Part shown: in pieces, positions 1 to 60,892 of the stretch
How the letters are laid out: every line of letters starts with the position of its first letter
How positions within the stretch are numbered: the stretch's first letter is position 1
DNA from: Candidatus Poseidoniaceae archaeon
GTDB taxonomy: Archaea; Thermoplasmatota; Poseidoniia; Poseidoniales; Poseidoniaceae
Reading direction: 5' to 3'
Length of the DNA: 60,892 nt
NCBI GenBank assembly: GCA_938084675.1
Contig: CALKGM010000018.1
Coordinates: forward strand, 1 to 60,892
Made by a program: the position numbers and the translations under genes
The notes under the pieces: generated by a model
Database searches by the model: none
What the model saw: only the letters and a program-made list of their open reading frames with translations
Told to the model about the DNA's origin: nothing

Positions 1-752
1 AGAACCTTCACGCCAACTAGATTCGCTTGTGGGGCCATCCCAATGTGTTCGTAATTTGGTGCACCGGTTCCAGCGGTCGTACCTGCGCAGTGTGAGCCGT
101 GACCTTGGTCATCGTAAGGGAAAACTTCCGTCCCGTTGACCAACGAAGGGTTGTTGACTGGGTCGTAGAACCCAATCACTTTCGGGTCGTTGGTGGAATC
201 ATCATCATCAAGGTCGTCTAAACTTGCATGGGCTCCGTCAATTCCGGTGTCAATTATCGCAACCGTCACACCCGCGCCGTCATAGCCTGTTTCTTCCCAA
301 GCCGTGTCAACGCCGTGCAATACCGCAGCGTCTCCATTTTGAATGGTGAGGATGCTGTCAAGTTCAATCATAATCACTCCCGGAATGTTCAGAGTCTCGC
401 GAATCAAGTCAACATGAATACGCCCTGCGAGCGCATCAATATGGGTTAACTCCCACTGGTGTTCGTAACCAACTTCCCGTTCTAGCATAGCGATTTCGTC
501 TGCTGATGGCGTGTGGTCAAAGTCAATGATCAGTGGTAGAGTATTGTCTTCATCAAGGAAGATCGGGTTGTCTTTGTGAAGTTCCACCATGTCTCCGATA
601 GAATTCTTGTTTTGGTCAACCGTAGTCTCAACCCACCATCCTTCTTCCTGAGGCGAAGATTCCGATTCGACTTGGATGGGAGTTGCAAGAGCCAATGTTG
701 GTAGCAGCATCAATGTTAGACAAAATGCGCTTAGAAGTTTTTTGATTAGCAT
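1..752 (-). CDS. Secreted subtilisin-like serine protease (S8), 3' end outside window
   Basis: The gene reads leftward from the ATG at 750-752 and runs off the window edge, leaving about 250 N-terminal residues. It starts with a hydrophobic signal peptide (about residues 1-23), followed by a propeptide-like region. The S8 catalytic Asp lies in DTGIDGAH (D168) and the catalytic His in [10 protein letters not shown] (H218). The nucleophilic Ser is beyond the edge. An acidic run ([12 protein letters not shown]) between the two motifs may bind calcium. The start is supported by a GGTGAG ribosome-binding site a few bases upstream. It is probably an extracellular protease for degrading dissolved protein. 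The family call is secure; substrate and total length cannot be seen. Confidence 0.93.
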
Positions 753-820
753 GGGCTCACCGATTAAATCCAAGCAGGTGGTCTTTTTGAACCCATTGGG
801 AACCTGTGAGGTGGCTTCTC

Positions 821-827
821 TTATACC
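821..827 (-). promoter_or_regulatory. Putative TATA box for the S8 protease gene
   Basis: On the minus strand this reads GGTATAA, about 70 bp upstream of the protease ATG. It would give a roughly 45-nt leader carrying the GGTGAG ribosome-binding site. The rest of the 753-922 gap holds no recognisable element for the rightward gene. Confidence 0.35.
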
Positions 828-922
828 AAGTGAATGCAATTTAGGGGATTGAAAACCCGTACATTGATTGAAAACACGGGTGAAATGTTATTACCTATTG
901 TTCGGAAAAAAAACCGATTGAC

Positions 923-3900
923 ATGGCAGCACCACGCAGAGCGAACCAAGGAGCCCCAAAAAGAACTCAGGCACCCATAGCCCAACCCTTAGCGCAAGCA
1001 GCATCTCCCTATCAAGGCGCTTTGTCTGCAACAACGCCTCAACCCGTTGCCCCTATTGTCACCGTTGGGCCACATGCATCAAAACAAAGTCAAGACCTGC
1101 TGATGTTGAAACTCTCCCAAGGCGTAATGATGGGTATTGGGTTTCTTGCAATATGGGGTGGAATCTTTAGCGTTGCTTTTGACGAGGAGGCGACAAACGA
1201 CAATTTCCTTGTCTTGTTCATCGGTGGATTAGCTTCGTTTTTAGTTTCTATAGGCATTATTGAACTACAAAGTAAAAAGAACAATTACAGATTGTACGAC
1301 ATCCACAACTATTTCCTCGGAATTGCATTCTTCTTCTCCACCATTGGAGTCTTGTGGGGTACACGATACTTGATGGGAGTCATGACGGGTACGTTTGAAC
1401 TCAGTTGGTTCGGTGAACCTGATTCATACACAACCACGGATTGGGCACCCAACGCCAACGGAATTTATGCGCAATTGGCCACATGTGTTTTGCTAACGTT
1501 CGGGCATTTCCGCCTCCTCAAGAGGTACTCGGGAGATACTGGATTTGGCTGGGGCGTCGCCACATATGCACCTATGGCCATCCTTTTGGCCGGAGTGGGC
1601 CCATGGATACGCTGGTCAGGGAATGTTGTGAGTTACGAACTTGGAATCAGCATCATAGTCATCTCCATTGTCTCGATGGAAATGGCTCTGCGTTCAAACA
1701 AGGCGCTTAACTTTGGAGTGGTTGCGTTTGCTTCAGGGCTCGTCCCTCTGGTCTATGAATTGCTCAATGATGTCCCTGATGATAGCAAAGGAGGGGCGTT
1801 GTCCCTGATGGTCTTCATCATTGCACTACAAGGCTACTACGCAGCTCGAAGTGACCTAAGAAAAGAAGTCATGGAACGTGCTTCTTTTTTCCTCGTAGGA
1901 CAAGTCGTTGTGGCGATTCTTGTTACGCGATCTGGTGATTTGAACCTCATCCTCGGGCCTTTCAGGGCAGCTGAATATGCTAGCTTGTCATCCTATGTGT
2001 CCCTCCCAGTAGTGCTTTGGTGCATGATGCTCCTCGCCTACTTCCCTGCTGTATTGCAACAACGGGTTCCATGGATGCCGATTGGCCTCGCCGTCAGCCT
2101 GGTGGCACTTCCAACAGCAACCTCAACGGTTCCATGGGTACTCAGCATCATAATGATTCCCTACATGGTATTCATCTCCAAGGTCGCAAGGGAATGGGTG
2201 GTTAACGTCACTGTTCTTGCCTTTGGAATCTCCTATCTCTTGACTGACCTTGGAGGCATCATGGAAGAAATCACGCCAAAAGAAACATTTGGAGGAACGA
2301 TCCTTCACATCCTTTTGCCCATCTTCATCGTCATCATTTCTGAAATGGGACGCAAGCAAGGGAAAATCAACACAATGGTGTCACTTGGCCTGCTCGGAAG
2401 TGTTGTCTGCTCACGTGCGATTCTTGATCCAGAGTGGTTTATGCCATGGTTGTTCATCGGATACATGTTTTATCTCAACATTGACATCGCCCTCAAATGT
2501 GATGCAGAAAGTTTCAGTGACCGCAAAGAACTGACCCTCTCTGCTGGATTCACTTCCCTCATTATTCTAGCATTGGGACTGTTCGACAAGTTGGAATTGC
2601 CCCCTTACGATATCTTTGACAAACTTTCACCAGACGGACTGGAACCGCAGTTCCTGATCTTAGGCATTGCTCTTTATTGCCTCTCAAGAATTATTGCAAC
2701 AAATGAGTTTGACCTCGGCTCATTATTTGCATGGTTGGACCAGGGACAATCAAATTCCCCAGCATACGACCCGGAGACCAACGCTTGGGTTGTACAAGTG
2801 CAAGAGGAAGAAAAAACACTGGATACCGTTCTTGAGCGAATGTGGACCCCTCTAGCGAGATTATCATTGCTCTGTTCTCTTCTTTTGTTCACGCTAAGTA
2901 TTGTATCAGTTAACGCCTATATCCAAAAGCCACAATGGATTCTCCTCATCGCAATACCGGTTGGCATCTTAGTGTGGGAAATTTATCAAATGGAACGAAT
3001 TGACTCAAAGACGAGAGCTGCTGGAGTTGGATTACTTGTCGCCATTGCGTTCCCAATAGCCATTGAACTCAAAGATGTAGCATATTATCTGATACCTGAC
3101 GGTAAAATGTTAATCGCTGGAGTCTTGCTTGACCTCCTCCTTGTCTCTGCTCCTCTCATCGTTAATGCGATCATCTCAAAGCGAGGAATCGACGAAGAAG
3201 GGTTGAACTTTTACGCTGATGCAACGGCCTATGTTCTGTTATTGATTCTCGCGACCTTGGATTCTTCTGGAGGATTATTGTTCGTCCCAATCCTCATTCT
3301 TGTGATGCTCCGAACGATTCAACACCGACATTATGGCACTGCTCTCTTTGCTCCGTTAGCCGTATTTATTATGGATGACGATTGGTTCTCTAGAGTCGGA
3401 ATCAGCAATAGAATACTCGGAGGCCTACCTTCTGACATCGAGATTTATCTCAGAGATTTTCACCTCGGGCCTTTTGCGGCTCTATCAGGTATCTTTGTGG
3501 CGGTCCACATGACCCTCATGCTCCTTGCGATGTACCGTGATTCAGAGCGTAATGCTGGATACCAAGAACTCGTTGCTCTCCTGTGGCTCGGACTTGCCTT
3601 TTTGTCGGTCCTTCCCGATGGATTTTGGTTGCCTACAATCATCACATACGTCATCATGAGTTACTTGTGGTATACGGAGAACAGTACTGCTTTGCCCTAC
3701 ATGCTTGGTGTCCTGTTCTTTTCCCTCTTCATAGGATTCGACAACAGTGATACCTTCGCAAATATTGATTCCGACAATTCATGGGCGTGGAGCGGATTCG
3801 TCACTGCATTGAACGGTGTGGCATTTGCAGTCATGCACCGAGCTAACATCTTCTTTAAGGTCGACGCGGCCAACGAGGACGAACAAAAGACACAAGACAC

Positions 3901-4975
3901 AACTGCACTCTTGAGTCAGCAAATCGCCAGCATCGGTTTCCTCATCAGCTACGATATCTTCTACGGAATTGGCCCACTGATCGCTCTGGCGATGATTGGG
4001 TACTCTACCTTCAAGAAAGGACAGACGACCAGCCTTCTCCTGTTCCCTCCGCTCCTCTCCTTTGCGGTAGTAAACATCATGATTCAAGGGAACATTGGAG
4101 AAAGTGAAATGCACACCACAATAGGTGGAGCAATCTTAGCGTTCCAGGGAATTATGTTTACACTGTTATCGAACAAGGATGACTTGGTTTATGATTGGGA
4201 GAATGTAGAATGGGAGAGCAATGACAGTTTCTTCCAATTCATGGACCGACTTGGCATTGCTGGGGTCGCTTATTCAGTAGTTGGCCTCTTCTTGGCCTTT
4301 GACGCCATTGATTTGGATTCTTTTGCTTACATCGCCATAACGGTGTACCTCGTAATTTTGGGCATCCAAGGATTTAGTGAAGAAAACGATGCACGCTGGC
4401 GCCGTGGAATCGGCGGATATGGATCTGTCCTGACCTCATTCCTGTTCACGACAACCCTTGAGAACGACCTGTTTGCTGCGATTGGAGTAGTCTTAATGGG
4501 TATTCTTGCTCTTGGATTCGGATTCCTCTTCATGCAACGAACAAATACTGAAGACATCTACGAACAAGGAGTCCTTCCTGTTGAAACCCCTATGCCGGAA
4601 CCTCTGGATGAAGAAGTGGAACCAGTTTCCCCTGAAGTACCTGAAGAAGAAGAGAAGACAGAGATGGTCGACTCCGAAGAAGCTGAAGAAACTGAAGAAA
4701 CTGAAATGGTAGAGGAGCCCGAGGTTCAGCAAGAACCTGCTGAGACGATCGCTAAAGATCCTGAACCCGTAGTTCAAACACCACCTGTAGAACAAATGCA
4801 TTCAGGGCTCCTGATGACCAAAGAAGGGTTTGCAGTTCGCTTGCCTGCTGATTCAGTGAACAACATCATCAAGTCCCTAGAAAAAACACCACACGAAGGG
4901 TTTTTGCCGGTAGTGGCCTTTTCGGAAAGTGGCCAAATCGTGTTGAATTTTGAATCAAAGGCCTCCGATGCTTGA
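923..4975 (+). CDS. Very large polytopic membrane protein of unknown function
   Basis: A 1350-residue protein that I do not recognise. The N-terminal 60 residues are rich in Ala, Pro and Gln and probably cytosolic. From about residue 65 to 1195 it is an almost unbroken series of hydrophobic segments, roughly 30 or more predicted membrane helices, interrupted near residues 605-640 by an acidic hydrophilic loop. A strongly acidic Glu/Pro-rich linker follows (about 1205-1285). The last 60 residues form a small soluble-looking domain (begins HSGLLMTKEGF, ends near LNFESKASDA). No transporter motif, catalytic motif or nucleotide-binding site is visible. The helix density resembles DUF2339-type giant membrane proteins, but I cannot show homology. 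It lies 48 bp upstream of orn on the same strand. Confidence 0.85.
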   Translation: MAAPRRANQGAPKRTQAPIAQPLAQAASPYQGALSATTPQPVAPIVTVGPHASKQSQDLLMLKLSQGVMMGIGFLAIWGGIFSVAFDEEATNDNFLVLFIGGLASFLVSIGIIELQSKKNNYRLYDIHNYFLGIAFFFSTIGVLWGTRYLMGVMTGTFELSWFGEPDSYTTTDWAPNANGIYAQLATCVLLTFGHFRLLKRYSGDTGFGWGVATYAPMAILLAGVGPWIRWSGNVVSYELGISIIVISIVSMEMALRSNKALNFGVVAFASGLVPLVYELLNDVPDDSKGGALSLMVFIIALQGYYAARSDLRKEVMERASFFLVGQVVVAILVTRSGDLNLILGPFRAAEYASLSSYVSLPVVLWCMMLLAYFPAVLQQRVPWMPIGLAVSLVALPTATSTVPWVLSIIMIPYMVFISKVAREWVVNVTVLAFGISYLLTDLGGIMEEITPKETFGGTILHILLPIFIVIISEMGRKQGKINTMVSLGLLGSVVCSRAILDPEWFMPWLFIGYMFYLNIDIALKCDAESFSDRKELTLSAGFTSLIILALGLFDKLELPPYDIFDKLSPDGLEPQFLILGIALYCLSRIIATNEFDLGSLFAWLDQGQSNSPAYDPETNAWVVQVQEEEKTLDTVLERMWTPLARLSLLCSLLLFTLSIVSVNAYIQKPQWILLIAIPVGILVWEIYQMERIDSKTRAAGVGLLVAIAFPIAIELKDVAYYLIPDGKMLIAGVLLDLLLVSAPLIVNAIISKRGIDEEGLNFYADATAYVLLLILATLDSSGGLLFVPILILVMLRTIQHRHYGTALFAPLAVFIMDDDWFSRVGISNRILGGLPSDIEIYLRDFHLGPFAALSGIFVAVHMTLMLLAMYRDSERNAGYQELVALLWLGLAFLSVLPDGFWLPTIITYVIMSYLWYTENSTALPYMLGVLFFSLFIGFDNSDTFANIDSDNSWAWSGFVTALNGVAFAVMHRANIFFKVDAANEDEQKTQDTTALLSQQIASIGFLISYDIFYGIGPLIALAMIGYSTFKKGQTTSLLLFPPLLSFAVVNIMIQGNIGESEMHTTIGGAILAFQGIMFTLLSNKDDLVYDWENVEWESNDSFFQFMDRLGIAGVAYSVVGLFLAFDAIDLDSFAYIAITVYLVILGIQGFSEENDARWRRGIGGYGSVLTSFLFTTTLENDLFAAIGVVLMGILALGFGFLFMQRTNTEDIYEQGVLPVETPMPEPLDEEVEPVSPEVPEEEEKTEMVDSEEAEETEETEMVEEPEVQQEPAETIAKDPEPVVQTPPVEQMHSGLLMTKEGFAVRLPADSVNNIIKSLEKTPHEGFLPVVAFSESGQIVLNFESKASDA

Positions 4976-5023
4976 TGTTCCGTCCTGCGAACAACAAAGA
5001 CCTGAGCCCACTCAGGGCAAAGC

Positions 5024-5572
5024 ATGAGTGAAACATCTCAACGGATGGTTTGGATTGACCTTGAAATGACTGGACTTGACCTTGAACGAGAATCCATCAT
5101 TGAAATTGCTACTGTGATTACTGATAGTGAACTCAACATCCTCGCCACTGGTCCAAATCTAGCGATTAAAGTCCAGCAAGAACTTCTTGACGGGATGGAT
5201 GAATGGAACACGAGGCACCATCATGGCAGTGGTTTAGTGCAGCGAATTCACGATGAGGGGGAGGAATTGAGTGATGCAGAACAAGCAACTGTTCAGTTCC
5301 TTAAAGAATGGATTGAACCTGGAACAGCCCCTCTATGTGGGAACAGCGTTTGGAACGACCGCCAGTTCCTTGCAAAGGAGATGCCCGCTGTTTTGGAGAT
5401 GCTTCATTATCGGATGATAGATGTATCAACCATCAAAGAACTTGCTCGCAGATGGTACCCTAAAACACCGTTTTATGCAAAAAAAGGCGCACATTTGGCC
5501 CTTGACGACATTCTCGAATCCATTGAAGAATTGAAGCACTTCAGGGAAAATCTGTTCATCCCTCAATCTTGA
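5024..5572 (+). CDS. orn: Oligoribonuclease (DEDDh 3'-5' exonuclease)
   Basis: This 182-residue protein matches the usual Orn length and finishes RNA decay by hydrolysing 2-5-nt oligoribonucleotides to mononucleotides. The DEDDh residues are visible: D12 and E14 in WIDLEMTGLD, D112 in GNSVWNDRQF, and H157 and D162 in AHLALDDI. The Orn-specific stretch YRMIDVSTIKEL is also present. Spacing of the acidic residues is essentially that of the E. coli enzyme. It follows the large membrane protein by 48 bp. Its 3' end overlaps the convergent XdhC-like gene by 10 bp. Orn is mainly a bacterial and eukaryotic family, so an archaeal copy suggests past transfer. Confidence 0.95.
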   Translation: MSETSQRMVWIDLEMTGLDLERESIIEIATVITDSELNILATGPNLAIKVQQELLDGMDEWNTRHHHGSGLVQRIHDEGEELSDAEQATVQFLKEWIEPGTAPLCGNSVWNDRQFLAKEMPAVLEMLHYRMIDVSTIKELARRWYPKTPFYAKKGAHLALDDILESIEELKHFRENLFIPQS

Positions 5573-6435
5573 CGCCACGTAGGTTCGCTTGGATCGGTTC
5601 TCTTGAAAGAAGACATGATTTGAGCAACCACAGCAACAGCAATCTCTTCTGGAGATTCAGCACCGATGTTCAATCCAATAGGACAAATCACTTGTTCCAA
5701 TAATGAACTTGGCAGACCCTGCCGCTCACATTCTGCACGGAAGGCCTGCCATTTTGACCGGCTTCCAATTACCCCAACCCGAGGGGCTGAAGAACCATCC
5801 AACGCCACTCCGTCTTGATTGAACAAAGCCAACAGACCTAGGAGTCGTTCTTGGTCTTCACTCCAGTCATGGCCCAAGAGTATGATGTCTGAAAACCGCT
5901 TCATGCTACTGAGAGATTCATCAGAGAGAAGGTCAGCAATCGTTTCGGATGAAAGAGATGCTGCGGAGGGATACAATTCGGTAGAAGCAAAATCTGGCCG
6001 TGTATCGTGTACAGAGTATGTCCAGCCGACTTGGTCAAGCAGTGTTGCAATGGCTTGACCGCAATGACCTCCGCCCATGATGAAGATATGTGGCATGGGA
6101 ATCATCACTTCCAGCGAGAGGGTAACTTGCCCACCGCATAATGAATCAAGGGGTTGTACTTCATAGCCCTTCGCCCCTTTATTTAGGCCGTAGGTCACCA
6201 CTTCAGCAGCAGGCGATGTTGATTCTTTGAGCAGGGTTTTGCAACGATTGAGGACTTTAAGTTCCAAACCAGCACCTCCAACTGTCCCCTCCCAACTGAA
6301 ACCAGGATACGTCATCGCAAGACGAGCGCCCGTTTTACCAGGAACGCTACCAGAGGTATTCAACACGGTTGCAAGAACGACCCTACGCTGTCCATTCAAC
6401 TGGCTCAAGGCCCATTGGAGCACACGAGCCGTCAT
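5563..6435 (-). CDS. XdhC/CoxI family molybdenum-enzyme maturation factor
   Basis: A 290-residue protein with both domains of the XdhC/CoxI family. The N-terminal domain (about 1-110) has the GSVPGKTGARL motif and a CGG-type motif (LCGGQVTL, C100). The C-terminal domain is a Rossmann fold with IFIMGGGHCGQAI (GGGHCG at 121-126). In bacteria XdhC binds molybdenum cofactor and promotes its sulfuration before insertion into xanthine dehydrogenase-type enzymes. The MocA-like gene lies 34 bp upstream on the same strand, so the two probably form an operon. No molybdenum hydroxylase is in the window, so the client enzyme is unknown. Its stop overlaps orn tail-to-tail by 10 bp. Confidence 0.88.
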   Translation of the reverse strand: MTARVLQWALSQLNGQRRVVLATVLNTSGSVPGKTGARLAMTYPGFSWEGTVGGAGLELKVLNRCKTLLKESTSPAAEVVTYGLNKGAKGYEVQPLDSLCGGQVTLSLEVMIPMPHIFIMGGGHCGQAIATLLDQVGWTYSVHDTRPDFASTELYPSAASLSSETIADLLSDESLSSMKRFSDIILLGHDWSEDQERLLGLLALFNQDGVALDGSSAPRVGVIGSRSKWQAFRAECERQGLPSSLLEQVICPIGLNIGAESPEEIAVAVVAQIMSSFKRTDPSEPTWRQD

Positions 6436-6469
6436 GTTCCTCCCTCACGGCTTGCCCTCATATCCCTTG

Positions 6470-7069
6470 TCATTGTTGGAAATAGGCGTGCAGTTCTACC
6501 GCCTCTTCGTGCAAGTTGCGAAGGGATTCAGGTGTATCGATGTTCAAGTGGAGCCACGGCCCATCAACAGGCACTTCTTGAAAAGAAACAATGTCCCGTA
6601 AAGGGGTAGCGCTTGAAGCAGAAAGAATGCGCTCCAAGTCAGCTCTAGAGAGGACGACTGGGTGGCCTTTCCTTCCTTGATGAACAGGACATACCGGTGC
6701 ATCATGTTCCATCAGAGCCTTCACGAGTGTTGCGTTCCAACCGGGCCGGTCTACAGGCGCCATGACCAACTTCCGAGGTAACCGACCAAGTTCAGAGTGA
6801 AGCGAAGAGATTCCGTTTTGGAGGCTACCAGTTCTTCCCATCTCAGGATGTGAGTTTATGCTCACAATCGCATCTGGAACCGCTAAAAGTACATCAACTG
6901 ACAATTCAGAACGAGTGACGACGACGATGGGGTCACATCCTGCTTTCTTGAGATGTTCATATGCCCACCATACCAATGGAGAGCCCTTGATGTCAACCAA
7001 TGATTTCGGTTCGCCTAGTCGAGAACTTGCACCTGCGGCGAGGATTACTCCGGGTACAGCGCGAGCCAT
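6470..7069 (-). CDS. MocA/MobA-like molybdenum-cofactor nucleotidyltransferase
   Basis: A 199-residue NTP-transferase-like protein. The nucleotide-binding signature LAAGASSRLGEPK is at residues 10-22, the metal-binding Asp in MAPVDRPG (D107), and a GRKGHPVVL segment near 132-140, as in MocA (CTP:molybdopterin cytidylyltransferase) and MobA relatives. The product would be a cytosine- or guanine-dinucleotide form of the cofactor. I chose the ATG at 7067-7069 because the family begins directly at the VILAAG strand; a TTG 48 bp upstream would add a basic, non-homologous extension. It is the first gene of the pair with XdhC, whose bacterial homologues act on the cytosine-dinucleotide cofactor. MocA and MobA specificity cannot be separated by eye. 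Confidence 0.88.
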   Translation of the reverse strand: MARAVPGVILAAGASSRLGEPKSLVDIKGSPLVWWAYEHLKKAGCDPIVVVTRSELSVDVLLAVPDAIVSINSHPEMGRTGSLQNGISSLHSELGRLPRKLVMAPVDRPGWNATLVKALMEHDAPVCPVHQGRKGHPVVLSRADLERILSASSATPLRDIVSFQEVPVDGPWLHLNIDTPESLRNLHEEAVELHAYFQQ

Positions 7070-7141
7070 GATGGTTCCAGCCGTTGCTAACAGATTGCTT
7101 TTCCTCTTTTTCTTCAAATAGAGTCAACCACAAAATCCGGC

Positions 7142-7915
7142 ATGAAGGTATGGAAAACGCCCCAATCATGGTCTGTCCAACAACGGACTGCCCATGAACG
7201 TGGACTTGAATTTCTCAAGTCCATATGCGATTCATCGCCACACATGGAGGTCATTCCTCTCCCTAACGGATTACCATCGGTTCGGATTAAGGGAAGGTCA
7301 AGGCGGTGGTATTCTCTAAAAGCTGTGCCTGAAAAAACAATTTTTGAGAATATGGTGGGCGAAATGGAATCCGGAGTTGTTTGGAGTTTTGACATCCGAG
7401 CAGCCCCTCGGAAAACAGATCTATTGGCTCTGAACGATTATTCTGTACGACTTTGCATTTACACCGAACGCGGGAGTAAAGAACTCCCCATCGGAGATCA
7501 AATTGCAACGATTGCACTTGGGTTGAGGGACGACCGTAGAACCGCAGTACGCATTGGTTTGGTAGCACAATTCGTCATCGCTCCAAGGGACGCTCTCCTC
7601 GACGTGTACAAGTTTACTGAAGAGGGCGTGGTATACAACGATGAAGTGTATTATCATGATGAATTAGAGTATGAGCCGAATCCTCCACGAACCCCTCAAC
7701 AGCGGCTTCTTGACATGACATACGATGCTGACCGTATCACACAAATGTTTGCGCAGGATGACCAAGCTCCTGCAAACGAACATGAGCATATGATTTTCCA
7801 AGAATGGTTTGATGGAAAAGAAGAGGTTGCGTACAACAAGCGGGATACACCCTGGCACCACGATGAGAATCAGATTTGGGACATCGAAGAGGCTTTTCTA
7901 CGAGGCTTGGATTAA
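7142..7915 (+). CDS. Conserved-looking protein of unknown function
   Basis: A 257-residue soluble protein that I do not recognise. It has no signal peptide or membrane segment. The central part (about 50-165) looks like a mixed alpha/beta domain. The last 90 residues are acidic and rich in Tyr, His and Trp (for example EEVAYNKRDTPWHHDEN). It starts 72 bp from the divergent MocA-like gene. Its TAA stop directly abuts the stop of the convergent acyl-CoA dehydrogenase with no intervening base. Codon use looks like that of its neighbours and the frame is uninterrupted, so it is probably a real gene. Confidence 0.8.
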   Translation: MKVWKTPQSWSVQQRTAHERGLEFLKSICDSSPHMEVIPLPNGLPSVRIKGRSRRWYSLKAVPEKTIFENMVGEMESGVVWSFDIRAAPRKTDLLALNDYSVRLCIYTERGSKELPIGDQIATIALGLRDDRRTAVRIGLVAQFVIAPRDALLDVYKFTEEGVVYNDEVYYHDELEYEPNPPRTPQQRLLDMTYDADRITQMFAQDDQAPANEHEHMIFQEWFDGKEEVAYNKRDTPWHHDENQIWDIEEAFLRGLD

Positions 7916-9064
7916 TCAAAAATCCTTTGTGATTTCACGTCCGATGATCATCCGTTGGACTTGAGAGGAACCTTCGTAAATTTGCATTACCTTTGCTCCG
8001 CGCATCAATCGGGCAACAGGGTATTCCTCGGAGTAACCGTAGCCTCCGTACACTTGAACTGCGTCGGTACTGACTTTCATGGCCATGTCGGCAGCAAAGC
8101 GTTTGGCGTGGGCAGCAGACTCAGTATTTCGAATTCCATTATCAAACTCGGAGGCAGATTTCCAAGTAAGCATTCTCGATGCCTCAATGCTGGTTTTCAT
8201 GTCCGCAAGCATAAATTGGACGGCTTGATGTTGGTGGAGAGGTTTACCGAATGTTTTACGCTCGTTTGAATAATTGAGTGCATGTTCGTATGCAGCCCTA
8301 CCGAGTCCCGTTGCATGTGCGGCGATGTTGGGTCTGCTCATGTCAAATGCTTTCATTGCGTTCATCCATCCACCGGATTCAGACTCTCCAATCAAGTGAC
8401 TTGCTGGGATCCGCACATTGTCAAAGGAAAGGGAGCGAGTGTCTGAGCATCGCTGCCCCATGTTGGTTTCTTTCTTTCCAAGCGTAAATCCAGGAGTGTC
8501 CTTTTCCACGATAAAGCCAGACATGCCGCGGTAGCCAGCGTCTGGGTCTGTCTTGGCTAGAACGAAGAAGAAATCCGCATATCCTGCCCCAGTGATCCAC
8601 ATCTTTGAACCGTTCAAGACGTATTCATCTCCATCACGAATAGCAGTAGTTTTGAGCGCTGCCACATCTGAACCTGCTCCAGGTTCTGTGATTGCATAGG
8701 AAGCCAGGGCTCCTTCTTCAGTAACTTTACGAAGCCAGATGTTCTTTTGTTCTTCAGTTGCTCCAGTGATGATAGGAGCACAAGCAAGGGCAGTAGCGTA
8801 GGCTGCAGTCGCAAAACCAGGGTCGCCCCAAGCCAATTCTTCGTTAACAAGTACTTCCTCTAGGGAACCAAGACCCGCCCCGCCATAGGCTTCAGGGATG
8901 TGAAGGTTGAGCAGGCCCATCTCATGCGCCTGACGGATCGTATCAATCGGATAGATTGATTCTTCGTCCCAATGTTCTGCGTTTGGACGGATTTCATCCA
9001 CTGCGAACTCATGAGCGAGTTCTTTGAGCATGGTTTGCATCTCATCAAGTTGGAAGTCGACCAT
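7916..9064 (-). CDS. Acyl-CoA dehydrogenase
   Basis: A 382-residue FAD enzyme that introduces the alpha-beta double bond into acyl-CoA thioesters in beta-oxidation or branched-chain amino acid breakdown. The two family signatures are present: YAITEPGAGSDVAALKT and the C-terminal GYGYSEEYPVARLMRGAK. The probable catalytic base is Glu in QIYEGSSQVQ (about E364), the position used by short- and medium-chain enzymes. I chose the ATG at 9062-9064 because it gives the family's normal length and N-terminus; an in-frame start at 9106 would add 14 unrelated residues. Chain-length preference cannot be told. With the thiolase at 39.6 kb and the E1 at 11 kb it suggests catabolism of fatty or branched-chain acids. 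Confidence 0.95.
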   Translation of the reverse strand: MVDFQLDEMQTMLKELAHEFAVDEIRPNAEHWDEESIYPIDTIRQAHEMGLLNLHIPEAYGGAGLGSLEEVLVNEELAWGDPGFATAAYATALACAPIITGATEEQKNIWLRKVTEEGALASYAITEPGAGSDVAALKTTAIRDGDEYVLNGSKMWITGAGYADFFFVLAKTDPDAGYRGMSGFIVEKDTPGFTLGKKETNMGQRCSDTRSLSFDNVRIPASHLIGESESGGWMNAMKAFDMSRPNIAAHATGLGRAAYEHALNYSNERKTFGKPLHQHQAVQFMLADMKTSIEASRMLTWKSASEFDNGIRNTESAAHAKRFAADMAMKVSTDAVQVYGGYGYSEEYPVARLMRGAKVMQIYEGSSQVQRMIIGREITKDF

Positions 9065-9124
9065 GATGTTCCCACGAGCCGCTCCCTTAAGGCGATTAGG
9101 ATTCACTGCCCGAGATTACTCCTT

Positions 9125-10321
9125 TCAAAGGACAAGAATACCCTGCCGTTGTGCGACAAGTAGTCCCAAAAAGATAAGGTAAAAGGAGATGAGAACGATG
9201 CCTTCCCAGCGCTTGAATTCGTATTGAGAACGCATCATACCGAGTGCAACCATGGTTCCAAGAATGGATGCGGGGATGATGAGATGCATGGCCAACGGAT
9301 ATCCTTCGGAGGTCAACGAAAGCGGGAAAACCATGGCGGCAAGTCCAACTGAAAGTAGCGGGTCTGTGATGTTAGAACCGATGAGAGCTCCGATGGCAAC
9401 GCCTTCACTTCGCTTTGCAGCCATGAAGGCGATGGTTAGTTCAGGCAGAGATGTTCCTAATCCTGAAACCGTAGTACCGACAACTGCATGTGGCACATTG
9501 AGTTCATAAGCCATATCACTAGCAATTTCAACCAGGTGATGAGCGGCAAAGAGAGCCAGGAGAAGACCGAGCGTCACCATTGCAATATACGAGGCAGTAG
9601 TCCAGTTTGACACACGTTCTACGACGCTCTCTTCTGTCATTTCCTCTCGCATAATTTCTTCACGATTCGATAATAACCAATAGATGTAAACGATGTAAAG
9701 GCTCACGAGAATGAATCCTTCAATACTGCTGAGTACACCCCCTGTATTCAGGAAAAAGGTGAGGAGAACAATGGATCCAAGCATGATGACTCCGTCTCTT
9801 TTAAGCCAAGATGGACGGATTTTCACGCCTCGGAACGTTACAACTACGCCGAGAATAAACGTGATTTGAACGAGAATGGAACCAAAGATTCCACCCAAGG
9901 CAAAGTCAGCAAATTGGGGGTCACCCGCTCGGAAACGCATATCAGCCGCAGAAGTGGTCGTCACCAAGATCTCAGGAAGCGATGTGCCTATCGAAACGAT
10001 GGTCAGCCCGATAACAACCTCTGGAAGGCCTGCCCGAAAAGCAAGGCCTTTGGCGCCTTCAATAAAAAAATCAGCAGATTTGATCAACAATGCCATGGCC
10101 AATACAAGAAGAGTGATTGATACTGGTATGCTGTCCAAATAGACCTCATCAATACCGGTATGAATCCCTACAAGGCCGAGGAATAGGGCTCCATTGATGA
10201 GAAGGGTGTTACTGAGGACCAACTGTGGAATGCCCATGACATTCTTCTCACCCCCCATGTGCCTTCCAAGCGAATACCCTTCTTGACCGTTCGCATTGTT
10301 GTCCTCATTGTATTGATGCAT
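9125..10321 (-). CDS. CaCA-family Ca2+/Na+ (cation/proton) antiporter
   Basis: An integral membrane exchanger of about 398 residues with the two inverted alpha-repeats of the CaCA superfamily. Each repeat carries GTSLPE: VSIGTSLPEILVTTTSA in the first half and VSGLGTSLPELTIAFMAA in the second. About ten membrane helices are visible, with an acidic cytosolic loop between the halves (SNREEIMREEMTEES). The length and dual GTSLPE motif resemble YrbG-type sodium/calcium exchangers. The start is uncertain: the ATG at 10321 leaves only 34 bp to the divergent aquaporin ATG, whereas in-frame ATGs at 10258 (GGAAGG just upstream) and 10237 would free space for promoters. Calcium export would fit a cell with many Ca2+-binding surface proteins. 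Confidence 0.92.
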   Translation of the reverse strand: MHQYNEDNNANGQEGYSLGRHMGGEKNVMGIPQLVLSNTLLINGALFLGLVGIHTGIDEVYLDSIPVSITLLVLAMALLIKSADFFIEGAKGLAFRAGLPEVVIGLTIVSIGTSLPEILVTTTSAADMRFRAGDPQFADFALGGIFGSILVQITFILGVVVTFRGVKIRPSWLKRDGVIMLGSIVLLTFFLNTGGVLSSIEGFILVSLYIVYIYWLLSNREEIMREEMTEESVVERVSNWTTASYIAMVTLGLLLALFAAHHLVEIASDMAYELNVPHAVVGTTVSGLGTSLPELTIAFMAAKRSEGVAIGALIGSNITDPLLSVGLAAMVFPLSLTSEGYPLAMHLIIPASILGTMVALGMMRSQYEFKRWEGIVLISFYLIFLGLLVAQRQGILVL

Positions 10322-10355
10322 AATGGTTTCAAGACGAGGGCAACTCGCCAAGAGC

Positions 10356-10982
10356 ATGAGCCGCCAAGCGTTCTTTGAATTTCTTGGCACTGCGCTGATG
10401 GTTGGGCTTGGCTGTGGCAGCATTTACTATGGAGCAAGCCACGGTTGGATTTCATTTACTTTCGCAGTCGCTGTGACGGTCGCTATTCTCTTGTTTGGAA
10501 ACCTAAGTGGAGCCCATATCAATCCCGCAGTGTCTATTGCTTTTTGGAGAGAAGGGAAACTCGAAAATGGACAGCTTCTGCTCTACATCGCTGGACAGAT
10601 GACTGGTGCACTTGCTGCAGCAATGATACTTGACGGAGCGGGTCCAACGGTTGTCGCATCGCACCTATCCCTCATGGAAGCGTTTGCTATTGAGGTGTCG
10701 ATCACTATGGTACTGATGCTCAGTATCTTTGTGGTTGTAAGGACAGAGCCTTCCATCGTTCTTCTCGCCGTATGGGTTGGAGTTACCGTTGGACTTCTTG
10801 CATACATTACAGGGCCAGCAACCGGTGCGAGTATGAATCCAGCACGAACCTTTGGCCCTAACCTTGTTTCTGGTTTGTGGCCGAGTTTGCTATTTTATGG
10901 AAGTTCTACTGTGCTTGGAGCCTGGTTTGCCTGTGACATCAAGCGACTTACCTTCCCAGAGAACAAAGAACTTCAGGATTGA
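10356..10982 (+). CDS. Aquaporin / major intrinsic protein channel
   Basis: A 208-residue channel with six helices and both half-helix NPA motifs: SGAHINPAVS (N56) and ATGASMNPARTFGP (N161). Thr rather than Asp follows NPAR, which argues against a classical glycerol facilitator. At the position of the pore-lining His of water-specific AqpZ there seems to be Ala (about A149), so the pore may be wider than a strict water channel. This is inferred by eye alignment only. I chose the ATG at 10356 (MSRQAFFEFLG) because the first helix follows directly; an upstream ATG at 10323 would add 11 residues. It is divergent from the exchanger and overlaps the convergent E1 gene by 10 bp. Confidence 0.93.
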   Translation: MSRQAFFEFLGTALMVGLGCGSIYYGASHGWISFTFAVAVTVAILLFGNLSGAHINPAVSIAFWREGKLENGQLLLYIAGQMTGALAAAMILDGAGPTVVASHLSLMEAFAIEVSITMVLMLSIFVVVRTEPSIVLLAVWVGVTVGLLAYITGPATGASMNPARTFGPNLVSGLWPSLLFYGSSTVLGAWFACDIKRLTFPENKELQD

Positions 10983-13576
10983 AACGATGCCCGAAGCATG
11001 GTGATGACGTACTCAAGAGAGGGTACAGTGTGGTTTTCCAACGGAGGTGAAAACGGAACAGGAGTATCCAATGCTCCGATGACGCAAGGAGCAGACTCAA
11101 GGTCGTAAAAGCACTCTTCCATAATCCGAGATTGTACGGTGTGACCGAGTCCGCCTGACCACTGACCCTCTTGGAGGATCACCAATCGGTTCGTTCGCTG
11201 GACTGATTGTATGCACGTTGCTGCATCAAAAGGAATGAGCGTTCTCAAATCTACAATCTCAACTTCAATGTCTTCCTTTGCAAGTGCTTCTGCAGCCTGC
11301 AAGGCAATGTGAACCATGGCTCCCCATGTTACGAGAGTAACATCACGGCCACCTCTGACGACATTCGCTTGACCGATGGCCAAGTCTTCTCCGGATTCAA
11401 TACGCTTCTTCACTGATTCAGTGTCCACATGTTGGTTGATGTTCATGCCCCAACCGGTCAGCCCACCTCGCAGACCGTAAAGTCCGATATGTTCGAGCAT
11501 CAATACAGGGTCAGGAAGGTGGGAGGCTTCAACAAGAAGGTCGTAAGCATCTTGAGGAGTCCCTGGAGCAAGAACGATGAGACCCGGGTCATTTGCAAAC
11601 CAAGATTCAATCATGTTTGCATGAAACGGTCCCGAACGTGTTCGAGCACCGAGAGGGATGCGCACGGTCATTGGACAATCAGCTCCCCAACGCCAGCGAA
11701 GCATTGAGGCGTTGTTGATGAGGGCATTGAATCCTAACGCTGCGAATCCTCCAAATTGAATTTCAACCATTGGACGCATTCCTGACAATGCGGCGCCGAC
11801 TCCAGTGTGAACAATCACGGCCTCACACAACGGCATGTCGACAAGTTTGTCTTCATGTCCAGCATTTTTCAAAGCCATATTCATTCCAAAAGCACCAGCA
11901 ACTTCCATGTCTTCTCCAATAAAGACACAGTCATCCCCGAAGGTTGTCGCAATATCCGCCATCGCTTGTTGGATGGCTCGGGCGTAGGTCCATCCCCCTT
12001 TTTCCGCATAAACGAGTTGGGTTTTACCAGGTTCCAAAGGACCTGCGACCGAGGGTTGACGCGTCGTGCCTTGGTATCGGTGTTGACGTTCCAAATGGGT
12101 GTCTGCATCATGAATCGAAGTTACACCTTTCGTTACGGTTTCTGGCTGAGGCCAATCCATTTCATCAAGAGCTGTTCGTGCACTATTGACACGCTCAAGT
12201 TCTTCCGCCTCCATAGAGGAGAGGGCATGTTCTTCAACGCCTAAGTCCAAGAGTAAATTTCTATGGTTTGGTATCGGGTCTTTTGCTTCCCAATAGGAAA
12301 GAAGGTCACGGTCTACGTAACCGGGAGGAGTTCCGCTAGGGTTTCCTAAATACAAATCATCGTGGTGATGGGCGTGACCGCAGCCACGCATGGTTTCCAC
12401 ATGAATTAGAGTTGGACCGCCACCGGCAAGAGAAAACTCGCGTGCGACAGCAGTTGATGCATGCCAGGCAGCGGGGTCTGAGCCGTCAATAGTCCATGAG
12501 GGAAAGCCCATTGCTTCTGCTTTATCCGCCCATAGTTCAACCCCCGACTGTTTCGCAGGTGGTGTATCAAGGGCTATCTGATTGTTCTGAAGGATGTAGG
12601 TGATGGGAAGACCTCGGGCACCTGCTAGATTCATGGCTTCCCAAAACTCTCCGCTGGACGAGGAACCCTCGCCTATGCAAGCGACATGAAACCTCTTGAG
12701 CCCCTTCCGCCAAGCGGCAAAAGCAAGCCCGGTCATCGTGACGCTAGCGATTGGAAGTGGTGCGGTCGGTGGAAGAACACCAACATGCCATGCACCGACG
12801 TGGAGGTCACGTCCGCCTGCATTATCCCAACCACCGTTTTGATTCGAGCCTGCTTTACCTAGATTCGCAGCCATCACGTCGAGGGCTGTATCACCCATTG
12901 CAAGGCCAAGACCGATATCTCGGATCATCGGAGCCACCAAGTCGCCCTCGTACCCTTGTCCGGGACGAGCGTCACGAGGTGCATCGGGCTGTCGATTGAG
13001 AGCAGTTGCAACCGCTACAACGCCTTCTTGCCATGTTGACCGGAATCCTTTGCCACCAAATGTTCCTCCGTCTGGAGTTTCAACTCCTTCTGTGAAGAGG
13101 TCTTTGAGAGAAGTGTCAAGGTAGCGTGTTCGGGTCATGTATCGCTGCCATTCCATGCGATGATTGACTGTAATCGCCATGTAATGAGCGAGACGGCGAA
13201 GCATCAAACGCATGTCGATGAGAAAATGTGTTCGGCGTCGTTCAAGCATAAGTTCCATGCTGCGTCGGGGGATGACTTCTCGCTCAAGTTCCTCTTTTAG
13301 AGTAGTTGTAGCTTGCTTCTTCATGCCTCGCTCAAGGCCGCTCAAGAACCGTTCCGAGAAGGTATGCCAAGATGGTCCTTCAAACTGATTCGGTTCGTTG
13401 CTGACCATGTGGTCCCAAACGTTAGCAACAAGGAAGAGGTGTGCATCATGTCGTTGTGCGACAAAAGAGAGTACTTCCGAACGAGCAGCATCTTGGACGA
13501 GCGGTTGAACGAAATTTAGCGGTTCTTCTGGAGTCCAAACGGCACCAAAAATTTGTGGTAGTTCACCTTGAGTCAT
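10973..13576 (-). CDS. Fused alpha-beta E1 of a 2-oxoacid (branched-chain type) dehydrogenase
   Basis: An 867-residue fusion of both E1 subunits, which decarboxylate a 2-oxoacid with thiamine diphosphate and pass the acyl group to lipoyl E2. The alpha half (about 170-440) has the ThDP motif GEGSSSSGEFWEAMNLAG ending in ILQNN (Glu replaces Asp of the usual GDG). It also has the phosphorylation-loop-like segment MRGCGHAHHHDD. The beta half (about 525-867) has FIGEDMEVAGAF, EIQFGGFAALGFN and the C-terminal VDLRTLIPFD typical of E1 beta. The first 160 residues are an extra helical domain I do not recognise. The segment VPRSMELM-like at 102-109 begins a basic helix. E2 and E3 are not in the window. 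A GGTGAGGTGG ribosome-binding site precedes the ATG. Confidence 0.93.
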   Translation of the reverse strand: MTQGELPQIFGAVWTPEEPLNFVQPLVQDAARSEVLSFVAQRHDAHLFLVANVWDHMVSNEPNQFEGPSWHTFSERFLSGLERGMKKQATTTLKEELEREVIPRRSMELMLERRRTHFLIDMRLMLRRLAHYMAITVNHRMEWQRYMTRTRYLDTSLKDLFTEGVETPDGGTFGGKGFRSTWQEGVVAVATALNRQPDAPRDARPGQGYEGDLVAPMIRDIGLGLAMGDTALDVMAANLGKAGSNQNGGWDNAGGRDLHVGAWHVGVLPPTAPLPIASVTMTGLAFAAWRKGLKRFHVACIGEGSSSSGEFWEAMNLAGARGLPITYILQNNQIALDTPPAKQSGVELWADKAEAMGFPSWTIDGSDPAAWHASTAVAREFSLAGGGPTLIHVETMRGCGHAHHHDDLYLGNPSGTPPGYVDRDLLSYWEAKDPIPNHRNLLLDLGVEEHALSSMEAEELERVNSARTALDEMDWPQPETVTKGVTSIHDADTHLERQHRYQGTTRQPSVAGPLEPGKTQLVYAEKGGWTYARAIQQAMADIATTFGDDCVFIGEDMEVAGAFGMNMALKNAGHEDKLVDMPLCEAVIVHTGVGAALSGMRPMVEIQFGGFAALGFNALINNASMLRWRWGADCPMTVRIPLGARTRSGPFHANMIESWFANDPGLIVLAPGTPQDAYDLLVEASHLPDPVLMLEHIGLYGLRGGLTGWGMNINQHVDTESVKKRIESGEDLAIGQANVVRGGRDVTLVTWGAMVHIALQAAEALAKEDIEVEIVDLRTLIPFDAATCIQSVQRTNRLVILQEGQWSGGLGHTVQSRIMEECFYDLESAPCVIGALDTPVPFSPPLENHTVPSLEYVITMLRASFQS

Positions 13577-13579
13577 AGC

Positions 13580-13589
13580 GCCACCTCAC
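13580..13589 (-). promoter_or_regulatory. Strong ribosome-binding site of the fused E1 gene
   Basis: On the minus strand it reads GGTGAGGTGG, ending 3 bases before the ATG at 13574-13576. It supports that start and shows that Shine-Dalgarno-led initiation is used here. Confidence 0.5.
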
Positions 13590-13652
13590 CCCTGCCATGG
13601 AGCGTTTCGTTTCAATACTATGTTTGGTTAACCTTCCAGAAGAAGCCGGAAA

Positions 13653-14912
13653 TTAATCTGTCCCTAAGCGTCGTTGCATCTCTGAATCGTAGCACTCATG
13701 AAGCATTTCTCTGTTTTTGAGCGTGATAAACAATGCCGCAGTGGCCGGTAGGGCGAGCACACCGAGGGCAAGTGCCCATGATTGGAATAGGTCGAAAACT
13801 GGACCCACCATAAGGGGGCCAAGGATGGTGCCTGCGGCCCAAGCTGTTCCAAATGCACCAAAAGCCAAACCAGGATTCCCTTCTCCAAGTGCTCTGTTTG
13901 TTGCAGTGTCAATGATTGGAAGCATGGGGATTTGGGCAGCAGCAATTGAAAATTGGAAGGCTCCGAGAAGCACAATCATTCCGAAAACAGCATTGTTGCC
14001 TGAAAACTTCCAGCCTACAAAACCTACTCCGAGTAATGAAACAACAACAACGGACCACCCGAGAATCATGTAACGAGTGGGCCCGTTCCGATCAACAAGT
14101 TTGCCCCAAATGAGAGAGCCAAGGCCTTGCATCAATACCATGACCAACAGCACACCACCAATTTCGGCTGAACCCAATCCCAGTGTATCGTCCAAAAACA
14201 ATGGAACTCCCGCCTCAAGAGCCCCTGTGGCGACGGTCGTGATAGCCAATAAGATCCCAACTCTAAGCAAGACTGGATCCGTGAAAAAAACCTTGACTGA
14301 AGCACCTCCAACGGAAGGCTCCTGTGCTTTTCCGATGGATGGACCTGCGTAAATAATTACAGGGACTACTGAAAACGTCACGAGAGCAAGGAAACCGAAG
14401 GCTAACGCTTCTCCCCAGGCAAAGAGAAGACCGCCGAAAACCGGGCCTAGCAGTCCCCCAATTGCGGCGATTCCGAGCAGCTTCCCCGCTTGTTCTCCAA
14501 ATCGTGTTGGCCAAAGTTGGGAGGCTGCGGCTAACCCTGCCGTCATGATCGTCGCCCCAGAAGCACCGTGAAGTAAACGAGCAAAGCACAGGGAAAGGAA
14601 AGGATGAGGCAACCATTCGTTCGTTGCCAACAAGTAGACTCCGCTCGAGAGGGTCAGCAAGATAAGGCTGGTCAAAATTGTCGTCCCCGCCCCGAATCGG
14701 TCGGTAATCCTCCCGGAGAGAGGGCCCATCAGAAACATAGGAACTGCCCACAAGGAGACGAGAAGTGTAGCTTGTGTAGCATTGATGTCAAACTGATTCT
14801 GCCAAGAAGGAAGAATAGGTACGATGAAAGCATATCCGAGAAAGTTGACGAAAAACGCAGCAATCAAGGCACGAAATGCAACCTTGTGCTGCGCCTCTAT
14901 AGAAGTCTTCAC
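13653..14912 (-). CDS. Major facilitator superfamily transporter
   Basis: A 419-residue protein with about 12 hydrophobic helices and the MFS motif A in the loop after helix 2 (GPLSGRITDRFGAG). A partial second copy follows in the C-terminal half (GKLVDRNGPTR). It resembles the drug/sugar efflux branch, but the substrate cannot be told. The GTG start at 14910-14912 overlaps the TGA stop of the upstream receiver-domain gene (GTGA, 4 bp). The two genes are therefore translationally coupled and probably work together. The 76-bp gap downstream separates it from the E1 gene. Confidence 0.9.
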   Translation of the reverse strand: MKTSIEAQHKVAFRALIAAFFVNFLGYAFIVPILPSWQNQFDINATQATLLVSLWAVPMFLMGPLSGRITDRFGAGTTILTSLILLTLSSGVYLLATNEWLPHPFLSLCFARLLHGASGATIMTAGLAAASQLWPTRFGEQAGKLLGIAAIGGLLGPVFGGLLFAWGEALAFGFLALVTFSVVPVIIYAGPSIGKAQEPSVGGASVKVFFTDPVLLRVGILLAITTVATGALEAGVPLFLDDTLGLGSAEIGGVLLVMVLMQGLGSLIWGKLVDRNGPTRYMILGWSVVVVSLLGVGFVGWKFSGNNAVFGMIVLLGAFQFSIAAAQIPMLPIIDTATNRALGEGNPGLAFGAFGTAWAAGTILGPLMVGPVFDLFQSWALALGVLALPATAALFITLKNREMLHECYDSEMQRRLGTD

Positions 14913-16123
14913 TCTTCTTCCTCCCGAGCAGGAAGAGCCTCCAAAACATCACCAGTCAAAGCGAGAGCATCCTCGATTTGCGTAAGGAGCGTTATGTCGG
15001 AAACGGCCCCAGGGCGCTTGAGCAAGTTAAGTAAGTCATGAACGAGTTCAGTTGTGAGTTGAGTCATCACAAGTGCTTCTGGGTCAATGTAAGATTGAGA
15101 ATCCTGTGTTAGGAGAGAAATAAATTCTGGCTCTTCGTCAAGAATACCGTCCATTTCCCCTTCTACCTGTGCCGCAATCTCTCGTGCTTGTTTTTCGAGA
15201 ATATCTTCCATTGACCCGCCAAGACCACCCTCTGAAGAGAGCTTGGGCTTTGCCCCTTCCGAGAGACTTGCCCCTTTACTAACGGAACGAAACGATGGAC
15301 CTTTGACAGCTTCTTTTGATGATTGCTCTTGCAGCCCTTCAGTGCCAACGAGGCGATTAAGAGCAAGACGAACCATCGTCGTTAGGTCTTCAGATGAAAG
15401 AAGTGGTTCCTCTTCCACCTCCCCCATTTCTACTTGGATGTCACGAACAAAATCATCATCAATGTTCCCTGCCTCTACCAATCTCCTCAGCATGGGAAGC
15501 GCCCATTGGCTGTCATTCATGGTCATTGAGACATCAAAACGTTGACCACCAAGCCCACCTCCCTGAGTGGGAGCTACTTCTGCCGGTGGGGCAACGAATT
15601 GTTTTGAGGCGTGGCGTTGCATTTGACCGATGAGTTGGTTCATGTCGATGGGTTTGCCAATTACTTCGGCTACACCAGCCATTGCAGCAGAAGAAAGAAA
15701 ATCCGGCGTGATCGTTCTGGAGAGGACAACGATACGAGTGCTGTTCCGAAATTTAGGATTGCTGTTCATCTTTTGACAGACATCAAGAACGCTCCCTTGG
15801 CTCCATTCACTTTCAAGCAAGATAACATCGGGAAAGGTTGCGATTGCTGTCGCTTCTGTTTGCCTCAATGTTGGTGTTCTGGTAACATCAAAACCTTCCC
15901 GCTGGAAGGTATTAGCGAGGAGGTCTCGGCGTCCTTGATTTTCATCGGCCACTATGATTTTTGCTATCGTTTCCCCCTCCTTGATTTGAGGAAGGGAGGC
16001 GCGCCTTTCAATATCACCCTCTAAATTTGAAATGTAGTCCGTGTTTTGCCAACTGCTCTCAAAACTCGTTGATGGAACGCTATTGAGCGAAATCTTCCTT
16101 AAACGATTGGTAAAGTCCCGCAT
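14909..16123 (-). CDS. Degenerate response-regulator receiver protein with acidic C-terminal region
   Basis: About 404 residues. A receiver (REC) fold occupies about residues 55-165. The acidic pair is present (VADENQ, D60/E61), as are the Ser/Thr switch position (VVLSRT, S135) and the conserved Lys (IGKPID, K157). The phospho-acceptor Asp is replaced by Glu (DVILLESEW, E104), with normal REC spacing of 43, 31 and 22 residues. Glu there often mimics the phosphorylated state, so the protein may be a kinase-independent pseudo-receiver. The rest (165-404) is acidic, partly low-complexity and not recognised; no DNA-binding output domain is seen. The start is uncertain: ATG at 16121-16123, or TTG at 16132, both against the divergent channel gene. 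Confidence 0.85.
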   Translation of the reverse strand: MRDFTNRLRKISLNSVPSTSFESSWQNTDYISNLEGDIERRASLPQIKEGETIAKIIVADENQGRRDLLANTFQREGFDVTRTPTLRQTEATAIATFPDVILLESEWSQGSVLDVCQKMNSNPKFRNSTRIVVLSRTITPDFLSSAAMAGVAEVIGKPIDMNQLIGQMQRHASKQFVAPPAEVAPTQGGGLGGQRFDVSMTMNDSQWALPMLRRLVEAGNIDDDFVRDIQVEMGEVEEEPLLSSEDLTTMVRLALNRLVGTEGLQEQSSKEAVKGPSFRSVSKGASLSEGAKPKLSSEGGLGGSMEDILEKQAREIAAQVEGEMDGILDEEPEFISLLTQDSQSYIDPEALVMTQLTTELVHDLLNLLKRPGAVSDITLLTQIEDALALTGDVLEALPAREEEE

Positions 16124-16124
16124 T

Positions 16125-16952
16125 ATGGCCAAGGTGGAATCAGTATCACAAGTCTCTAGAAAAGAGCGAATCCATCAGGTCATCTTCGAGGCGGATACCC
16201 CCTCAGGGAAATTTTTTGACATCGCTTTGCTCCTAGCCATTCTAGCATCAATCCTGACGGTTTCTTTGGAAAGCGTCGATTCTATTGATAAGGCGTATCA
16301 CTCGGAGTTACGACTTTTTGAGTGGGCAATTACCATCCTCTTTACCTTGGAATACCTCCTTCGCCTCTATTCAACAAAAAAGTCTCAGAAATATGCCACC
16401 TCCTTTTTTGGAATCATTGACTTAATTGCAATAATACCCACATACCTCAGTTTGATTATACCTGGTGCCCAAAGCCTCCTCATCGTTCGGGCACTGCGTT
16501 TACTTAGAATGTTCAGAGTTCTAAAACTAAGCAGATACATTGGAGAAGGAGAGGTTTTGTTTGAAGCCCTTTTACAATCAAGAACAAGAATCATCATCTT
16601 CCTATTCACAGTAACGATTCTTGGATTCATTTCTGGAGCAATGATGTATCTCTTGGAAGGGCCTACGAACGGCTTCACCTCAATACCTCAAAGCGTGTAC
16701 TGGTCACTAACAACAATTACAGGAACGGGATATGGAGATACGGTCCCTTCAACACCCATTGGTAAATTATTGGCTGTTGTGATCATGGTACTAGGATACA
16801 GCCTCATTATCGTCCCAACAGGAATCGTTTCATCTGAATTGATGAAATTGGGCGAGGTTGACACCCGTGCTTGTAGTTCATGTTCAAGGGACGGGCATGA
16901 CAGAAATGCAAAGCATTGCAAGTACTGTGGAGATGTGCTACGAGTCACTTGA
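16125..16952 (+). CDS. Voltage-gated potassium channel with C-terminal zinc ribbon
   Basis: A 275-residue six-helix channel subunit. S1 begins near residue 31. S4 carries regularly spaced Arg (VRALRLLRMFRVLKLSR, about 121-137) as voltage sensor. The pore loop contains the K+ filter TTITGTGYGD (TGYGD at 201-205). S6 follows at about 212-235. The tail ends in a CxxC...CxxC pair (C250, C253, C265, C268), probably a zinc ribbon. The N-terminal ERIHQVIFEADTPSGKFFD is typical of prokaryotic Kv-type channels and supports this ATG. The start lies 1 bp from the start chosen for the divergent receiver gene. The stop overlaps the convergent MoeB-like gene by 8 bp. Confidence 0.94.
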   Translation: MAKVESVSQVSRKERIHQVIFEADTPSGKFFDIALLLAILASILTVSLESVDSIDKAYHSELRLFEWAITILFTLEYLLRLYSTKKSQKYATSFFGIIDLIAIIPTYLSLIIPGAQSLLIVRALRLLRMFRVLKLSRYIGEGEVLFEALLQSRTRIIIFLFTVTILGFISGAMMYLLEGPTNGFTSIPQSVYWSLTTITGTGYGDTVPSTPIGKLLAVVIMVLGYSLIIVPTGIVSSELMKLGEVDTRACSSCSRDGHDRNAKHCKYCGDVLRVT

Positions 16953-18114
16953 TGATTTCATCAGGTGCTGCTGACTTCCAAGCAATGATTCCACCGTCAA
17001 GGTTGTACAATCGTGTCGCATCGTATCCAGACTGGATCATGCTCATCGCAGCGAGTTGAGAACGCATCCCGCTGCGACAGTAGACGAGTATATCTCTGTC
17101 GTTAGGGATTTGTTCTAGAACACTACCGACTTGGTCGTGGGGCACTTGCAGGTCGCATGATGCAGCATGTGCTTCGTTGTATTCACCATCCGAGCGAACA
17201 TCAAGAATAAACGGAGACCATCCGGTTGAGCGTCGTTGCAGCACATCGGTGATGGAAATGTGGTTGAACATGTTCTTGCTCACGTGGGCTTCCTGTTTTT
17301 CAATGTCTCCTTGGATTGAACTGTCTTCAAGAGAACACCACTCCGAATCTGCAAACATAGCAGATGCGAGGCTCAAATCAATGATTTCCGCACGTTCCTT
17401 ATCTTGCTCAAACGATAATTGAGTGAACGACATCGTTGTTGCATCATAAATCAGCAACCGACCCGAGAGGGCTACATTGAGTCCAAGTAAGAGTTTGATT
17501 GCCTCTGTTGCTTGAAGCAATCCGATGACTCCTGGAAGAACACCAAACACACCTGCTTCTTCACAACTTGGAACTGCGTTGGGGGGTGGAGGCTCAGGGA
17601 AAAGATCCCGATAAGACGGCCCACCCTGATACCCGAATACAGAAACTTGTCCTTCAAATTGGAAGATGGAACCATAGACCCAAGGTATTCCTTTCAACCC
17701 ACATGCATCATCGATAAGGTATCGCGTTGGAATGTTATCGGTACCGTCGATGACAAGGTCCCATCCCATCTCAAGTAATTGCATGGCATTCCCTGGATTG
17801 AAACGTGTTTGGAATGCTGTGACTTTGACACCTGCATCCAATGCATGTAAGCGCTTTTTAGCAGATTCAACTTTAGGAGTCCCAACGCTTTCCGAGGTAT
17901 GAAGAATTTGACGTTGAAGGTTTGAAAGGTCAACGACATCATCATCCACCAAACCAAGATGACCAACGCCAGCGGCAGCGAGGTAAAGGGCTGCAGGGGA
18001 GCCCAAACCTCCTGCGCCGATGATGAGGATACTGGCATCGACCAGCCTTTGTTGACCCTCAATCCCTACATTGGGTAGAGAAAGGTGCCGTGCATGACGC
18101 TGGAGGTCAACCAT
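16945..18114 (-). CDS. moeB: MoeB/ThiF-type E1-like adenylyltransferase fused to rhodanese
   Basis: A 389-residue protein of MoeZ/MOCS3 architecture. The N-terminal adenylation domain has the ATP loop GAGGLGSPAALYLAAAG, NLQRQILH and DGTDNIPTR, plus the catalytic Cys in PSCEEAGVFGVLPG. The zinc-binding CxxC pairs of E. coli MoeB are absent, as in the MoeZ type. The C-terminal rhodanese domain (about 275-389) has the active-site loop YCRSGMRS. Such proteins adenylate the C-terminal Gly of ubiquitin-like sulfur carriers (MoaD, SAMP) and supply sulfur for molybdopterin and thiolated tRNA. It fits the Mog and XdhC/MocA genes elsewhere in the window. TrxB, 39 bp upstream on the same strand, could maintain its redox state. 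Confidence 0.92.
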   Translation of the reverse strand: MVDLQRHARHLSLPNVGIEGQQRLVDASILIIGAGGLGSPAALYLAAAGVGHLGLVDDDVVDLSNLQRQILHTSESVGTPKVESAKKRLHALDAGVKVTAFQTRFNPGNAMQLLEMGWDLVIDGTDNIPTRYLIDDACGLKGIPWVYGSIFQFEGQVSVFGYQGGPSYRDLFPEPPPPNAVPSCEEAGVFGVLPGVIGLLQATEAIKLLLGLNVALSGRLLIYDATTMSFTQLSFEQDKERAEIIDLSLASAMFADSEWCSLEDSSIQGDIEKQEAHVSKNMFNHISITDVLQRRSTGWSPFILDVRSDGEYNEAHAASCDLQVPHDQVGSVLEQIPNDRDILVYCRSGMRSQLAAMSMIQSGYDATRLYNLDGGIIAWKSAAPDEIIK

Positions 18115-18153
18115 GAACCTGCCAGAAGAGCCACTTTGATGAAGGCACCGCCA

Positions 18154-19083
18154 TCAATGGACGTTCTCTTCAAGCCACTTTTCTACATCGATTGCGGCCG
18201 AGCAACCCATTCCTGCAGCGGTAATAGCCTGCTTGTAACGGGTATCTACGACGTCACCTGCAGCAAATATACCGGGCACAGAGGTCATTGTGTATTCCTT
18301 ATTGATGATGTAACCGTTTTCGTCGGTTTCAACTTGACCGTCTAAAAATCCAGTGATCGGTGTGTGACCGATTGCAATGAAGGCACCCGTTGCGTTGATG
18401 GTTTCAGTGGTTCCATCTTGCGTGTTTTCAAGCACTGCTCCAGTGAGCCCTTTTTCGTCCGATAACCACTCTTTGACCTGGCGGAACGTGCGAATCTCAA
18501 TTTTGTCATGATTTGCAGCGCGTTCATACATGATGGTTGATGCTTTGAACACATCTCTGCGATGAATCAGCGTAACCTTGCTTGCAAAACGAGTGAGGAA
18601 AGTTGCTTCTTCACAAGCAGAATCCCCGCCACCGATTACAATGACTTCTTCGTCTCGGAAAAAGGCCCCGTCACAGGTAGCACACGTGGAAATACCTCGC
18701 CCTTTTTGCGCCTCTTCTCCAGGTGCATTTAACCAAATGGATTCTGCACCAGTACAGACAATAATCGAGTGAGTGAGGAATGTCTCGCCTTCAACTTCAA
18801 CCTTGAACGGGCGTTCAGATGTGTCCACTGAATCGACATTGCGGTCTTGAACTTCCAGACCAAATCGTTCTGCCTGTTCGCGTAATTCCGTCATCATTTC
18901 AGGGCCTCCAATACCGTTTGGGTAGCCCGGGAAATTTTCGACGTCACTGGTAAGCATCAATTGCCCACCTGACATATAACCTGCAAACATGAGGGGGTTG
19001 AGCATGGCTCGTCCCGCGTACAACCCTGCGGTATATCCTGCTGGACCGGACCCAATGATGATGACATTTCGTACTTCGGACAT
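18154..19083 (-). CDS. trxB: Thioredoxin reductase
   Basis: A 309-residue flavoprotein of normal low-molecular-weight TrxB length that reduces thioredoxin with NAD(P)H. The FAD motif GSGPAG is at 11-16. The redox-active pair is in TCATCDGAFF (C134, C137). The NAD(P) motif is GGGDSACEEA (about 151-160), followed by LIHRRD, which favours NADPH. The C-terminal FAD motif is GIFAAGDVVDTR. I chose the ATG at 19081-19083 because MSEVRNVIIIGSGPAG is a standard family start; an upstream in-frame start at 19149 would add 22 unrelated residues. It lies downstream of the riboflavin operon after a 129-bp gap, which may hold its own promoter, and 39 bp before the MoeB-like gene. Confidence 0.96.
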   Translation of the reverse strand: MSEVRNVIIIGSGPAGYTAGLYAGRAMLNPLMFAGYMSGGQLMLTSDVENFPGYPNGIGGPEMMTELREQAERFGLEVQDRNVDSVDTSERPFKVEVEGETFLTHSIIVCTGAESIWLNAPGEEAQKGRGISTCATCDGAFFRDEEVIVIGGGDSACEEATFLTRFASKVTLIHRRDVFKASTIMYERAANHDKIEIRTFRQVKEWLSDEKGLTGAVLENTQDGTTETINATGAFIAIGHTPITGFLDGQVETDENGYIINKEYTMTSVPGIFAAGDVVDTRYKQAITAAGMGCSAAIDVEKWLEENVH

Positions 19084-19212
19084 GCTGTTCTCCGTCTCAA
19101 CTTCGGAGGAAGGAGGTGTTTGAAGGTTCGCACGTTGTATTCCGCGCACAACCCGTACGCAAGGTGCGTTAGCAATCCTTCCAAGAGTCTGGACTAAGAC
19201 GTGTGTACATCA

Positions 19213-19605
19213 TCAAATGAGAGCCAACACTGCCGCACGGGCATGTGGTTCAAGTCGGGGTTCGATATGGTGATGCTCAGCACCAGGGCCAATAATGCCA
19301 AGGCCAATTGGCTTGTTATGCTTGAGCTGTAATTCAAGAATCGTCTTGATGACGGCTTGGCCCATTGCAAGGCCGTGTTGAGTTTCTCCTTTCTCGATGA
19401 TTCCCAAGCATGCTGCTGCATCACATTGGCTCAACATTCTATCAAGGGCTAAAGGAACTTCCATGGAACCAGGCACCCATACGATGTGAATGATTTCTAA
19501 ATCGTTCTTTCCAGCTTCCTCGGTTGCCCATGCCAGCATGCGTTCAACCTCTGCGCGGTGATAGGAACCACAAACAATACCGATTGTCTTGACTTTCTTG
19601 ACCAT
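19213..19605 (-). CDS. ribH: 6,7-dimethyl-8-ribityllumazine synthase (archaeal short type)
   Basis: A 130-residue enzyme that condenses dihydroxybutanone phosphate with the ribitylamino-pyrimidine in the penultimate riboflavin step. Visible landmarks are the substrate loop WVPGSMEVPLAL, the GIIEKGETQHG segment (H77 probably catalytic) and the Arg-containing C-terminal helix. The short length matches archaeal RibH rather than the roughly 155-residue bacterial form. It starts 11 bp after the stop of ribE, as the last gene of the ribB-ribL-ribE-ribH operon. Confidence 0.94.
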   Translation of the reverse strand: MVKKVKTIGIVCGSYHRAEVERMLAWATEEAGKNDLEIIHIVWVPGSMEVPLALDRMLSQCDAAACLGIIEKGETQHGLAMGQAVIKTILELQLKHNKPIGLGIIGPGAEHHHIEPRLEPHARAAVLALI

Positions 19606-19616
19606 GTTACGCCACC

Positions 19617-20225
19617 TTACATCTCCTGTTTCATCATTCGCTCTACCGTTGCGACTATTGTTTGCGTCATAGAATCAATTTCAACATTGATTTCATCGCC
19701 CATTGATAGTGCTCCAAATGTGGTGAGTCTCAGCGTCTCAGGAATCAAATGGATGGAGAAGATGTCTTCCTTGACTTCTCCAATGGTAAGGGATGCGCCG
19801 TTAAGACCGATGTATCCCTTTTCGTGAATGAACTTCATGAGCGATGAAGGTGCTTTTAGTTTGAAATCCATGCCTTCGCCTTTCTTGATCACTTCTACGA
19901 CGGTAGCTTTGTCCATGACATGACCAGAAAGAAGGTGGCCTCCGAGTTCATCTCCCATTTTCAAAGACCGTTCAACGTTCATCTCATCCCCAACATTGAG
20001 CCGTCCCAAGATCGTTCGTTCAAGCGTCTCGGGAATGACATCAAAAGCAACGTGATTTCCGGCGATGTCCGTCGCCGTCAGGCAAACACCGTTGAGAGCA
20101 ACGCTTGCTCCACGCTCTAGCCCAGTGGCGTCGGGCAGTTGGACCGTGAGTGTTTGGACCTCTTGCCCTTTTTCAAGGCCAATCAGTTTTCCTTTACCTT
20201 GAACAATTCCAGTGAACATATTCAT
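19617..20225 (-). CDS. ribE: Riboflavin synthase, alpha-subunit (bacterial) type
   Basis: A 202-residue protein made of two tandem lumazine-binding barrels (about 1-98 and 99-200). It dismutates two lumazines to riboflavin plus a pyrimidine. The N-terminus MNMFTGIVQG includes the near-invariant MFTGIV. The two halves repeat LNGVCLTA and LNGASLTI, and GGHLLSGHV is present. Many archaea instead use an unrelated archaeal riboflavin synthase, so this is a bacterial- or eukaryote-like choice. The ATG overlaps the TGA of ribL (ATGA), which fixes the start at 20225. Confidence 0.96.
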   Translation of the reverse strand: MNMFTGIVQGKGKLIGLEKGQEVQTLTVQLPDATGLERGASVALNGVCLTATDIAGNHVAFDVIPETLERTILGRLNVGDEMNVERSLKMGDELGGHLLSGHVMDKATVVEVIKKGEGMDFKLKAPSSLMKFIHEKGYIGLNGASLTIGEVKEDIFSIHLIPETLRLTTFGALSMGDEINVEIDSMTQTIVATVERMMKQEM

Positions 20226-20662
20226 TCCTCTTTTTTGGCTGCGCGTTCAAGGATCCGTGCGATGATTTTTCTCGTCCCGTCTAAATCGTCGGTTAACCCC
20301 TCTACTCGAACGACTTCAATAGTGCCGTATCCTCGTGAGGTGAGTGCAGAACGGATGTTCTCCTCGGCATGTTCTTGGTCGTATCCCAAAGCGATAATAT
20401 CCGGCTTTACTCTCGGAAGAATATCAAAAATCGGTACTTCGGGAGGATTTCCAATCAACACGTCGTCCACGGGCTTCAATCCCTCTACCATGCGCCTGCG
20501 AAGGTCATGGCTGGTTATGGGATTGTGTTTTCTTTTGCGAACCGTGTCGTCATGTGCAACCACGACGGTCAGATGGCCGCCTAGGGCTTTGGCTTGCTCA
20601 AGATAGTGGAGATGTCCTGCATGAAGCAGGTCAAAAACTCCAACTGCCATGATTCGCTTCAC
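20222..20662 (-). CDS. ribL: FAD synthetase, archaeal RibL type
   Basis: A 146-residue cytidylyltransferase-fold enzyme that adenylates FMN to FAD. The nucleotidyltransferase motif HxGH is in LLHAGHLHYL (14-17), and ILPRVKPDIIALGYDQ follows. The short single-domain form is the archaeal RibL, not the bifunctional bacterial RibF. I chose the GTG at 20660-20662 (MKRIMAVGVFD) because it matches family N-termini and is preceded by AGGTGATACC, a plausible ribosome-binding site. A TTG at 20698 overlapping the ribB stop is the alternative. It overlaps ribE by 4 bp, giving co-translation with the enzyme that makes its substrate's precursor. Confidence 0.93.
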   Translation of the reverse strand: MKRIMAVGVFDLLHAGHLHYLEQAKALGGHLTVVVAHDDTVRKRKHNPITSHDLRRRMVEGLKPVDDVLIGNPPEVPIFDILPRVKPDIIALGYDQEHAEENIRSALTSRGYGTIEVVRVEGLTDDLDGTRKIIARILERAAKKEE

Positions 20663-20694
20663 GGTATCACCTTTGGTAACGGAGGGTTTGTTCT

Positions 20695-21420
20695 TCAAGA
20701 GGATGACGGTGTCATCTCGCCAAAAGCTCGGAGCAAATCTGCTCCTTCAAGGAAGGGAATTTCACGTTCGGCAGCCCATTCTCTTGCGTCATCAACTGAC
20801 AAGGCAAAATCGCCGTTGGGTTGAAGCATTTCCGCGCCGATGACGACGGGTGTCATTCCGGCTAAACGAGCAAGGCCTACCGCCAGTTCCGTGTGGCCTT
20901 GGCGTCGTGCCAGGCCGCCCTCTGCTTCACGGCAGACGGGAATGTGTCCTGGAGTTCTAAACTCGGCTCCAAGCTTTTCGATAGCAACCTCCAACGAATC
21001 TGCTGAATCCATGGATGATTTCGCCAACTCCGCAAATCGGCGGGTCGTGAGCGAACGGTCATGGTCGGTAATTCCAGTGTAGGTGTCTCGGTGGTTAATG
21101 GAGAGGGTGAAGGCCGAACGTGCATCGTATCGGAGGTCATTGGTTACCAGGTGACTGAGAACAGGAAAGTTGGCTACTGCAGCAGCATCGGTGTGGAGAT
21201 CCTGTAAAAACGGAAGTCCGAAACACGTTCCGACGTCATCTCCGATGGCGAGAAAAAGCAATCCACCACAGTCTTGACGCAGTTGGCGCATGGTTTCTGG
21301 CTTTGCATGCTCTGCTGGAAACAAGAGGTCGGTCTCCCCTTCTCGCTTTTCTGAGTCAAAAAGACAGACTGGGTCTCCATTTCTGAAGGCGTTAACTGCC
21401 TTTTCTAGTCGAGCGTCCAT
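20695..21420 (-). CDS. ribB: 3,4-dihydroxy-2-butanone-4-phosphate synthase
   Basis: A 241-residue enzyme that converts ribulose 5-phosphate to dihydroxybutanone phosphate plus formate. It has the acidic loop KREGETDLLFPA (about 25-36) and the metal and substrate segments TDAAAV, TPGHIPVC and RQGHTELAVGLARLAG. It is the stand-alone form, without a GTP cyclohydrolase II domain, as in archaea. I chose the ATG at 21418-21420; a TTG at 21462 would add 14 residues without family support. First gene of the riboflavin operon, transcribed away from the endonuclease-IV-like gene across a 142-bp shared upstream region. No FMN-riboswitch-like structure was recognised there. Confidence 0.95.
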   Translation of the reverse strand: MDARLEKAVNAFRNGDPVCLFDSEKREGETDLLFPAEHAKPETMRQLRQDCGGLLFLAIGDDVGTCFGLPFLQDLHTDAAAVANFPVLSHLVTNDLRYDARSAFTLSINHRDTYTGITDHDRSLTTRRFAELAKSSMDSADSLEVAIEKLGAEFRTPGHIPVCREAEGGLARRQGHTELAVGLARLAGMTPVVIGAEMLQPNGDFALSVDDAREWAAEREIPFLEGADLLRAFGEMTPSSS

Positions 21421-21562
21421 GAGGGTGGCTGTGGCCCCACCTTCATGAAGAGTCGTATACAATCACCATTGAAACCACGACAGCGACCCGATGATAGCGG
21501 ACAGCCAACAGAAAGAGGTTATCATAGGGGGGACCTTGGCTTGGTTTCGCGGGGGGAAAAAT

Positions 21563-22711
21563 ATGCCAGTTAAACTCGGACCAGCAGGCGTTCCATTGTC
21601 ATGCAAGGGACGCACAATTGTTGAAGGAATGGACGACATTATTTCCCTCGGCCTTGAGACCATGGAAGTCCAAACCGTGCGCATGGTTGCCCCTCAACAC
21701 TTTGAACAATACTGGCAGGCTGGGGTGCTTGCGAACAAAACTGACTTCGAAATGAACATCCACGGCCCATATTATTCCGAATTGTTGGGCAACAAAGTTG
21801 AGCGAGGACGCTCCCTGGCAAAGATTGAGGCAACACTGCAAGCTGCTCGAACCATCAACGCCCGCCACATCACCCTCCACGCAGGAAATTATGGCGAATT
21901 TGGCCGCGGCCATGAAGCAAACGAACAAGTTGCCAATGTGTATTCAGGAATTGTAGACCGCATCCATGAAATCTGGGAAGATGAAGAGGATGAATTCCCG
22001 GTATTCCCATGGATAAAAGACGGCACTCCGTCAAAAATTGGAATTGAAACATCTGGCCGTCAAGAGCTTTGGGGCAGTCTCGAGGAAGTCCTCGAAGTCG
22101 TGAACCACGTCGAAGGCACGATTCCAGTCCTCAACATTGCTCACATACACGCCCGAGGCCATGGACGAATGCGTACCTCTGAGGACTACGGAGAGTTGTT
22201 CGACATGGTTCGTGAATCCATTGGAACAAAGGAATTTTACTGCCACTTCTCTGGTGTAGAACACCGCACCGGTAACGCCATGCATTACACTCAAATCAAG
22301 AAGTCTGACCTCAACTTTGAACCGTTGGCAGAATTTATTGTTGAGGACGGCGGATGGCTTGACATCACGCTCATTTCCGACTCGCCATTGTTAGAACACG
22401 ACGCCATGTACATGATGCAAAACATCGAAAAATCCCGACACAGGCAACTTGAGCGGAAAGCTCGGGAAGACCGCAGGAGAGCGCTCGCTCTTCAAACCGG
22501 TAAGACTGAAGATGAACTCAAGACCAACGAGAATCAACAGGCTCAGGCTAGAGAAGATGCAACCGAAGTGAAGGAAGAGGCCACTGTGCCCGAGCCTGAA
22601 ACGAAGAAAAAGGATGCTGTCAAGGAAACCAAGGCGAAAGCCGCTTCAAAAGCCAAGGAAACCAAGGATGATGTCTTTGACTTCGAAGATGACGATGACG
22701 ACTTGTTCTGA
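21563..22711 (+). CDS. Endonuclease IV-like (AP endonuclease family 2) TIM-barrel protein with long charged tail
   Basis: A 382-residue protein. The first 290 residues are an AP-endonuclease-2 TIM barrel: the N-terminus VKLGPAGVPLSCKGRT is typical of the archaeal branch. Candidate zinc ligands are seen in NIHGPYYSE, ITLHAGNYGEF, IGIETSGRQ, NIAHIHARGHG, and FYCHFSGVEH. It probably cleaves DNA at abasic sites. The last 90 residues are an unusual disordered tail, first basic, then Lys/Ala/Glu-rich, ending in an acidic tip DVFDFEDDDDDLF. The ATG at 21563 is preceded by a G-rich stretch; an in-frame ATG at 21491 is less likely since the family begins at the first barrel strand. Confidence 0.88.
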   Translation: MPVKLGPAGVPLSCKGRTIVEGMDDIISLGLETMEVQTVRMVAPQHFEQYWQAGVLANKTDFEMNIHGPYYSELLGNKVERGRSLAKIEATLQAARTINARHITLHAGNYGEFGRGHEANEQVANVYSGIVDRIHEIWEDEEDEFPVFPWIKDGTPSKIGIETSGRQELWGSLEEVLEVVNHVEGTIPVLNIAHIHARGHGRMRTSEDYGELFDMVRESIGTKEFYCHFSGVEHRTGNAMHYTQIKKSDLNFEPLAEFIVEDGGWLDITLISDSPLLEHDAMYMMQNIEKSRHRQLERKAREDRRRALALQTGKTEDELKTNENQQAQAREDATEVKEEATVPEPETKKKDAVKETKAKAASKAKETKDDVFDFEDDDDDLF

Positions 22712-22770
22712 TGGCGTCGTACTCACGCTATTGAAAACCGCACCAAGCCGGTGTTTTCATCGGGAAATGG

Positions 22771-22776
22771 TATAAA
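22771..22776 (+). promoter_or_regulatory. TATA box of gpsA
   Basis: TATAAA preceded by the purine-rich GGGAAATGG (BRE-like). Its centre lies about 32 bp before the ATG at 22806, giving a predicted leader of only about 6-8 nt. It makes the alternative GTG at 22785 unlikely, because that codon would lie upstream of the transcription start. Confidence 0.6.
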
Positions 22777-22805
22777 CCAAAGAAGTGGCGAAGCAGACGA
22801 TTGCT

Positions 22806-23804
22806 ATGGCACATATCTCTGTATTAGGTCTCGGGAATTGGGGAACGGCTATCGCTCGTCTGTGGCTTTTAGATGGTCACAAGGTGAAGGGTTGGACGAT
22901 TGAAGAAGAGGTTTACCGATCAATTACTCTTGATGGAATCAATTCAAAATATCTCCCTGACCATCCCGTGAAAGGATTGGATGCAACGATGCACCTTTCA
23001 GAAGCCCTTGAAGGAAGTGAAATCATTGTCCTTGCGGTACCCTCGTCGGTCATCCTTGATGTCGTCCAAGATATCATCCCTCACCTACAACCGCGTCACG
23101 TTTTGCTCGACTTGGCAAAAGGTTTGGCCCCTGGAAAGCGACTCATCTCTCAAGCCATCCACGGGATGCTCAAAGAAGCAGGAAAAACAAACCCTCTCGC
23201 AGTACTTACCGGTCCAACCATAGCCCCAGAAGCAGCAGGTGGAGTCATGACTACCGCCTTGGTTGCAAGTGAAGATGATGCTGTTGCAAATCGCCTGGCA
23301 AGCACACTTGGTACGCCAAGTTTCATCCTTCATCCAGCAAGTGACCCCGTCGGCGCTGAACTATGGGGTGCATACAAGAATGTGGTAGCCCTTGCTTGTG
23401 GTTTGGTTGACGGCCTCAAACAGGTTGGTGACCTCGGAGGTGACAATCTCAAAGCTGCCATCTTCATGTCCGGGTTCAAAGAAGGCTGCCTTCTTCTTGC
23501 CGAACTTGGAGCGCGTGCAGAGGTTGCTTTCGGACCTGCTGGCCTTGGAGACATGTATGTGACCGCTACTTCACCACATGGAAGAAACCGAAGCATGGGG
23601 GAGAAACTCGGGACGGGCCTCTCACTTGAGCAGGCATTGGATGAAATGCACATGGTCGCAGAAGGTGTTCGAGCAACTCGTATGTTCATTGAACGAGCAG
23701 AGGACAGTGGACTCAAGGTTCCTTTCACTAAGGCATTGAACACACTCCTTGACGGAGACATTGACGCCGAGGAATGTTGCAGACGCATGGTTGTACTTGG
23801 CTGA
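22806..23804 (+). CDS. gpsA: NAD(P)-dependent glycerol-3-phosphate dehydrogenase (bacterial type)
   Basis: A 332-residue enzyme reducing dihydroxyacetone phosphate to sn-glycerol-3-phosphate. The Rossmann motif is GLGNWGTAIARLW (8-20), followed by LAVPSSV, a TGPTIAPEAAGG-like segment and the catalytic Lys in WGAYKNVVALACG. The C-terminal FGPAGLGDMYVTATS and GRNRSMGEKLG are characteristic of GpsA. The enzyme is soluble and standard in length. It makes the bacterial glycerophosphate enantiomer; archaea normally use EgsA (sn-glycerol-1-phosphate dehydrogenase) for lipids. The start choice is supported by the TATA box at 22771. Confidence 0.96.
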   Translation: MAHISVLGLGNWGTAIARLWLLDGHKVKGWTIEEEVYRSITLDGINSKYLPDHPVKGLDATMHLSEALEGSEIIVLAVPSSVILDVVQDIIPHLQPRHVLLDLAKGLAPGKRLISQAIHGMLKEAGKTNPLAVLTGPTIAPEAAGGVMTTALVASEDDAVANRLASTLGTPSFILHPASDPVGAELWGAYKNVVALACGLVDGLKQVGDLGGDNLKAAIFMSGFKEGCLLLAELGARAEVAFGPAGLGDMYVTATSPHGRNRSMGEKLGTGLSLEQALDEMHMVAEGVRATRMFIERAEDSGLKVPFTKALNTLLDGDIDAEECCRRMVVLG

Positions 23805-23850
23805 CGAGAGCCATCGGTGCTGTTTTGAGGGAAGGCTTCGTGAGCGTATC

Positions 23851-24066
23851 ATGTCCGATGAACTCTCTAAGTTTGAAGCCAAGCTATTGAAATGGCTGGC
23901 TAAGAGTGAATTCCACATCGTGCCGTGGTCAACCAAAGATGCTGCAAAAACCTTCAAAGTGTCTGAAGATGAGATCTACGAGGCGATTGCATCGTTAAGC
24001 AAGAAGGCATCTGACCGTATTCAGGTGTTTTACAAAGACGGGTCTCTGCATATTGCTGCAGATTAA
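23851..24066 (+). CDS. Small winged-helix-like protein
   Basis: A 71-residue soluble protein, MSDELSKFEAKLLKWLAKSE at its start. Predicted helices 1-3 followed by a short hairpin (RIQVFYKDGSLHIAA) resemble a small winged helix. The segment STKDAAKTFKVSEDEIYEAI looks like a helix-turn-helix. It starts 46 bp after gpsA on the same strand and its TAA stop touches the phnE stop on the other strand. It may be a DNA-binding regulator or nucleoid protein, but no function can be assigned. The longer reading frame upstream (from 23749) overlaps gpsA and is not supported. Confidence 0.75.
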   Translation: MSDELSKFEAKLLKWLAKSEFHIVPWSTKDAAKTFKVSEDEIYEAIASLSKKASDRIQVFYKDGSLHIAAD

Positions 24067-24954
24067 TCAAGCCTCTTCAACAGAGGTCTCTTTACGCGTT
24101 CTTGCCTTCATGAGAAGCGTGAGCCATGTTGGCTTACGTACGTCCCCTTCTTCGTTAACAAAGGAACGAACCATCAGCGAAAGCAAGTCGATCAAGACCA
24201 CAACGATGAAGATGAGAATCAGCAGAGCGAAGACTTTGTCGTACTGGAGAAATTTGAGATAAGTGCTGATGTAGTATCCAATGCCTCCAGCACCAACAAT
24301 TCCAATGACTGTTCCATGCCGAACGTTGTACTCGAACATAAACATCAGTTGACTCAGTAAGTGATTTCCGTTTTCTGGAATCACGATGTTAAAGAAAATA
24401 CTTGGCCGACTAAGCCCCATAGCCCGTCCTGCTTCCAGTGGGTCGTTTGCCATTCCCTCAAACACTTCATATTGCAATTTACCGAGGTATCCTACGGTGT
24501 AGAAGGTCATCGCTAATACACCTGAAAGGGGACCAAAACCAATCACAATCACGAATAGAATGGCCCATATTAAACTGGGAAGGCTCCGAACCGCCGAAAG
24601 AAAAATTCGCACGGGGATGGAGACGAAGAGAGGCGTTAGGTTTCTTGCTGCTAAAGAGGAAAGAGTGATGGCACCAATGAATCCTAGAACCGTGGACACA
24701 AAGGCGATTTTCAGTGTTTCCATCATACCAAGGTAGCCCACTGAGCAAAAGAATCCGACTTCCTCCTCACATACTGGGTAAGACCTGGCCTCAAGGACAC
24801 TCCAATTCGGAGGCCACATGCTTTCTTCGAAAAACACCACCAGATTCGAAAGACCGCCTTCGAGCCTGCCCCAATCCCCCTCAACAAGGCCATCAAGCGT
24901 TCGCCAAGCTATGAAGAGAAGAAACAGAATAATACCAAATAAACGATATTTCAT
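24067..24954 (-). CDS. phnE: Phosphonate/phosphite-type ABC transporter permease
   Basis: A 295-residue membrane protein with about six helices. The cytosolic EAA loop reads EAGRAMGLSRPSIFFNIVIPE, which couples it to the ATPase. VGAGGIGYYISTYLKFLQYDK is a classic PhnE C-terminal stretch. The first external region (about 35-75) contains two Cys (YPVCEEEVGFFCS). The ATG overlaps the TGA of phnC (ATGA). Substrate could be phosphonate, phosphite or phosphate esters; the sequence alone cannot decide. Its stop touches that of the convergent winged-helix gene. Confidence 0.93.
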   Translation of the reverse strand: MKYRLFGIILFLLFIAWRTLDGLVEGDWGRLEGGLSNLVVFFEESMWPPNWSVLEARSYPVCEEEVGFFCSVGYLGMMETLKIAFVSTVLGFIGAITLSSLAARNLTPLFVSIPVRIFLSAVRSLPSLIWAILFVIVIGFGPLSGVLAMTFYTVGYLGKLQYEVFEGMANDPLEAGRAMGLSRPSIFFNIVIPENGNHLLSQLMFMFEYNVRHGTVIGIVGAGGIGYYISTYLKFLQYDKVFALLILIFIVVVLIDLLSLMVRSFVNEEGDVRKPTWLTLLMKARTRKETSVEEA

Positions 24955-25637
24955 TCCTCTTCCTCCTCAGAATGATACTTGACCCACTCATCAATCGGTA
25001 GATCAATGAAACGTTGACCCTTGATTTCCCAAATCCGTGTTGCGACATTTTTGGCATTGTCTTCGTGGTGTTCAACCATGATCACGGCCGTTCCACTCTG
25101 GACCAAGTCTTGGACTGCCCCAAGGACAATGTCGACATTCGTTTGGTCCAACTCTCCAAGAAACTCATCTGCAAGCATTAACTCTGGACGCTGGGCCAGC
25201 GTTCTTGCTGTAGCCACTCTACGTTGTTGACCTCCGGAGAGGCGCCGAACAGGTTCCGAGGCCTTGTCTTCAATTCCGAGGGTACGAATTGCTTCGTACG
25301 TTCGCTCCTTCCGTTCTTTGAACATGTCAAGTGACCATTTGACCCGCATTCGGGCACCCAGCGAAACATTGTGAGCAACGGTTGCATGTCGAATAAGACC
25401 GAGGCGCTGAGGGATGTACCCAAGGCCTCCTCGGCGTTCAACATTCAGTTCAAATGAGCCCCCAAGAGGTCGAACAAGGCCGGCAATAGTGCGAATCAAT
25501 GTGGTTTTCCCGATTCCAGACGGGCCGAGAATGGCTACGATTTCACCTGGTTTTACTTCAAGAGAAATTGGCTCTACAAGCGGGTCATCGTACCCGATGA
25601 CGAGCCCCTCCAGGGATAAGATGGAAGTGTCGCTCAT
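24951..25637 (-). CDS. phnC: Phosphonate-type ABC transporter ATP-binding protein
   Basis: A 228-residue ABC ATPase. Walker A is GPSGIGKT (38-45), the Q-loop YIPQR (Q77), the signature LSGGQQRR (133-140), Walker B LMLADE (153-158) and the switch His in VEHHED (about H190). Length and the following DEFLGELDQ fit the PhnC branch. It ends in an acidic EEEEE tail that lies in the overlap with phnE. It has its own plausible promoter in the 192-bp gap after phnD, and a GAGGGG ribosome-binding site 5 nt from the ATG. Confidence 0.94.
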   Translation of the reverse strand: MSDTSILSLEGLVIGYDDPLVEPISLEVKPGEIVAILGPSGIGKTTLIRTIAGLVRPLGGSFELNVERRGGLGYIPQRLGLIRHATVAHNVSLGARMRVKWSLDMFKERKERTYEAIRTLGIEDKASEPVRRLSGGQQRRVATARTLAQRPELMLADEFLGELDQTNVDIVLGAVQDLVQSGTAVIMVEHHEDNAKNVATRIWEIKGQRFIDLPIDEWVKYHSEEEEE

Positions 25638-25690
25638 AGCATCCCCTCGGCCACCCCTGAGAGCGGGTCTTTTTCAAACGGATGGACATT

Positions 25691-25698
25691 CAATATAC
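25691..25698 (-). promoter_or_regulatory. Putative TATA box for phnC-phnE
   Basis: Minus-strand GTATATTG about 57 bp before the phnC ATG, in the 192-bp gap between phnD and phnC. It would let the ATPase and permease be transcribed separately from the binding protein. The remainder of the gap holds no gene; only a 14-codon reading frame was seen. Confidence 0.35.
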
Positions 25699-25829
25699 GA
25701 CACCTCCAAGTCTGGGAACTACTGTGACGGCCATGTTAACTCCTGTATGCTTACGGGGTGATTCTTTCTGTTGGGTATGGTGAACAAATCACTCCTTCAG
25801 CGGTTTCAGTCAGGAAGACTTCGTGAAGT

Positions 25830-26885
25830 TCACTCCGTAATATCGTACTTTGAATCGAAGTACGCCGAAATTCCTGGAACATCTTCAATCAAATTACCGT
25901 AAGAAGAAAGGTGTTGTGAAGCATTTGTTGAGGATATCGCTGGAGTATTGAGGACATCTGTGAGAATAGAGAGGCCTTCTGGTGTATCCTTCATGGCGAC
26001 AAGGGTCTCTTGAACAAGGGTCATTGTGGCAGCGTCACTAGTTGCAGGATTGTACATTACAGGGTGGGATGGAGCGTTGCCGTACGATGGCAACAAGATG
26101 TAATCGGATTCCGGAAGGCACCATGCCTCGTTCGTGCTCGCATCGTCGTTTCCACAATAGGATGAGATCGTTGAATCCTTAACGAATGCTACATCTCCTA
26201 CGCCTTCAGAAAGGCACTTAACGGCCCCGTTGTAGGAATAATAAGGTGTTCCTGAATCAGGAATACTTGAATTCTCACTGAAGAAATTTGTGATGGTCGA
26301 ACGCAGAGATTCAACATCATTTGCATCACCAATTACATTGGCGTAGCCGTTTCCAATAAGAAAGCCCATTGGAAGAAGCATCCCTGCTGACTTGAGCCAC
26401 CCAGTATGGCAGGAAGTCTTACCAGCCATGAGGGAAAACGGATCGGTTGTAGGGTCATCATCGAGGTGTGCGGCAGCGATTTCAGAGTCCTTGAGAACTA
26501 CTGCATGAGCACTGTAATATGCGCGTCCATCCGACTTTTGGTCGGCTGCAATTGCATCCAATCCATATTGTTGCCAGCCAACCCAGGCTGCACCGCCATC
26601 CATGAAAGCAATGTCAGCATTGCCAAAACGGAGTGCTTGTAGCGCTGCTCCTTCAGAATCAATAGGATAGAGAGAAACATCCATGTTGAGTTCTTCACTC
26701 AAATAATCGGCAAGACGGTGAGGGTTTTCATCGACGTTAGTATAATCATCTTTGATGCTGTAAGCAATGACAAAATCTTCTAAATTCTGGCTTTCATTCT
26801 CGTCTTCTAAACCAAGACAACCCGCAAGGGATGCTGTGGAGATTAGAAATACAAGTATCATTGATTTTAAAGTCCGTGTTTTCAT
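25830..26885 (-). CDS. phnD: PhnD-like phosphonate/phosphate-ester binding lipoprotein
   Basis: A 351-residue secreted solute-binding protein. The N-terminus is a signal peptide with lipobox TASLAGC (C23), so it is membrane-anchored by lipid. The mature part has a PhnD-like order: FVIAYSIKDDY, PHRLADYLSEEL, ALRFGNADIAFMDGGAAW, and SVVL-type strands, then CHTGW and VAFVKDSTISSYC. Four Cys in the mature domain could form disulfides. The GADIAF-like element and DGGAAW match PhnD binding clefts, but ligand residues cannot be assigned. I chose the ATG at 26885; a GTG at 26897 is the alternative. It is 192 bp upstream of phnC-phnE on the same strand. Confidence 0.91.
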   Translation of the reverse strand: MKTRTLKSMILVFLISTASLAGCLGLEDENESQNLEDFVIAYSIKDDYTNVDENPHRLADYLSEELNMDVSLYPIDSEGAALQALRFGNADIAFMDGGAAWVGWQQYGLDAIAADQKSDGRAYYSAHAVVLKDSEIAAAHLDDDPTTDPFSLMAGKTSCHTGWLKSAGMLLPMGFLIGNGYANVIGDANDVESLRSTITNFFSENSSIPDSGTPYYSYNGAVKCLSEGVGDVAFVKDSTISSYCGNDDASTNEAWCLPESDYILLPSYGNAPSHPVMYNPATSDAATMTLVQETLVAMKDTPEGLSILTDVLNTPAISSTNASQHLSSYGNLIEDVPGISAYFDSKYDITE

Positions 26886-26900
26886 GATAAGGGCCACCGG

Positions 26901-26951
26901 TTTAGGCCGCCCTAAAAGTCCCCCGCTTATAGGTTTTCGTATGCCCTAAAA
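26901..26951 (-). promoter_or_regulatory. Operator-like repeats around the phnD TATA box
   Basis: A perfect inverted repeat TTTAGG-ccgc-CCTAAA lies at 26901-26916 (at and just upstream of the predicted transcription start). A second GCCCTAAAA copy is at 26943-26951, 34 bp from the copy at 26909-26917. The minus-strand TATA-like CTATAAG (26926-26932) lies between them. The arrangement suggests a repressor site controlling the transporter, possibly by phosphorus status; the regulator is unknown. Confidence 0.5.
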
Positions 26952-26995
26952 ATGGGAAAACGTACCCTTCACGCCCTTAAAACAACTTTTGCGGA

Positions 26996-27068
26996 TAGTC
27001 CCTCTCGGATTTGAACCGAGGTCGGAGGAACCAGAATCCTCCATGATGGACCGCTACACTAAGGGACT
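26996..27068 (-). tRNA. tRNA-Gln (anticodon CUG)
   Basis: A 73-nt cloverleaf on the minus strand. The acceptor arms are AGTCCCT and AGGGACT with discriminator A at 26996. The anticodon arm is GAGGA/TCCTC around loop TTCTGGT (anticodon CUG, plus-strand 27032-27034). The T arm is CTCGG-TTCAAAT-CCGAG. The D arm is weak but compatible. No intron and no encoded CCA (TCC follows the discriminator). Confidence 0.93.
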
Positions 27069-27124
27069 GTATTCTTGGCCAAGAACGAGTCCTTCTTGAA
27101 ATCAACGGTGAGGGTGTCCTCGAC

Positions 27125-27313
27125 TCAAACGAAGCGGAAAAGAACTTTTGAAACCCAAGAGAGCATCATGATGGTCATAAATGACGCCAATGCATATTTG
27201 GCCCATGGGCGTGAGGGTTTGGTTTCTGGCCAGAGGTCAATTCCCATGGCTTCTGCTTGCTCGATGAGGTCAGCCATCTCAGCCAAATGCTCCTCTACCG
27301 ATTCATGAGTCAT
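27125..27313 (-). CDS. Small tail-anchored membrane protein
   Basis: A 62-residue protein: an acidic, helical N-terminus (MTHESVEEHLAEMADLIEQA) followed by one hydrophobic segment (about 42-58, YALASFMTIMMLSWVSK) and a short basic end. This looks like a C-terminally anchored protein with its N-terminal helix in the cytosol. It lies between tRNA-Gln and a divergent lipoprotein gene, with no competing reading frame. The amphipathic helix may bind a partner. Function unknown. Confidence 0.6.
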   Translation of the reverse strand: MTHESVEEHLAEMADLIEQAEAMGIDLWPETKPSRPWAKYALASFMTIMMLSWVSKVLFRFV

Positions 27314-27386
27314 GAACCATCGGTACCATCCGTTCTATTTTTACCCTCGGAGGCCAGGAGTGAAAAATTGGCGAAGGTAAAACGTT

Positions 27387-27393
27387 GATATAC
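27387..27393 (+). promoter_or_regulatory. Putative TATA box of the LDLR-like lipoprotein gene
   Basis: GATATAC centred about 24 bp before the ATG at 27414, so transcription would begin at or near the start codon. This suggests a leaderless mRNA, as is common in archaea. Confidence 0.4.
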
Positions 27394-27413
27394 CGACGAC
27401 CATAGGATAGTTT

Positions 27414-30400
27414 ATGCAGAAAAAACTTGCTTTCTTAATGACCGCTTTACTCCTTCTAGCAGGGTGCACAGAACCTACCGAAGATTCAGTGGCCGATGTA
27501 ATTGAAGAAATCATCCCCGGTTGTAATGATGAAACGGCATACAACTACAACGAAAGTGCAGGAAATGACCTCGCTTGTTTATCTGAAGAAATCTTAATTC
27601 AGGCGGTCAACGACTTCATCAAGCTCATGGATGAAGGTCCCGCTGCGGGAGAAACAGCAGGGTACACCGATACATGGTCAGGGCCAATGAACGTAGAGGG
27701 TGAGATGATGGATGCAGACGTATTAGAAACGGCCATCTTTAGTCCTGAAGGAGTTTATTTTGAATCATCTGTTGACCTCGGCGCAATGATGACTCTTGAA
27801 GAAAAATGGTGGGCGCAACCAACCTCGGACGGCACCATGATCTACGTTGATTACAACGGGGAGAAATTTTCCATGACCAGCGCAACTTCCTATGAAGATG
27901 TGATGAGGAGCATCATGGACGACGATGACATGCAAGATGACGAAACTTCGGGTAGAGAAGACAGCAGCAATGAAGACGCTGTGCCACCTCCTACACCGGA
28001 GGAACTTCTCCAAGAAGCAGATTCTGACAACAGCGATTCAATGAGTATCGAGGAATTCTTTACATTCCTTGAGGAGTTGGTTATGGTGGATAGAACAGAT
28101 GAAATGGATAAGGCATTGGAATCAGCCTACGCAGAGGCAGACGATGACCAGTCTGGTGAACTCACTATTGATGAATTGGAATCGTTTATTTTATCCGTTG
28201 ACCTCATCTTTGAAAGTATGGATTCCGACGGAGATGACGTGTTCATTTGCGACAACGGTGAAGAAATACCCTTTGACTATGTCAACGATGGCGAACAGGA
28301 TTGTTCAGATGGGTCCGATGAAAATGGAATGGGCGAGGATAGTGAAACAGGTATTGACCTGTCCGCATACGACTTTTCGTCGGCTAACTTCTCTCTTCTC
28401 ATGAACCCTATGGACGCTGTTTCCACGTTCGTATTCAGTGCTGAAATGACGGTGCTTGATAGCGAAATCCACACAGTGACCATTACCGTCAACGCCCTTT
28501 TAGAGTTGAGAAGCATTCAAGTTGATATTGATTCAAACGATGAATCCGGCACATTCACACTCCACACACTCGATGAAATGACTGCAATTCTTGAAGCCGA
28601 CATGTCGAGTTATGCTTCAACTGAAGCACTTCCATTCACGGTTGAACAGGATTGGTCCGGAAACAGCTTTGAATCAATGACATACGACGAAGATGGCAGT
28701 CCAATATTCCTCACCATCTTTGTCTGCATGGAGGGCGTGGATGCAACCATGATTGGTAACAAAAGCGTAATGGAAGTTTGGAACAGTACCAACCTTGACA
28801 CTTCATCCTGCGACACGGAACTAACTGAATATCACATGTTCGCAGAGAATGAAACCTTTGCATTACCTGAAGAATTCTTCATCAATGATTTCCCAGAAAA
28901 CATGAGTGCTTCCTCTCTAAGCCATAATGGTACAACCATGATTGAAACATATTATTTGCCTTCATCATTTTCCGATGAATGTGTTTATTTCGGCGGAACT
29001 TACAATAACTCAACAAGCACCTGCTCGGAACCAATTGGACAAATCACTCAATCCGATTCTAAAGCGTTTGAAGTCACACATGGAGACAGTGAACAAGGGG
29101 TAGTTACCATCTATCAGTACGATAGCCTTACTGGCTCAGTGCTTCTACTAACTCCCGAAGATATGTTTGAATGTGAAACAACTGGCGAGTTGATCGGTAG
29201 CGATCAATGGAACGATGGAATAGTGGATTGTTCTGACGGTTCAGATGAACCCGAAACAGAAGACTCTCAATTTGTGGACATGTGGTATTGCGATGCTATC
29301 ATGGACACGAATGTTCTTGCAGAGAATGAGTTTTTGAGCGTATGGAACAATACCAATCTCGACATGAGCATGTGTGATACTGACCTGGGCATCGACGACT
29401 TCAGCAACAAGGAATGGAATGGGCCAATGAACACGACAAATATTACCATCCCCAATAATATCTCCATTATGATCCAAGATGCTGGGGTGGACGATGATGA
29501 GATTTTCAATATCCAGTTTAACGGAACTCACCTCTCTATTCCTTACGCCAATTGGAGCAATATTGGAGAGGAATGTATGGGTGATTACAACCAAACAACC
29601 GACATCTGCACCGAACACCTTCCTCTCGCCAACGGAGATGAAGAAGCCTTTGAATTCAGTGATTCATTAGGTGAAACTCAAATTATGTTTTACCAATATG
29701 ATGCAGAATCTGGCTCGGGTGTGTTCATGGGGGTCATACCAATGTTTGAATGCGATTCGGGCGAGTTTATTGATTCAGGATTTTATGAAGATGGAATCGA
29801 AGATTGTGAGGATGGAAGTGACGAACCCGATTGGGGTTGGGAGGATCACAGTTTCTCCTCTGTTTACGACCAAACCACTTGGGAAACCACAGGATTCAAG
29901 TTCTCCGTCTATGAGGACATTGAATCATTCAAGAAAGTTGAGTTTGGTATTGTTACTGAAGAGGAATACTACGCGAACGAAAACCCGGATCTTACCCGTC
30001 TCCATTCAATGGGAGAAGAGACCTTCTCGTATGATGAGAATGGTGTATTTAGTGCAATTTACGAGATGACCTTGCTTAAAGACCAAGCTGATATTGAAGG
30101 CTATTCGTTTGAAAACCAATGTCACGTTCTTATCGCCACGGCCTATGATTCCAGCGACACCGAGACCGGAAGTTACAGCGAGTATGTTTGCTTCTATGAT
30201 GGAAATGGAAACAATGACGATATGTCAGTTTATACCATCATGGCAGGAGATGCTCCGTTCTTGTTTGAAGGAGTCACTGAGGACTATTCAATCGTTCTTT
30301 CATACTGTGAAAGCGACTATGATGACGATGGAACTGAAGTTCGTACCTGTGAAGAGGTAGATGATGTTGGATTAGGTCTCAAAGAGGCCATGACCACTGA

Positions 30401-30677
30401 AGCAGATTTGCGTGATGAGGATTACATAGATGCTATGGCTGAAGATGACCAATACATCTTCTTTGTTGATGCAGATGATTCGGGAACACTCTCTGACGGC
30501 GATATGATCTACATTACCAGTAACGGTGGAGTTGAAGAATCATGGAACACCGTTCGGCTCTACTCTTCCTCAGCCGACGCCTACAGCGACGAAAATCCGT
30601 CTCTGCCAGGATTCACCGGTATGCTCGCCACGCTTTCATTGCTTGGTGCAGCTTTCGTTCGCCGCCAAGAAGCATGA
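27414..30677 (+). CDS. Large lipoprotein with EF-hands, LDL-receptor-like Cys modules and PGF-CTERM-like end
   Basis: A 1087-residue secreted acidic protein. It has a signal peptide with lipobox LLLAGC (C18), then GCNDETAYNYNESAG, a short Cys module common in marine microbes. Two EF-hand-like loops follow at about 200 and 241 (DSDNSDSMSIEE, DDDQSGELTIDE). Three modules ending in a Cys-acidic-Gly motif lie at about 278, 585 and 778: DCSDGSDEN, DCSDGSDEP and DCEDGSDEP. These match the calcium-binding CxDGSDE core of LDL-receptor class A repeats. Between them lie repeated Ig-like stretches. It ends in LPGFTGMLATLSLLGAAF plus RR, a PGF-CTERM-like archaeosortase signal. It thus carries two possible anchors. 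Function unknown; probably Ca2+-dependent surface binding. Confidence 0.88.
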   Translation: MQKKLAFLMTALLLLAGCTEPTEDSVADVIEEIIPGCNDETAYNYNESAGNDLACLSEEILIQAVNDFIKLMDEGPAAGETAGYTDTWSGPMNVEGEMMDADVLETAIFSPEGVYFESSVDLGAMMTLEEKWWAQPTSDGTMIYVDYNGEKFSMTSATSYEDVMRSIMDDDDMQDDETSGREDSSNEDAVPPPTPEELLQEADSDNSDSMSIEEFFTFLEELVMVDRTDEMDKALESAYAEADDDQSGELTIDELESFILSVDLIFESMDSDGDDVFICDNGEEIPFDYVNDGEQDCSDGSDENGMGEDSETGIDLSAYDFSSANFSLLMNPMDAVSTFVFSAEMTVLDSEIHTVTITVNALLELRSIQVDIDSNDESGTFTLHTLDEMTAILEADMSSYASTEALPFTVEQDWSGNSFESMTYDEDGSPIFLTIFVCMEGVDATMIGNKSVMEVWNSTNLDTSSCDTELTEYHMFAENETFALPEEFFINDFPENMSASSLSHNGTTMIETYYLPSSFSDECVYFGGTYNNSTSTCSEPIGQITQSDSKAFEVTHGDSEQGVVTIYQYDSLTGSVLLLTPEDMFECETTGELIGSDQWNDGIVDCSDGSDEPETEDSQFVDMWYCDAIMDTNVLAENEFLSVWNNTNLDMSMCDTDLGIDDFSNKEWNGPMNTTNITIPNNISIMIQDAGVDDDEIFNIQFNGTHLSIPYANWSNIGEECMGDYNQTTDICTEHLPLANGDEEAFEFSDSLGETQIMFYQYDAESGSGVFMGVIPMFECDSGEFIDSGFYEDGIEDCEDGSDEPDWGWEDHSFSSVYDQTTWETTGFKFSVYEDIESFKKVEFGIVTEEEYYANENPDLTRLHSMGEETFSYDENGVFSAIYEMTLLKDQADIEGYSFENQCHVLIATAYDSSDTETGSYSEYVCFYDGNGNNDDMSVYTIMAGDAPFLFEGVTEDYSIVLSYCESDYDDDGTEVRTCEEVDDVGLGLKEAMTTEADLRDEDYIDAMAEDDQYIFFVDADDSGTLSDGDMIYITSNGGVEESWNTVRLYSSSADAYSDENPSLPGFTGMLATLSLLGAAFVRRQEA

Positions 30678-30719
30678 ACGATACGCAAGCCTTGAAGGTA
30701 AGCCGCTCAAGGCCCCTTC

Positions 30720-32225
30720 ATGAGTGAAGTACCTGAAGGTGTCAACTTTGCTCCCGCTTCGCGTCGCTCTGCGCGTCCAACGGCGACAATGACCCTCACC
30801 CGAGATGGCCCCGAAGGCGTTGAAGTACTCCTGGGTAAGCGTTCCATAACCATGAGAGCCTTTCCCAATTACTGGGCATTTCCAGGTGGAGGCGTATCAT
30901 CTGTAGACACTAAAGCAGTGGAGTCATTTCCACAACTCGAAGGGAGAGAAGCAACAACAATTGCTTGTATACTGAGAGAGATGAGTGAAGAACTTGGCCT
31001 CGTACCTGCTACGAACGGGTTAACCGCAGTTCCTTTAGATGCAAGATTAGCGATTGTCAGAGACAAAAAGAACTGGCTCCCAATGGCCAAGAACGCCGCC
31101 TTCCCTGTTTCTAAGGAGAACATCAAGGTACTCAGCCACCGGATTACGCCTCCCTTTGGACCTGTCCAATTTGACAATGCATTCCTCCATTTCCACGCTG
31201 GCCCATCAAATCAAATGCCTGAAATTGATTTAGAACCTCAAACCGAATTTACCGAAGTCAAATGGGCACGCCCTCTGGATATTCTTTCAAAATGGCGTTC
31301 TTACGAAATGAAAGTGGCTCCACCCGTGGTCACGCTTCTGATGGAAATTGAACGGACGCTTGACCGATTTGACCGGGACATGGAGAAGGCAGCAGATGAC
31401 ATTGCTTCGAGACTTCCAGGACGCCGGTCAATCCTATTTGCCCATGGTGTTGAAGTCATCCCGATCAAGACTGCAACGTTACCGCCAGCCGACCATACCA
31501 ACGCCTACATGGTGGGCGACCCCGAAGGGGATTATGTCCTGGTGGACCCTGCTGTTCGCATGCGAGAGGACATGGAATCTCTGGCAACGGCTATCGACCG
31601 ACACAAGGGCACCCTCGTAGCTGTCGTATTCACTCACAGCCACGCCGACCATCTTGCCGACATAGGTTTGCTTCGCGAAGCGATTGATGCTCCTATTTGG
31701 GGCAGTGAATTCACCTCCCAAAGTGTTCCATGTGACCGTATTCTCTCCGATGGAGATGAACTTCAACTCGGAGAACAATGTTGGAAGGTTCTCATAACTC
31801 CAGGCCATCATCCCGGCCATATCTGTCTACTCGGAGATGCAGGATTGATCGCAGGGGATATGGTCGCCGGAATCGGAACCATACTCATCCCTCCTCAAAC
31901 AGGTAACATGAACGAGTACATCGCTCAACTAAAGCGACTCAAGGAAGCAAAGCCGCATCTGATATTCCCCAGTCACGGTCCAGTGATTGCCCTACCAGAA
32001 CAAACCATTCAACGGTACATAGATCACCGGAGCGCTCGGCATCAACGTGTTTTAGATGCTGTAATTGCCGGCCAATCATCCGTTAACGAAATTGCAAAAA
32101 CTGCCTATGAAGATACACCTGACGCCCATCCAGGTCTTGCAATTGACCAAACATTATCTCATCTGCTCGCTCACCAAGAAGAGGGAAATCTCACACAGAA
32201 GAACGGTATTTGGACCGCACAATAA
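30720..32225 (+). CDS. NUDIX hydrolase fused to metallo-beta-lactamase-fold hydrolase
   Basis: A 501-residue two-domain enzyme. The N-terminal NUDIX domain (about 15-215) has WAFPGGGV and, after an insertion, REMSEELGL. This split box resembles NUDT7/NUDT19 CoA-diphosphatase-like proteins. The C-terminal metallo-beta-lactamase domain (about 245-500) has THSHADH, PGHHPGH, AGDMVAG and FPSHGP, giving all expected metal ligands, as in LACTB2/glyoxalase II-like hydrolases; a winged tail ends it. One plausible role is joint processing of CoA-linked or nucleotide metabolites. It starts the rightward run of genes with the oxidoreductase 12 bp downstream. Confidence 0.92.
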   Translation: MSEVPEGVNFAPASRRSARPTATMTLTRDGPEGVEVLLGKRSITMRAFPNYWAFPGGGVSSVDTKAVESFPQLEGREATTIACILREMSEELGLVPATNGLTAVPLDARLAIVRDKKNWLPMAKNAAFPVSKENIKVLSHRITPPFGPVQFDNAFLHFHAGPSNQMPEIDLEPQTEFTEVKWARPLDILSKWRSYEMKVAPPVVTLLMEIERTLDRFDRDMEKAADDIASRLPGRRSILFAHGVEVIPIKTATLPPADHTNAYMVGDPEGDYVLVDPAVRMREDMESLATAIDRHKGTLVAVVFTHSHADHLADIGLLREAIDAPIWGSEFTSQSVPCDRILSDGDELQLGEQCWKVLITPGHHPGHICLLGDAGLIAGDMVAGIGTILIPPQTGNMNEYIAQLKRLKEAKPHLIFPSHGPVIALPEQTIQRYIDHRSARHQRVLDAVIAGQSSVNEIAKTAYEDTPDAHPGLAIDQTLSHLLAHQEEGNLTQKNGIWTAQ

Positions 32226-32230
32226 GGAGG
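32224..32230 (+). promoter_or_regulatory. Consensus ribosome-binding site of the oxidoreductase gene
   Basis: AAGGAGG lies 7 nt before the ATG at 32238 and overlaps the stop of the NUDIX fusion. It is a full Shine-Dalgarno sequence and fixes the downstream start. Confidence 0.65.
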
Positions 32231-32237
32231 ATAAGAT

Positions 32238-33281
32238 ATGCCAAGAAGAGTTGTTATCAACAAAGCAGGGGGCGTTTCAGCAATCACCGTCCAATCCATG
32301 GACATGCCAGAACCCGGAAAGGATGAAGTCCGAATCAAAGTCGTATTTGCGGGGATTAATTTTGCAGATTTACTGATGCGGATGGGATTTTACAATCCAC
32401 GCCCACCTTACCCGTTCACACCGGGTTACGAAGTCAGTGGCTATGTTGATGCCCTCGGACCTGGAGTCACTTCATTTTCCATCGGACAACGCGTTGTGGC
32501 TGCAATGCGTAATGGGGGACAAGCAAGCCATGTGACGTGTGAAACATCAAGAGTCATGACAATTCCCGACACAATTTCACTTGAATCTGCTGCTGCAACA
32601 CCGGTGATTTACCTTACTGCTCACCATATGCTTCACTATCTCGGACACATGAAGGCTGACCATTCTGTTCTCATTCACGGGGGCGCCGGAGGCGTTGGTA
32701 TTGCAGCGCTTCAACTGTGTAAATGGGCTGGTATTGAGAAGGTCTGGGCCACCTCATCTGCCCCCAAGCACGAGATCATCAAACACTACGGAGCACGCGC
32801 CATTGACCGACATAACGAGAATTTCGTTGATATTATTCGAAAAGAAACCAACGGCCGTGGAGTCGACCATGTTCTTGACCCCATCGGAGGAGAGCACCTC
32901 AAGCGAAGCCTCTCGGTTGTCGCAGAAGGTGGGCGTTTGTACACCTACGGACTTTCAGCAGCAGCACCGACCTCAAAACGTTCCCTTCTCAAGGCACTTT
33001 TTGCGATGAGAAAAACACCAAAATTCGACCCTCTGCGGCTCATGACGCGAAACCGTTCCGTATTTGGGGTACACATGGGTACATGGAGCGATGAGCGCGT
33101 CATGCAAACTCAGCTTGACCGGATTCTCAAGGGAATAGAAGGTGGGAATCTCAATCCTACCGTCGACAGTATATTCCCCGCTGAAAAGGTTCAAGATGCG
33201 CATCAGTATATTCATGACGCTAAAAACATCGGAAAAGTTCTGCTGCAATTCTCACCTGATGATGGAGGAGTGATACAATGA
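32238..33281 (+). CDS. Zinc-independent quinone-oxidoreductase-like MDR enzyme
   Basis: A 347-residue medium-chain dehydrogenase/reductase. GroES-like N-terminal half: AGINFADLLMRMGFY and FTPGYEVSGYVDALG. The Rossmann motif is HGGAGGVGIAALQLCKWAG. It lacks the catalytic zinc ligands of alcohol dehydrogenases, placing it with NADPH quinone reductases and the VAT1 branch (the DPIGGEHLKRSL and YGLSAAAP segments are similar). It probably reduces a quinone, enone or enoyl thioester. The start is fixed by the AAGGAGG. Its TGA overlaps the ATG of the rhodanese lipoprotein (ATGA). Confidence 0.92.
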   Translation: MPRRVVINKAGGVSAITVQSMDMPEPGKDEVRIKVVFAGINFADLLMRMGFYNPRPPYPFTPGYEVSGYVDALGPGVTSFSIGQRVVAAMRNGGQASHVTCETSRVMTIPDTISLESAAATPVIYLTAHHMLHYLGHMKADHSVLIHGGAGGVGIAALQLCKWAGIEKVWATSSAPKHEIIKHYGARAIDRHNENFVDIIRKETNGRGVDHVLDPIGGEHLKRSLSVVAEGGRLYTYGLSAAAPTSKRSLLKALFAMRKTPKFDPLRLMTRNRSVFGVHMGTWSDERVMQTQLDRILKGIEGGNLNPTVDSIFPAEKVQDAHQYIHDAKNIGKVLLQFSPDDGGVIQ

Positions 33282-33700
33282 AGCAGAGATTTGGACGATT
33301 GAAGATTACGACCCTTATCCTCCTCGTGCTTCCTCTTGTAAGCCTTGCTGGATGTACGTCGGAATCCGAAAATTGGACCCGGGTTGATGCTGATGAATTC
33401 GCAACTGCGATTGATGAGGAAGCAGGTGCCTTCCTTCTTGATACTCGCACTCAAGATGAATGGGAAGCGGATGGTCATCTTGAAAATGCGACACTTATCC
33501 CACACGATAAATTATCTGAACGAAGCAGTGAGTTGCCAGATGACAAATCCACAACTATTCTCCTCTATTGCCGCAGTGGAAACCGTTCTCAAGCAGCCGC
33601 CGAAACACTCCTCGACCTCGGTTATACCGATGTGCGAGACCTTGAAAGTGGAATAATAGGCTGGAAGGATGCTGGATATTCTGTCATTTACGGTGCATGA
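33278..33700 (+). CDS. Rhodanese-domain lipoprotein
   Basis: A 140-residue secreted sulfurtransferase-like protein. The signal peptide ends with lipobox VSLAGC (C26), so the domain should sit on the outer face of the membrane. A single rhodanese domain follows, with LLDTRTQDEWEADGH and the active-site loop YCRSGNRSQ (C98). Extracytoplasmic rhodaneses have been linked to sulfur transfer or thiol repair, but the substrate here is unknown. It is translationally coupled to the MDR enzyme through ATGA and followed by NFACT after 50 bp. Confidence 0.92.
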   Translation: MKQRFGRLKITTLILLVLPLVSLAGCTSESENWTRVDADEFATAIDEEAGAFLLDTRTQDEWEADGHLENATLIPHDKLSERSSELPDDKSTTILLYCRSGNRSQAAAETLLDLGYTDVRDLESGIIGWKDAGYSVIYGA

Positions 33701-33750
33701 AGAACCTTCAATAAACCTCAACTTCACAAGGATAACAAGGGCGTGGCAGA

Positions 33751-35916
33751 ATGAAGAAAGCAATGTCAGGTTTTGATCTACGGGCCATTGCTCGTGAATT
33801 AAACGAATTGGCCGGGGCCTATGTCAAAAAGGCATACATGCCTCACTATGAACAAGTCGTGCTTCGCCTCAATCCGAAAGGTGCCGACCAATCGGACCTG
33901 GTATTGGTACGTGGTGAGCGAATATACACGTCTCAACGAGACCGGCCGATGCCGATGACGCCTCCGCCGTTCGCCATGGTTTTGCGAAAGCATCTACGGA
34001 ATGCTCGTCTAACAGCTGTAAATCAAGTTGGTTTTGACAGAGTGTTATCCTTTCATTTTGACACCAAAGGAGGAGAGCGGACCCTTTACGTGGAAGTATT
34101 TAGAGACGGAAACATCATCTTAGCAGATGAAAATGGAATTATCGTTCAGCCCTTAACCCACGCTTCATATGCCGGAAGGACACTCAAGAAGGGCGTTGAA
34201 TACGTCCCACCACCAGCCGCATTGGACCCGTACTCTCTAGATTTAGATGCTGTGAAATCTCTTCTTGAAGAATCAGACCGCGACCTGGTTTCCACACTTG
34301 GTGGAAAAGCGAACCTGGGAGGAACTCACGCTAATGCAGTTTGTGAACTTGCTCAACATGAACCCAATATGGATCCTCTAGAAGCCGACCCTGAATCCAT
34401 ATATGGCGCACTGAAATCATTATTGGAAGATTTGGATTCAACAAAAAAGGGCCACCTCATCGTTCAACTCATTGATGATGATGATGAAAACTGGCTGTCC
34501 ACGTACGAATCTTTGCCTTTGGTCGAGCAACATCAATGGCTCGAGAAGAGGACCAAAGAAGCTACGCCTATTCTCTTGCCCTCACACAAAGGGAAGCCCG
34601 TTGTAAGTTTCTCCTCACTACGCCTCGCAGTGGATTCATGGAAAGGAAGTCATGACGCCCACGCCTTGCAACGGAGGGAAGAAGAGCGCTTCGAGCAGGC
34701 CGGTCCGGGTCGCGGACAATCGACAGATGCAGATCGCCTCGGCCGAAGAAAAGCCCAGCAGGAGAAGGCCCTAGCCGGCTTTGGAGTGAAAATCGAGAAA
34801 CAGCAACGCCTAGGTCATCTCATTCAAGAACATTGGACCCACGTAGAAAGTCTTCTCAATCAAACCAAAGAAGCGGTAGAAGCCAACGGATGGGATGCTG
34901 TGAAAAAAGCATCCAAATCCATCCCCTGGATCACTTCAATCAACCCTTCAAAACGAGAAATCAACGTGATTTTACCCGATGAACAAAACGAACCGAAAGG
35001 CCCACAAGTTTTGCTTGAACTCGACGCCACGGTTTACCAGAACGCACAACGATACTTTGACTCCGCAAGAAAACAGAAGAACAAGACCAGCGGAGCCGTT
35101 GATGCTCTAGAAGAAACTGAACGGCAATTGAAGCGAGCAAAGAAGAAAGAAGAGAAGCAAAAAGCAAGTGGGAAACTCAACCGGTTGAAGCGTAGCAAAC
35201 GAATGTGGTTTGAGCAACACCGATGGGGTACGGTGAGTGGAGGCCACCTTTTGGTTGGAGGCAAAGATGCAAAGGGAAATGATTCCGTCGTCAAAAAGCA
35301 TCTTTCGGGCTCTGACATGTACCTTCACGCCGACCTTCATGGTGCGCCTTCCTGTAGCCTGAGAGCAACGCAAGGGTTTGCATTGGAAGAACGAAGGCCA
35401 ACCCATCTTCCAGCAGATATACCAGCCTATCGGCTGGTAGACAAACTTGGAGATGAGCGCATCAATGAAGAGAAGTTGAACCAAGCTGCTATGCTGGCAC
35501 TTTCTTGGAGCAGGGCTTGGAACAGTGGAGGCTCTCATGGGACGGTCTATAGCGTCAAGCCTGCACAAGTTTCGAAGACTGCTCAGACGGGCGAGTATGT
35601 TGGAAAAGGTGCATTTATCGTCCGTGGTCAACGAACCTGGTACAAGGATTTGAATGTTGAAATTGGAATTGGAATTGTTGCTATCAATGGAGTCCCCCTC
35701 ATGATGACTGCCGCTCCGGATGAAATTCGTGCAATGTGTCCACGTTACGCAATTTTAAGACCAGGCCTTACCAAAAAAGAACGAATAGCGAACCAAATCT
35801 ACAAGGTTACCGGGCTCTCTACTGACGACTTGCTTGGCGTACTGCCAGGCGCTTGTGAGGTTGTTGAGGAGCACGGAATATTTTCTCAGCCACTTACAGT
35901 TAAGGAGGAAGAGTGA
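33751..35916 (+). CDS. NFACT-family ribosome quality-control protein (RqcH/Rqc2 homologue)
   Basis: A 721-residue protein. The NFACT-N domain (about 5-180) contains DLRAIARELNELAGAYVKKA and PPPFAMVLRKHLRNARL. A long helical and coiled-coil middle follows (about 330-480, rich in Lys, Glu and Gln). The NFACT-R domain (about 485-600) contains RWGTVSGGHLLVGGKDAKG, SDMYLHADLHGAPS and GSHGTVYSVKPAQVSKTA. Homologues bind the 50S subunit with stalled peptidyl-tRNA and add alanine tails to the nascent chain. The start is uncertain between ATG 33751 and the ATG four codons later. The TGA overlaps the next ATG (TGATG). Confidence 0.95.
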   Translation: MKKAMSGFDLRAIARELNELAGAYVKKAYMPHYEQVVLRLNPKGADQSDLVLVRGERIYTSQRDRPMPMTPPPFAMVLRKHLRNARLTAVNQVGFDRVLSFHFDTKGGERTLYVEVFRDGNIILADENGIIVQPLTHASYAGRTLKKGVEYVPPPAALDPYSLDLDAVKSLLEESDRDLVSTLGGKANLGGTHANAVCELAQHEPNMDPLEADPESIYGALKSLLEDLDSTKKGHLIVQLIDDDDENWLSTYESLPLVEQHQWLEKRTKEATPILLPSHKGKPVVSFSSLRLAVDSWKGSHDAHALQRREEERFEQAGPGRGQSTDADRLGRRKAQQEKALAGFGVKIEKQQRLGHLIQEHWTHVESLLNQTKEAVEANGWDAVKKASKSIPWITSINPSKREINVILPDEQNEPKGPQVLLELDATVYQNAQRYFDSARKQKNKTSGAVDALEETERQLKRAKKKEEKQKASGKLNRLKRSKRMWFEQHRWGTVSGGHLLVGGKDAKGNDSVVKKHLSGSDMYLHADLHGAPSCSLRATQGFALEERRPTHLPADIPAYRLVDKLGDERINEEKLNQAAMLALSWSRAWNSGGSHGTVYSVKPAQVSKTAQTGEYVGKGAFIVRGQRTWYKDLNVEIGIGIVAINGVPLMMTAAPDEIRAMCPRYAILRPGLTKKERIANQIYKVTGLSTDDLLGVLPGACEVVEEHGIFSQPLTVKEEE

Positions 35917-36584
35917 TGGATGAGAATACGCGCTCAAATCCAGAAATGTGGGACAGAAGATTTGGATTAGAGGCGTTCGCATATGGCAAAGAGCCGAATG
36001 TGTGGCTCAAAAATCGTATTGAATCCATGAACCCTGATTCAAATTCTAAAGCCCTATTTCCAGCCGATGGCGAAGGCAGAAATGCCGTTTGGGCTGCTGG
36101 CAAGGGATGGAATGCTGAAGTGTTTGACCTCTCCGAAGAAGGGAAAAAGAAGTGCATGCAACTTGCTAAGAGTTGCAATGTAACCGTAGAGTATCATGTC
36201 GATGATTTGGTGCTTCGTTCATTTGAAACCGAAGATTATGACCTCATTGCATGCTCTTGGTTCCATACACCTACGCCGATTCGGCAGCGCCACATGCCTC
36301 GTATGCTTCACGCATTGAAGCCAGGCGGACACTTCGTCATGGAAGGTTATCACAAGAGTCAATTTCCCTTAACGAGCGGTGGGCCGAAATCGTTAGATCT
36401 ACTGTTTGACCTTGATACCATTCTTGCCGAATTAACCGGACCTCATGCACCTGAAATGTCCATTATACACGCATCTGTTGAAACCACAGAGCTCAATGAA
36501 TCTGATTTGCATCGTGGAGAGGCTCGAGTTGTTCGATTGCATTTAGTGAAAATAGAGCGTTTTGCAGGCATCAAAATGAAGTAG
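35916..36584 (+). CDS. Class I SAM-dependent methyltransferase (TehB/thiopurine-like)
   Basis: A 222-residue methyltransferase. The N-terminal MWDRRFGLEAFAYGKEPN is typical of the branch related to thiopurine and tellurite methyltransferases. The SAM loop is ALFPADGEGRNAVWAAGKGW. The acidic ribose-binding residue follows in AEVFDLSEEG, and post-motif LHALKPGGHFVMEGYH follows later. The substrate is unknown; small chalcogen or thiol compounds are common in the family. Starts 1 nt inside the NFACT stop (TGATG); a GTG at 35913 is an alternative. Coupling to NFACT suggests co-expression but not a shared role. Confidence 0.88.
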   Translation: MDENTRSNPEMWDRRFGLEAFAYGKEPNVWLKNRIESMNPDSNSKALFPADGEGRNAVWAAGKGWNAEVFDLSEEGKKKCMQLAKSCNVTVEYHVDDLVLRSFETEDYDLIACSWFHTPTPIRQRHMPRMLHALKPGGHFVMEGYHKSQFPLTSGGPKSLDLLFDLDTILAELTGPHAPEMSIIHASVETTELNESDLHRGEARVVRLHLVKIERFAGIKMK

Positions 36585-36605
36585 AAGTAGAATTTAGTCT
36601 GTTAT

Positions 36606-37565
36606 ATGCGCATAATATGGCTGGTTTTCATGTTGCTGACGTCAAGTTTAGCCTCTCCTTTGGTTAACAATTCGGCCGCACAGAGTGTAGTGGCCGCAGT
36701 AGAATTAAGCTGCACTGCACCTTACCCAAGCGGTAGCGTGGAAATCGAAGTCCATCCTGGAGCAACATTGACTGGATATGCAGACTGCACGGTTAGCAAT
36801 CCTTCACTCCACACCGAGAAAATCGCAATCGAAGTGACCGCAGATGGATTAGCAACCGCTGCTCCTGGATCAATCTATCTTGCATCTGGTGATGAATCGG
36901 ACTTCCAAGTCGCCATAAGGGCCGACAGTCAAATGGCCGTACAGTCAAGGTCACTAACCATCACGGCATCTGTTCAAGAAACAAGTGGTTTGCCGCCTCC
37001 TAATCTTGCTGAGAGTTCTGTGAACATGATGGCAAACATCTTGCAACATGCTGGACTCAACCTGGAAATGACAAATCCTGTTGCGATGATAGAGACAGGG
37101 ACAATTGAAAGTCTACAATATAAGATCTACAATCAAGGCAATGGCTTGGACCAATTCATCCTTTCCACAAATGGTGATGTTCTCGATGGAGTGAGCGCAT
37201 TTTCGCTCCCGTTCACTGGGATAGAAGTCGAACCTAATGGGCCCCCTGAACTTTTTAGAATCACAGTAAACACGCCAACAGATGGCTCCGATTGGCCCTT
37301 GAACGCAGATGGAGTCCACACCCTGGCGGTAGATGTTGAAGTGATTGTCAAGAGTCAATTCAGCTGCGAATACACCAATGAGTGCATGACGATGAGTTTG
37401 ACTCAGAAGGTTATTTTCTTTCAAAACCAAACGTTAGAAGAACTAACTGAAGCTAATGAATTGTCAAGTTCTACAGATCAACAAATGTTGATTTATGGGG
37501 GGACAGGGGCGACGTTACTTATTCTGCTGTTCATCTTCATTGCAATGAAAAAAAGGCAATCTTGA
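36606..37565 (+). CDS. Secreted single-pass surface protein with Ig-like domains
   Basis: A 319-residue protein: signal peptide (about 1-25), two beta-rich domains (about 30-140 and 145-275) resembling NEW3/CARDB-like Ig folds, a short Ser/Thr linker, one membrane helix (about 292-313) and a basic KKRQS end. Three or four Cys (SCTAPYP, DCTV, SCEYTNECM) could form disulfides outside. It has the same plan as the protein at 59.1 kb (signal, Ig-like domains, one helix, tail). Function unknown; perhaps an adhesin or part of the cell envelope. It begins 21 bp after the methyltransferase. Confidence 0.8.
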   Translation: MRIIWLVFMLLTSSLASPLVNNSAAQSVVAAVELSCTAPYPSGSVEIEVHPGATLTGYADCTVSNPSLHTEKIAIEVTADGLATAAPGSIYLASGDESDFQVAIRADSQMAVQSRSLTITASVQETSGLPPPNLAESSVNMMANILQHAGLNLEMTNPVAMIETGTIESLQYKIYNQGNGLDQFILSTNGDVLDGVSAFSLPFTGIEVEPNGPPELFRITVNTPTDGSDWPLNADGVHTLAVDVEVIVKSQFSCEYTNECMTMSLTQKVIFFQNQTLEELTEANELSSSTDQQMLIYGGTGATLLILLFIFIAMKKRQS

Positions 37566-37670
37566 ACGAAGATAGACTTCAATCACCTTCATCGTGATGC
37601 AAAGAACCGAGTCCTTAGAGACCAAGCCAAATCAATACTCATGAAAGAACTGCTGTTCTTTGGTGAACCA

Positions 37671-39554
37671 TCACTTCTTTCGCTTAAATGAACGAGGAGG
37701 AGACCCTCTGCGTCGAGAAAAGTTTGCTCTTGATGGGCGGGGTCCAGAACGTGGACGGGGCGGAGGTGCTCTCTTGCCCGTGTGTTCCTTCTTCTCCCCA
37801 CTGTCTTCACTACGAGAGTTGGTTTCTCGGCTAGGAGCAGAACGGCCGTGATATCCACTGTCTTCACGAGGCTCACCACGACGTCCACCATCACGACCAC
37901 CACGGTTCTCGCGTCGCTCGTTACCTCGCTGGTTGTAGCCACCGCCACCACCATCTCGGCCACCTTGGCGACCTCCACGGTTCTCATTGCGATCATTTCC
38001 ACGCTGATCGTCCCTGTGACGGTTTCCACCTTCGCGCTCACCGCGGTTGCCACGGCGGTCATTTTGCGAGCCGCCATCATTTCCTCGGTCATCGCCACGA
38101 CGGTATCCGCCGTCACGTTGGTTACGTTCGTTGCGATTGTAATCGGGTCTACCGCCATCTCGACGGCCTCCGTCTCGACGTCCATAGCCTCCGCCGCCGC
38201 CATCACGACGACCGCCATCTCGACGCCCATAGCCTCCGCCGCCGCCATCACGACGACCGCCATCTCGACGTCCATAGCCTCCGCCGCCGCCATCACGACG
38301 ACCGCCATCACGACGGCCACCATCTCGGCGACCACCATCACGACGTCCATAGCCTCCGCCGCCGCCATCTCGACGGCCACCATCACGACGTCCACGAGAA
38401 CGTGGCTCGGGAGGGATGTATTCTACTTCAAACGTAGGAAGGGAGCCAAAGTCGGGTGGAGTAAAGTCTACATTAACACCAACATTTTTCTGAAGACGAT
38501 GATACATTTTCTTCTGAGGGCGCTGAACAAGAGATACGACTACACCACTTGCTCCACCGCGAGCAGTTCGTCCACTACGATGCTTGTACGCCTTACCGTT
38601 TTCCGGAGGATCATAATGAATAACACAGTTGACTCCTTCAACATCTAAGCCCCTTGCGGCAACATCTGTAGCCACTAGAGCCATGCATTCACCGTGCTTG
38701 AAAGCCTGCATAGCTCGGTCACGTTGCCGTTGTGATAAACCACCATGAAGTCCACGAACACCGAGGCCATCATCAAGTAACTCATCAGTTACACGCTCTA
38801 CACCGAGTCGGGTACGGCAGAAGACAACTGTTCGCCCGCAATTACGAATTAATTCAGCTGAAATTGGAGATTTTTTGGCATGGGGCATAAGCCAGAAGTG
38901 ATGCTCCATATCGGTGATTGATACTTCTTCAGCACCAACCTCTAGACGAACAGGTTCCCGTTGATAGCGCTTGATCAAATCCGCAACTTCGTCGTCAAGA
39001 GTTGCACTGAAGAGGACGGTTTGTCGGTCTGGAAGGCATCGGTCAAGAATGTCACAAACAGGCTCCATGAATCCCATATCAGCCATTCGGTCGGCTTCGT
39101 CAATGACAACAACTTCAACATCCTTGAGGACAACTGCGCCCCGCTCCATCAAATCAAGAAGACGACCTGGGCAAGCTACGACAACATCCAATCCACGCTC
39201 TAAGGCTCGGTACTGATTCTTGTAAGAAACTCCACCATAGATGGTCCCAACAGTTCTGTCTATAACCCGAGCAAGTGGCTTGAGAACACCATAGATTTGT
39301 TCAGCCAACTCTCGGGTTGGAGTTAGAATAAGAGCGCGAGGACGGTTTGGCTCGGCAAAAGAGACTTTTTCCAGCATGGGGAGGCCAAAAGCCAATGTTT
39401 TACCGGACCCTGTCGGCGCTCGGCATGAAACATCTTTGCCTTCCATAGCAGGAGGTATAGATTCTACTTGAACTTCGAACGGCTCATTAATACCTTGCGA
39501 AGACAATACTTCCGCAAGTGCATCACTTATGCCGAGGTCTTGAAAGGAACCCAT
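37671..39554 (-). CDS. DEAD-box RNA helicase with RRDGG/GGGGGY-repeat tail
   Basis: A 627-residue ATP-dependent RNA helicase. Motifs: Q-motif region FQDLGIS, I APTGSGKT (46-53), Ia PTRELA, II DEAD (152-155), III SAT (183-185), VI HRSGRTAR (325-332). The conserved core ends near 375. The last 250 residues are low-complexity Arg/Gly/Asp-rich, beginning with four GRRDGGRRDGGGGGYG-like units and then more irregular RGG-like sequence. Such tails bind RNA and drive condensate formation in cold-adapted bacterial helicases, so a role in RNA remodelling at low temperature is plausible. I chose the ATG at 39552-39554; a TTG 12 bp upstream is the alternative. Confidence 0.96.
   Translation of the reverse strand: MGSFQDLGISDALAEVLSSQGINEPFEVQVESIPPAMEGKDVSCRAPTGSGKTLAFGLPMLEKVSFAEPNRPRALILTPTRELAEQIYGVLKPLARVIDRTVGTIYGGVSYKNQYRALERGLDVVVACPGRLLDLMERGAVVLKDVEVVVIDEADRMADMGFMEPVCDILDRCLPDRQTVLFSATLDDEVADLIKRYQREPVRLEVGAEEVSITDMEHHFWLMPHAKKSPISAELIRNCGRTVVFCRTRLGVERVTDELLDDGLGVRGLHGGLSQRQRDRAMQAFKHGECMALVATDVAARGLDVEGVNCVIHYDPPENGKAYKHRSGRTARGGASGVVVSLVQRPQKKMYHRLQKNVGVNVDFTPPDFGSLPTFEVEYIPPEPRSRGRRDGGRRDGGGGGYGRRDGGRRDGGRRDGGRRDGGGGGYGRRDGGRRDGGGGGYGRRDGGRRDGGGGGYGRRDGGRRDGGRPDYNRNERNQRDGGYRRGDDRGNDGGSQNDRRGNRGEREGGNRHRDDQRGNDRNENRGGRQGGRDGGGGGYNQRGNERRENRGGRDGGRRGEPREDSGYHGRSAPSRETNSRSEDSGEKKEHTGKRAPPPRPRSGPRPSRANFSRRRGSPPRSFKRKK
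38145..38400 (-). repeat. In-frame 45-bp repeats encoding the helicase tail
   Basis: The plus-strand segment CCATAGCCTCCGCCGCCGCC recurs at 38182, 38227, 38272 and 38347, spaced 45, 45 and 75 bp (75 = 45 + 30). All copies are in the helicase frame and encode GGGGGYG followed by RRDGG units. The near-identity of copies suggests recent slippage or unequal exchange. Confidence 0.9.
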
Positions 39555-39632
39555 TGGTACACCCAATGTGAAGCCCCCGCCGCTCCCTATTTAGCATGAA
39601 CCGTTCAAAGCAGGAAAAATCGGGCCTTGGAT

Positions 39633-40829
39633 TCAAACATCTCGAGTGACGTACATTGCTACAGCATTACCTCCGCCAAGGCAAAGAGTAACCACTCCCG
39701 AAGACGCTTCAATGCGTCGCATGACCCCTAACATGGTGATGAGACAACGCGTTCCACTCGCACCGAGCGGGTGGCCTAAACTAACTGCTCCACCGTGAAG
39801 ATTGAAGCGATCGTCAGGAATTCCGACTTCTTGAGCCACAGCACATGATGCAGATGCAAATGCTTCGTTATGTTCGTAGACATCAACGTCCAATACCTGA
39901 AGTTCATTTCGTTCAAGGAGCATCTTAACTGCGGGGATTGGAGCGCTCATGACACGAGCAGGTTCAACTCCAGACGTACAATAGTCGCGAATGTATGCAA
40001 TAATTTCCCAACCTTGCTCCCGAGCAAAGGATTCTTCTGCGACCAAGATAGCACTTGCTCCATCATTAAGCGTACTGGCATTACCGGCAGTGACCATGCC
40101 TTCACGGTCAAATGCCGGACGTAATTTTCCAAGAGATTCAATGGTCGTTTGGCCCCGAACTCCTTCGTCAGAATTGAAGGTGATTGGGTCGGCTCTTCGT
40201 TGTGGAACCTCTATGGAGAAAGTTTCCCAGTCAAACCAACCTTGTTCCCAAGCATTGGCAGCCCGTTGTTGACTTCGTAATGCGAACTGGTCTGCATCTT
40301 CGCGACTGATATTGCATTCCTTTGCAACCGTTTCCCCGGTGAGACCCATGTGAACATCATTGTAAACATCCCAGAGACCGTCATGAATCATTGAATCAAT
40401 GAGTGTGGATGAACCCATTTTAGCACCTTTTCGTTGACCCATGAGCAATTGTGGGGCGTTACTCATGCTCTCCATCCCCCCTGCAACAATGGCTTTGTAT
40501 TCGCCTGCACGAATACTGTTTGCGGCCATCATGGCCGCCTTGAGCGATGAACCGCATACTTTGTTGATGGTTGTACAAGGAGTCGTAACAGGTAGTCCAG
40601 CACCCAGTGCGACTTGACGAGCAGGGTTCTGTCCCGCTCCAGCTTGGAGAACTTGACCGAAAAGGACCTCATCAATAACACCGGACTGAGCGTCAATGTT
40701 GACTCGATTTAGCAACTCTTTCACGGAAAATACACCGAGTTCCACTGCAGTGAACGACGAGAGAGTACCGAGGAATTTTCCGATGGGGGTGCGAGCAACG
40801 CCGCAAATAACTGCCTGTGGCTGGGACAT
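39633..40829 (-). CDS. Acetyl-CoA acetyltransferase (thiolase)
   Basis: A 398-residue thiolase II-like enzyme. The nucleophilic Cys is in INKVCGSSLKAA, followed by AGGMESMSNAPQLL. The C-terminal catalytic residues are in NEAFASA, GGAVSLGHPLGASGTR (His) and TLCLGGGNAVA (Cys). It either cleaves acetoacetyl-/3-ketoacyl-CoA in degradation or condenses acetyl-CoA for the mevalonate route. No HMG-CoA synthase or OB-fold (DUF35) partner is adjacent, unlike many archaeal thiolases, so it looks like the bacterial type. I chose the ATG at 40827-40829 for its normal N-terminus (MSQPQAVICGVARTPIG). It diverges from rph across 91 bp. Confidence 0.96.
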   Translation of the reverse strand: MSQPQAVICGVARTPIGKFLGTLSSFTAVELGVFSVKELLNRVNIDAQSGVIDEVLFGQVLQAGAGQNPARQVALGAGLPVTTPCTTINKVCGSSLKAAMMAANSIRAGEYKAIVAGGMESMSNAPQLLMGQRKGAKMGSSTLIDSMIHDGLWDVYNDVHMGLTGETVAKECNISREDADQFALRSQQRAANAWEQGWFDWETFSIEVPQRRADPITFNSDEGVRGQTTIESLGKLRPAFDREGMVTAGNASTLNDGASAILVAEESFAREQGWEIIAYIRDYCTSGVEPARVMSAPIPAVKMLLERNELQVLDVDVYEHNEAFASASCAVAQEVGIPDDRFNLHGGAVSLGHPLGASGTRCLITMLGVMRRIEASSGVVTLCLGGGNAVAMYVTRDV

Positions 40830-40920
40830 GATTCTTCCACCCACTGAAACGCTTTGAAGGTGCGCGTCATCCAAGTTGGAAGGTGAGAAGGCTTGATGAA
40901 GCGAACCCGCTGGGAGATGC

Positions 40921-41745
40921 ATGGCCAAATTCAAGACCAACTTGGAACTCTCAAGAAAAGCAGACGAAATGCGAAATGTCGAAGTGCAATTGGATTTCAC
41001 TCCAAATGCCCTTGCATCAGTTCTTTATCGGCAGGGCGACACCGTTGTCTTAGCCTGCTGTACCAAAGAATCCAAACTCCCGCGTTGGTTCCCTCGTGAT
41101 GCAACAAAAGGCTGGGTCCATGCTGAATACTCCCTTTTACCAGGTTCAACAGATTCCAGATTTCGCCGAGAGCGAAATGGAGCAAAAGGTCGGACGCAAG
41201 AGATTGAACGCCTTATCGCTCGTTCACTCCGAGCCGCAGTAGATCTAGAAGCACTAGGACCCGTTGCCTTGAACATCGATTGTGATGTGCTAAACGCAGA
41301 CGGTGGTACTCGCTGTGCGTCCATCACTGCAGCAAACATCGCCCTTCGTTTGGCTGTGCGCCGATTGATAGCGAGGGGAGATTGTCTACCTTCTGACCTC
41401 CGTCCGACATTTGAACAACGCAAAGAGGGGTGGACTGCTCCTTCACTGTCAGCCATTGAACAGAAAAATCACGAAATGGACGTCATACCGCATGACCTCG
41501 CCGCTGTTTCGGTAGGATTGATTGATGGTGATGTTTACCTTGACCTCGATTATATCTTGGACTCAAATGCAGATGTTGACATGAACGTGATCAAAACGAG
41601 CGATGGAAAATACGTTGAAATTCAGGGTACTGGAGAAGAATCTACCTTCTCTGCTGATGAACTGAGCGCCCTATTGGCCCAGGCTGACGGTGGAATGGAG
41701 ACGCTGTTCAAGATGCAAACTGATGTCTTGAACGGAGCGGTTTGA
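40921..41745 (+). CDS. rph: RNase PH (bacterial type, non-exosome)
   Basis: A 274-residue phosphorolytic 3'-5' exoribonuclease. The phosphate-binding KGRTQEIERLIARSLRAAVDL, the preceding AEYSLLPGSTDSRFRRER and the core IDCDVLNADGGTRCASITAA are very close to bacterial RNase PH. It lacks the archaeal Rrp41/Rrp42 exosome context. The last 35 residues (after EIQGTGEESTFSADEL) are also as in Rph. It would trim tRNA 3' ends and rRNA, and a tRNA gene lies 86 bp downstream on the same strand. Archaeal genomes usually rely on the exosome, so a bacterial-like Rph here is notable. Confidence 0.94.
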   Translation: MAKFKTNLELSRKADEMRNVEVQLDFTPNALASVLYRQGDTVVLACCTKESKLPRWFPRDATKGWVHAEYSLLPGSTDSRFRRERNGAKGRTQEIERLIARSLRAAVDLEALGPVALNIDCDVLNADGGTRCASITAANIALRLAVRRLIARGDCLPSDLRPTFEQRKEGWTAPSLSAIEQKNHEMDVIPHDLAAVSVGLIDGDVYLDLDYILDSNADVDMNVIKTSDGKYVEIQGTGEESTFSADELSALLAQADGGMETLFKMQTDVLNGAV

Positions 41746-41758
41746 GGCCCAGTAGAGC

Positions 41759-41765
41759 TTTTTTT
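41759..41765 (+). terminator. Poly-T terminator candidate after rph
   Basis: Seven consecutive T 13 bp past the rph stop codon, consistent with archaeal intrinsic T-tract termination. No strong hairpin is needed or seen at the tract. Confidence 0.4.
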
Positions 41766-41805
41766 GAATAGCCCGGTGGAGACGCTACATCGGAAGGCTT
41801 GATAT

Positions 41806-41821
41806 GGCGAGGGCACTCGCC
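41806..41821 (+). other. Perfect hairpin just upstream of tRNA-Phe
   Basis: GGCGAG-GGCA-CTCGCC, a 6-bp perfect stem with a 4-nt loop, ending 10 bp before the tRNA. It overlaps the region where a TATA-like TTGATATG (41799-41806) would set the tRNA start. It could be a processing signal or a chance feature. Confidence 0.35.
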
Positions 41822-41831
41822 AAGAATGAAC

Positions 41832-41907
41832 GGGTTAGTAGCTTAGTTGGGAGAGCGCGGCACTGAAGATGCCGAGGTCGCTGGTTCAAGTCCGGCCTAA
41901 CCCACCA
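41832..41907 (+). tRNA. tRNA-Phe (anticodon GAA), CCA encoded
   Basis: The acceptor arms are GGGTTAG and CTAACCC with discriminator A at 41904. The anticodon arm is CGGCA-CTGAAGA-TGCCG (GAA at 41865-41867, position 34-36). The T arm is GCTGG-TTCAAGT-CCGGC. The 3' CCA (41905-41907) appears to be encoded, unlike in the tRNA-Gln of this window. No intron. The next gene starts 25 bp downstream on the same strand. Confidence 0.96.
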
Positions 41908-41932
41908 ACATTCATTACCGTGAGGAAGAATC

Positions 41933-42349
41933 ATGCATGGCCAAAGCGATATGACTGATTTTCAGACTCCACAACGCCTGGGTGCTGTCTTATCTGGAAT
42001 TTTCTTGATTTGCTTTGGGATGCCGTTTACCCTTGTTCCGTTCTTGATACTGCCTGTCGGTTTTGGTGAAAGTGTGATGCTGAGCATCTTCATGATTTGC
42101 TTCTCTTTACCGTTTCTATTCGCAGGCCTTATGGTACAATTAGGCGGATGTATTTCAATACGAATGGCACTCTTCCCAGAGAGTAAATTTACGCTTAAAC
42201 GGCTGCAAAAAGAACGTGAACGAACAACCTCCAGAGACTTTCGAGACGACTTCCATGCCGCCCCATCACCACCTGAAATATCGGAATCGGCCCCTCAAAC
42301 AGAGATTGCAAACAGCGGAAATTTTTGGGATAATGTTGCCGAAAAATAA
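41933..42349 (+). CDS. Small two-helix membrane protein
   Basis: A 138-residue protein with two hydrophobic segments (about 17-43 and 45-72, LGAVLSGIFLICFGMPFT and FMICFSLPFLFAGLMVQL). A basic juxtamembrane helix and an acidic, Pro/Ser-rich tail follow (about 95-138, ending in NSGNFWDNVAEK). The charge pattern suggests both termini in the cytosol. It may be read through from tRNA-Phe, as its GAGGAAG ribosome-binding site lies in the tRNA trailer. Function unknown. Confidence 0.75.
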   Translation: MHGQSDMTDFQTPQRLGAVLSGIFLICFGMPFTLVPFLILPVGFGESVMLSIFMICFSLPFLFAGLMVQLGGCISIRMALFPESKFTLKRLQKERERTTSRDFRDDFHAAPSPPEISESAPQTEIANSGNFWDNVAEK

Positions 42350-42439
42350 GAAATCAGCCGCACCTTTCCCTTATTTTGAAGCATTGATGAGCAACAGCAC
42401 ATATCTATAGAAAGAACCTTACCAAACGAACCCCTCAAC

Positions 42440-42445
42440 TATAAA
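42440..42445 (+). promoter_or_regulatory. TATA box near the start of the 708-residue membrane protein
   Basis: TATAAA centred only about 16 bp before the ATG at 42459. This is closer than the roughly 25-30 bp needed, so transcription would begin inside the reading frame and favour the in-frame ATG at 42486. Confidence 0.45.
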
Positions 42446-42458
42446 GAGAAAAGGGTTC

Positions 42459-44585
42459 ATGAGGAAGTTCCGTCTTGCCCTCACTATGGGCAAAGGAGCG
42501 GCAGACCACGAGGCGCCTCTCGACGCTCATGAAGAGCATACAAAATCTCGAAACAAGGAGACAAAGGAACTGCAAGAAATTCGCCAACGGCGGATGGGCG
42601 GTGGAAAACGTTTCTTGTCAAACATCGAAGATTTCGTGTTGATGGGAGGACTCGTTTACGGGATGCTGTTTGCTCTACTCCTCTTTTCAATGTCCTCGGG
42701 AGTCTTCGGCAACACGACTGCTCTTGACCACAAGGCGTCCACTACTTTTTTGGACATTGGCGATGAATGTGAAGAAATTTCCGATGAACCTTGGCTCAAT
42801 ATATTCCCAGATCCAGACCGAGAATTATTCTCCATTGCCGGCCATAATCTGCCGAACGGAGTAGCGTTCCTCAACTATTCCATTGAGGACAAAGGTGGGG
42901 CAAATGATGTTGTGATGACCGATGAAACAACTCGTGTTGTTGATGAAGAGTTGAATAACTCTGGTAGAGCATATTTCAAAGCACCGTTCTCCGACTTGCC
43001 CGAAGGCGAATACAACCTAAAATTCCGACTAACGGTGTATGAAGAAAACAACATCAGTTCTCCTTTCGTCATGCAATCAATGACCAAAGCCATTAGTTTT
43101 GAACTCACTATATCAAGCGAGGCGCTCTCCTTCCTTCCGTTCGTTGACGACACCGAGCATTCTGACGTTCGTATCGCCGATGCTGGCTCGCGTTCCTGCT
43201 GGACAGTCCAAGACCTCGGAGACTGGGGGTACTTGCTGATGGGTGCCGAACTAGGCGGTGGTCGTGAAACCGCCATGCTTACCGGAGGTGCGGCCGGAAT
43301 CCCTGCATGGTGGATGGCATTCATTTCGCTCTCACTTTCAATCATCTCACTGCTTGTTCTTTACCCGCTCATGTACAAGGTTTACCACCAAGATACCGAC
43401 GATATCCTTTCCCGCAATCACATTGCTAGACTGGTAGAAGATACCGTCACTGAGATTGCAAATCGCCTCAATGTCGAGGTCGACCATGATCTGTTCAAAG
43501 TGGAGACAAGGGACCTGTCCATTGACATTATGGTGGCCTACAAGAACACTGAAAACACACTCTCGGACGCAAAGGAAATACGAGCAGAAATTCTTCGGGA
43601 TATTCTGGAAGAGTTTGCAATTTTCAGAGTATTCAAGCCTGTTCAGCTCAATGTCCGAATCATTGGCGCAGGCCAATCAATAGATTTCGACTCCGGAGTT
43701 GGAATCGGAACTCGTGTCGTCAGTGGTGAAGAAGCCGAAGAGCGTCAAGATTACTCCTCCTTCTTTTCAGAGTTGCACTCACTCTCAAGAGTTGAAGACG
43801 ATGTTCGGGACAGCCTGGATCTCTTCTTTACCCGTCGCAACGATGTCGAAATGAAAGGTGCCGTCGTTACCAGCGACGATAGAGTTGTTTTCGTTTCTGT
43901 CATCTACAGACCAACCCAAAGATTTGCCTTCTTCCGATTTGACAAAACCTCAACGCAGATTAAAGATGAATTGTTTACCTTTATCTCAGAGCGTAATGAA
44001 GAACTCCTTGGCACTCAGGAATTGGTTGTAAAAACGCGAAACGAAGTTTCAACCCTCGCTGACCGTTCCGGAGCGGGACGTGTTGAGAGAAAGTCTGCCG
44101 ATGATGACAGAATCGTAGCAATTGCGCGCCAAGATGGTCTAGGTGGCCGAATGCTCCAAACCAAATTCCTTGGAGACACGCTTTCAACCGTTGAATACAT
44201 GGCTAATGAGAAGCGTGAAATGATCAACAAATGGGGCTTTTGGGGATTAATCGTCTTCGTTTGGATTCCGTTCATGGCCTCTGGCGTACTTGTCGGAGCC
44301 ATGCTGGGCTTGCTCTCACGCATGCAATTCATGCGCGTGCTCATAGCCACGTTTGTTGGCGGTTCGATCGCTTCGATAACATGGGCCTATACTGCTGAAG
44401 GAATTGTGAAATTCATGCACCAGTACAAGCTTGAGGTATTCATTCCGATGATCATTATCCTCTTCATCCTCATGGCAGTCCTGCATATCCGTTCAACCAA
44501 GATGCGCCGTCAAACCGAATTGTTTGAAGATACGCTTCTCGACAACTTCCACGCAGACATCGTAGCAAAGTACGGCGACCAGTGA
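42459..44585 (+). CDS. Membrane protein with extracellular domain and C-terminal small-multidrug-export-like domain
   Basis: A 708-residue protein. The order is: a charged N-terminus, helix 1 (about 66-88), a 190-residue extracellular beta-rich domain (ending near GDWGYLLMGAE), helix 2 (about 285-310), a large cytosolic mixed alpha/beta region (about 320-580) and a C-terminal membrane block (about 587-685). The block has WGFWGLIVFVWIPFMASG and GAMLGLLSRMQFMRVLIATF, resembling the Sm_multidrug_ex family. I do not recognise the middle region. If the TATA box at 42440 is used, the start is the ATG at 42486 (MGKGAADHEA). Mog follows after 9 bp, so the genes may share a transcript. Confidence 0.8.
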   Translation: MRKFRLALTMGKGAADHEAPLDAHEEHTKSRNKETKELQEIRQRRMGGGKRFLSNIEDFVLMGGLVYGMLFALLLFSMSSGVFGNTTALDHKASTTFLDIGDECEEISDEPWLNIFPDPDRELFSIAGHNLPNGVAFLNYSIEDKGGANDVVMTDETTRVVDEELNNSGRAYFKAPFSDLPEGEYNLKFRLTVYEENNISSPFVMQSMTKAISFELTISSEALSFLPFVDDTEHSDVRIADAGSRSCWTVQDLGDWGYLLMGAELGGGRETAMLTGGAAGIPAWWMAFISLSLSIISLLVLYPLMYKVYHQDTDDILSRNHIARLVEDTVTEIANRLNVEVDHDLFKVETRDLSIDIMVAYKNTENTLSDAKEIRAEILRDILEEFAIFRVFKPVQLNVRIIGAGQSIDFDSGVGIGTRVVSGEEAEERQDYSSFFSELHSLSRVEDDVRDSLDLFFTRRNDVEMKGAVVTSDDRVVFVSVIYRPTQRFAFFRFDKTSTQIKDELFTFISERNEELLGTQELVVKTRNEVSTLADRSGAGRVERKSADDDRIVAIARQDGLGGRMLQTKFLGDTLSTVEYMANEKREMINKWGFWGLIVFVWIPFMASGVLVGAMLGLLSRMQFMRVLIATFVGGSIASITWAYTAEGIVKFMHQYKLEVFIPMIIILFILMAVLHIRSTKMRRQTELFEDTLLDNFHADIVAKYGDQ

Positions 44586-44594
44586 GGCGGTTCC

Positions 44595-45179
44595 ATGGAC
44601 CAACAAACATCACGAGAGGGCCGAGTCGGCCATGTTGGAGATTCCGTCACCCTCGGAATCGTGACCGTAAGCGACCGTGCAAGTCAAGGAGTGTATGTTG
44701 ACGAAGGGGGGCCTGCAATTCTTTCTTTCTTTGACGAAGCCATCAGGAGCCCTTGGACCGCCCATTACCGATGTGTTCGCGACGAGCAAGAAGACATTGA
44801 GAACACCCTCAAGACCTTGACCGATGAATTCGGGTGCGATGTCATCGTCACAACCGGAGGCACTGGACCTGCTCCAAGGGATGTAACACCTGAGGCTACG
44901 ATTGCTGTTTGCGACAGAATGATGCCCGGTTTTGGTGAACAGATGCGTAGCATCTCGCTCGCCTACGTGCCAACTGCAATATTGTCTCGCCAAGTTGGTG
45001 GCCTTAGGGGCTCAAGCCTCATCTTCAATCTGCCTGGGCGACCAAAGGCGATTCGAGAGACGATTGATGAGATTTGGAAGTCTGTCCCGTACTGTGTCGA
45101 TTTAATGAACGGCCCTTATATGGAGATGGACTCTGAGATTTGCGACGCATTTCGGCCCAAAGGCGCTTCTCGCGCTTGA
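44595..45179 (+). CDS. mog: Molybdopterin adenylyltransferase (Mog/MoaB family)
   Basis: A 194-residue enzyme that adenylates molybdopterin before metal insertion. The MoCF-biosynthesis fold motifs are visible: GIVTVSDRASQGVYVDEGGP at the start, TTGGTGPAPRDVTPEAT as the nucleotide/pterin loop, and NLPGRPKAIRETI near the end. This is the Mog/MoaB branch, not the larger MoeA. Together with MocA, XdhC and MoeB it shows a functional cofactor pathway. The next gene begins 56 bp downstream. The residues before VTLGIVTV (about 1-15) are probably a flexible extension. Confidence 0.93.
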   Translation: MDQQTSREGRVGHVGDSVTLGIVTVSDRASQGVYVDEGGPAILSFFDEAIRSPWTAHYRCVRDEQEDIENTLKTLTDEFGCDVIVTTGGTGPAPRDVTPEATIAVCDRMMPGFGEQMRSISLAYVPTAILSRQVGGLRGSSLIFNLPGRPKAIRETIDEIWKSVPYCVDLMNGPYMEMDSEICDAFRPKGASRA

Positions 45180-45235
45180 GACCCCATCGCCATATTGATG
45201 TGCTGGCCGCATCAGCCGAAGATTGGAGATTGGTC

Positions 45236-46645
45236 ATGAGAGGCAATATGTTGATTCGGGGCGCAACGATGGTTCTACCAGATCAAACCATCATAGGAGA
45301 TTTAAGGATTCAAAACGGAGTCATTGACACCATTGATACTACCGGTTCCCTAACGCCCCAAGACGATGAACTCTTAATCGAAGCAGAGGGCCTTCACCTT
45401 CTCCCCGGAATGATTGACCCTCAATGTCATTTCCGCGACCCTGGCCAACCTGAGAAGGAAGATTTGGGGTCTGGTTCGGCCGCAGCGGTCAGCGGAGGAG
45501 TGACCTCATTCCTTGATATGCCCAACAACAAACCCTCCATTACCACAATGGAAGGAATGAACATGAAATTAGACACTGCATCCAAAAAATGCGTGAACAA
45601 TTATGGCTTTTTCATCGGAGCAACTCCTGAAAACGTTTCTGACCTGCAAGAAGCCGTTGGAACTCCCGACGCCCCGCTCGCCATACCAGGGATTTGTGGC
45701 ATCAAGGTATTCATGGGATCCTCTACGGGTACGCTCTTGGTTAACGAGAGAAAAGCCTTGGAAACTATTTTCGGAAACACTGCAGGTTTAATCGCCGTAC
45801 ATGCTGAGGATGAACAACGGCTCATAGAGCGGTTTGAGGTCTTTAAATCTCGAACTGACATCGCTGCACATGCTGAATGGAGGGATGATGTCACCGCCCT
45901 CTTGGCGACTAAGCTCGCAGTTGAACTGGCCCAATCCACTGGCCACCGTTTGCATGTACTTCACTTGACAAGTGGCTTAGAAGCGGATTGGCTAGAGGGC
46001 AAGACTACGCTTCCAAGTCAAGCTGGAGCAGATGGAGCAATCATCACAACCGAAACGCTTCCTCAGCACTTGACGTTTGACGAAGATGACGTGACACGTG
46101 AAGGGACTCGTCTGAAAATGAATCCACCAATCCGTTACAAGAAGGACCGCGAACTGCTTTGGAATCACATGAGAAATGGAACCATCCAATGCATTGCGAC
46201 GGACCATGCGCCCCACACGTTGGAAGCAAAGGCCCTCGGTTTCCCAAAGGCACCAAGCGGCATGCCCGGTGTTGATACATCGCTCGCAGTCATGCTCACA
46301 CACGCAAAAGATGGAAAATGCAGTATTGAAGATGTTGTCCGTTGGATGTCAACCAATGTTGCGGATTGCTACAACATGACCGGAAAAGGTCTCTTGCAGG
46401 AAGGAAATGATGGCGACATCGTCTTGGTTGACATGATGAATGAAGCTGTTGTAGAAGACAAGAATGCTTGGAGCAGAGTTGGCTGGAGCCCCTTCAGAGG
46501 TCATGCACTCGTAGGTTGGGCTCAAGTAACGGTTGTTGCAGGAATACCTGTCTTTGAACGAACGACAGCAACTGGGCAGAAAGGGAAAATCTTGGTTGAG
46601 CCCGGTGAAGTCGGCGAACCAATCATCATGACGCCTTGGGAATAA
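45236..46645 (+). CDS. pyrC: Dihydroorotase
   Basis: A 469-residue amidohydrolase of pyrimidine synthesis, cyclising carbamoyl-aspartate. Metal and catalytic residues: DPQCHFRDPG (Q63 replaces the first His of the usual DxHxHxR, H65 kept), carboxylated Lys in GIKVFMGSS (K157), His in VHAEDE and HVLHLTSG, Asp in ATDHAPH. Gln at the first position is known from some bacterial dihydroorotases, so activity is likely. I chose the ATG at 45236 (MRGNMLIRGATM). Upstream in-frame sequence back to 45140 overlaps mog and lacks family similarity. It abuts the convergent M32 peptidase at TAA|TCA. Confidence 0.94.
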   Translation: MRGNMLIRGATMVLPDQTIIGDLRIQNGVIDTIDTTGSLTPQDDELLIEAEGLHLLPGMIDPQCHFRDPGQPEKEDLGSGSAAAVSGGVTSFLDMPNNKPSITTMEGMNMKLDTASKKCVNNYGFFIGATPENVSDLQEAVGTPDAPLAIPGICGIKVFMGSSTGTLLVNERKALETIFGNTAGLIAVHAEDEQRLIERFEVFKSRTDIAAHAEWRDDVTALLATKLAVELAQSTGHRLHVLHLTSGLEADWLEGKTTLPSQAGADGAIITTETLPQHLTFDEDDVTREGTRLKMNPPIRYKKDRELLWNHMRNGTIQCIATDHAPHTLEAKALGFPKAPSGMPGVDTSLAVMLTHAKDGKCSIEDVVRWMSTNVADCYNMTGKGLLQEGNDGDIVLVDMMNEAVVEDKNAWSRVGWSPFRGHALVGWAQVTVVAGIPVFERTTATGQKGKILVEPGEVGEPIIMTPWE

Positions 46646-48145
46646 TCACTCATCAAGATGGTACAGCGCTCGGTATTTTTCTTCAATATAATTGAGGAAG
46701 GGTTCTGGCGTAGGGGCTTTCCCTGTTGCGTCTTCTATGAGTTCACTCGGAGTGACTTGGCTACCGCGTTCATGTATTCTAGGGCGAAGCCAGTCCAACA
46801 TTGGACTCCAGTCACCAGAGGAAATCATCGTGTCAATATCGCCGAGGTCATTGCGCATGGCCTCCAACAGTTGGGCAGCATAGAGGTTACCAAGCGTATA
46901 CGTCGGGAAGTAGCCAAATGCACCCATAGACCAGTGAATGTCTTGGAGGCATCCAAGCCGGTCATCTGGAACATCGACTCCAAACCATTCCTTGAACATA
47001 GTATTCCATGCAGTCGGCAAATCTTCAACGGCGAGGTCTCCGTTGAACAGTTTCTTTTCAATTTCATACCGTAGCATGACGTGTAAGTTGTAAGTCACTT
47101 CGTCCGCCTCTACGCGAATAAAACCTTTTTCGACCGTATTGGCGATTTGGTTCATGGTTTGTGAATCCCACTCTGGGGCTTCGGGGAACTCAGCATAAAA
47201 GAGTGGCAAAGCAACATCCCAGAACGCAGCAGTACGGCCAATCTGGTTTTCCCAAAAGCGGCTTTGAGATTCGTGAACGCCTAAGGAAACGGCTTCACCT
47301 CGTGGAGTAAAACGATGCGTTCGGTCAAGACCCTGTTCGTAAAGAGCATGACCGGTTTCATGCATCACCGCATACAAACAGGAAAAAGGATCCTTATCGT
47401 CAAACCGTGTTGTGAAACGCGTATCTCCTGGCCAAAGTCCTGCTGAGAATGGATGGGTTGATGCATCCATGCGTCCACCTTCAAAATCAAAGCCCATTCG
47501 TGACGAAATCCCCTCACAAAACTTTTCTTGGGCAGGAATCGAAAAACGAAGGCCTTCGGGGAGCTTCGGAGCCGTCTGATTGTTCTGTGCATTGGTGATG
47601 GACTGAAGCAAAGGTACCAAACGTTGCTTTAGGCCTTCAAAGAGAGGATCGTAATCGGCAACGGTCATACCGACTTCGTACTCGTCTAACAGTACATCAT
47701 ACGGTGTGCTGGTTACTCCGAGATATCCAATCTTTGTTTTTGTCATATCGATTAAGGCTTCTAATGTGTCTTTAAACATTGAAAAGTCAGAAGCGGCCCG
47801 TGCCTCCTGCCATGCAACAAGAGCTTCAGAACGAGCTTTTGCGAACGCTTCTACGAATTCCTTTGGCAGTTTGACTGCTTGGTCAAACGCCCGACGCATT
47901 TCCCGGACGTTCGCAGATTGGTCTACATTCAGGTCTTCCGATTCAAGACGTGTGAGCAGCGTGCCCATTTCCGGGTCGGTAAGATGTTGATGACGCTTCC
48001 CCGCCAACCAAGCAAGAATTTCGCTCCGAGATTCGCCTCCCTTGGGGGGCATCAATACCTCTTGATCCCATCCGAGATGGCCTTGTAACGAACTCAAACG
48101 ATGGATGTCTTGAACACGAACCAAAAAGTCATCATAGGCTTGCAT
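46646..48145 (-). CDS. M32 carboxypeptidase (Taq type)
   Basis: A 499-residue zinc metallopeptidase that removes C-terminal residues from peptides. Landmarks: LGWDQEVLMPPKGGESR at the start, DTRFTTRFD, the zinc motif HETGH (H262, E263, H266), the third ligand in VHESQSRFWEN, and the IRVEADEVTYNLH segment. The active site is complete. It should be cytosolic, finishing peptide breakdown after import. I chose the ATG at 48143-48145 to match the family start; a GTG at 48232 would add 29 residues. The stop touches that of pyrC on the other strand. Confidence 0.95.
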   Translation of the reverse strand: MQAYDDFLVRVQDIHRLSSLQGHLGWDQEVLMPPKGGESRSEILAWLAGKRHQHLTDPEMGTLLTRLESEDLNVDQSANVREMRRAFDQAVKLPKEFVEAFAKARSEALVAWQEARAASDFSMFKDTLEALIDMTKTKIGYLGVTSTPYDVLLDEYEVGMTVADYDPLFEGLKQRLVPLLQSITNAQNNQTAPKLPEGLRFSIPAQEKFCEGISSRMGFDFEGGRMDASTHPFSAGLWPGDTRFTTRFDDKDPFSCLYAVMHETGHALYEQGLDRTHRFTPRGEAVSLGVHESQSRFWENQIGRTAAFWDVALPLFYAEFPEAPEWDSQTMNQIANTVEKGFIRVEADEVTYNLHVMLRYEIEKKLFNGDLAVEDLPTAWNTMFKEWFGVDVPDDRLGCLQDIHWSMGAFGYFPTYTLGNLYAAQLLEAMRNDLGDIDTMISSGDWSPMLDWLRPRIHERGSQVTPSELIEDATGKAPTPEPFLNYIEEKYRALYHLDE

Positions 48146-48262
48146 GGCTTTACGAACTCTAGGGTGTTCTTGAACACTCTCTTCAAAATGGACGAAAAGA
48201 TATTTCTGTTCAGCCCAAAGAACAAACCACACATTGAAGAGGAATAGAATTCTACGGGTATC

Positions 48263-49423
48263 ATGGTGTCCCCTTTCCGGCGAAAAGGTAAGGACGGCAC
48301 TCCCAAAACTTCGGAAGATACTGACCTCAATGAAGCCATCTCTGAGAGCGAATTGATTCCGATTACTGAACTTGAACCTTCACCGGTTACAATCCCAGAA
48401 ACTGATGAGGTCAAACAGGAAGAATCCGAAGTTGGAATGGACCGATTAATGCAAAAAAGTGCTGTTACCGTCATTGACACCTGTATGGATTTGCGCAGAG
48501 GAGAAAATATTCTCATTGTTTGTGACCCGACGACGACCGATATCGGGCAAGCATTGCACGACGCCGCCAGCAAGCGCTCCGACCGAGTATTGTTGGTCGT
48601 TATGCCAAAGGGACGTCACCACGGGGAAGAACCCCCTGCTCCGGTTGTCAACCTCATGCGCCAACAGCAGGTAGTAATTGCACCTACCCGATACTCACTT
48701 ACCCACACAAGAGCGGTACGCCAAGCCATCAAGGACGGCGCTCGAGTAGCAACCATGCCAGGGATGACAAATGAGATGTTCACAAGTGGGGGAATGTCTG
48801 CAGACTTTGCTCTGATAAAGAAGAACATAGGGGAAATGACTCCTGTTCTGAGGAGAAAACGCATTGTCAATGTAAAGTCTGCTGCTGGCACCAATGTGAC
48901 TTTTGAAGTCAATTGGCGGGAATGGAAATTGGATGATAACGGGATTTGTAATCGCCCAAGAATGTTGACCAACCTACCTGCTGGAAAAATATTCACCCTT
49001 CCAAGAGAAGGGACCATGAATGGAACCATCGTGATTGATGGCTCTTGGGATTCTACACTGGTTGACGAGCCTGTTGTGCTTCAAATTGAGGATGGCTTGG
49101 TTGTTGATGTCAAAGGGGGAACTGCTGCTGCGCAAATCCGACAAGCCTTTGGCGAGGCAGCAAAGCGGTTACGAAATAAAGAGCAAGAAAATGTTTGGAC
49201 TGTTGCCGAATTCGGATTTGGTATGAATCCACAGGCGAGGCTGATTGGAAGTGTTCTCGAAGATGAGAAGCGCCTTGGCACTGCTTATTTTTCAATCGGA
49301 GACAATACAACACTCGGCGGCACTGCTGCCGTCGGCATCCACGTATCAGGCGTCATGAACTCGCCAAGCATTTGGCTTGATGAAACTGTCCTGGTAGAAG
49401 AAGGAAAATTCCTTCTCAAGTAG
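48263..49423 (+). CDS. M29-type (aminopeptidase T-like) metallopeptidase
   Basis: A 386-residue protein. After a divergent acidic N-terminal 60 residues come ACDL-type segments of M29 aminopeptidases: CMDLRRGENILIVCDPTT, TRYSLTHTRAVRQAIKDGAR, FTLPREGTMNGTIVIDGS (probable metal Glu), AEFGFGMNPQARLIGSVLEDEK (Glu) and LGGTAAVGIHVSGVM (His). The His-Tyr-Asp trio of the bacterial enzymes is only partly obvious, so metal loading is inferred. It may be a leucyl aminopeptidase or a related dioxygenase-fold hydrolase. The start is divergent from the M32 gene across about 117 bp. Confidence 0.85.
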   Translation: MVSPFRRKGKDGTPKTSEDTDLNEAISESELIPITELEPSPVTIPETDEVKQEESEVGMDRLMQKSAVTVIDTCMDLRRGENILIVCDPTTTDIGQALHDAASKRSDRVLLVVMPKGRHHGEEPPAPVVNLMRQQQVVIAPTRYSLTHTRAVRQAIKDGARVATMPGMTNEMFTSGGMSADFALIKKNIGEMTPVLRRKRIVNVKSAAGTNVTFEVNWREWKLDDNGICNRPRMLTNLPAGKIFTLPREGTMNGTIVIDGSWDSTLVDEPVVLQIEDGLVVDVKGGTAAAQIRQAFGEAAKRLRNKEQENVWTVAEFGFGMNPQARLIGSVLEDEKRLGTAYFSIGDNTTLGGTAAVGIHVSGVMNSPSIWLDETVLVEEGKFLLK

Positions 49424-49427
49424 GCCA

Positions 49428-50996
49428 TCAATAGCCCATATTTTGCTGGCCACAAATAGGACAAAAGCGCCAGTATGGATCGAGACCAATACCGCAATTC
49501 CTGCAGGGAACTCCAGAGCGAATAGTGGGCTGCACCACCGGGGCTTGGGGTTGGTGCCAACCAGGTTGCTGTTGCCAGTTTTGTTGGGGTTGTTGGGGTT
49601 GTTGGGGTTGCCGAGGTTGCTGTTGCCAGTTTTGTTGGGGTTGCTGGGGTTGCTGGGGTTGCTGAGGTTGTTGCTGCCAGTTTTGCTGGGGTTGCTGAGG
49701 ATGTTGTGGAAGAGGTTGTGGACGCTGGGTTACTGGCTGGGGCGCTTGGGTAGGTTGCTGTCCACCACCAAGCGGTTTACGAACTGGAGCGACGGGCTTA
49801 GGCAAAGCTACAGAGCGTTCCCCAGCCGGAGATGATATGAATTCTGATAGCGTAACAACTCCGTCTCCATCCGTATCGGCCTCTGCATGCAATTCGGATG
49901 CTTCCTCAAGGGTCGCACCGGTTGCTTGTGCGAGTTCTTCTACGGATAACGCACCGCTGCTATCCTCATCCGCTGCGATGAAGTGTTCTGCTGCACTAAC
50001 GAATTCTTCTTCTTCCGGCTCATCTTGATCAGATTCTTCTAGAGGAGCAGGGTCGGTAACCTGCATGGTTTCTTCAGCCTGTTCCTCAACTAAAGAGGGA
50101 GTTGCTTCTTCGCTTCCAATTCCGATATCAAAAGCTCCAGCAAACGCATTTTGGGTAGCACGGGCTACTTGCTTTTCGCTTTCAACATTCACGGATTTTT
50201 CGGGGGCAGATTTCTCCTCTATGACGGGCAGTTGGACCGATTCACTTGGAAGCGGAACTGCCACAGGGGCTGGGCTGGGCTCTGGAGTGGGCGTAGCCTT
50301 TGTTGGAATTGGAACTGGTGGCGGTGATGCGCTTGGTAGCGGCACAACGGTCTTTGGGATTGATACAACCGGAGGGGCGGCCTCAGGCAGGACAAGTTCA
50401 GCCGGAGCAGCAGTACCGCTAGCAAGAGAGGGCAAGGGCAGTATGTGCCCACTAACATCGAGGGCCGCATCCAATTCTTTGTTAATGCTAACAAGCACGT
50501 CGACCGATGGTTCTACAGAATCCAAGTGCCCCTGAAGTGTATTCATGTACTTCATGATTTCATCGGCCTGTCCGGTTTGATGAGCTACCGCGAAAATTTT
50601 CATCATCCGCATTGGGTCGGCTAATTGAGTCAACGATTCTTCTTGTTCTGTGGTAATTGATGCAAGACGTGCACCCATTACATCTCCTGATGAATTTGGA
50701 AGACCTAATGCATCAAGCAATGGATCGGGCATGCTCATCAGCGCAAGATGGCCTGCAACGAGATAGTATATTTCGCCACCCTCGCACTGCATGCGCTCGC
50801 TTGCTGCTTCAAAATCAAAGTCACCAGGGCTTAGGACAATATCAGAGAGAAGCTCAAAAAATTGAACCATTGCTTGTTCCCGAGGCATTGACATCAAAGT
50901 GTGAAGCATGTCCGAAGAAGTCGTGGCTCCAAAATAAGCCGCGGCATCATCAACCTCAATGGTTGATTGATCGGAAGAACTTGTCTCGCCAGCCAT
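49428..50996 (-). CDS. EF-hand protein with Gln-rich repeats and C-terminal zinc ribbon
   Basis: A 522-residue soluble protein. The N-terminal helical region (about 12-165, MQCEGGEIYYLVAGHLAL) is not recognised. A Pro/Val-rich linker (about 190-270) leads to an acidic region and a pair of EF-hand loops, DEDSSGALSVEE and DTDGDGVVTLSE (about 345-385). Then comes a Gln/Pro-rich repeat (about 412-482) and a zinc ribbon, CRNCGIGLDPYWRFCPICG (about 499-517). No signal peptide is seen, so the EF-hands may sense cytosolic Ca2+. The start at 50996 is supported by GGGAGGGG 4 bp upstream. It converges on the M29 gene with a 4-bp gap. Function unknown. Confidence 0.85.
   Translation of the reverse strand: MAGETSSSDQSTIEVDDAAAYFGATTSSDMLHTLMSMPREQAMVQFFELLSDIVLSPGDFDFEAASERMQCEGGEIYYLVAGHLALMSMPDPLLDALGLPNSSGDVMGARLASITTEQEESLTQLADPMRMMKIFAVAHQTGQADEIMKYMNTLQGHLDSVEPSVDVLVSINKELDAALDVSGHILPLPSLASGTAAPAELVLPEAAPPVVSIPKTVVPLPSASPPPVPIPTKATPTPEPSPAPVAVPLPSESVQLPVIEEKSAPEKSVNVESEKQVARATQNAFAGAFDIGIGSEEATPSLVEEQAEETMQVTDPAPLEESDQDEPEEEEFVSAAEHFIAADEDSSGALSVEELAQATGATLEEASELHAEADTDGDGVVTLSEFISSPAGERSVALPKPVAPVRKPLGGGQQPTQAPQPVTQRPQPLPQHPQQPQQNWQQQPQQPQQPQQPQQNWQQQPRQPQQPQQPQQNWQQQPGWHQPQAPVVQPTIRSGVPCRNCGIGLDPYWRFCPICGQQNMGY
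49566..49718 (-). repeat. Three 51-bp in-frame Gln-rich repeats
   Basis: The plus-strand TTGCTGTTGCCAGTTTTG recurs at 49566, 49617 and (slightly diverged) 49668, period 51 bp. The copies encode NWQQQP followed by QQP-type units of 17 residues. Nucleotide similarity is high, suggesting recent expansion. Confidence 0.85.
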
Positions 50997-51000
50997 TTTA

Positions 51001-51008
51001 CCCCTCCC
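51001..51008 (-). promoter_or_regulatory. Strong ribosome-binding site of the EF-hand/zinc-ribbon gene
   Basis: Minus-strand GGGAGGGG followed by TAAA and the ATG at 50994-50996. It decides that start over the GTG at 51020. Confidence 0.6.
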
Positions 51009-51072
51009 TATCGTAGCCACTTCGGTCCTCCATTTAAGACCTCACGGATGTTGATATCCAACCTGCATGACC

Positions 51073-54000
51073 TCATCGATTACGAGCCAGATTGAAAATT
51101 GCTCGCGATTGTTCAGCAGACCATCCTGTTTCTTGGAGTTGCATGAGGATACCTCGCTCAAGTTCACCATCACCAACCGCCTCAACGACCCAGTCCACTG
51201 CGGATTCACGGTCATCGGTCTGCCAGTCTTCAAAAATACTCAAATCGACGCTGATTTTCGCTTTACGAACCTTTGCAGATGGTTCTTCTTGGGCTGAAAC
51301 TGACTTTTTCTTAGCGACTTTCTGGACTTCCTTCTTCGCCCCTGGAGGTCCACGGGAAGGTGGTGAACGACCAGGTGGACCAGATGATTGTTGTTGTGAT
51401 GGTGATGAACGTTGCACTGGAGGAGATGTCGGACCCTTTCGTTCAGTTTGCTTTGAGCGGGAAGGTCCTGCAGAAGCCGTACGTGTAGAGGCTGCTGCAG
51501 ACTTACGATCCAGCGACTTGAACACATCATTAGAATCATCATCGTCATCAATAAAGTCATCGTAGTCATCATCCTCATCTTCATCATCATCTTCTCTATT
51601 TGATGCTCGAAGAATCACGAGGAAGACCACAATCACCAACATTCCGATTCCAGAAAGAGCAATCATTAGTGTTCCTCCGCTCATTCCAAGCAATCCATCA
51701 TCGCCATTGCCGTTAGAGGGCGACACATATGGACAACCGTCCGCATATCCATCGGAACCCTTTGGTATGTCAACACACTCGTCTTCGTTATCATAGACTC
51801 CGTCACCGTCAGAATCTCGTTCGGTAATGTGACAACCCTCATCATCAACTTGGTCTTTCAATTGATAGAGGGTTTTGGGGCACAAATCAGCATTGGTCGC
51901 ACCTTCTATGAAAATACCTGGCCATGTAGGGTTTCGGCTTGAATTCCAAGAGGGGTCCCCCCAGTTATCACCGAATCCATCGAAATCAGAGTCCTGCCAT
52001 TGTGTGGCGTCATTTCTTAGATTAACAGGTTCGAATTCATCTCGCCATCCGTCCCCGTCATCGGCGCAGCCAAGATAATCCTCAAACGAGGTCCCGTATT
52101 CAGCAGGGCAATCATCTCCGTTAGTTCCAGAGCTGTTGTCTCCGAATCCGTCACCATCTTGGTCCGACCATTGCGTCCCATCCGTTGGGTAAGCATCTCC
52201 TTGCTCGTCATACCTGAGTCCTGTTTCCGCATCAATATTGTAACTGTAGGCACCCGAATAGCCATCTCCGTCCAAATCGGTATCCAACGCATCTTCGTCG
52301 GTACAACCGTTTGCGAGAATAGGGAAGCCGGGCGGTGTATCGTCGCAAACATCGGAAAGGTCAGAAATCCCATCTCCATCAGAATCACGCTGGGCTTCGG
52401 AACATCCGTTTGCATCTACAACAGCATCTGCGCTAGTTCCAGGGCACGAATCTTCAGGGTCATTAAGCCCGTCACCGTCTGAATCTGACTCTCGCTGTGT
52501 TGCACTGCAGCCATCATTGTCAACGGTTGCACTTGCTGCAGTATCCGCACAGAGGTCAACGTTGTTAGCGACACCATCAGCGTCATCATCAAGTTGAGAT
52601 TCCGCACATCCCTGGTCGTTTACAGATTGGCCCGCTGGTGTTTCAGCACAAGCGTCATCTTGGTTGATAACACCGTCAAGATCTTGGTCTGCTAAATCTA
52701 TAAATCGGCACCCTACTCCAGCAGTTCCGTTGAGTACACCTACTTCTGCAGGACAAACGTCACCTTGGAAACCATTGATTTGGTCGCCAAAGCCGTCCCC
52801 ATCAAGGTCAGCCCATTGCGTAGGCTCAAGAGGGAATTCGTCGATGTTATCGCTCCATGAGTCGCCATCAGAGTCAAGGCACCCACCTGCTGGTTTGGTT
52901 GAATTGCCCCATTCACCAGGGCATCCGTCAAGTGTGAGACCTTGATTGTTCAAGACTGGAGGAGCCCGAACTTGGGGCCTTGAATCAAACTCATTACAGC
53001 CTTCTGAATCAACTTGTTCGGTGGAGTTCACGATGGAACCCCCGCACCAATCAAACGCGTTTTCAATTCCATCCCCGTCATCATCCATGGTTGCATTGTA
53101 AAATTCTGTCCATTCATCGGGGTACCCGTCTTGGTCTGAATCGTTCGCTACAGCAATGTTATTTGGAAAGCTATCCGGGTTGGTTGCATTCATTGAGCTG
53201 TTATCACCGAAGCCGTCCCCGTCACTGTCCGCCCATTGTGTAGGGTCAGTTGGCCACATGTCAGCACCCATAGATTCGTTCCATTCCAATGAATTACCAA
53301 TGTCTGAAGGATCGCTCGCCCCATCTCCATCCGTGTCAAGGCATCCGTTACGGTCAAGGTAAGAACTGCCCCAAACAAAGGGGCAAAAATCACCGTAAAC
53401 ACTGTCTGAATCGTTATCACCAAAACCGTCTCCATCCCTATCTTTGTATTGACTTGCGATGTAGGGGAATTCATCACCTACGGATGGATCGAAAATTGTA
53501 TCACAACAGTCTGGACCGTGATTATCACCATAGGTATCTCCATCACTGTCTAAGGATATCTTCCAGTTATCTGGATATATGTCACCGTCAATATATCCTT
53601 GTCCGTTGTCTGACCAACCATCTTGGTCAGCATCTTCACAACCAAACCGGTCAATCCACGATGTACCAAAGTCGTTACCGCAATCATCAATTTGGTCCGC
53701 AAATCCATCATAGTCGAAATCTGGACATCCATAAAGCCCGTAATACCCTGAGTTGCCTGCTGTGGTAGGACAATCGTCGCCTAATGGCCCGAGTGGATTG
53801 TCCCCGAAATTATCAGAGTCACTATCCATCCATTGATTACCAACTGTTGGCATTGCATCAATGAGGTCAAAGACGAGGTCTCTGTCTTGGTCGGCGTACA
53901 GCCTCAAAACAACAACATCATCGGATGAAGTATCCCAATAGGAAAGATGGACGGTGTTGTTACTGTCAACCATTGCATTCATCGGGGCTGAAGATTCTAT

Positions 54001-57000
54001 GCCGCCAAAAGAAACGCTGAGCCAAGAGGCTGATGCGTTTGTGATGCTGTTGAGGTCAAGTGTGTTGACGGTCACTCTTTGGGTAACGGGCTCACTTGTT
54101 ACGAGGAGCAAATGAGACCCCATGTGGAGAACATCCCACGCCCCATCAACTGCAGCCGCTGGGCGTTCGGCAACCGAGGTCCACGTTGCATCCTCATTCA
54201 TCATGTATAGAGAAGATACGGAATTAGCACGGATAGCCAAAACTGGTTCCGTTCCACCCGTAAGGTCCAACCGATATTCATGATCAGTGCCGCTGGGTTG
54301 AGCGAGTGAATGGCTTTCCCACTCGCTTGAACCGGGATATTGTTCGAACAAGGACAATTCTCCTGTAGAGGTCAAAGTCGCTACCAACAAAGACCCGTTG
54401 GAAAGCAAAGCGGTTGAGATTTGGACATCCAAGTCGGATTGATTCGCAATCCAAGAGGTTTCCAACTGTTGGCCGTCATAGGTCCAAAGAGAGAGATTGG
54501 TTGCGTTACCATCAGAAGTGACCAGAGCAACTGCAAGCTTCCCATCTGGCATGATGAGCGAGGGGTGTTGAGTTGAAACGGCTTGACCTTCCAAGCCGAG
54601 AGAAGTGAGAGACCATCCGCTCGGTCGTTGCGCTAATTCAAGTTGATTCGTCGTGAGCCTGTACACTAGGGAAGGCGCACCTGTTTCATCGATTGAAACC
54701 GAAATAGGTCCACCTAGGGCAGCAGCAGAGCGGACCATTTCGTGTGTCCATCCGGATGCTGATTCTTGGCTAGCAAATATTTGTTGACCCGCCCCTGAAG
54801 TATACGCCAGCATTTGTTGGCCATCGGCATCAAGAGAGGCTCCAAGGAATTGCCCCATGGTTCCCGTGGTGGCTACATCCATCTCTACCGCAGTCATTGA
54901 GGTAGGAGTATGAAGAACCATGTGCATGTTGTCTTCGGTAACAATAATCGGCATCCCAGAGGGGCGAACATCAAAGATGAATTGAGTTGAAGGGTCAATG
55001 GAAGAAACAATGCATTGTTCAACCCATTGACCGATAGGAGTTCCATCCTTCATGTGTTCAAGTTTCATCAGTTTGTGTCCGTCATTATTTGACATCGTGA
55101 AGGCCATTGAAGTTTCTCCACGTGTGGCTGTTCCGAGGTCTAGACCAGTAAGCACACCATTGTACGTAAAGGTGAGATATTCTAAATCGCGTTCCGACAA
55201 AACAGGATAATTCAAACTAAAATCTGTTCCTTCCGATGTATTTCTCATGGAATAAATAATTTCATTCAAGCCATCTGAATTCACATCACCATACCCGGCT
55301 AAGACCGAACCCAGATGTTCTCCGCTAAGTCCTTCAGCGAGCAATTGAGATTCCCCTTGAAGTCCAGTTAAGGAACCAAGGAAAATCTCGAGACTGCCCC
55401 TGCTATCCCCACCGAGTTTGCTGATCAGGATATCGCCAAACCCATCATCGTTTATATCTCCAATTGCTTCAATCGCCCCACCAATTCGAGCGTTTGGTTG
55501 GGAAGAGAGGAGGGTCCAATCCGGCTCCGAAGACATCGCTCCAGTCGACCCATTGTACAACCAAAGTTTTCCTGCACTGAAACCCCCGCCTGAACTGTTG
55601 TACGGCTCAGAAATGATGTGGTCTTCGAGTCCATCTCCGTTAATGTCTTCTAAACATGCAATATTGTGGCCAAACAACCTTCCTTGTTGATTGGACTCAA
55701 CAGTGTGGAATGGAGTCCCATCATAACCGTTTGAAGAACCCTCAAAGTACTCAATTGAAGAATACGAGAGTGCATCATCGTAAGTCCCCGTGTTCCCGAT
55801 AATCAATTCATCAAAACTGTCCCCGTTGATATCGCAAGCTTCCATCGTACGTCCAAACATTTTCCCGTTTGTGGTTTGAGTCAGATTACGCTCCAGTATC
55901 ATGCTACCCGTTTCGAAGCCAAAGACAAGGACTTTCCCGGATTTGTTCTCAGTACCACTAAGGCCATTGCCCCATCCTTGTGCTGAGACTGCCAGTGCAG
56001 AATGACTACCGCTCTGTTCAAGCGAGCTCACAACATCTCCGATACGTTCGTCTCCAGTTCCCGACATGGAGTACATCGGTTGGGAAGTCAGACCATCGGC
56101 ATGGCCAGTGAAAATTTGAACCTGGCCTTGCTGGCCCTCGCTTTGAGTAAGGTTGTACCATCCTGGAACGCCAACTGCTAGGTCTTGGATTCCATCCCCA
56201 TCAAAATCACCAAGGTCGATCCCCATCCCAAAGTGGAATAGATCTCCATCGCCGGCTAAAATAACATCAGGGATTGATGAAAGCCCTGAAATTGAACCGT
56301 GGTAAACATCAACTCTACCGTTGTGTGTATTTCCGAGAAGATCAGCTGTTGGAGTTGCAATAATCAAGTCTGCGAATCCATCTGCGTTCAAGTCACCCAT
56401 CATCATAGAACCTTCAATGGCGTCATCTTCCCCAGTTACAGTGTAGGATGGTGTCGGATTAATCCGACCAGAGTCTTGTCCATCAAGGGAACGAATCAAC
56501 TGAATCGAGAAACTCGTTGGCCCTTGCAATACCGTCGCTACTTGCTCAATGTTGTTGGCATCCAGCCCCATACCGAGTGCTGAACTCGTGCTGGCATCTT
56601 GTGAAAGAACCTGAGATTCATGCTCCCAACCGTCAATTCTCAGGAGGATCACAGAGCCGGATGCGTTGCGGGTGTAGAGAATATGGGCAACACCGTTTGA
56701 ATCAACCTCTAATTCGATGTCAGTGCCTACGGGTCCTGCATCAAGAAGGTACTTTGTCCAGTAATTTCCGCTAAAGTTCACTTGATGTAAAGCACCATCT
56801 TGTGTCCTCATCAACCCCCATTCTAATCCATTCGGCGTGATATCCATTTCCAAATGAGTAGCATTCACGTCCTCAAAAATTGTGCGCGTGTGCCATCTTG
56901 CACCATCCCAGTAATTCGTACTCATTGCAGCATAACGGCCCATTTTCAGGTCGGGGCCATCGGCGTAGAGAACACGTGGACGCTCATTGTCAGTCACTGC

Positions 57001-57459
57001 AATTGCGCAGTCAACAAGTCCGGTTGAATGAGATGCAGTCACATTATCAACGAGCATGGAAGACCAGTAGCCACCTGGGGTATGAACCGCTGTACGAACA
57101 GGACCTTCTTCTGTACTCCAACAGAAATGTTCAGAGTTGTGCCTGGTGAGTTTCATGTCTGGGACACCGTGATGCTCGACTGAAGAATTATTCAACTCAA
57201 CATTCGCCCAGTAATCCAAAGCGGATTCTTCCCGAACAACGGCACTTTCAAGGCCGTCAAACGAAATTACGGTCCCTGCAAAATCATGGCCATCACCGCT
57301 TGAAAGTGTAAATGGAGACGATGATTGGGGGTTTTCTGGAGACTCCTCAAATATCTCACCACCTTGATAATTCACCATTGGAGAAAATGAGGTCAGCAAA
57401 AAAAGCAGGAAAATAAGAACGCTTTTTTGCACTGGAGTTCCAAGAAGAGCACCCGACAT
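51073..57459 (-). CDS. Giant integrin-alpha-like surface protein: FG-GAP propeller, TSP3 stalk, membrane helix, cytosolic tail
   Basis: About 2128 residues. Order: signal peptide (about 8-30); beta-rich N-terminal region; FG-GAP-type calcium-loop repeats (about 335-735), e.g. GDLNADGFADLIIATP, DFDGDGIQDLAVGVPG, DINGDSFDELIIGNTG, DINDDGFGDILISKLG; further propeller-like repeats (about 740-1180); a stalk of at least 20 thrombospondin type-3 units (about 1185-1910) of the type DSDGDGLNDPEDSCPGT; a membrane helix (about 1925-1948); an acidic/Pro-Ser-rich tail and a C-terminal UBA-like three-helix domain ending in LQETGWSAEQSRAIFNLARNR. Calcium would stiffen the stalk. It probably anchors the cell to particles or mediates cell contacts. 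I chose the ATG at 57457-57459; an in-frame upstream start adds 5 residues. Confidence 0.88.
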   Translation of the reverse strand: MSGALLGTPVQKSVLIFLLFLLTSFSPMVNYQGGEIFEESPENPQSSSPFTLSSGDGHDFAGTVISFDGLESAVVREESALDYWANVELNNSSVEHHGVPDMKLTRHNSEHFCWSTEEGPVRTAVHTPGGYWSSMLVDNVTASHSTGLVDCAIAVTDNERPRVLYADGPDLKMGRYAAMSTNYWDGARWHTRTIFEDVNATHLEMDITPNGLEWGLMRTQDGALHQVNFSGNYWTKYLLDAGPVGTDIELEVDSNGVAHILYTRNASGSVILLRIDGWEHESQVLSQDASTSSALGMGLDANNIEQVATVLQGPTSFSIQLIRSLDGQDSGRINPTPSYTVTGEDDAIEGSMMMGDLNADGFADLIIATPTADLLGNTHNGRVDVYHGSISGLSSIPDVILAGDGDLFHFGMGIDLGDFDGDGIQDLAVGVPGWYNLTQSEGQQGQVQIFTGHADGLTSQPMYSMSGTGDERIGDVVSSLEQSGSHSALAVSAQGWGNGLSGTENKSGKVLVFGFETGSMILERNLTQTTNGKMFGRTMEACDINGDSFDELIIGNTGTYDDALSYSSIEYFEGSSNGYDGTPFHTVESNQQGRLFGHNIACLEDINGDGLEDHIISEPYNSSGGGFSAGKLWLYNGSTGAMSSEPDWTLLSSQPNARIGGAIEAIGDINDDGFGDILISKLGGDSRGSLEIFLGSLTGLQGESQLLAEGLSGEHLGSVLAGYGDVNSDGLNEIIYSMRNTSEGTDFSLNYPVLSERDLEYLTFTYNGVLTGLDLGTATRGETSMAFTMSNNDGHKLMKLEHMKDGTPIGQWVEQCIVSSIDPSTQFIFDVRPSGMPIIVTEDNMHMVLHTPTSMTAVEMDVATTGTMGQFLGASLDADGQQMLAYTSGAGQQIFASQESASGWTHEMVRSAAALGGPISVSIDETGAPSLVYRLTTNQLELAQRPSGWSLTSLGLEGQAVSTQHPSLIMPDGKLAVALVTSDGNATNLSLWTYDGQQLETSWIANQSDLDVQISTALLSNGSLLVATLTSTGELSLFEQYPGSSEWESHSLAQPSGTDHEYRLDLTGGTEPVLAIRANSVSSLYMMNEDATWTSVAERPAAAVDGAWDVLHMGSHLLLVTSEPVTQRVTVNTLDLNSITNASASWLSVSFGGIESSAPMNAMVDSNNTVHLSYWDTSSDDVVVLRLYADQDRDLVFDLIDAMPTVGNQWMDSDSDNFGDNPLGPLGDDCPTTAGNSGYYGLYGCPDFDYDGFADQIDDCGNDFGTSWIDRFGCEDADQDGWSDNGQGYIDGDIYPDNWKISLDSDGDTYGDNHGPDCCDTIFDPSVGDEFPYIASQYKDRDGDGFGDNDSDSVYGDFCPFVWGSSYLDRNGCLDTDGDGASDPSDIGNSLEWNESMGADMWPTDPTQWADSDGDGFGDNSSMNATNPDSFPNNIAVANDSDQDGYPDEWTEFYNATMDDDGDGIENAFDWCGGSIVNSTEQVDSEGCNEFDSRPQVRAPPVLNNQGLTLDGCPGEWGNSTKPAGGCLDSDGDSWSDNIDEFPLEPTQWADLDGDGFGDQINGFQGDVCPAEVGVLNGTAGVGCRFIDLADQDLDGVINQDDACAETPAGQSVNDQGCAESQLDDDADGVANNVDLCADTAASATVDNDGCSATQRESDSDGDGLNDPEDSCPGTSADAVVDANGCSEAQRDSDGDGISDLSDVCDDTPPGFPILANGCTDEDALDTDLDGDGYSGAYSYNIDAETGLRYDEQGDAYPTDGTQWSDQDGDGFGDNSSGTNGDDCPAEYGTSFEDYLGCADDGDGWRDEFEPVNLRNDATQWQDSDFDGFGDNWGDPSWNSSRNPTWPGIFIEGATNADLCPKTLYQLKDQVDDEGCHITERDSDGDGVYDNEDECVDIPKGSDGYADGCPYVSPSNGNGDDGLLGMSGGTLMIALSGIGMLVIVVFLVILRASNREDDDEDEDDDYDDFIDDDDDSNDVFKSLDRKSAAASTRTASAGPSRSKQTERKGPTSPPVQRSSPSQQQSSGPPGRSPPSRGPPGAKKEVQKVAKKKSVSAQEEPSAKVRKAKISVDLSIFEDWQTDDRESAVDWVVEAVGDGELERGILMQLQETGWSAEQSRAIFNLARNR

Positions 57460-57506
57460 GATACACACACACACCCCGACCTAGAAAATCGTTGTTCACT
57501 TATTTC

Positions 57507-57528
57507 TTGACCCCCCCTAGGGGGTCAA
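57507..57528 (+). other. Perfect 9-bp inverted repeat between divergent surface-protein and TPK genes
   Basis: TTGACCCCC-CCTA-GGGGGTCAA, unique in the window, 48 bp from the giant gene's ATG and 29 bp from the TPK start. No T-tract follows on either side. Its near-central position in a 97-bp divergent promoter suggests an operator. Confidence 0.5.
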
Positions 57529-57556
57529 CAGACAAAAGGCCAATGATGATGACCGT

Positions 57557-58222
57557 TTGCTTGAGAAAGGGAAACGACTTCGTATCACCGTGGAAGAAGC
57601 CTATCGCCTCATTTTAGCAAACGGCCCTTGGCCGAATATTTCTCTTCTCCAAGCTCAATGCGAACGAGCGGTTCAGGTTATTGCTTGCGACGGAGCCCTT
57701 GACCGCGCCCTGGCTGCAGACCTTCCGGTTGATGTCGTAATTGGAGACATGGATAGCGTTCAAAACATGACGCTGGCAGAATTTCTAAACCAAGGAGGCG
57801 AAGTTGTCGAAATCAAGGACCAAGAATCAAACGATTTTACAAAGGCCGTAAATTATTGTGTTGAAAAAGGGCAGACGAGATTGGTCGTCTTTGGAGGATT
57901 AGGTCATGATCTCGGCCATGAATGGGGAAACATCCTGACGAGTGTTGCTTCTAAACTTCAGATCGAAATGGTGCATGAGGGAAAGAGTATTCGGACCTTG
58001 GAAAAAGATATTTCTTATTCTATAGAAATGACCCCTGGCGAGAAGTTCTCCTTGTTTGCAATTCCATTTTGTGATGGCATCAGCCTCACCGGGTGCTCAT
58101 ATGAATTGCATCAACACCGATTGGAGATGGGAAGTCAGGGCGTTCATAATATTGCCAAGGGAGGGCAAATTCAGCTGTCGTTTGAAGAAGGCGCTCTCGT
58201 GATGATCAAATCTCTTCGGTGA
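57557..58222 (+). CDS. Thiamine pyrophosphokinase
   Basis: A 221-residue enzyme that pyrophosphorylates thiamine to ThDP. Family landmarks: VIACDGALDRAL, VDVVIGDMDSV (Asp pair for Mg), KDQESNDFTKAVN (metal and ATP), GGLGHDLGHEWGNI and the C-terminal substrate-binding barrel GCSYELHQHRLEMGSQGVHN. It would supply the cofactor for the E1 enzyme at 11 kb. The start is uncertain: TTG at 57557 opens the frame, ATGs just upstream are in another frame, and no strong ribosome-binding site is seen. No TPP riboswitch was recognised upstream. Its stop overlaps the convergent DUF4105 gene by 17 bp. Confidence 0.86.
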   Translation: MLEKGKRLRITVEEAYRLILANGPWPNISLLQAQCERAVQVIACDGALDRALAADLPVDVVIGDMDSVQNMTLAEFLNQGGEVVEIKDQESNDFTKAVNYCVEKGQTRLVVFGGLGHDLGHEWGNILTSVASKLQIEMVHEGKSIRTLEKDISYSIEMTPGEKFSLFAIPFCDGISLTGCSYELHQHRLEMGSQGVHNIAKGGQIQLSFEEGALVMIKSLR

Positions 58223-59081
58223 CTGGACCTTTCGGAAGATGATTCCTTAACATCGCTGAATAATCCTCAACGCCATCCCAACTTTGAGCGACCTCATCAA
58301 TTCGGGCCCGCTCAAGTGTGGAATCATATCCGCCCCAATCTTCAATCAATTTGAGTTTGAATGCGGCACGAGGGGTGTGACCTGGGAGGAAATTTCTCCA
58401 CAAGAAAGGGATTCTTCCTGGAGTGACACGGTTGACGATTTGCACAATAGACGTATTGCAAGTAGTTAGCAAGGAATGGTACCACTCAGGGTTCACTGAA
58501 AGTTGATTTAATTTTTGAATCATTCCAAGAAGAAGCATCTTATCTTTCCCTGGCGGAGTGATGGCTCTGAACATGTAATCCTTGTTTTGGCGAGCATGCG
58601 TTCGAAGCCCCGTCACGTCGCGTTCAAACCCAACCAGAAGATAGAGTTCATACGCTCGCCACAGCCCATCCCACGGATGGTACCGCTCACCCTTTTCACG
58701 GCGGGTCTCGAAAGAAAAAGAGAGACATGTTCCGCATTCAAATTCAAAGGTGAGATAGGTATGAGCCATTCCTTTTATCGCATGGAAATGATCTACCATG
58801 AACCAAACATCCTTGAGTTCATCCAAACGGACGTTGACCTCTTCTTCCCATCGCTCATCACGGTCCCGAGTGGTTCGCCAGTGGAAATCCCGAACCATGT
58901 TGAATGTAATATCGTTGCCATCGACTTGAGCAGTCGTGAGGTGTTCACAATCGGCTGCCCAAATAAGGTCCAATTTGGGCCGAAGTGGGCGAATACGAGT
59001 CCACCAAACATATGCGAGACGAAGGAAAAACAACCCAGCCAGTGCGATGATTACAGCCAGTACTATTTCTTTGAAGTCCAT
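58206..59081 (-). CDS. DUF4105 protein (Lnb N-terminal domain-like) with membrane anchor
   Basis: A 291-residue protein. One N-terminal hydrophobic helix (about 5-26, VLAVIIALAGLFFLRLAY) is followed by a soluble domain matching DUF4105: MVRDFHWRTTRDRDERW, IKGMAHTYLTFEF (conserved His), SFSFETRREKGERY, ELYLLVGFERDV, HARQNKDYMF and LLTTCNTSIVQIVNRV (conserved Cys). Bacterial DUF4105 is the N-terminal domain of Lnb, which transfers acyl chains during lipoprotein modification. The positively charged RIRPLRPK after the helix would by the positive-inside rule place the domain in the cytosol, which is odd for that role. It overlaps tpk tail-to-tail and begins 5 bp after the next gene's stop. Confidence 0.9.
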   Translation of the reverse strand: MDFKEIVLAVIIALAGLFFLRLAYVWWTRIRPLRPKLDLIWAADCEHLTTAQVDGNDITFNMVRDFHWRTTRDRDERWEEEVNVRLDELKDVWFMVDHFHAIKGMAHTYLTFEFECGTCLSFSFETRREKGERYHPWDGLWRAYELYLLVGFERDVTGLRTHARQNKDYMFRAITPPGKDKMLLLGMIQKLNQLSVNPEWYHSLLTTCNTSIVQIVNRVTPGRIPFLWRNFLPGHTPRAAFKLKLIEDWGGYDSTLERARIDEVAQSWDGVEDYSAMLRNHLPKGPVTEEI

Positions 59082-59085
59082 ACCA

Positions 59086-60387
59086 TCACCACTTATGCCA
59101 GATTCTCCAATCTTGGTCCCACCAATCTACAGAGCCGTCCGGATGTTGGCGCCATAACATACCTTGGTCATCAACAGTTGTGGGAAGTCCCTGTGCGTCA
59201 GGAGAACCGTCGGCGAGAATCTGTGGCTCGGGGCCCAAATTAGGCAGTTCTAACTGTTCTGGTTCTCGTATTCTAACCAGCATCAAAAAGACAAGAACCG
59301 TTACGATAAGAGCCAAGATACCAATTGAAATCCAACCAACAGATGTCGTCTCTGTTTCAGGTCCGAGTGAAGTTGATGGAAGTGATGCACTCTCATTTTC
59401 CATCAGTTCTAACGAAGGAAGGCGAATGAGGTTCGTTCCTTGAGTTGATGAAATCATTTTCTCAGTGATGATTTCTAATGTGACAAGATGGGCCCCCGGA
59501 CCCAAATTTGAACAATCAAAGGAGGAACTGTTGACACCTGATATGACCGTACCTTGAACCGACCATATCTTCGCCATTGAGGAATAATCCATGGATTGTT
59601 CGGACTCCACCATTACAGAGCAAGGTGTGTCCGTTGTGTTTTGGTGGCCCATTACCTTCAGAGCGAAATCTGGAGGAGGGCGATTGAAAATTGTAAAGTT
59701 CAACGAGGATTCTGTAGTTTGACCCAGCCCGTTGCGATAGGTTTCTTTCAGCTCATAATCTCCGGCAGGCCAAGATGAACAATCCAGAGATTGCTGAGTC
59801 TCAAGAACACTGAACGGGGCGCCGGTAAAGGTACGCACTCCAGTTTCACCGTATCTCGGCCCGGTTTCATCGGAGAAATCACGATTAATGGTGCAGGTTT
59901 CTCCTGTTTGGATGCTTTGTCCGGCTTCTAGGTCGAGGTGAACCAGTGGGACTTGCAATGCAGGTCTGAGCAGGAAAGTCGGAAGAGGATAAGTGGCGAT
60001 AAAATCACCATCTCGGTCAAAGAAATCTAATCTTAAATCATGCTCTCCCGCAGACCAGGAATCGTAGACTAAACTGATGTTGGTTTGAGACTCAAATGCT
60101 AACTCTTGAACGACCAATACCTCTCGCTCTTTATGCAGTCCACGTAACTTGACGATCATCTCGTTCTGGAATTGGGTGGAATTGAGAACAACAACAACAC
60201 GTACAGCATCAATATCTCCGTCTTGGTTGGTATCAATCGTATCATTGCGTAAGGCAAGTAGCGTCAAACCTTGCTCGGCAAGACGTTCGTCAGGCGTAAG
60301 TTCAGCCGAGCCGTTCATCGTTGGGATGCAACAGAGGAACAGAAGCAATGTGAAGGCAAGTGCAGTTGTTTTGGAGGTTTCACTCAT
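59086..60387 (-). CDS. Secreted Ig-like surface protein with membrane helix and Trp-rich cytosolic tail
   Basis: A 433-residue protein: signal peptide (about 1-28, TTALAFTLLLFLCCIPTMNG), three or four Ig/CARDB-like domains with paired Cys, one membrane helix (about 352-374, ISIGILALIVTVLVFLML) and an 80-residue tail. The tail ends in an unusual Trp-rich motif (QHPDGSVDWWDQDWRIWHKW) that may be a docking site. N-terminal acidic DTNQDGDIDAV resembles a dockerin-type calcium loop. The start at 60387 is supported by GGAGGTGA 5 bp upstream and overlaps the upstream gene's TGA by 8 bp. Probable adhesin or envelope component; function not established. Confidence 0.82.
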   Translation of the reverse strand: MSETSKTTALAFTLLLFLCCIPTMNGSAELTPDERLAEQGLTLLALRNDTIDTNQDGDIDAVRVVVVLNSTQFQNEMIVKLRGLHKEREVLVVQELAFESQTNISLVYDSWSAGEHDLRLDFFDRDGDFIATYPLPTFLLRPALQVPLVHLDLEAGQSIQTGETCTINRDFSDETGPRYGETGVRTFTGAPFSVLETQQSLDCSSWPAGDYELKETYRNGLGQTTESSLNFTIFNRPPPDFALKVMGHQNTTDTPCSVMVESEQSMDYSSMAKIWSVQGTVISGVNSSSFDCSNLGPGAHLVTLEIITEKMISSTQGTNLIRLPSLELMENESASLPSTSLGPETETTSVGWISIGILALIVTVLVFLMLVRIREPEQLELPNLGPEPQILADGSPDAQGLPTTVDDQGMLWRQHPDGSVDWWDQDWRIWHKW

Positions 60388-60892
60388 TGCCTTCACCTCC
60401 AGGAGATAATGGCAATGGGGGCAATTCGTCAATTGGAATAAGTCTCGGTTCGGTAGGGGCTTGTAGGAAATCCGTTTGGTCAGACTCCAATTCTTTTTCA
60501 AAGGCCAGTTGCTCCATCAAGATCGCTCGTTCTTTCGTGGTGCGCACGACAAGTGCTGCGGCTGCGCCGAAGATGAAGCCTAGACCAACGATAAGGTATG
60601 TGAGCCATGAGGCGGCAGGGTCTTCTCCCATGATAGCGATTGCCGCTGCGAATTCACCGTAGTCATTTGACCAACCGTCCCCGTTGTTATCGACACATCC
60701 TTGTAAATCTCGTTTGGAGGTGCCAAATTCATCCGGGCAATCATCTCGTAGAGCACCAAGGGGAAGGTCGCCAAAGCCATCTTGATCGGAATCTTTCCAT
60801 TGCAGGGATTCCGTTGGGAATGCATCACCGGAACCAAAGGGATGAGCTGGCCATGATTCTGTCGGGTCGGACCAACCATCTCCATCCGTATC
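60380..60892 (-). CDS. TSP3-repeat surface protein, 5' end outside window
   Basis: The reading frame enters from the right edge and ends with TGA at 60380. The visible 170 residues comprise TSP3 units (DTDGDGWSDPTESWP, DSDQDGFGDLPLGALRDDCP, DNNGDGWSNDYGEF), a membrane helix (SWLTYLIVGLGFIFGAAAAL) and a 60-residue cytosolic tail rich in Glu and Pro (ends SPGGEGNE). It has the same stalk-helix-tail plan as the giant protein at 51-57 kb. Its stop overlaps the ATG of the downstream gene, so the two are probably translated together. Confidence 0.88.
   Translation of the reverse strand, partial: DTDGDGWSDPTESWPAHPFGSGDAFPTESLQWKDSDQDGFGDLPLGALRDDCPDEFGTSKRDLQGCVDNNGDGWSNDYGEFAAAIAIMGEDPAASWLTYLIVGLGFIFGAAAALVVRTTKERAILMEQLAFEKELESDQTDFLQAPTEPRLIPIDELPPLPLSPGGEGNE
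60393..60400 (-). promoter_or_regulatory. Ribosome-binding site at the junction of two surface genes
   Basis: Minus-strand GGAGGTGA, 5 nt before the ATG at 60385-60387 and inside the last codons of the upstream gene. It sets the start of the 433-residue protein and suggests coupling. Confidence 0.6.

Follow-up and report, generated by a model that had tools for sequence, protein, structure and literature searches.

A stalked surface protein of Poseidoniales with an integrin-type propeller and a conserved cytosolic domain

Does a gene whose product is laid out like an integrin alpha chain provide a marine archaeon with a link between surfaces outside the cell and partners inside it? For Poseidoniales, which are abundant surface-ocean archaea, the attachment to particles and algae has been ascribed to archaella, flotillin and thrombospondin genes, all of them proposals (PMC6461757, PMC6336850). 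Searches among open-licence PMC papers listed no title or abstract that concerns the protein described here, and the sole paper listed that contains both Poseidoniales and FG-GAP deals, in its passages on them, with ice-binding proteins (PMC9957290).

The window (i.e., the whole stretch of 60,892 nucleotides that was analysed) comes from a genome of the Poseidoniaceae (Marine Group IIa, MGIIa), and the gene occupies one uninterrupted open frame on its minus strand. The original prediction had ended the gene at 57459, which corresponds to Met6 and is a plausible start, and the span that it gave is a real open frame. The features of the gene are:

51073..57474 (-), stalked propeller receptor gene, 2133 aa; likely start 57459
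57382..57459 (-), signal-peptide-like hydrophobic N-terminus; hydropathy highest over residues 9-27
56440..57372 (-), N-terminal region of beta repeats and probable propeller; residues 35-345, all-beta in the model
55204..56439 (-), integrin-type FG-GAP propeller region; residues 346-757, seven-repeat register with six calcium-type loops
53902..55203 (-), third region of beta repeats, likewise a probable propeller; residues 758-1191, internal repeats at E 4.8e-7
51724..53901 (-), stalk of TSP3-like Dx[DN]xDG motifs, containing 28 Cys; residues 1192-1917, from motif count
51613..51669 (-), membrane helix; residues 1936-1954, from hydropathy
51265..51612 (-), cytosolic linker, an acidic run followed by a Pro/Ser-rich and basic part; residues 1955-2070
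51076..51264 (-), conserved cytosolic three-helix domain; residues 2071-2133

Computation shows the order to be a head, a TSP3-like stalk, one membrane helix, an acidic and then Pro/Ser-rich linker, and a C-terminal three-helix domain. That there is a single membrane helix, as first proposed, agrees with the hydropathy profile, in which residues 1936-1954 form the only hydrophobic helix apart from the N-terminal signal segment, and a tail of 179 aa follows it. This organization is not peculiar to one genome: the 33 complete sequences, drawn from two families, are 2018-2232 aa long and have the membrane helix and the tail, and the linker retains an acidic 30-mer in 33 of 35 complete tails.

Several lines of evidence identify the center of the head as a propeller with FG-GAP calcium loops. 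The FG-GAP family (PF01839) matches the whole protein at E 2e-18 (66.2 bits against a cut-off of 22.1) and residues 351-757 alone at E 3.7e-34. Residues 346-757 contain five strict Dx[DN]xDG motifs, against a mean of 0.07 and a maximum of two in 1000 shuffles, and the sequence repeats about every 62 aa, giving six repeats with a loop and one without; these six loops are kept in 24 to 33 of the 33 sequences. The best match in a PDB sequence search is integrin alpha-IIb (4.4e-13, residues 589-742). Structure prediction, which had been proposed as a check on the propeller, returned a confident all-beta head (AlphaFold2, pLDDT 85) that, searched whole with Foldseek, strongly matches integrin alpha headpieces, with target TM values up to 0.71 for those of integrin alpha-5; the seven blades are scored from repeat spacing and Foldseek rather than from a count on coordinates. 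The head is larger than had been described: two mutually homologous repeat regions, which had gone unnoticed, flank the integrin-type region on either side (hhalign E 1.4e-6, probability 90), and both are probably propellers.

The stalk could be assigned less uniformly. Its strict Dx[DN]xDG motifs number 17, compared with 0.98 by shuffling (maximum 5), and the NCBIfam PA1041-family gives a partial match at 1.3e-11, far under the family cut-off. The case for the long TSP3 stalk of the original prediction is weaker than stated there: it has the support of its motifs and of these partial matches, but Pfam TSP_3 does not match this copy at E<=5 and reaches three of the four orthologues tested at sub-threshold levels.

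The tail is where the protein is best conserved relative to its head. Conservation was calculated from the 33 complete sequences selected by head and not by tail; earlier figures were dropped because the loci behind them had been found through a tail pattern. Tail helices 2-3 have a mean pairwise identity of 0.65, whereas the three head regions lie at 0.24-0.36, the membrane helix at 0.27 and the linker at 0.38, which argues that the cytosolic domain is, by sequence identity, under tighter constraint than the head. (The stalk, at 0.54, is on a par with the whole tail domain, at 0.51, but its figure is inflated by repeats.) The tail is conserved among orthologues and the head is predicted as all-beta, so neither of the two outcomes that the original prediction had named as refuting it was seen. 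It is modeled as a confident three-helix bundle, with helices at pLDDT about 94-96 and the final residues at 89, and in 292 genomes sampled from the phylum it was matched solely in Poseidoniales. Neither Pfam nor PDB searches produced a significant match (best PDB sequence match, E 0.82), Foldseek gave weak fold matches, including several to PEX14 N-terminal domains at E 3.7 or worse, and no family was found for the domain in this analysis.

A propeller head on a stalk of calcium type, combined with a tail that is conserved on the cytosolic side, points to a receptor-like link from the outside to an inner partner. We consider it reasonably probable that the protein is a stalked receptor for calcium-dependent adhesion or recognition that is coupled to the cytosol. 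Judging from its motifs, the protein would bind calcium, and seawater calcium would fold and stiffen the head and stalk. The head, held off the membrane, could then bind a surface ligand, be it a glycan, a particle, phytoplankton or another cell, while the C-terminal helical domain, on its flexible linker, would dock a cytosolic partner, such that binding outside might be coupled to localization, clustering or a signal inside. The adhesion and signaling that had been suggested for the locus thus stay plausible, although North Sea cells are described as mostly free-living (PMC6864105), which speaks against adhesion.

An alternative that we regard as possible, if unlikely, is that the protein serves structure or nutrient capture: its propellers would collect polymers or keep enzymes close to the membrane, and its tail would anchor, sort or organize the envelope, with no signal being passed. 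Poseidoniales are known for the degradation of proteins and saccharides (PMC9258230; PMC6336850), and in one MGIIb genus (g12) the same tail domain is carried by a subtilase and by a plain TSP3 stalk protein, as might be true of an anchoring or sorting module. Its occurrence on these other ectodomains indicates that the domain is a mobile cytosolic module in its own right. If the tail were an anchor, however, it would hardly require a cytosolic domain of 60 residues that is better conserved than the head; and because the domain is single-copy in the window's own genome, it is not a general anchor there.

The neighboring genes are:

49428..51020 (-), EF-hand/zinc-ribbon protein, candidate cytosolic partner; next gene downstream of the receptor
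57557..58222 (+), thiamine diphosphokinase (TIGR01378, 6.8e-34); divergent neighbor
58206..59081 (-), Lnb_N (PF13387) protein with an N-terminal hydrophobic segment; present in 29/39 loci with room
59086..60501 (-), surface protein, Trp-rich at its C-terminus, that has signal-like and membrane segments; present in 28/37 loci with room
60380..60892 (-), second TSP3-like stalk protein, C-terminal part; ends at the contig edge

Three other surface proteins and an EF-hand protein had been predicted around the receptor, and this is what the locus contains: three products have hydrophobic membrane-type segments (the second stalk protein being 786-898 aa long in five relatives), and the EF-hand protein has no hydrophobic segment. 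A survey of the neighborhood bore out one pair of genes more than the rest. The receptor and the EF-hand/zinc-ribbon gene, adjacent in 34 of 36 loci, are the most constant pair, whereas the Lnb_N and surface-protein genes are less regularly present; moreover, the surface gene occurs in two genomes that lack the receptor (G061 and G095), and in six MGIIa genomes it is the receptor that occurs and the surface gene that is lacking, which weakens the view of the whole neighborhood as one system. The thiamine diphosphokinase gene is divergent in 40/40 loci and is probably unrelated to the receptor in function.

Two EF-hand families match the EF-hand/zinc-ribbon protein at scores above the Pfam cut-off, and its zinc-ribbon matches fall short of it. 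A motif scan, whose strict pattern misses loops visible in L060, recovered EF-hand loops in 25 of the 31 partner proteins that are complete. The receptor head was matched in 50 of the 58 MGIIa genomes sampled and, in the order, in 46 of 78 genomes (8 of 40 in MGIIb). The partner gene is present in 42 of these 46 receptor-bearing genomes: 42 genomes have both genes, four the receptor only, one the partner only and 31 neither. Within MGIIb the corresponding counts are 7/1/1/31 (Fisher p 3e-6, uncorrected for phylogeny and linkage), and two linked genes can be gained or lost as a single block. Archaellin shows no such association with the receptor (in 40 MGIIb genomes, three with both, five with the receptor only, seven with archaellin only and 25 with neither; Fisher p 0.39), so a link with the archaellum is not supported. 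The tail domain also occurs in two genomes, G083 and G087, in which the EF-hand/zinc-ribbon gene was not found, and this argues against its product as a partner that the tail must have; as a functional partner of the receptor it is the strongest candidate, but it need not be the protein that holds the tail domain.

A more ambitious form of the receptor reading, which we hold to be rather doubtful, is that Poseidoniales possess their own transmembrane system for sensing surfaces. Contact would be relayed by a receptor with three propellers, the central one of integrin type, through a new three-helix module to cytosolic machinery including the calcium-/zinc-binding protein, and the module would also have been transferred to a protease and a further stalk protein. 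If true, adhesion signaling of the outside-in kind would have an independent counterpart in archaea. The locus offers one concrete receptor, with a candidate partner adjacent, for the question of how Poseidoniales attach; and although MGII is described as uncultured (PMC6864105), the receptor, its cytosolic domain and the candidate partner are accessible as recombinant proteins.

The tail had been called UBA-like, but that it is such a domain and recruits ubiquitin-like proteins is very improbable. The tail model is a small three-helix bundle, its Gly-Trp turn recalls the MGF loop characteristic of UBA, and two of 27 tails gave a chance-level Pfam match to MDY2_C (best E 0.051). But in UBA that loop connects helices 1 and 2, and the Gly-Trp turn sits between tail helices 2 and 3. 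A search with the UBA profile (PF00627) at E<=10 listed four places in the window's own genome, the tail not among them; the seven Pfam families listed for 27 tails do not include UBA; and UBA is absent from the descriptions of all 43 PDB matches that Foldseek gave at E<=10.

That the protein is a true archaeal homologue of integrin alpha, forming a heterodimer with a beta-like subunit, is scarcely credible: all 60 PDB sequence matches listed are integrin alpha chains and integrins appear from the third rank downward in the fold search, but that match list is biased because solved FG-GAP structures are mostly integrins, GFFxR occurs in none of 41 rows (some of which end before the tail), and the VWA/beta-I domain (PF00092), found in 11 of 14 control genomes, has no match at E<=0.01 in the window's own genome (91.6% complete). 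Integrin-type propellers are, in addition, already reported from bacteria (PMC3192720).

The likeness to integrin alpha holds as an architectural analogy and fails as membership. As in integrin alpha, an FG-GAP propeller (PF01839) with Dx[ND]xDG loops is followed by an extracellular leg, one membrane helix and a cytosolic part. The receptor differs in that six of its seven repeats have a calcium-type loop, in having two additional regions of beta repeats, a TSP3-like stalk in the position of the leg (Pfam matched none of the Ig-like thigh and calf families) and a folded, conserved tail domain, and in lacking the GFFxR of the KxGFFxR juxtamembrane motif. With the TSP3 repeats of thrombospondin and bacterial TSP3 linkers (PF02412; NCBIfam PA1041, MtsC) the stalk shares tandem Asp-rich calcium-type loops and cysteines that act as a spacer, but its profile matches are weak, no L-lectin (the C-terminal family of thrombospondin) or EGF family was matched in the receptor by Pfam, and the receptor is membrane-anchored. 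The thrombospondin genes of Rinke et al. (PMC6461757) belong to the same order and are regarded as adhesion factors; the passages on them mention neither a propeller head nor a membrane helix, nor a tail that is conserved. Also prokaryotic are the bacterial integrin-type (PMC3192720) and VCBS/FG-GAP (PMC8023676) propellers, described as having one calcium loop per blade and, often, a signal sequence and several domains; in contrast, the propeller of the receptor is part of a protein of ~2100 aa with a conserved cytosolic domain, and its gene order is kept across an archaeal order.

Computation resolves the anatomy of the receptor. It is encoded by a single open frame of 2133 aa (51073-57474, minus strand) on contig C18, which the window covers entirely, of a 1.94 Mb genome that is 91.6% complete; and it runs from a signal segment (residues 9-27) through a head of about 1160 residues, a stalk of 726 and, as originally predicted, one membrane helix (residues 1936-1954), to a tail of 179 residues. 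The same genome holds a second FG-GAP-bearing open frame of 1454 aa elsewhere (G000:C47:7079-7150, locus L005). It has no archaellin match, versus matches in the other 37 sampled f1 genomes, which reflects either an assembly gap or loss.

The calcium loops and propeller fold envisaged for the head find support at several levels. Pfam recognizes FG-GAP repeats (2e-18 for the whole protein, 3.7e-34 for a scan limited to residues 351-757), and six calcium-type loops, starting at residues 361, 423, 548, 610, 673 and 730, recur with a period of about 62 residues, one repeat being without a loop. Of 33 complete sequences, 32, 31, 32, 24, 33 and 33, respectively, retain these loops. An AlphaFold2 model of the head (residues 35-1200, 36 sequences) is all-beta, with a mean pLDDT of 85 and a pTM of 0.66. 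When this model was compared with the PDB by Foldseek, the first two matches were chains of CPSF-160 and spliceosome complexes, which are multi-propeller proteins (TM 0.15-0.18), followed by integrin alpha-5 (E 9.3e-15, target TM 0.68), which also gave the highest target TM (0.71) among the best 50 of 1254 matches. A PDB sequence search with the receptor agrees: the best 60 of 63 matches were all integrin alpha chains (top E 4.4e-13, residues 589-742). By hhalign, the stretches on either side of the FG-GAP repeats share homology (E 1.4e-6, probability 90), but neither has detectable homology with the repeats between them (E 0.085 and 0.1); from sequence and model, we read both as probable propellers.

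Stalk residues 1192-1917 contain 28 cysteines and 17 Dx[DN]xDG motifs; shuffled sequences average 0.98 such motifs. Partial NCBIfam matches, all far below cut-off, were to the PA1041 and TraB families, which we take to carry TSP3-type repeats, and to the MtsC family, whose model name suggests the same. The array of calcium-type motifs and these partial matches speak for the proposed long TSP3 stalk, but Pfam TSP_3 does not match the window receptor at E<=5, and matches three of four tested orthologues below the family cut-off; 'TSP3-like' is a fair label, with TSP3 proper not established.

An acidic run directly behind the membrane helix, present in 33 of 35 complete tails, leads into a Pro/Ser-rich linker and then a domain of about 60 residues at the protein's end, modelled as a three-helix bundle (pLDDT ~94-96 across most of the helices; mean 81.8 including the linker). 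Among 33 complete orthologues, gathered by the head, this tail is conserved: mean pairwise identity is 0.65 in helices 2-3 and 0.51 over the whole domain, against 0.36 in the FG-GAP region and 0.30 and 0.24 in the other two head regions; the linker reaches 0.38 and the membrane helix 0.27, and the stalk's 0.54 is inflated by its Asp/Gly repeats. Ten columns are invariant in an alignment of 27 tails. The tail had been called UBA-like, a label that we drop: the UBA model does not match it at E<=10, and nothing significant emerged from a fold search (best E 2.7), Pfam (0.051) or PDB sequences (0.82).

The tail profile matches 49 of 292 phylum genomes, all 49 in the Poseidoniales, and has one match at E<=0.1 in the receptor's own genome. 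A tail-pattern search of genome contigs matched 155 stretches, 147 of them confirmed; in the best 80, titles that give a group finer than Euryarchaeota point to Poseidonia, Poseidoniaceae or Poseidoniales, with the sole exception of L145 (CALDQY010000037.1). This receptor-bearing locus is titled uncultured Rhodobiaceae bacterium, probably a mislabel. Of 58 genomes from the window's family, 50 have a head match, the remainder being three genomes 57-80% complete and all five sampled from one MGIIa genus, g5 (G004, G014, G022, G030, G043), where there was either loss or strong divergence. In the order sample the head is matched in 46 of 78 genomes (38/38 in f1, which here includes no g5 genome, and 8/40 in f2). 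Going by group names and genome sizes, we equate f1, to which the window's organism belongs, with Marine Group IIa (MGIIa) and f2 with MGIIb.

Judging from its occurrence in f2 genus g12, the tail domain moves between proteins. G083 and G087 have two tail matches each, and neither the head nor the EF-hand/zinc-ribbon (EF/zinc) gene was found in them. In both, one copy ends a protein of 1457-1458 aa; by Pfam, the G087 protein is a subtilase that also carries CARDB and NEW3 domains, and its G083 counterpart resembles it. The other G083 copy ends a stalk with a TSP_3 match just above cut-off, and the fourth copy (L167) adjoins a run of N; the remaining two sampled g12 genomes were unmatched by the tail profile.

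Tail-ended subtilase and TSP3 stalk proteins of MGIIb genus g12, head not found
L164, 4605-8978
L165, 3624-8000
L166, 2-979

Genes that adjoin or lie near the receptor include the following.

49428-51020, minus strand: EF/zinc gene
57557-58222, plus strand: thiamine diphosphokinase
58206-59081, minus strand: Lnb, a PF13387-bearing protein
59086-60501, minus strand: surface protein

Across 40 regions, thiamine diphosphokinase is always divergent from and adjoining the receptor (40/40). Where loci leave room, the gene immediately downstream and in the same orientation is EF/zinc in 34 of 36, the exceptions being L042, which has the gene but a receptor frame broken by N, and L078, where it was not seen. 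Within the proposed locus of surface and EF-hand genes, this neighbour is the most constant; Lnb (29/39) and the surface gene (28/37) are less so. At its C-terminus the surface protein has a Trp-rich motif (LWRQHPDGSVDWWDQDWRIWHKW in the window), and visual inspection shows a similar one in L045, L050 and L074; it is perhaps another cytosolic module. In the 78 genomes, receptor and EF/zinc N-domain occur together in 42, the receptor alone in four, EF/zinc alone in one and neither in 31; for the surface gene the counts are 40, six, four and 28. Of the genomes that break the EF/zinc pairing, G008, G104 and G065 (which has a tail match) are interrupted by contig ends or N, and contig size suggests the same for G021 and G057. 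Co-occurrence and adjacency therefore make the receptor and EF/zinc protein, whose complete versions carry a zinc-ribbon pattern in 31/31 and a strict EF-loop pattern in 25/31, the tightest pair of the locus. Such pairing does not prove contact, because linked genes are gained or lost jointly and the tail exists without the EF/zinc gene in g12.

With moderate confidence, we propose that the protein is a stalked receptor that calcium would stiffen, whose head would bind a surface outside the cell and whose helical module may dock a partner inside, perhaps passing on a signal. Integrin-type propellers are already known in bacteria (PMC3192720), FG-GAP/VCBS propellers group in a supercluster whose core is prokaryotic (PMC8023676), and thrombospondin genes and calcium-binding families are recorded in Poseidoniales (PMC6461757; PMC9258230); the relevant portions of these four papers mention neither the receptor nor its tail. 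The integrin-alpha likeness of the original prediction holds at the level of architecture, but we do not file the protein as an integrin. Three negative results set it apart from that family: no Pfam match to integrin leg domains, no GFFxR motif in 41 aligned rows, some of which stop short of the tail, and no VWA domain at E<=0.01 in the receptor's own genome. In its proposed mode of action, the receptor would work like an integrin alpha chain or a stalked adhesin.
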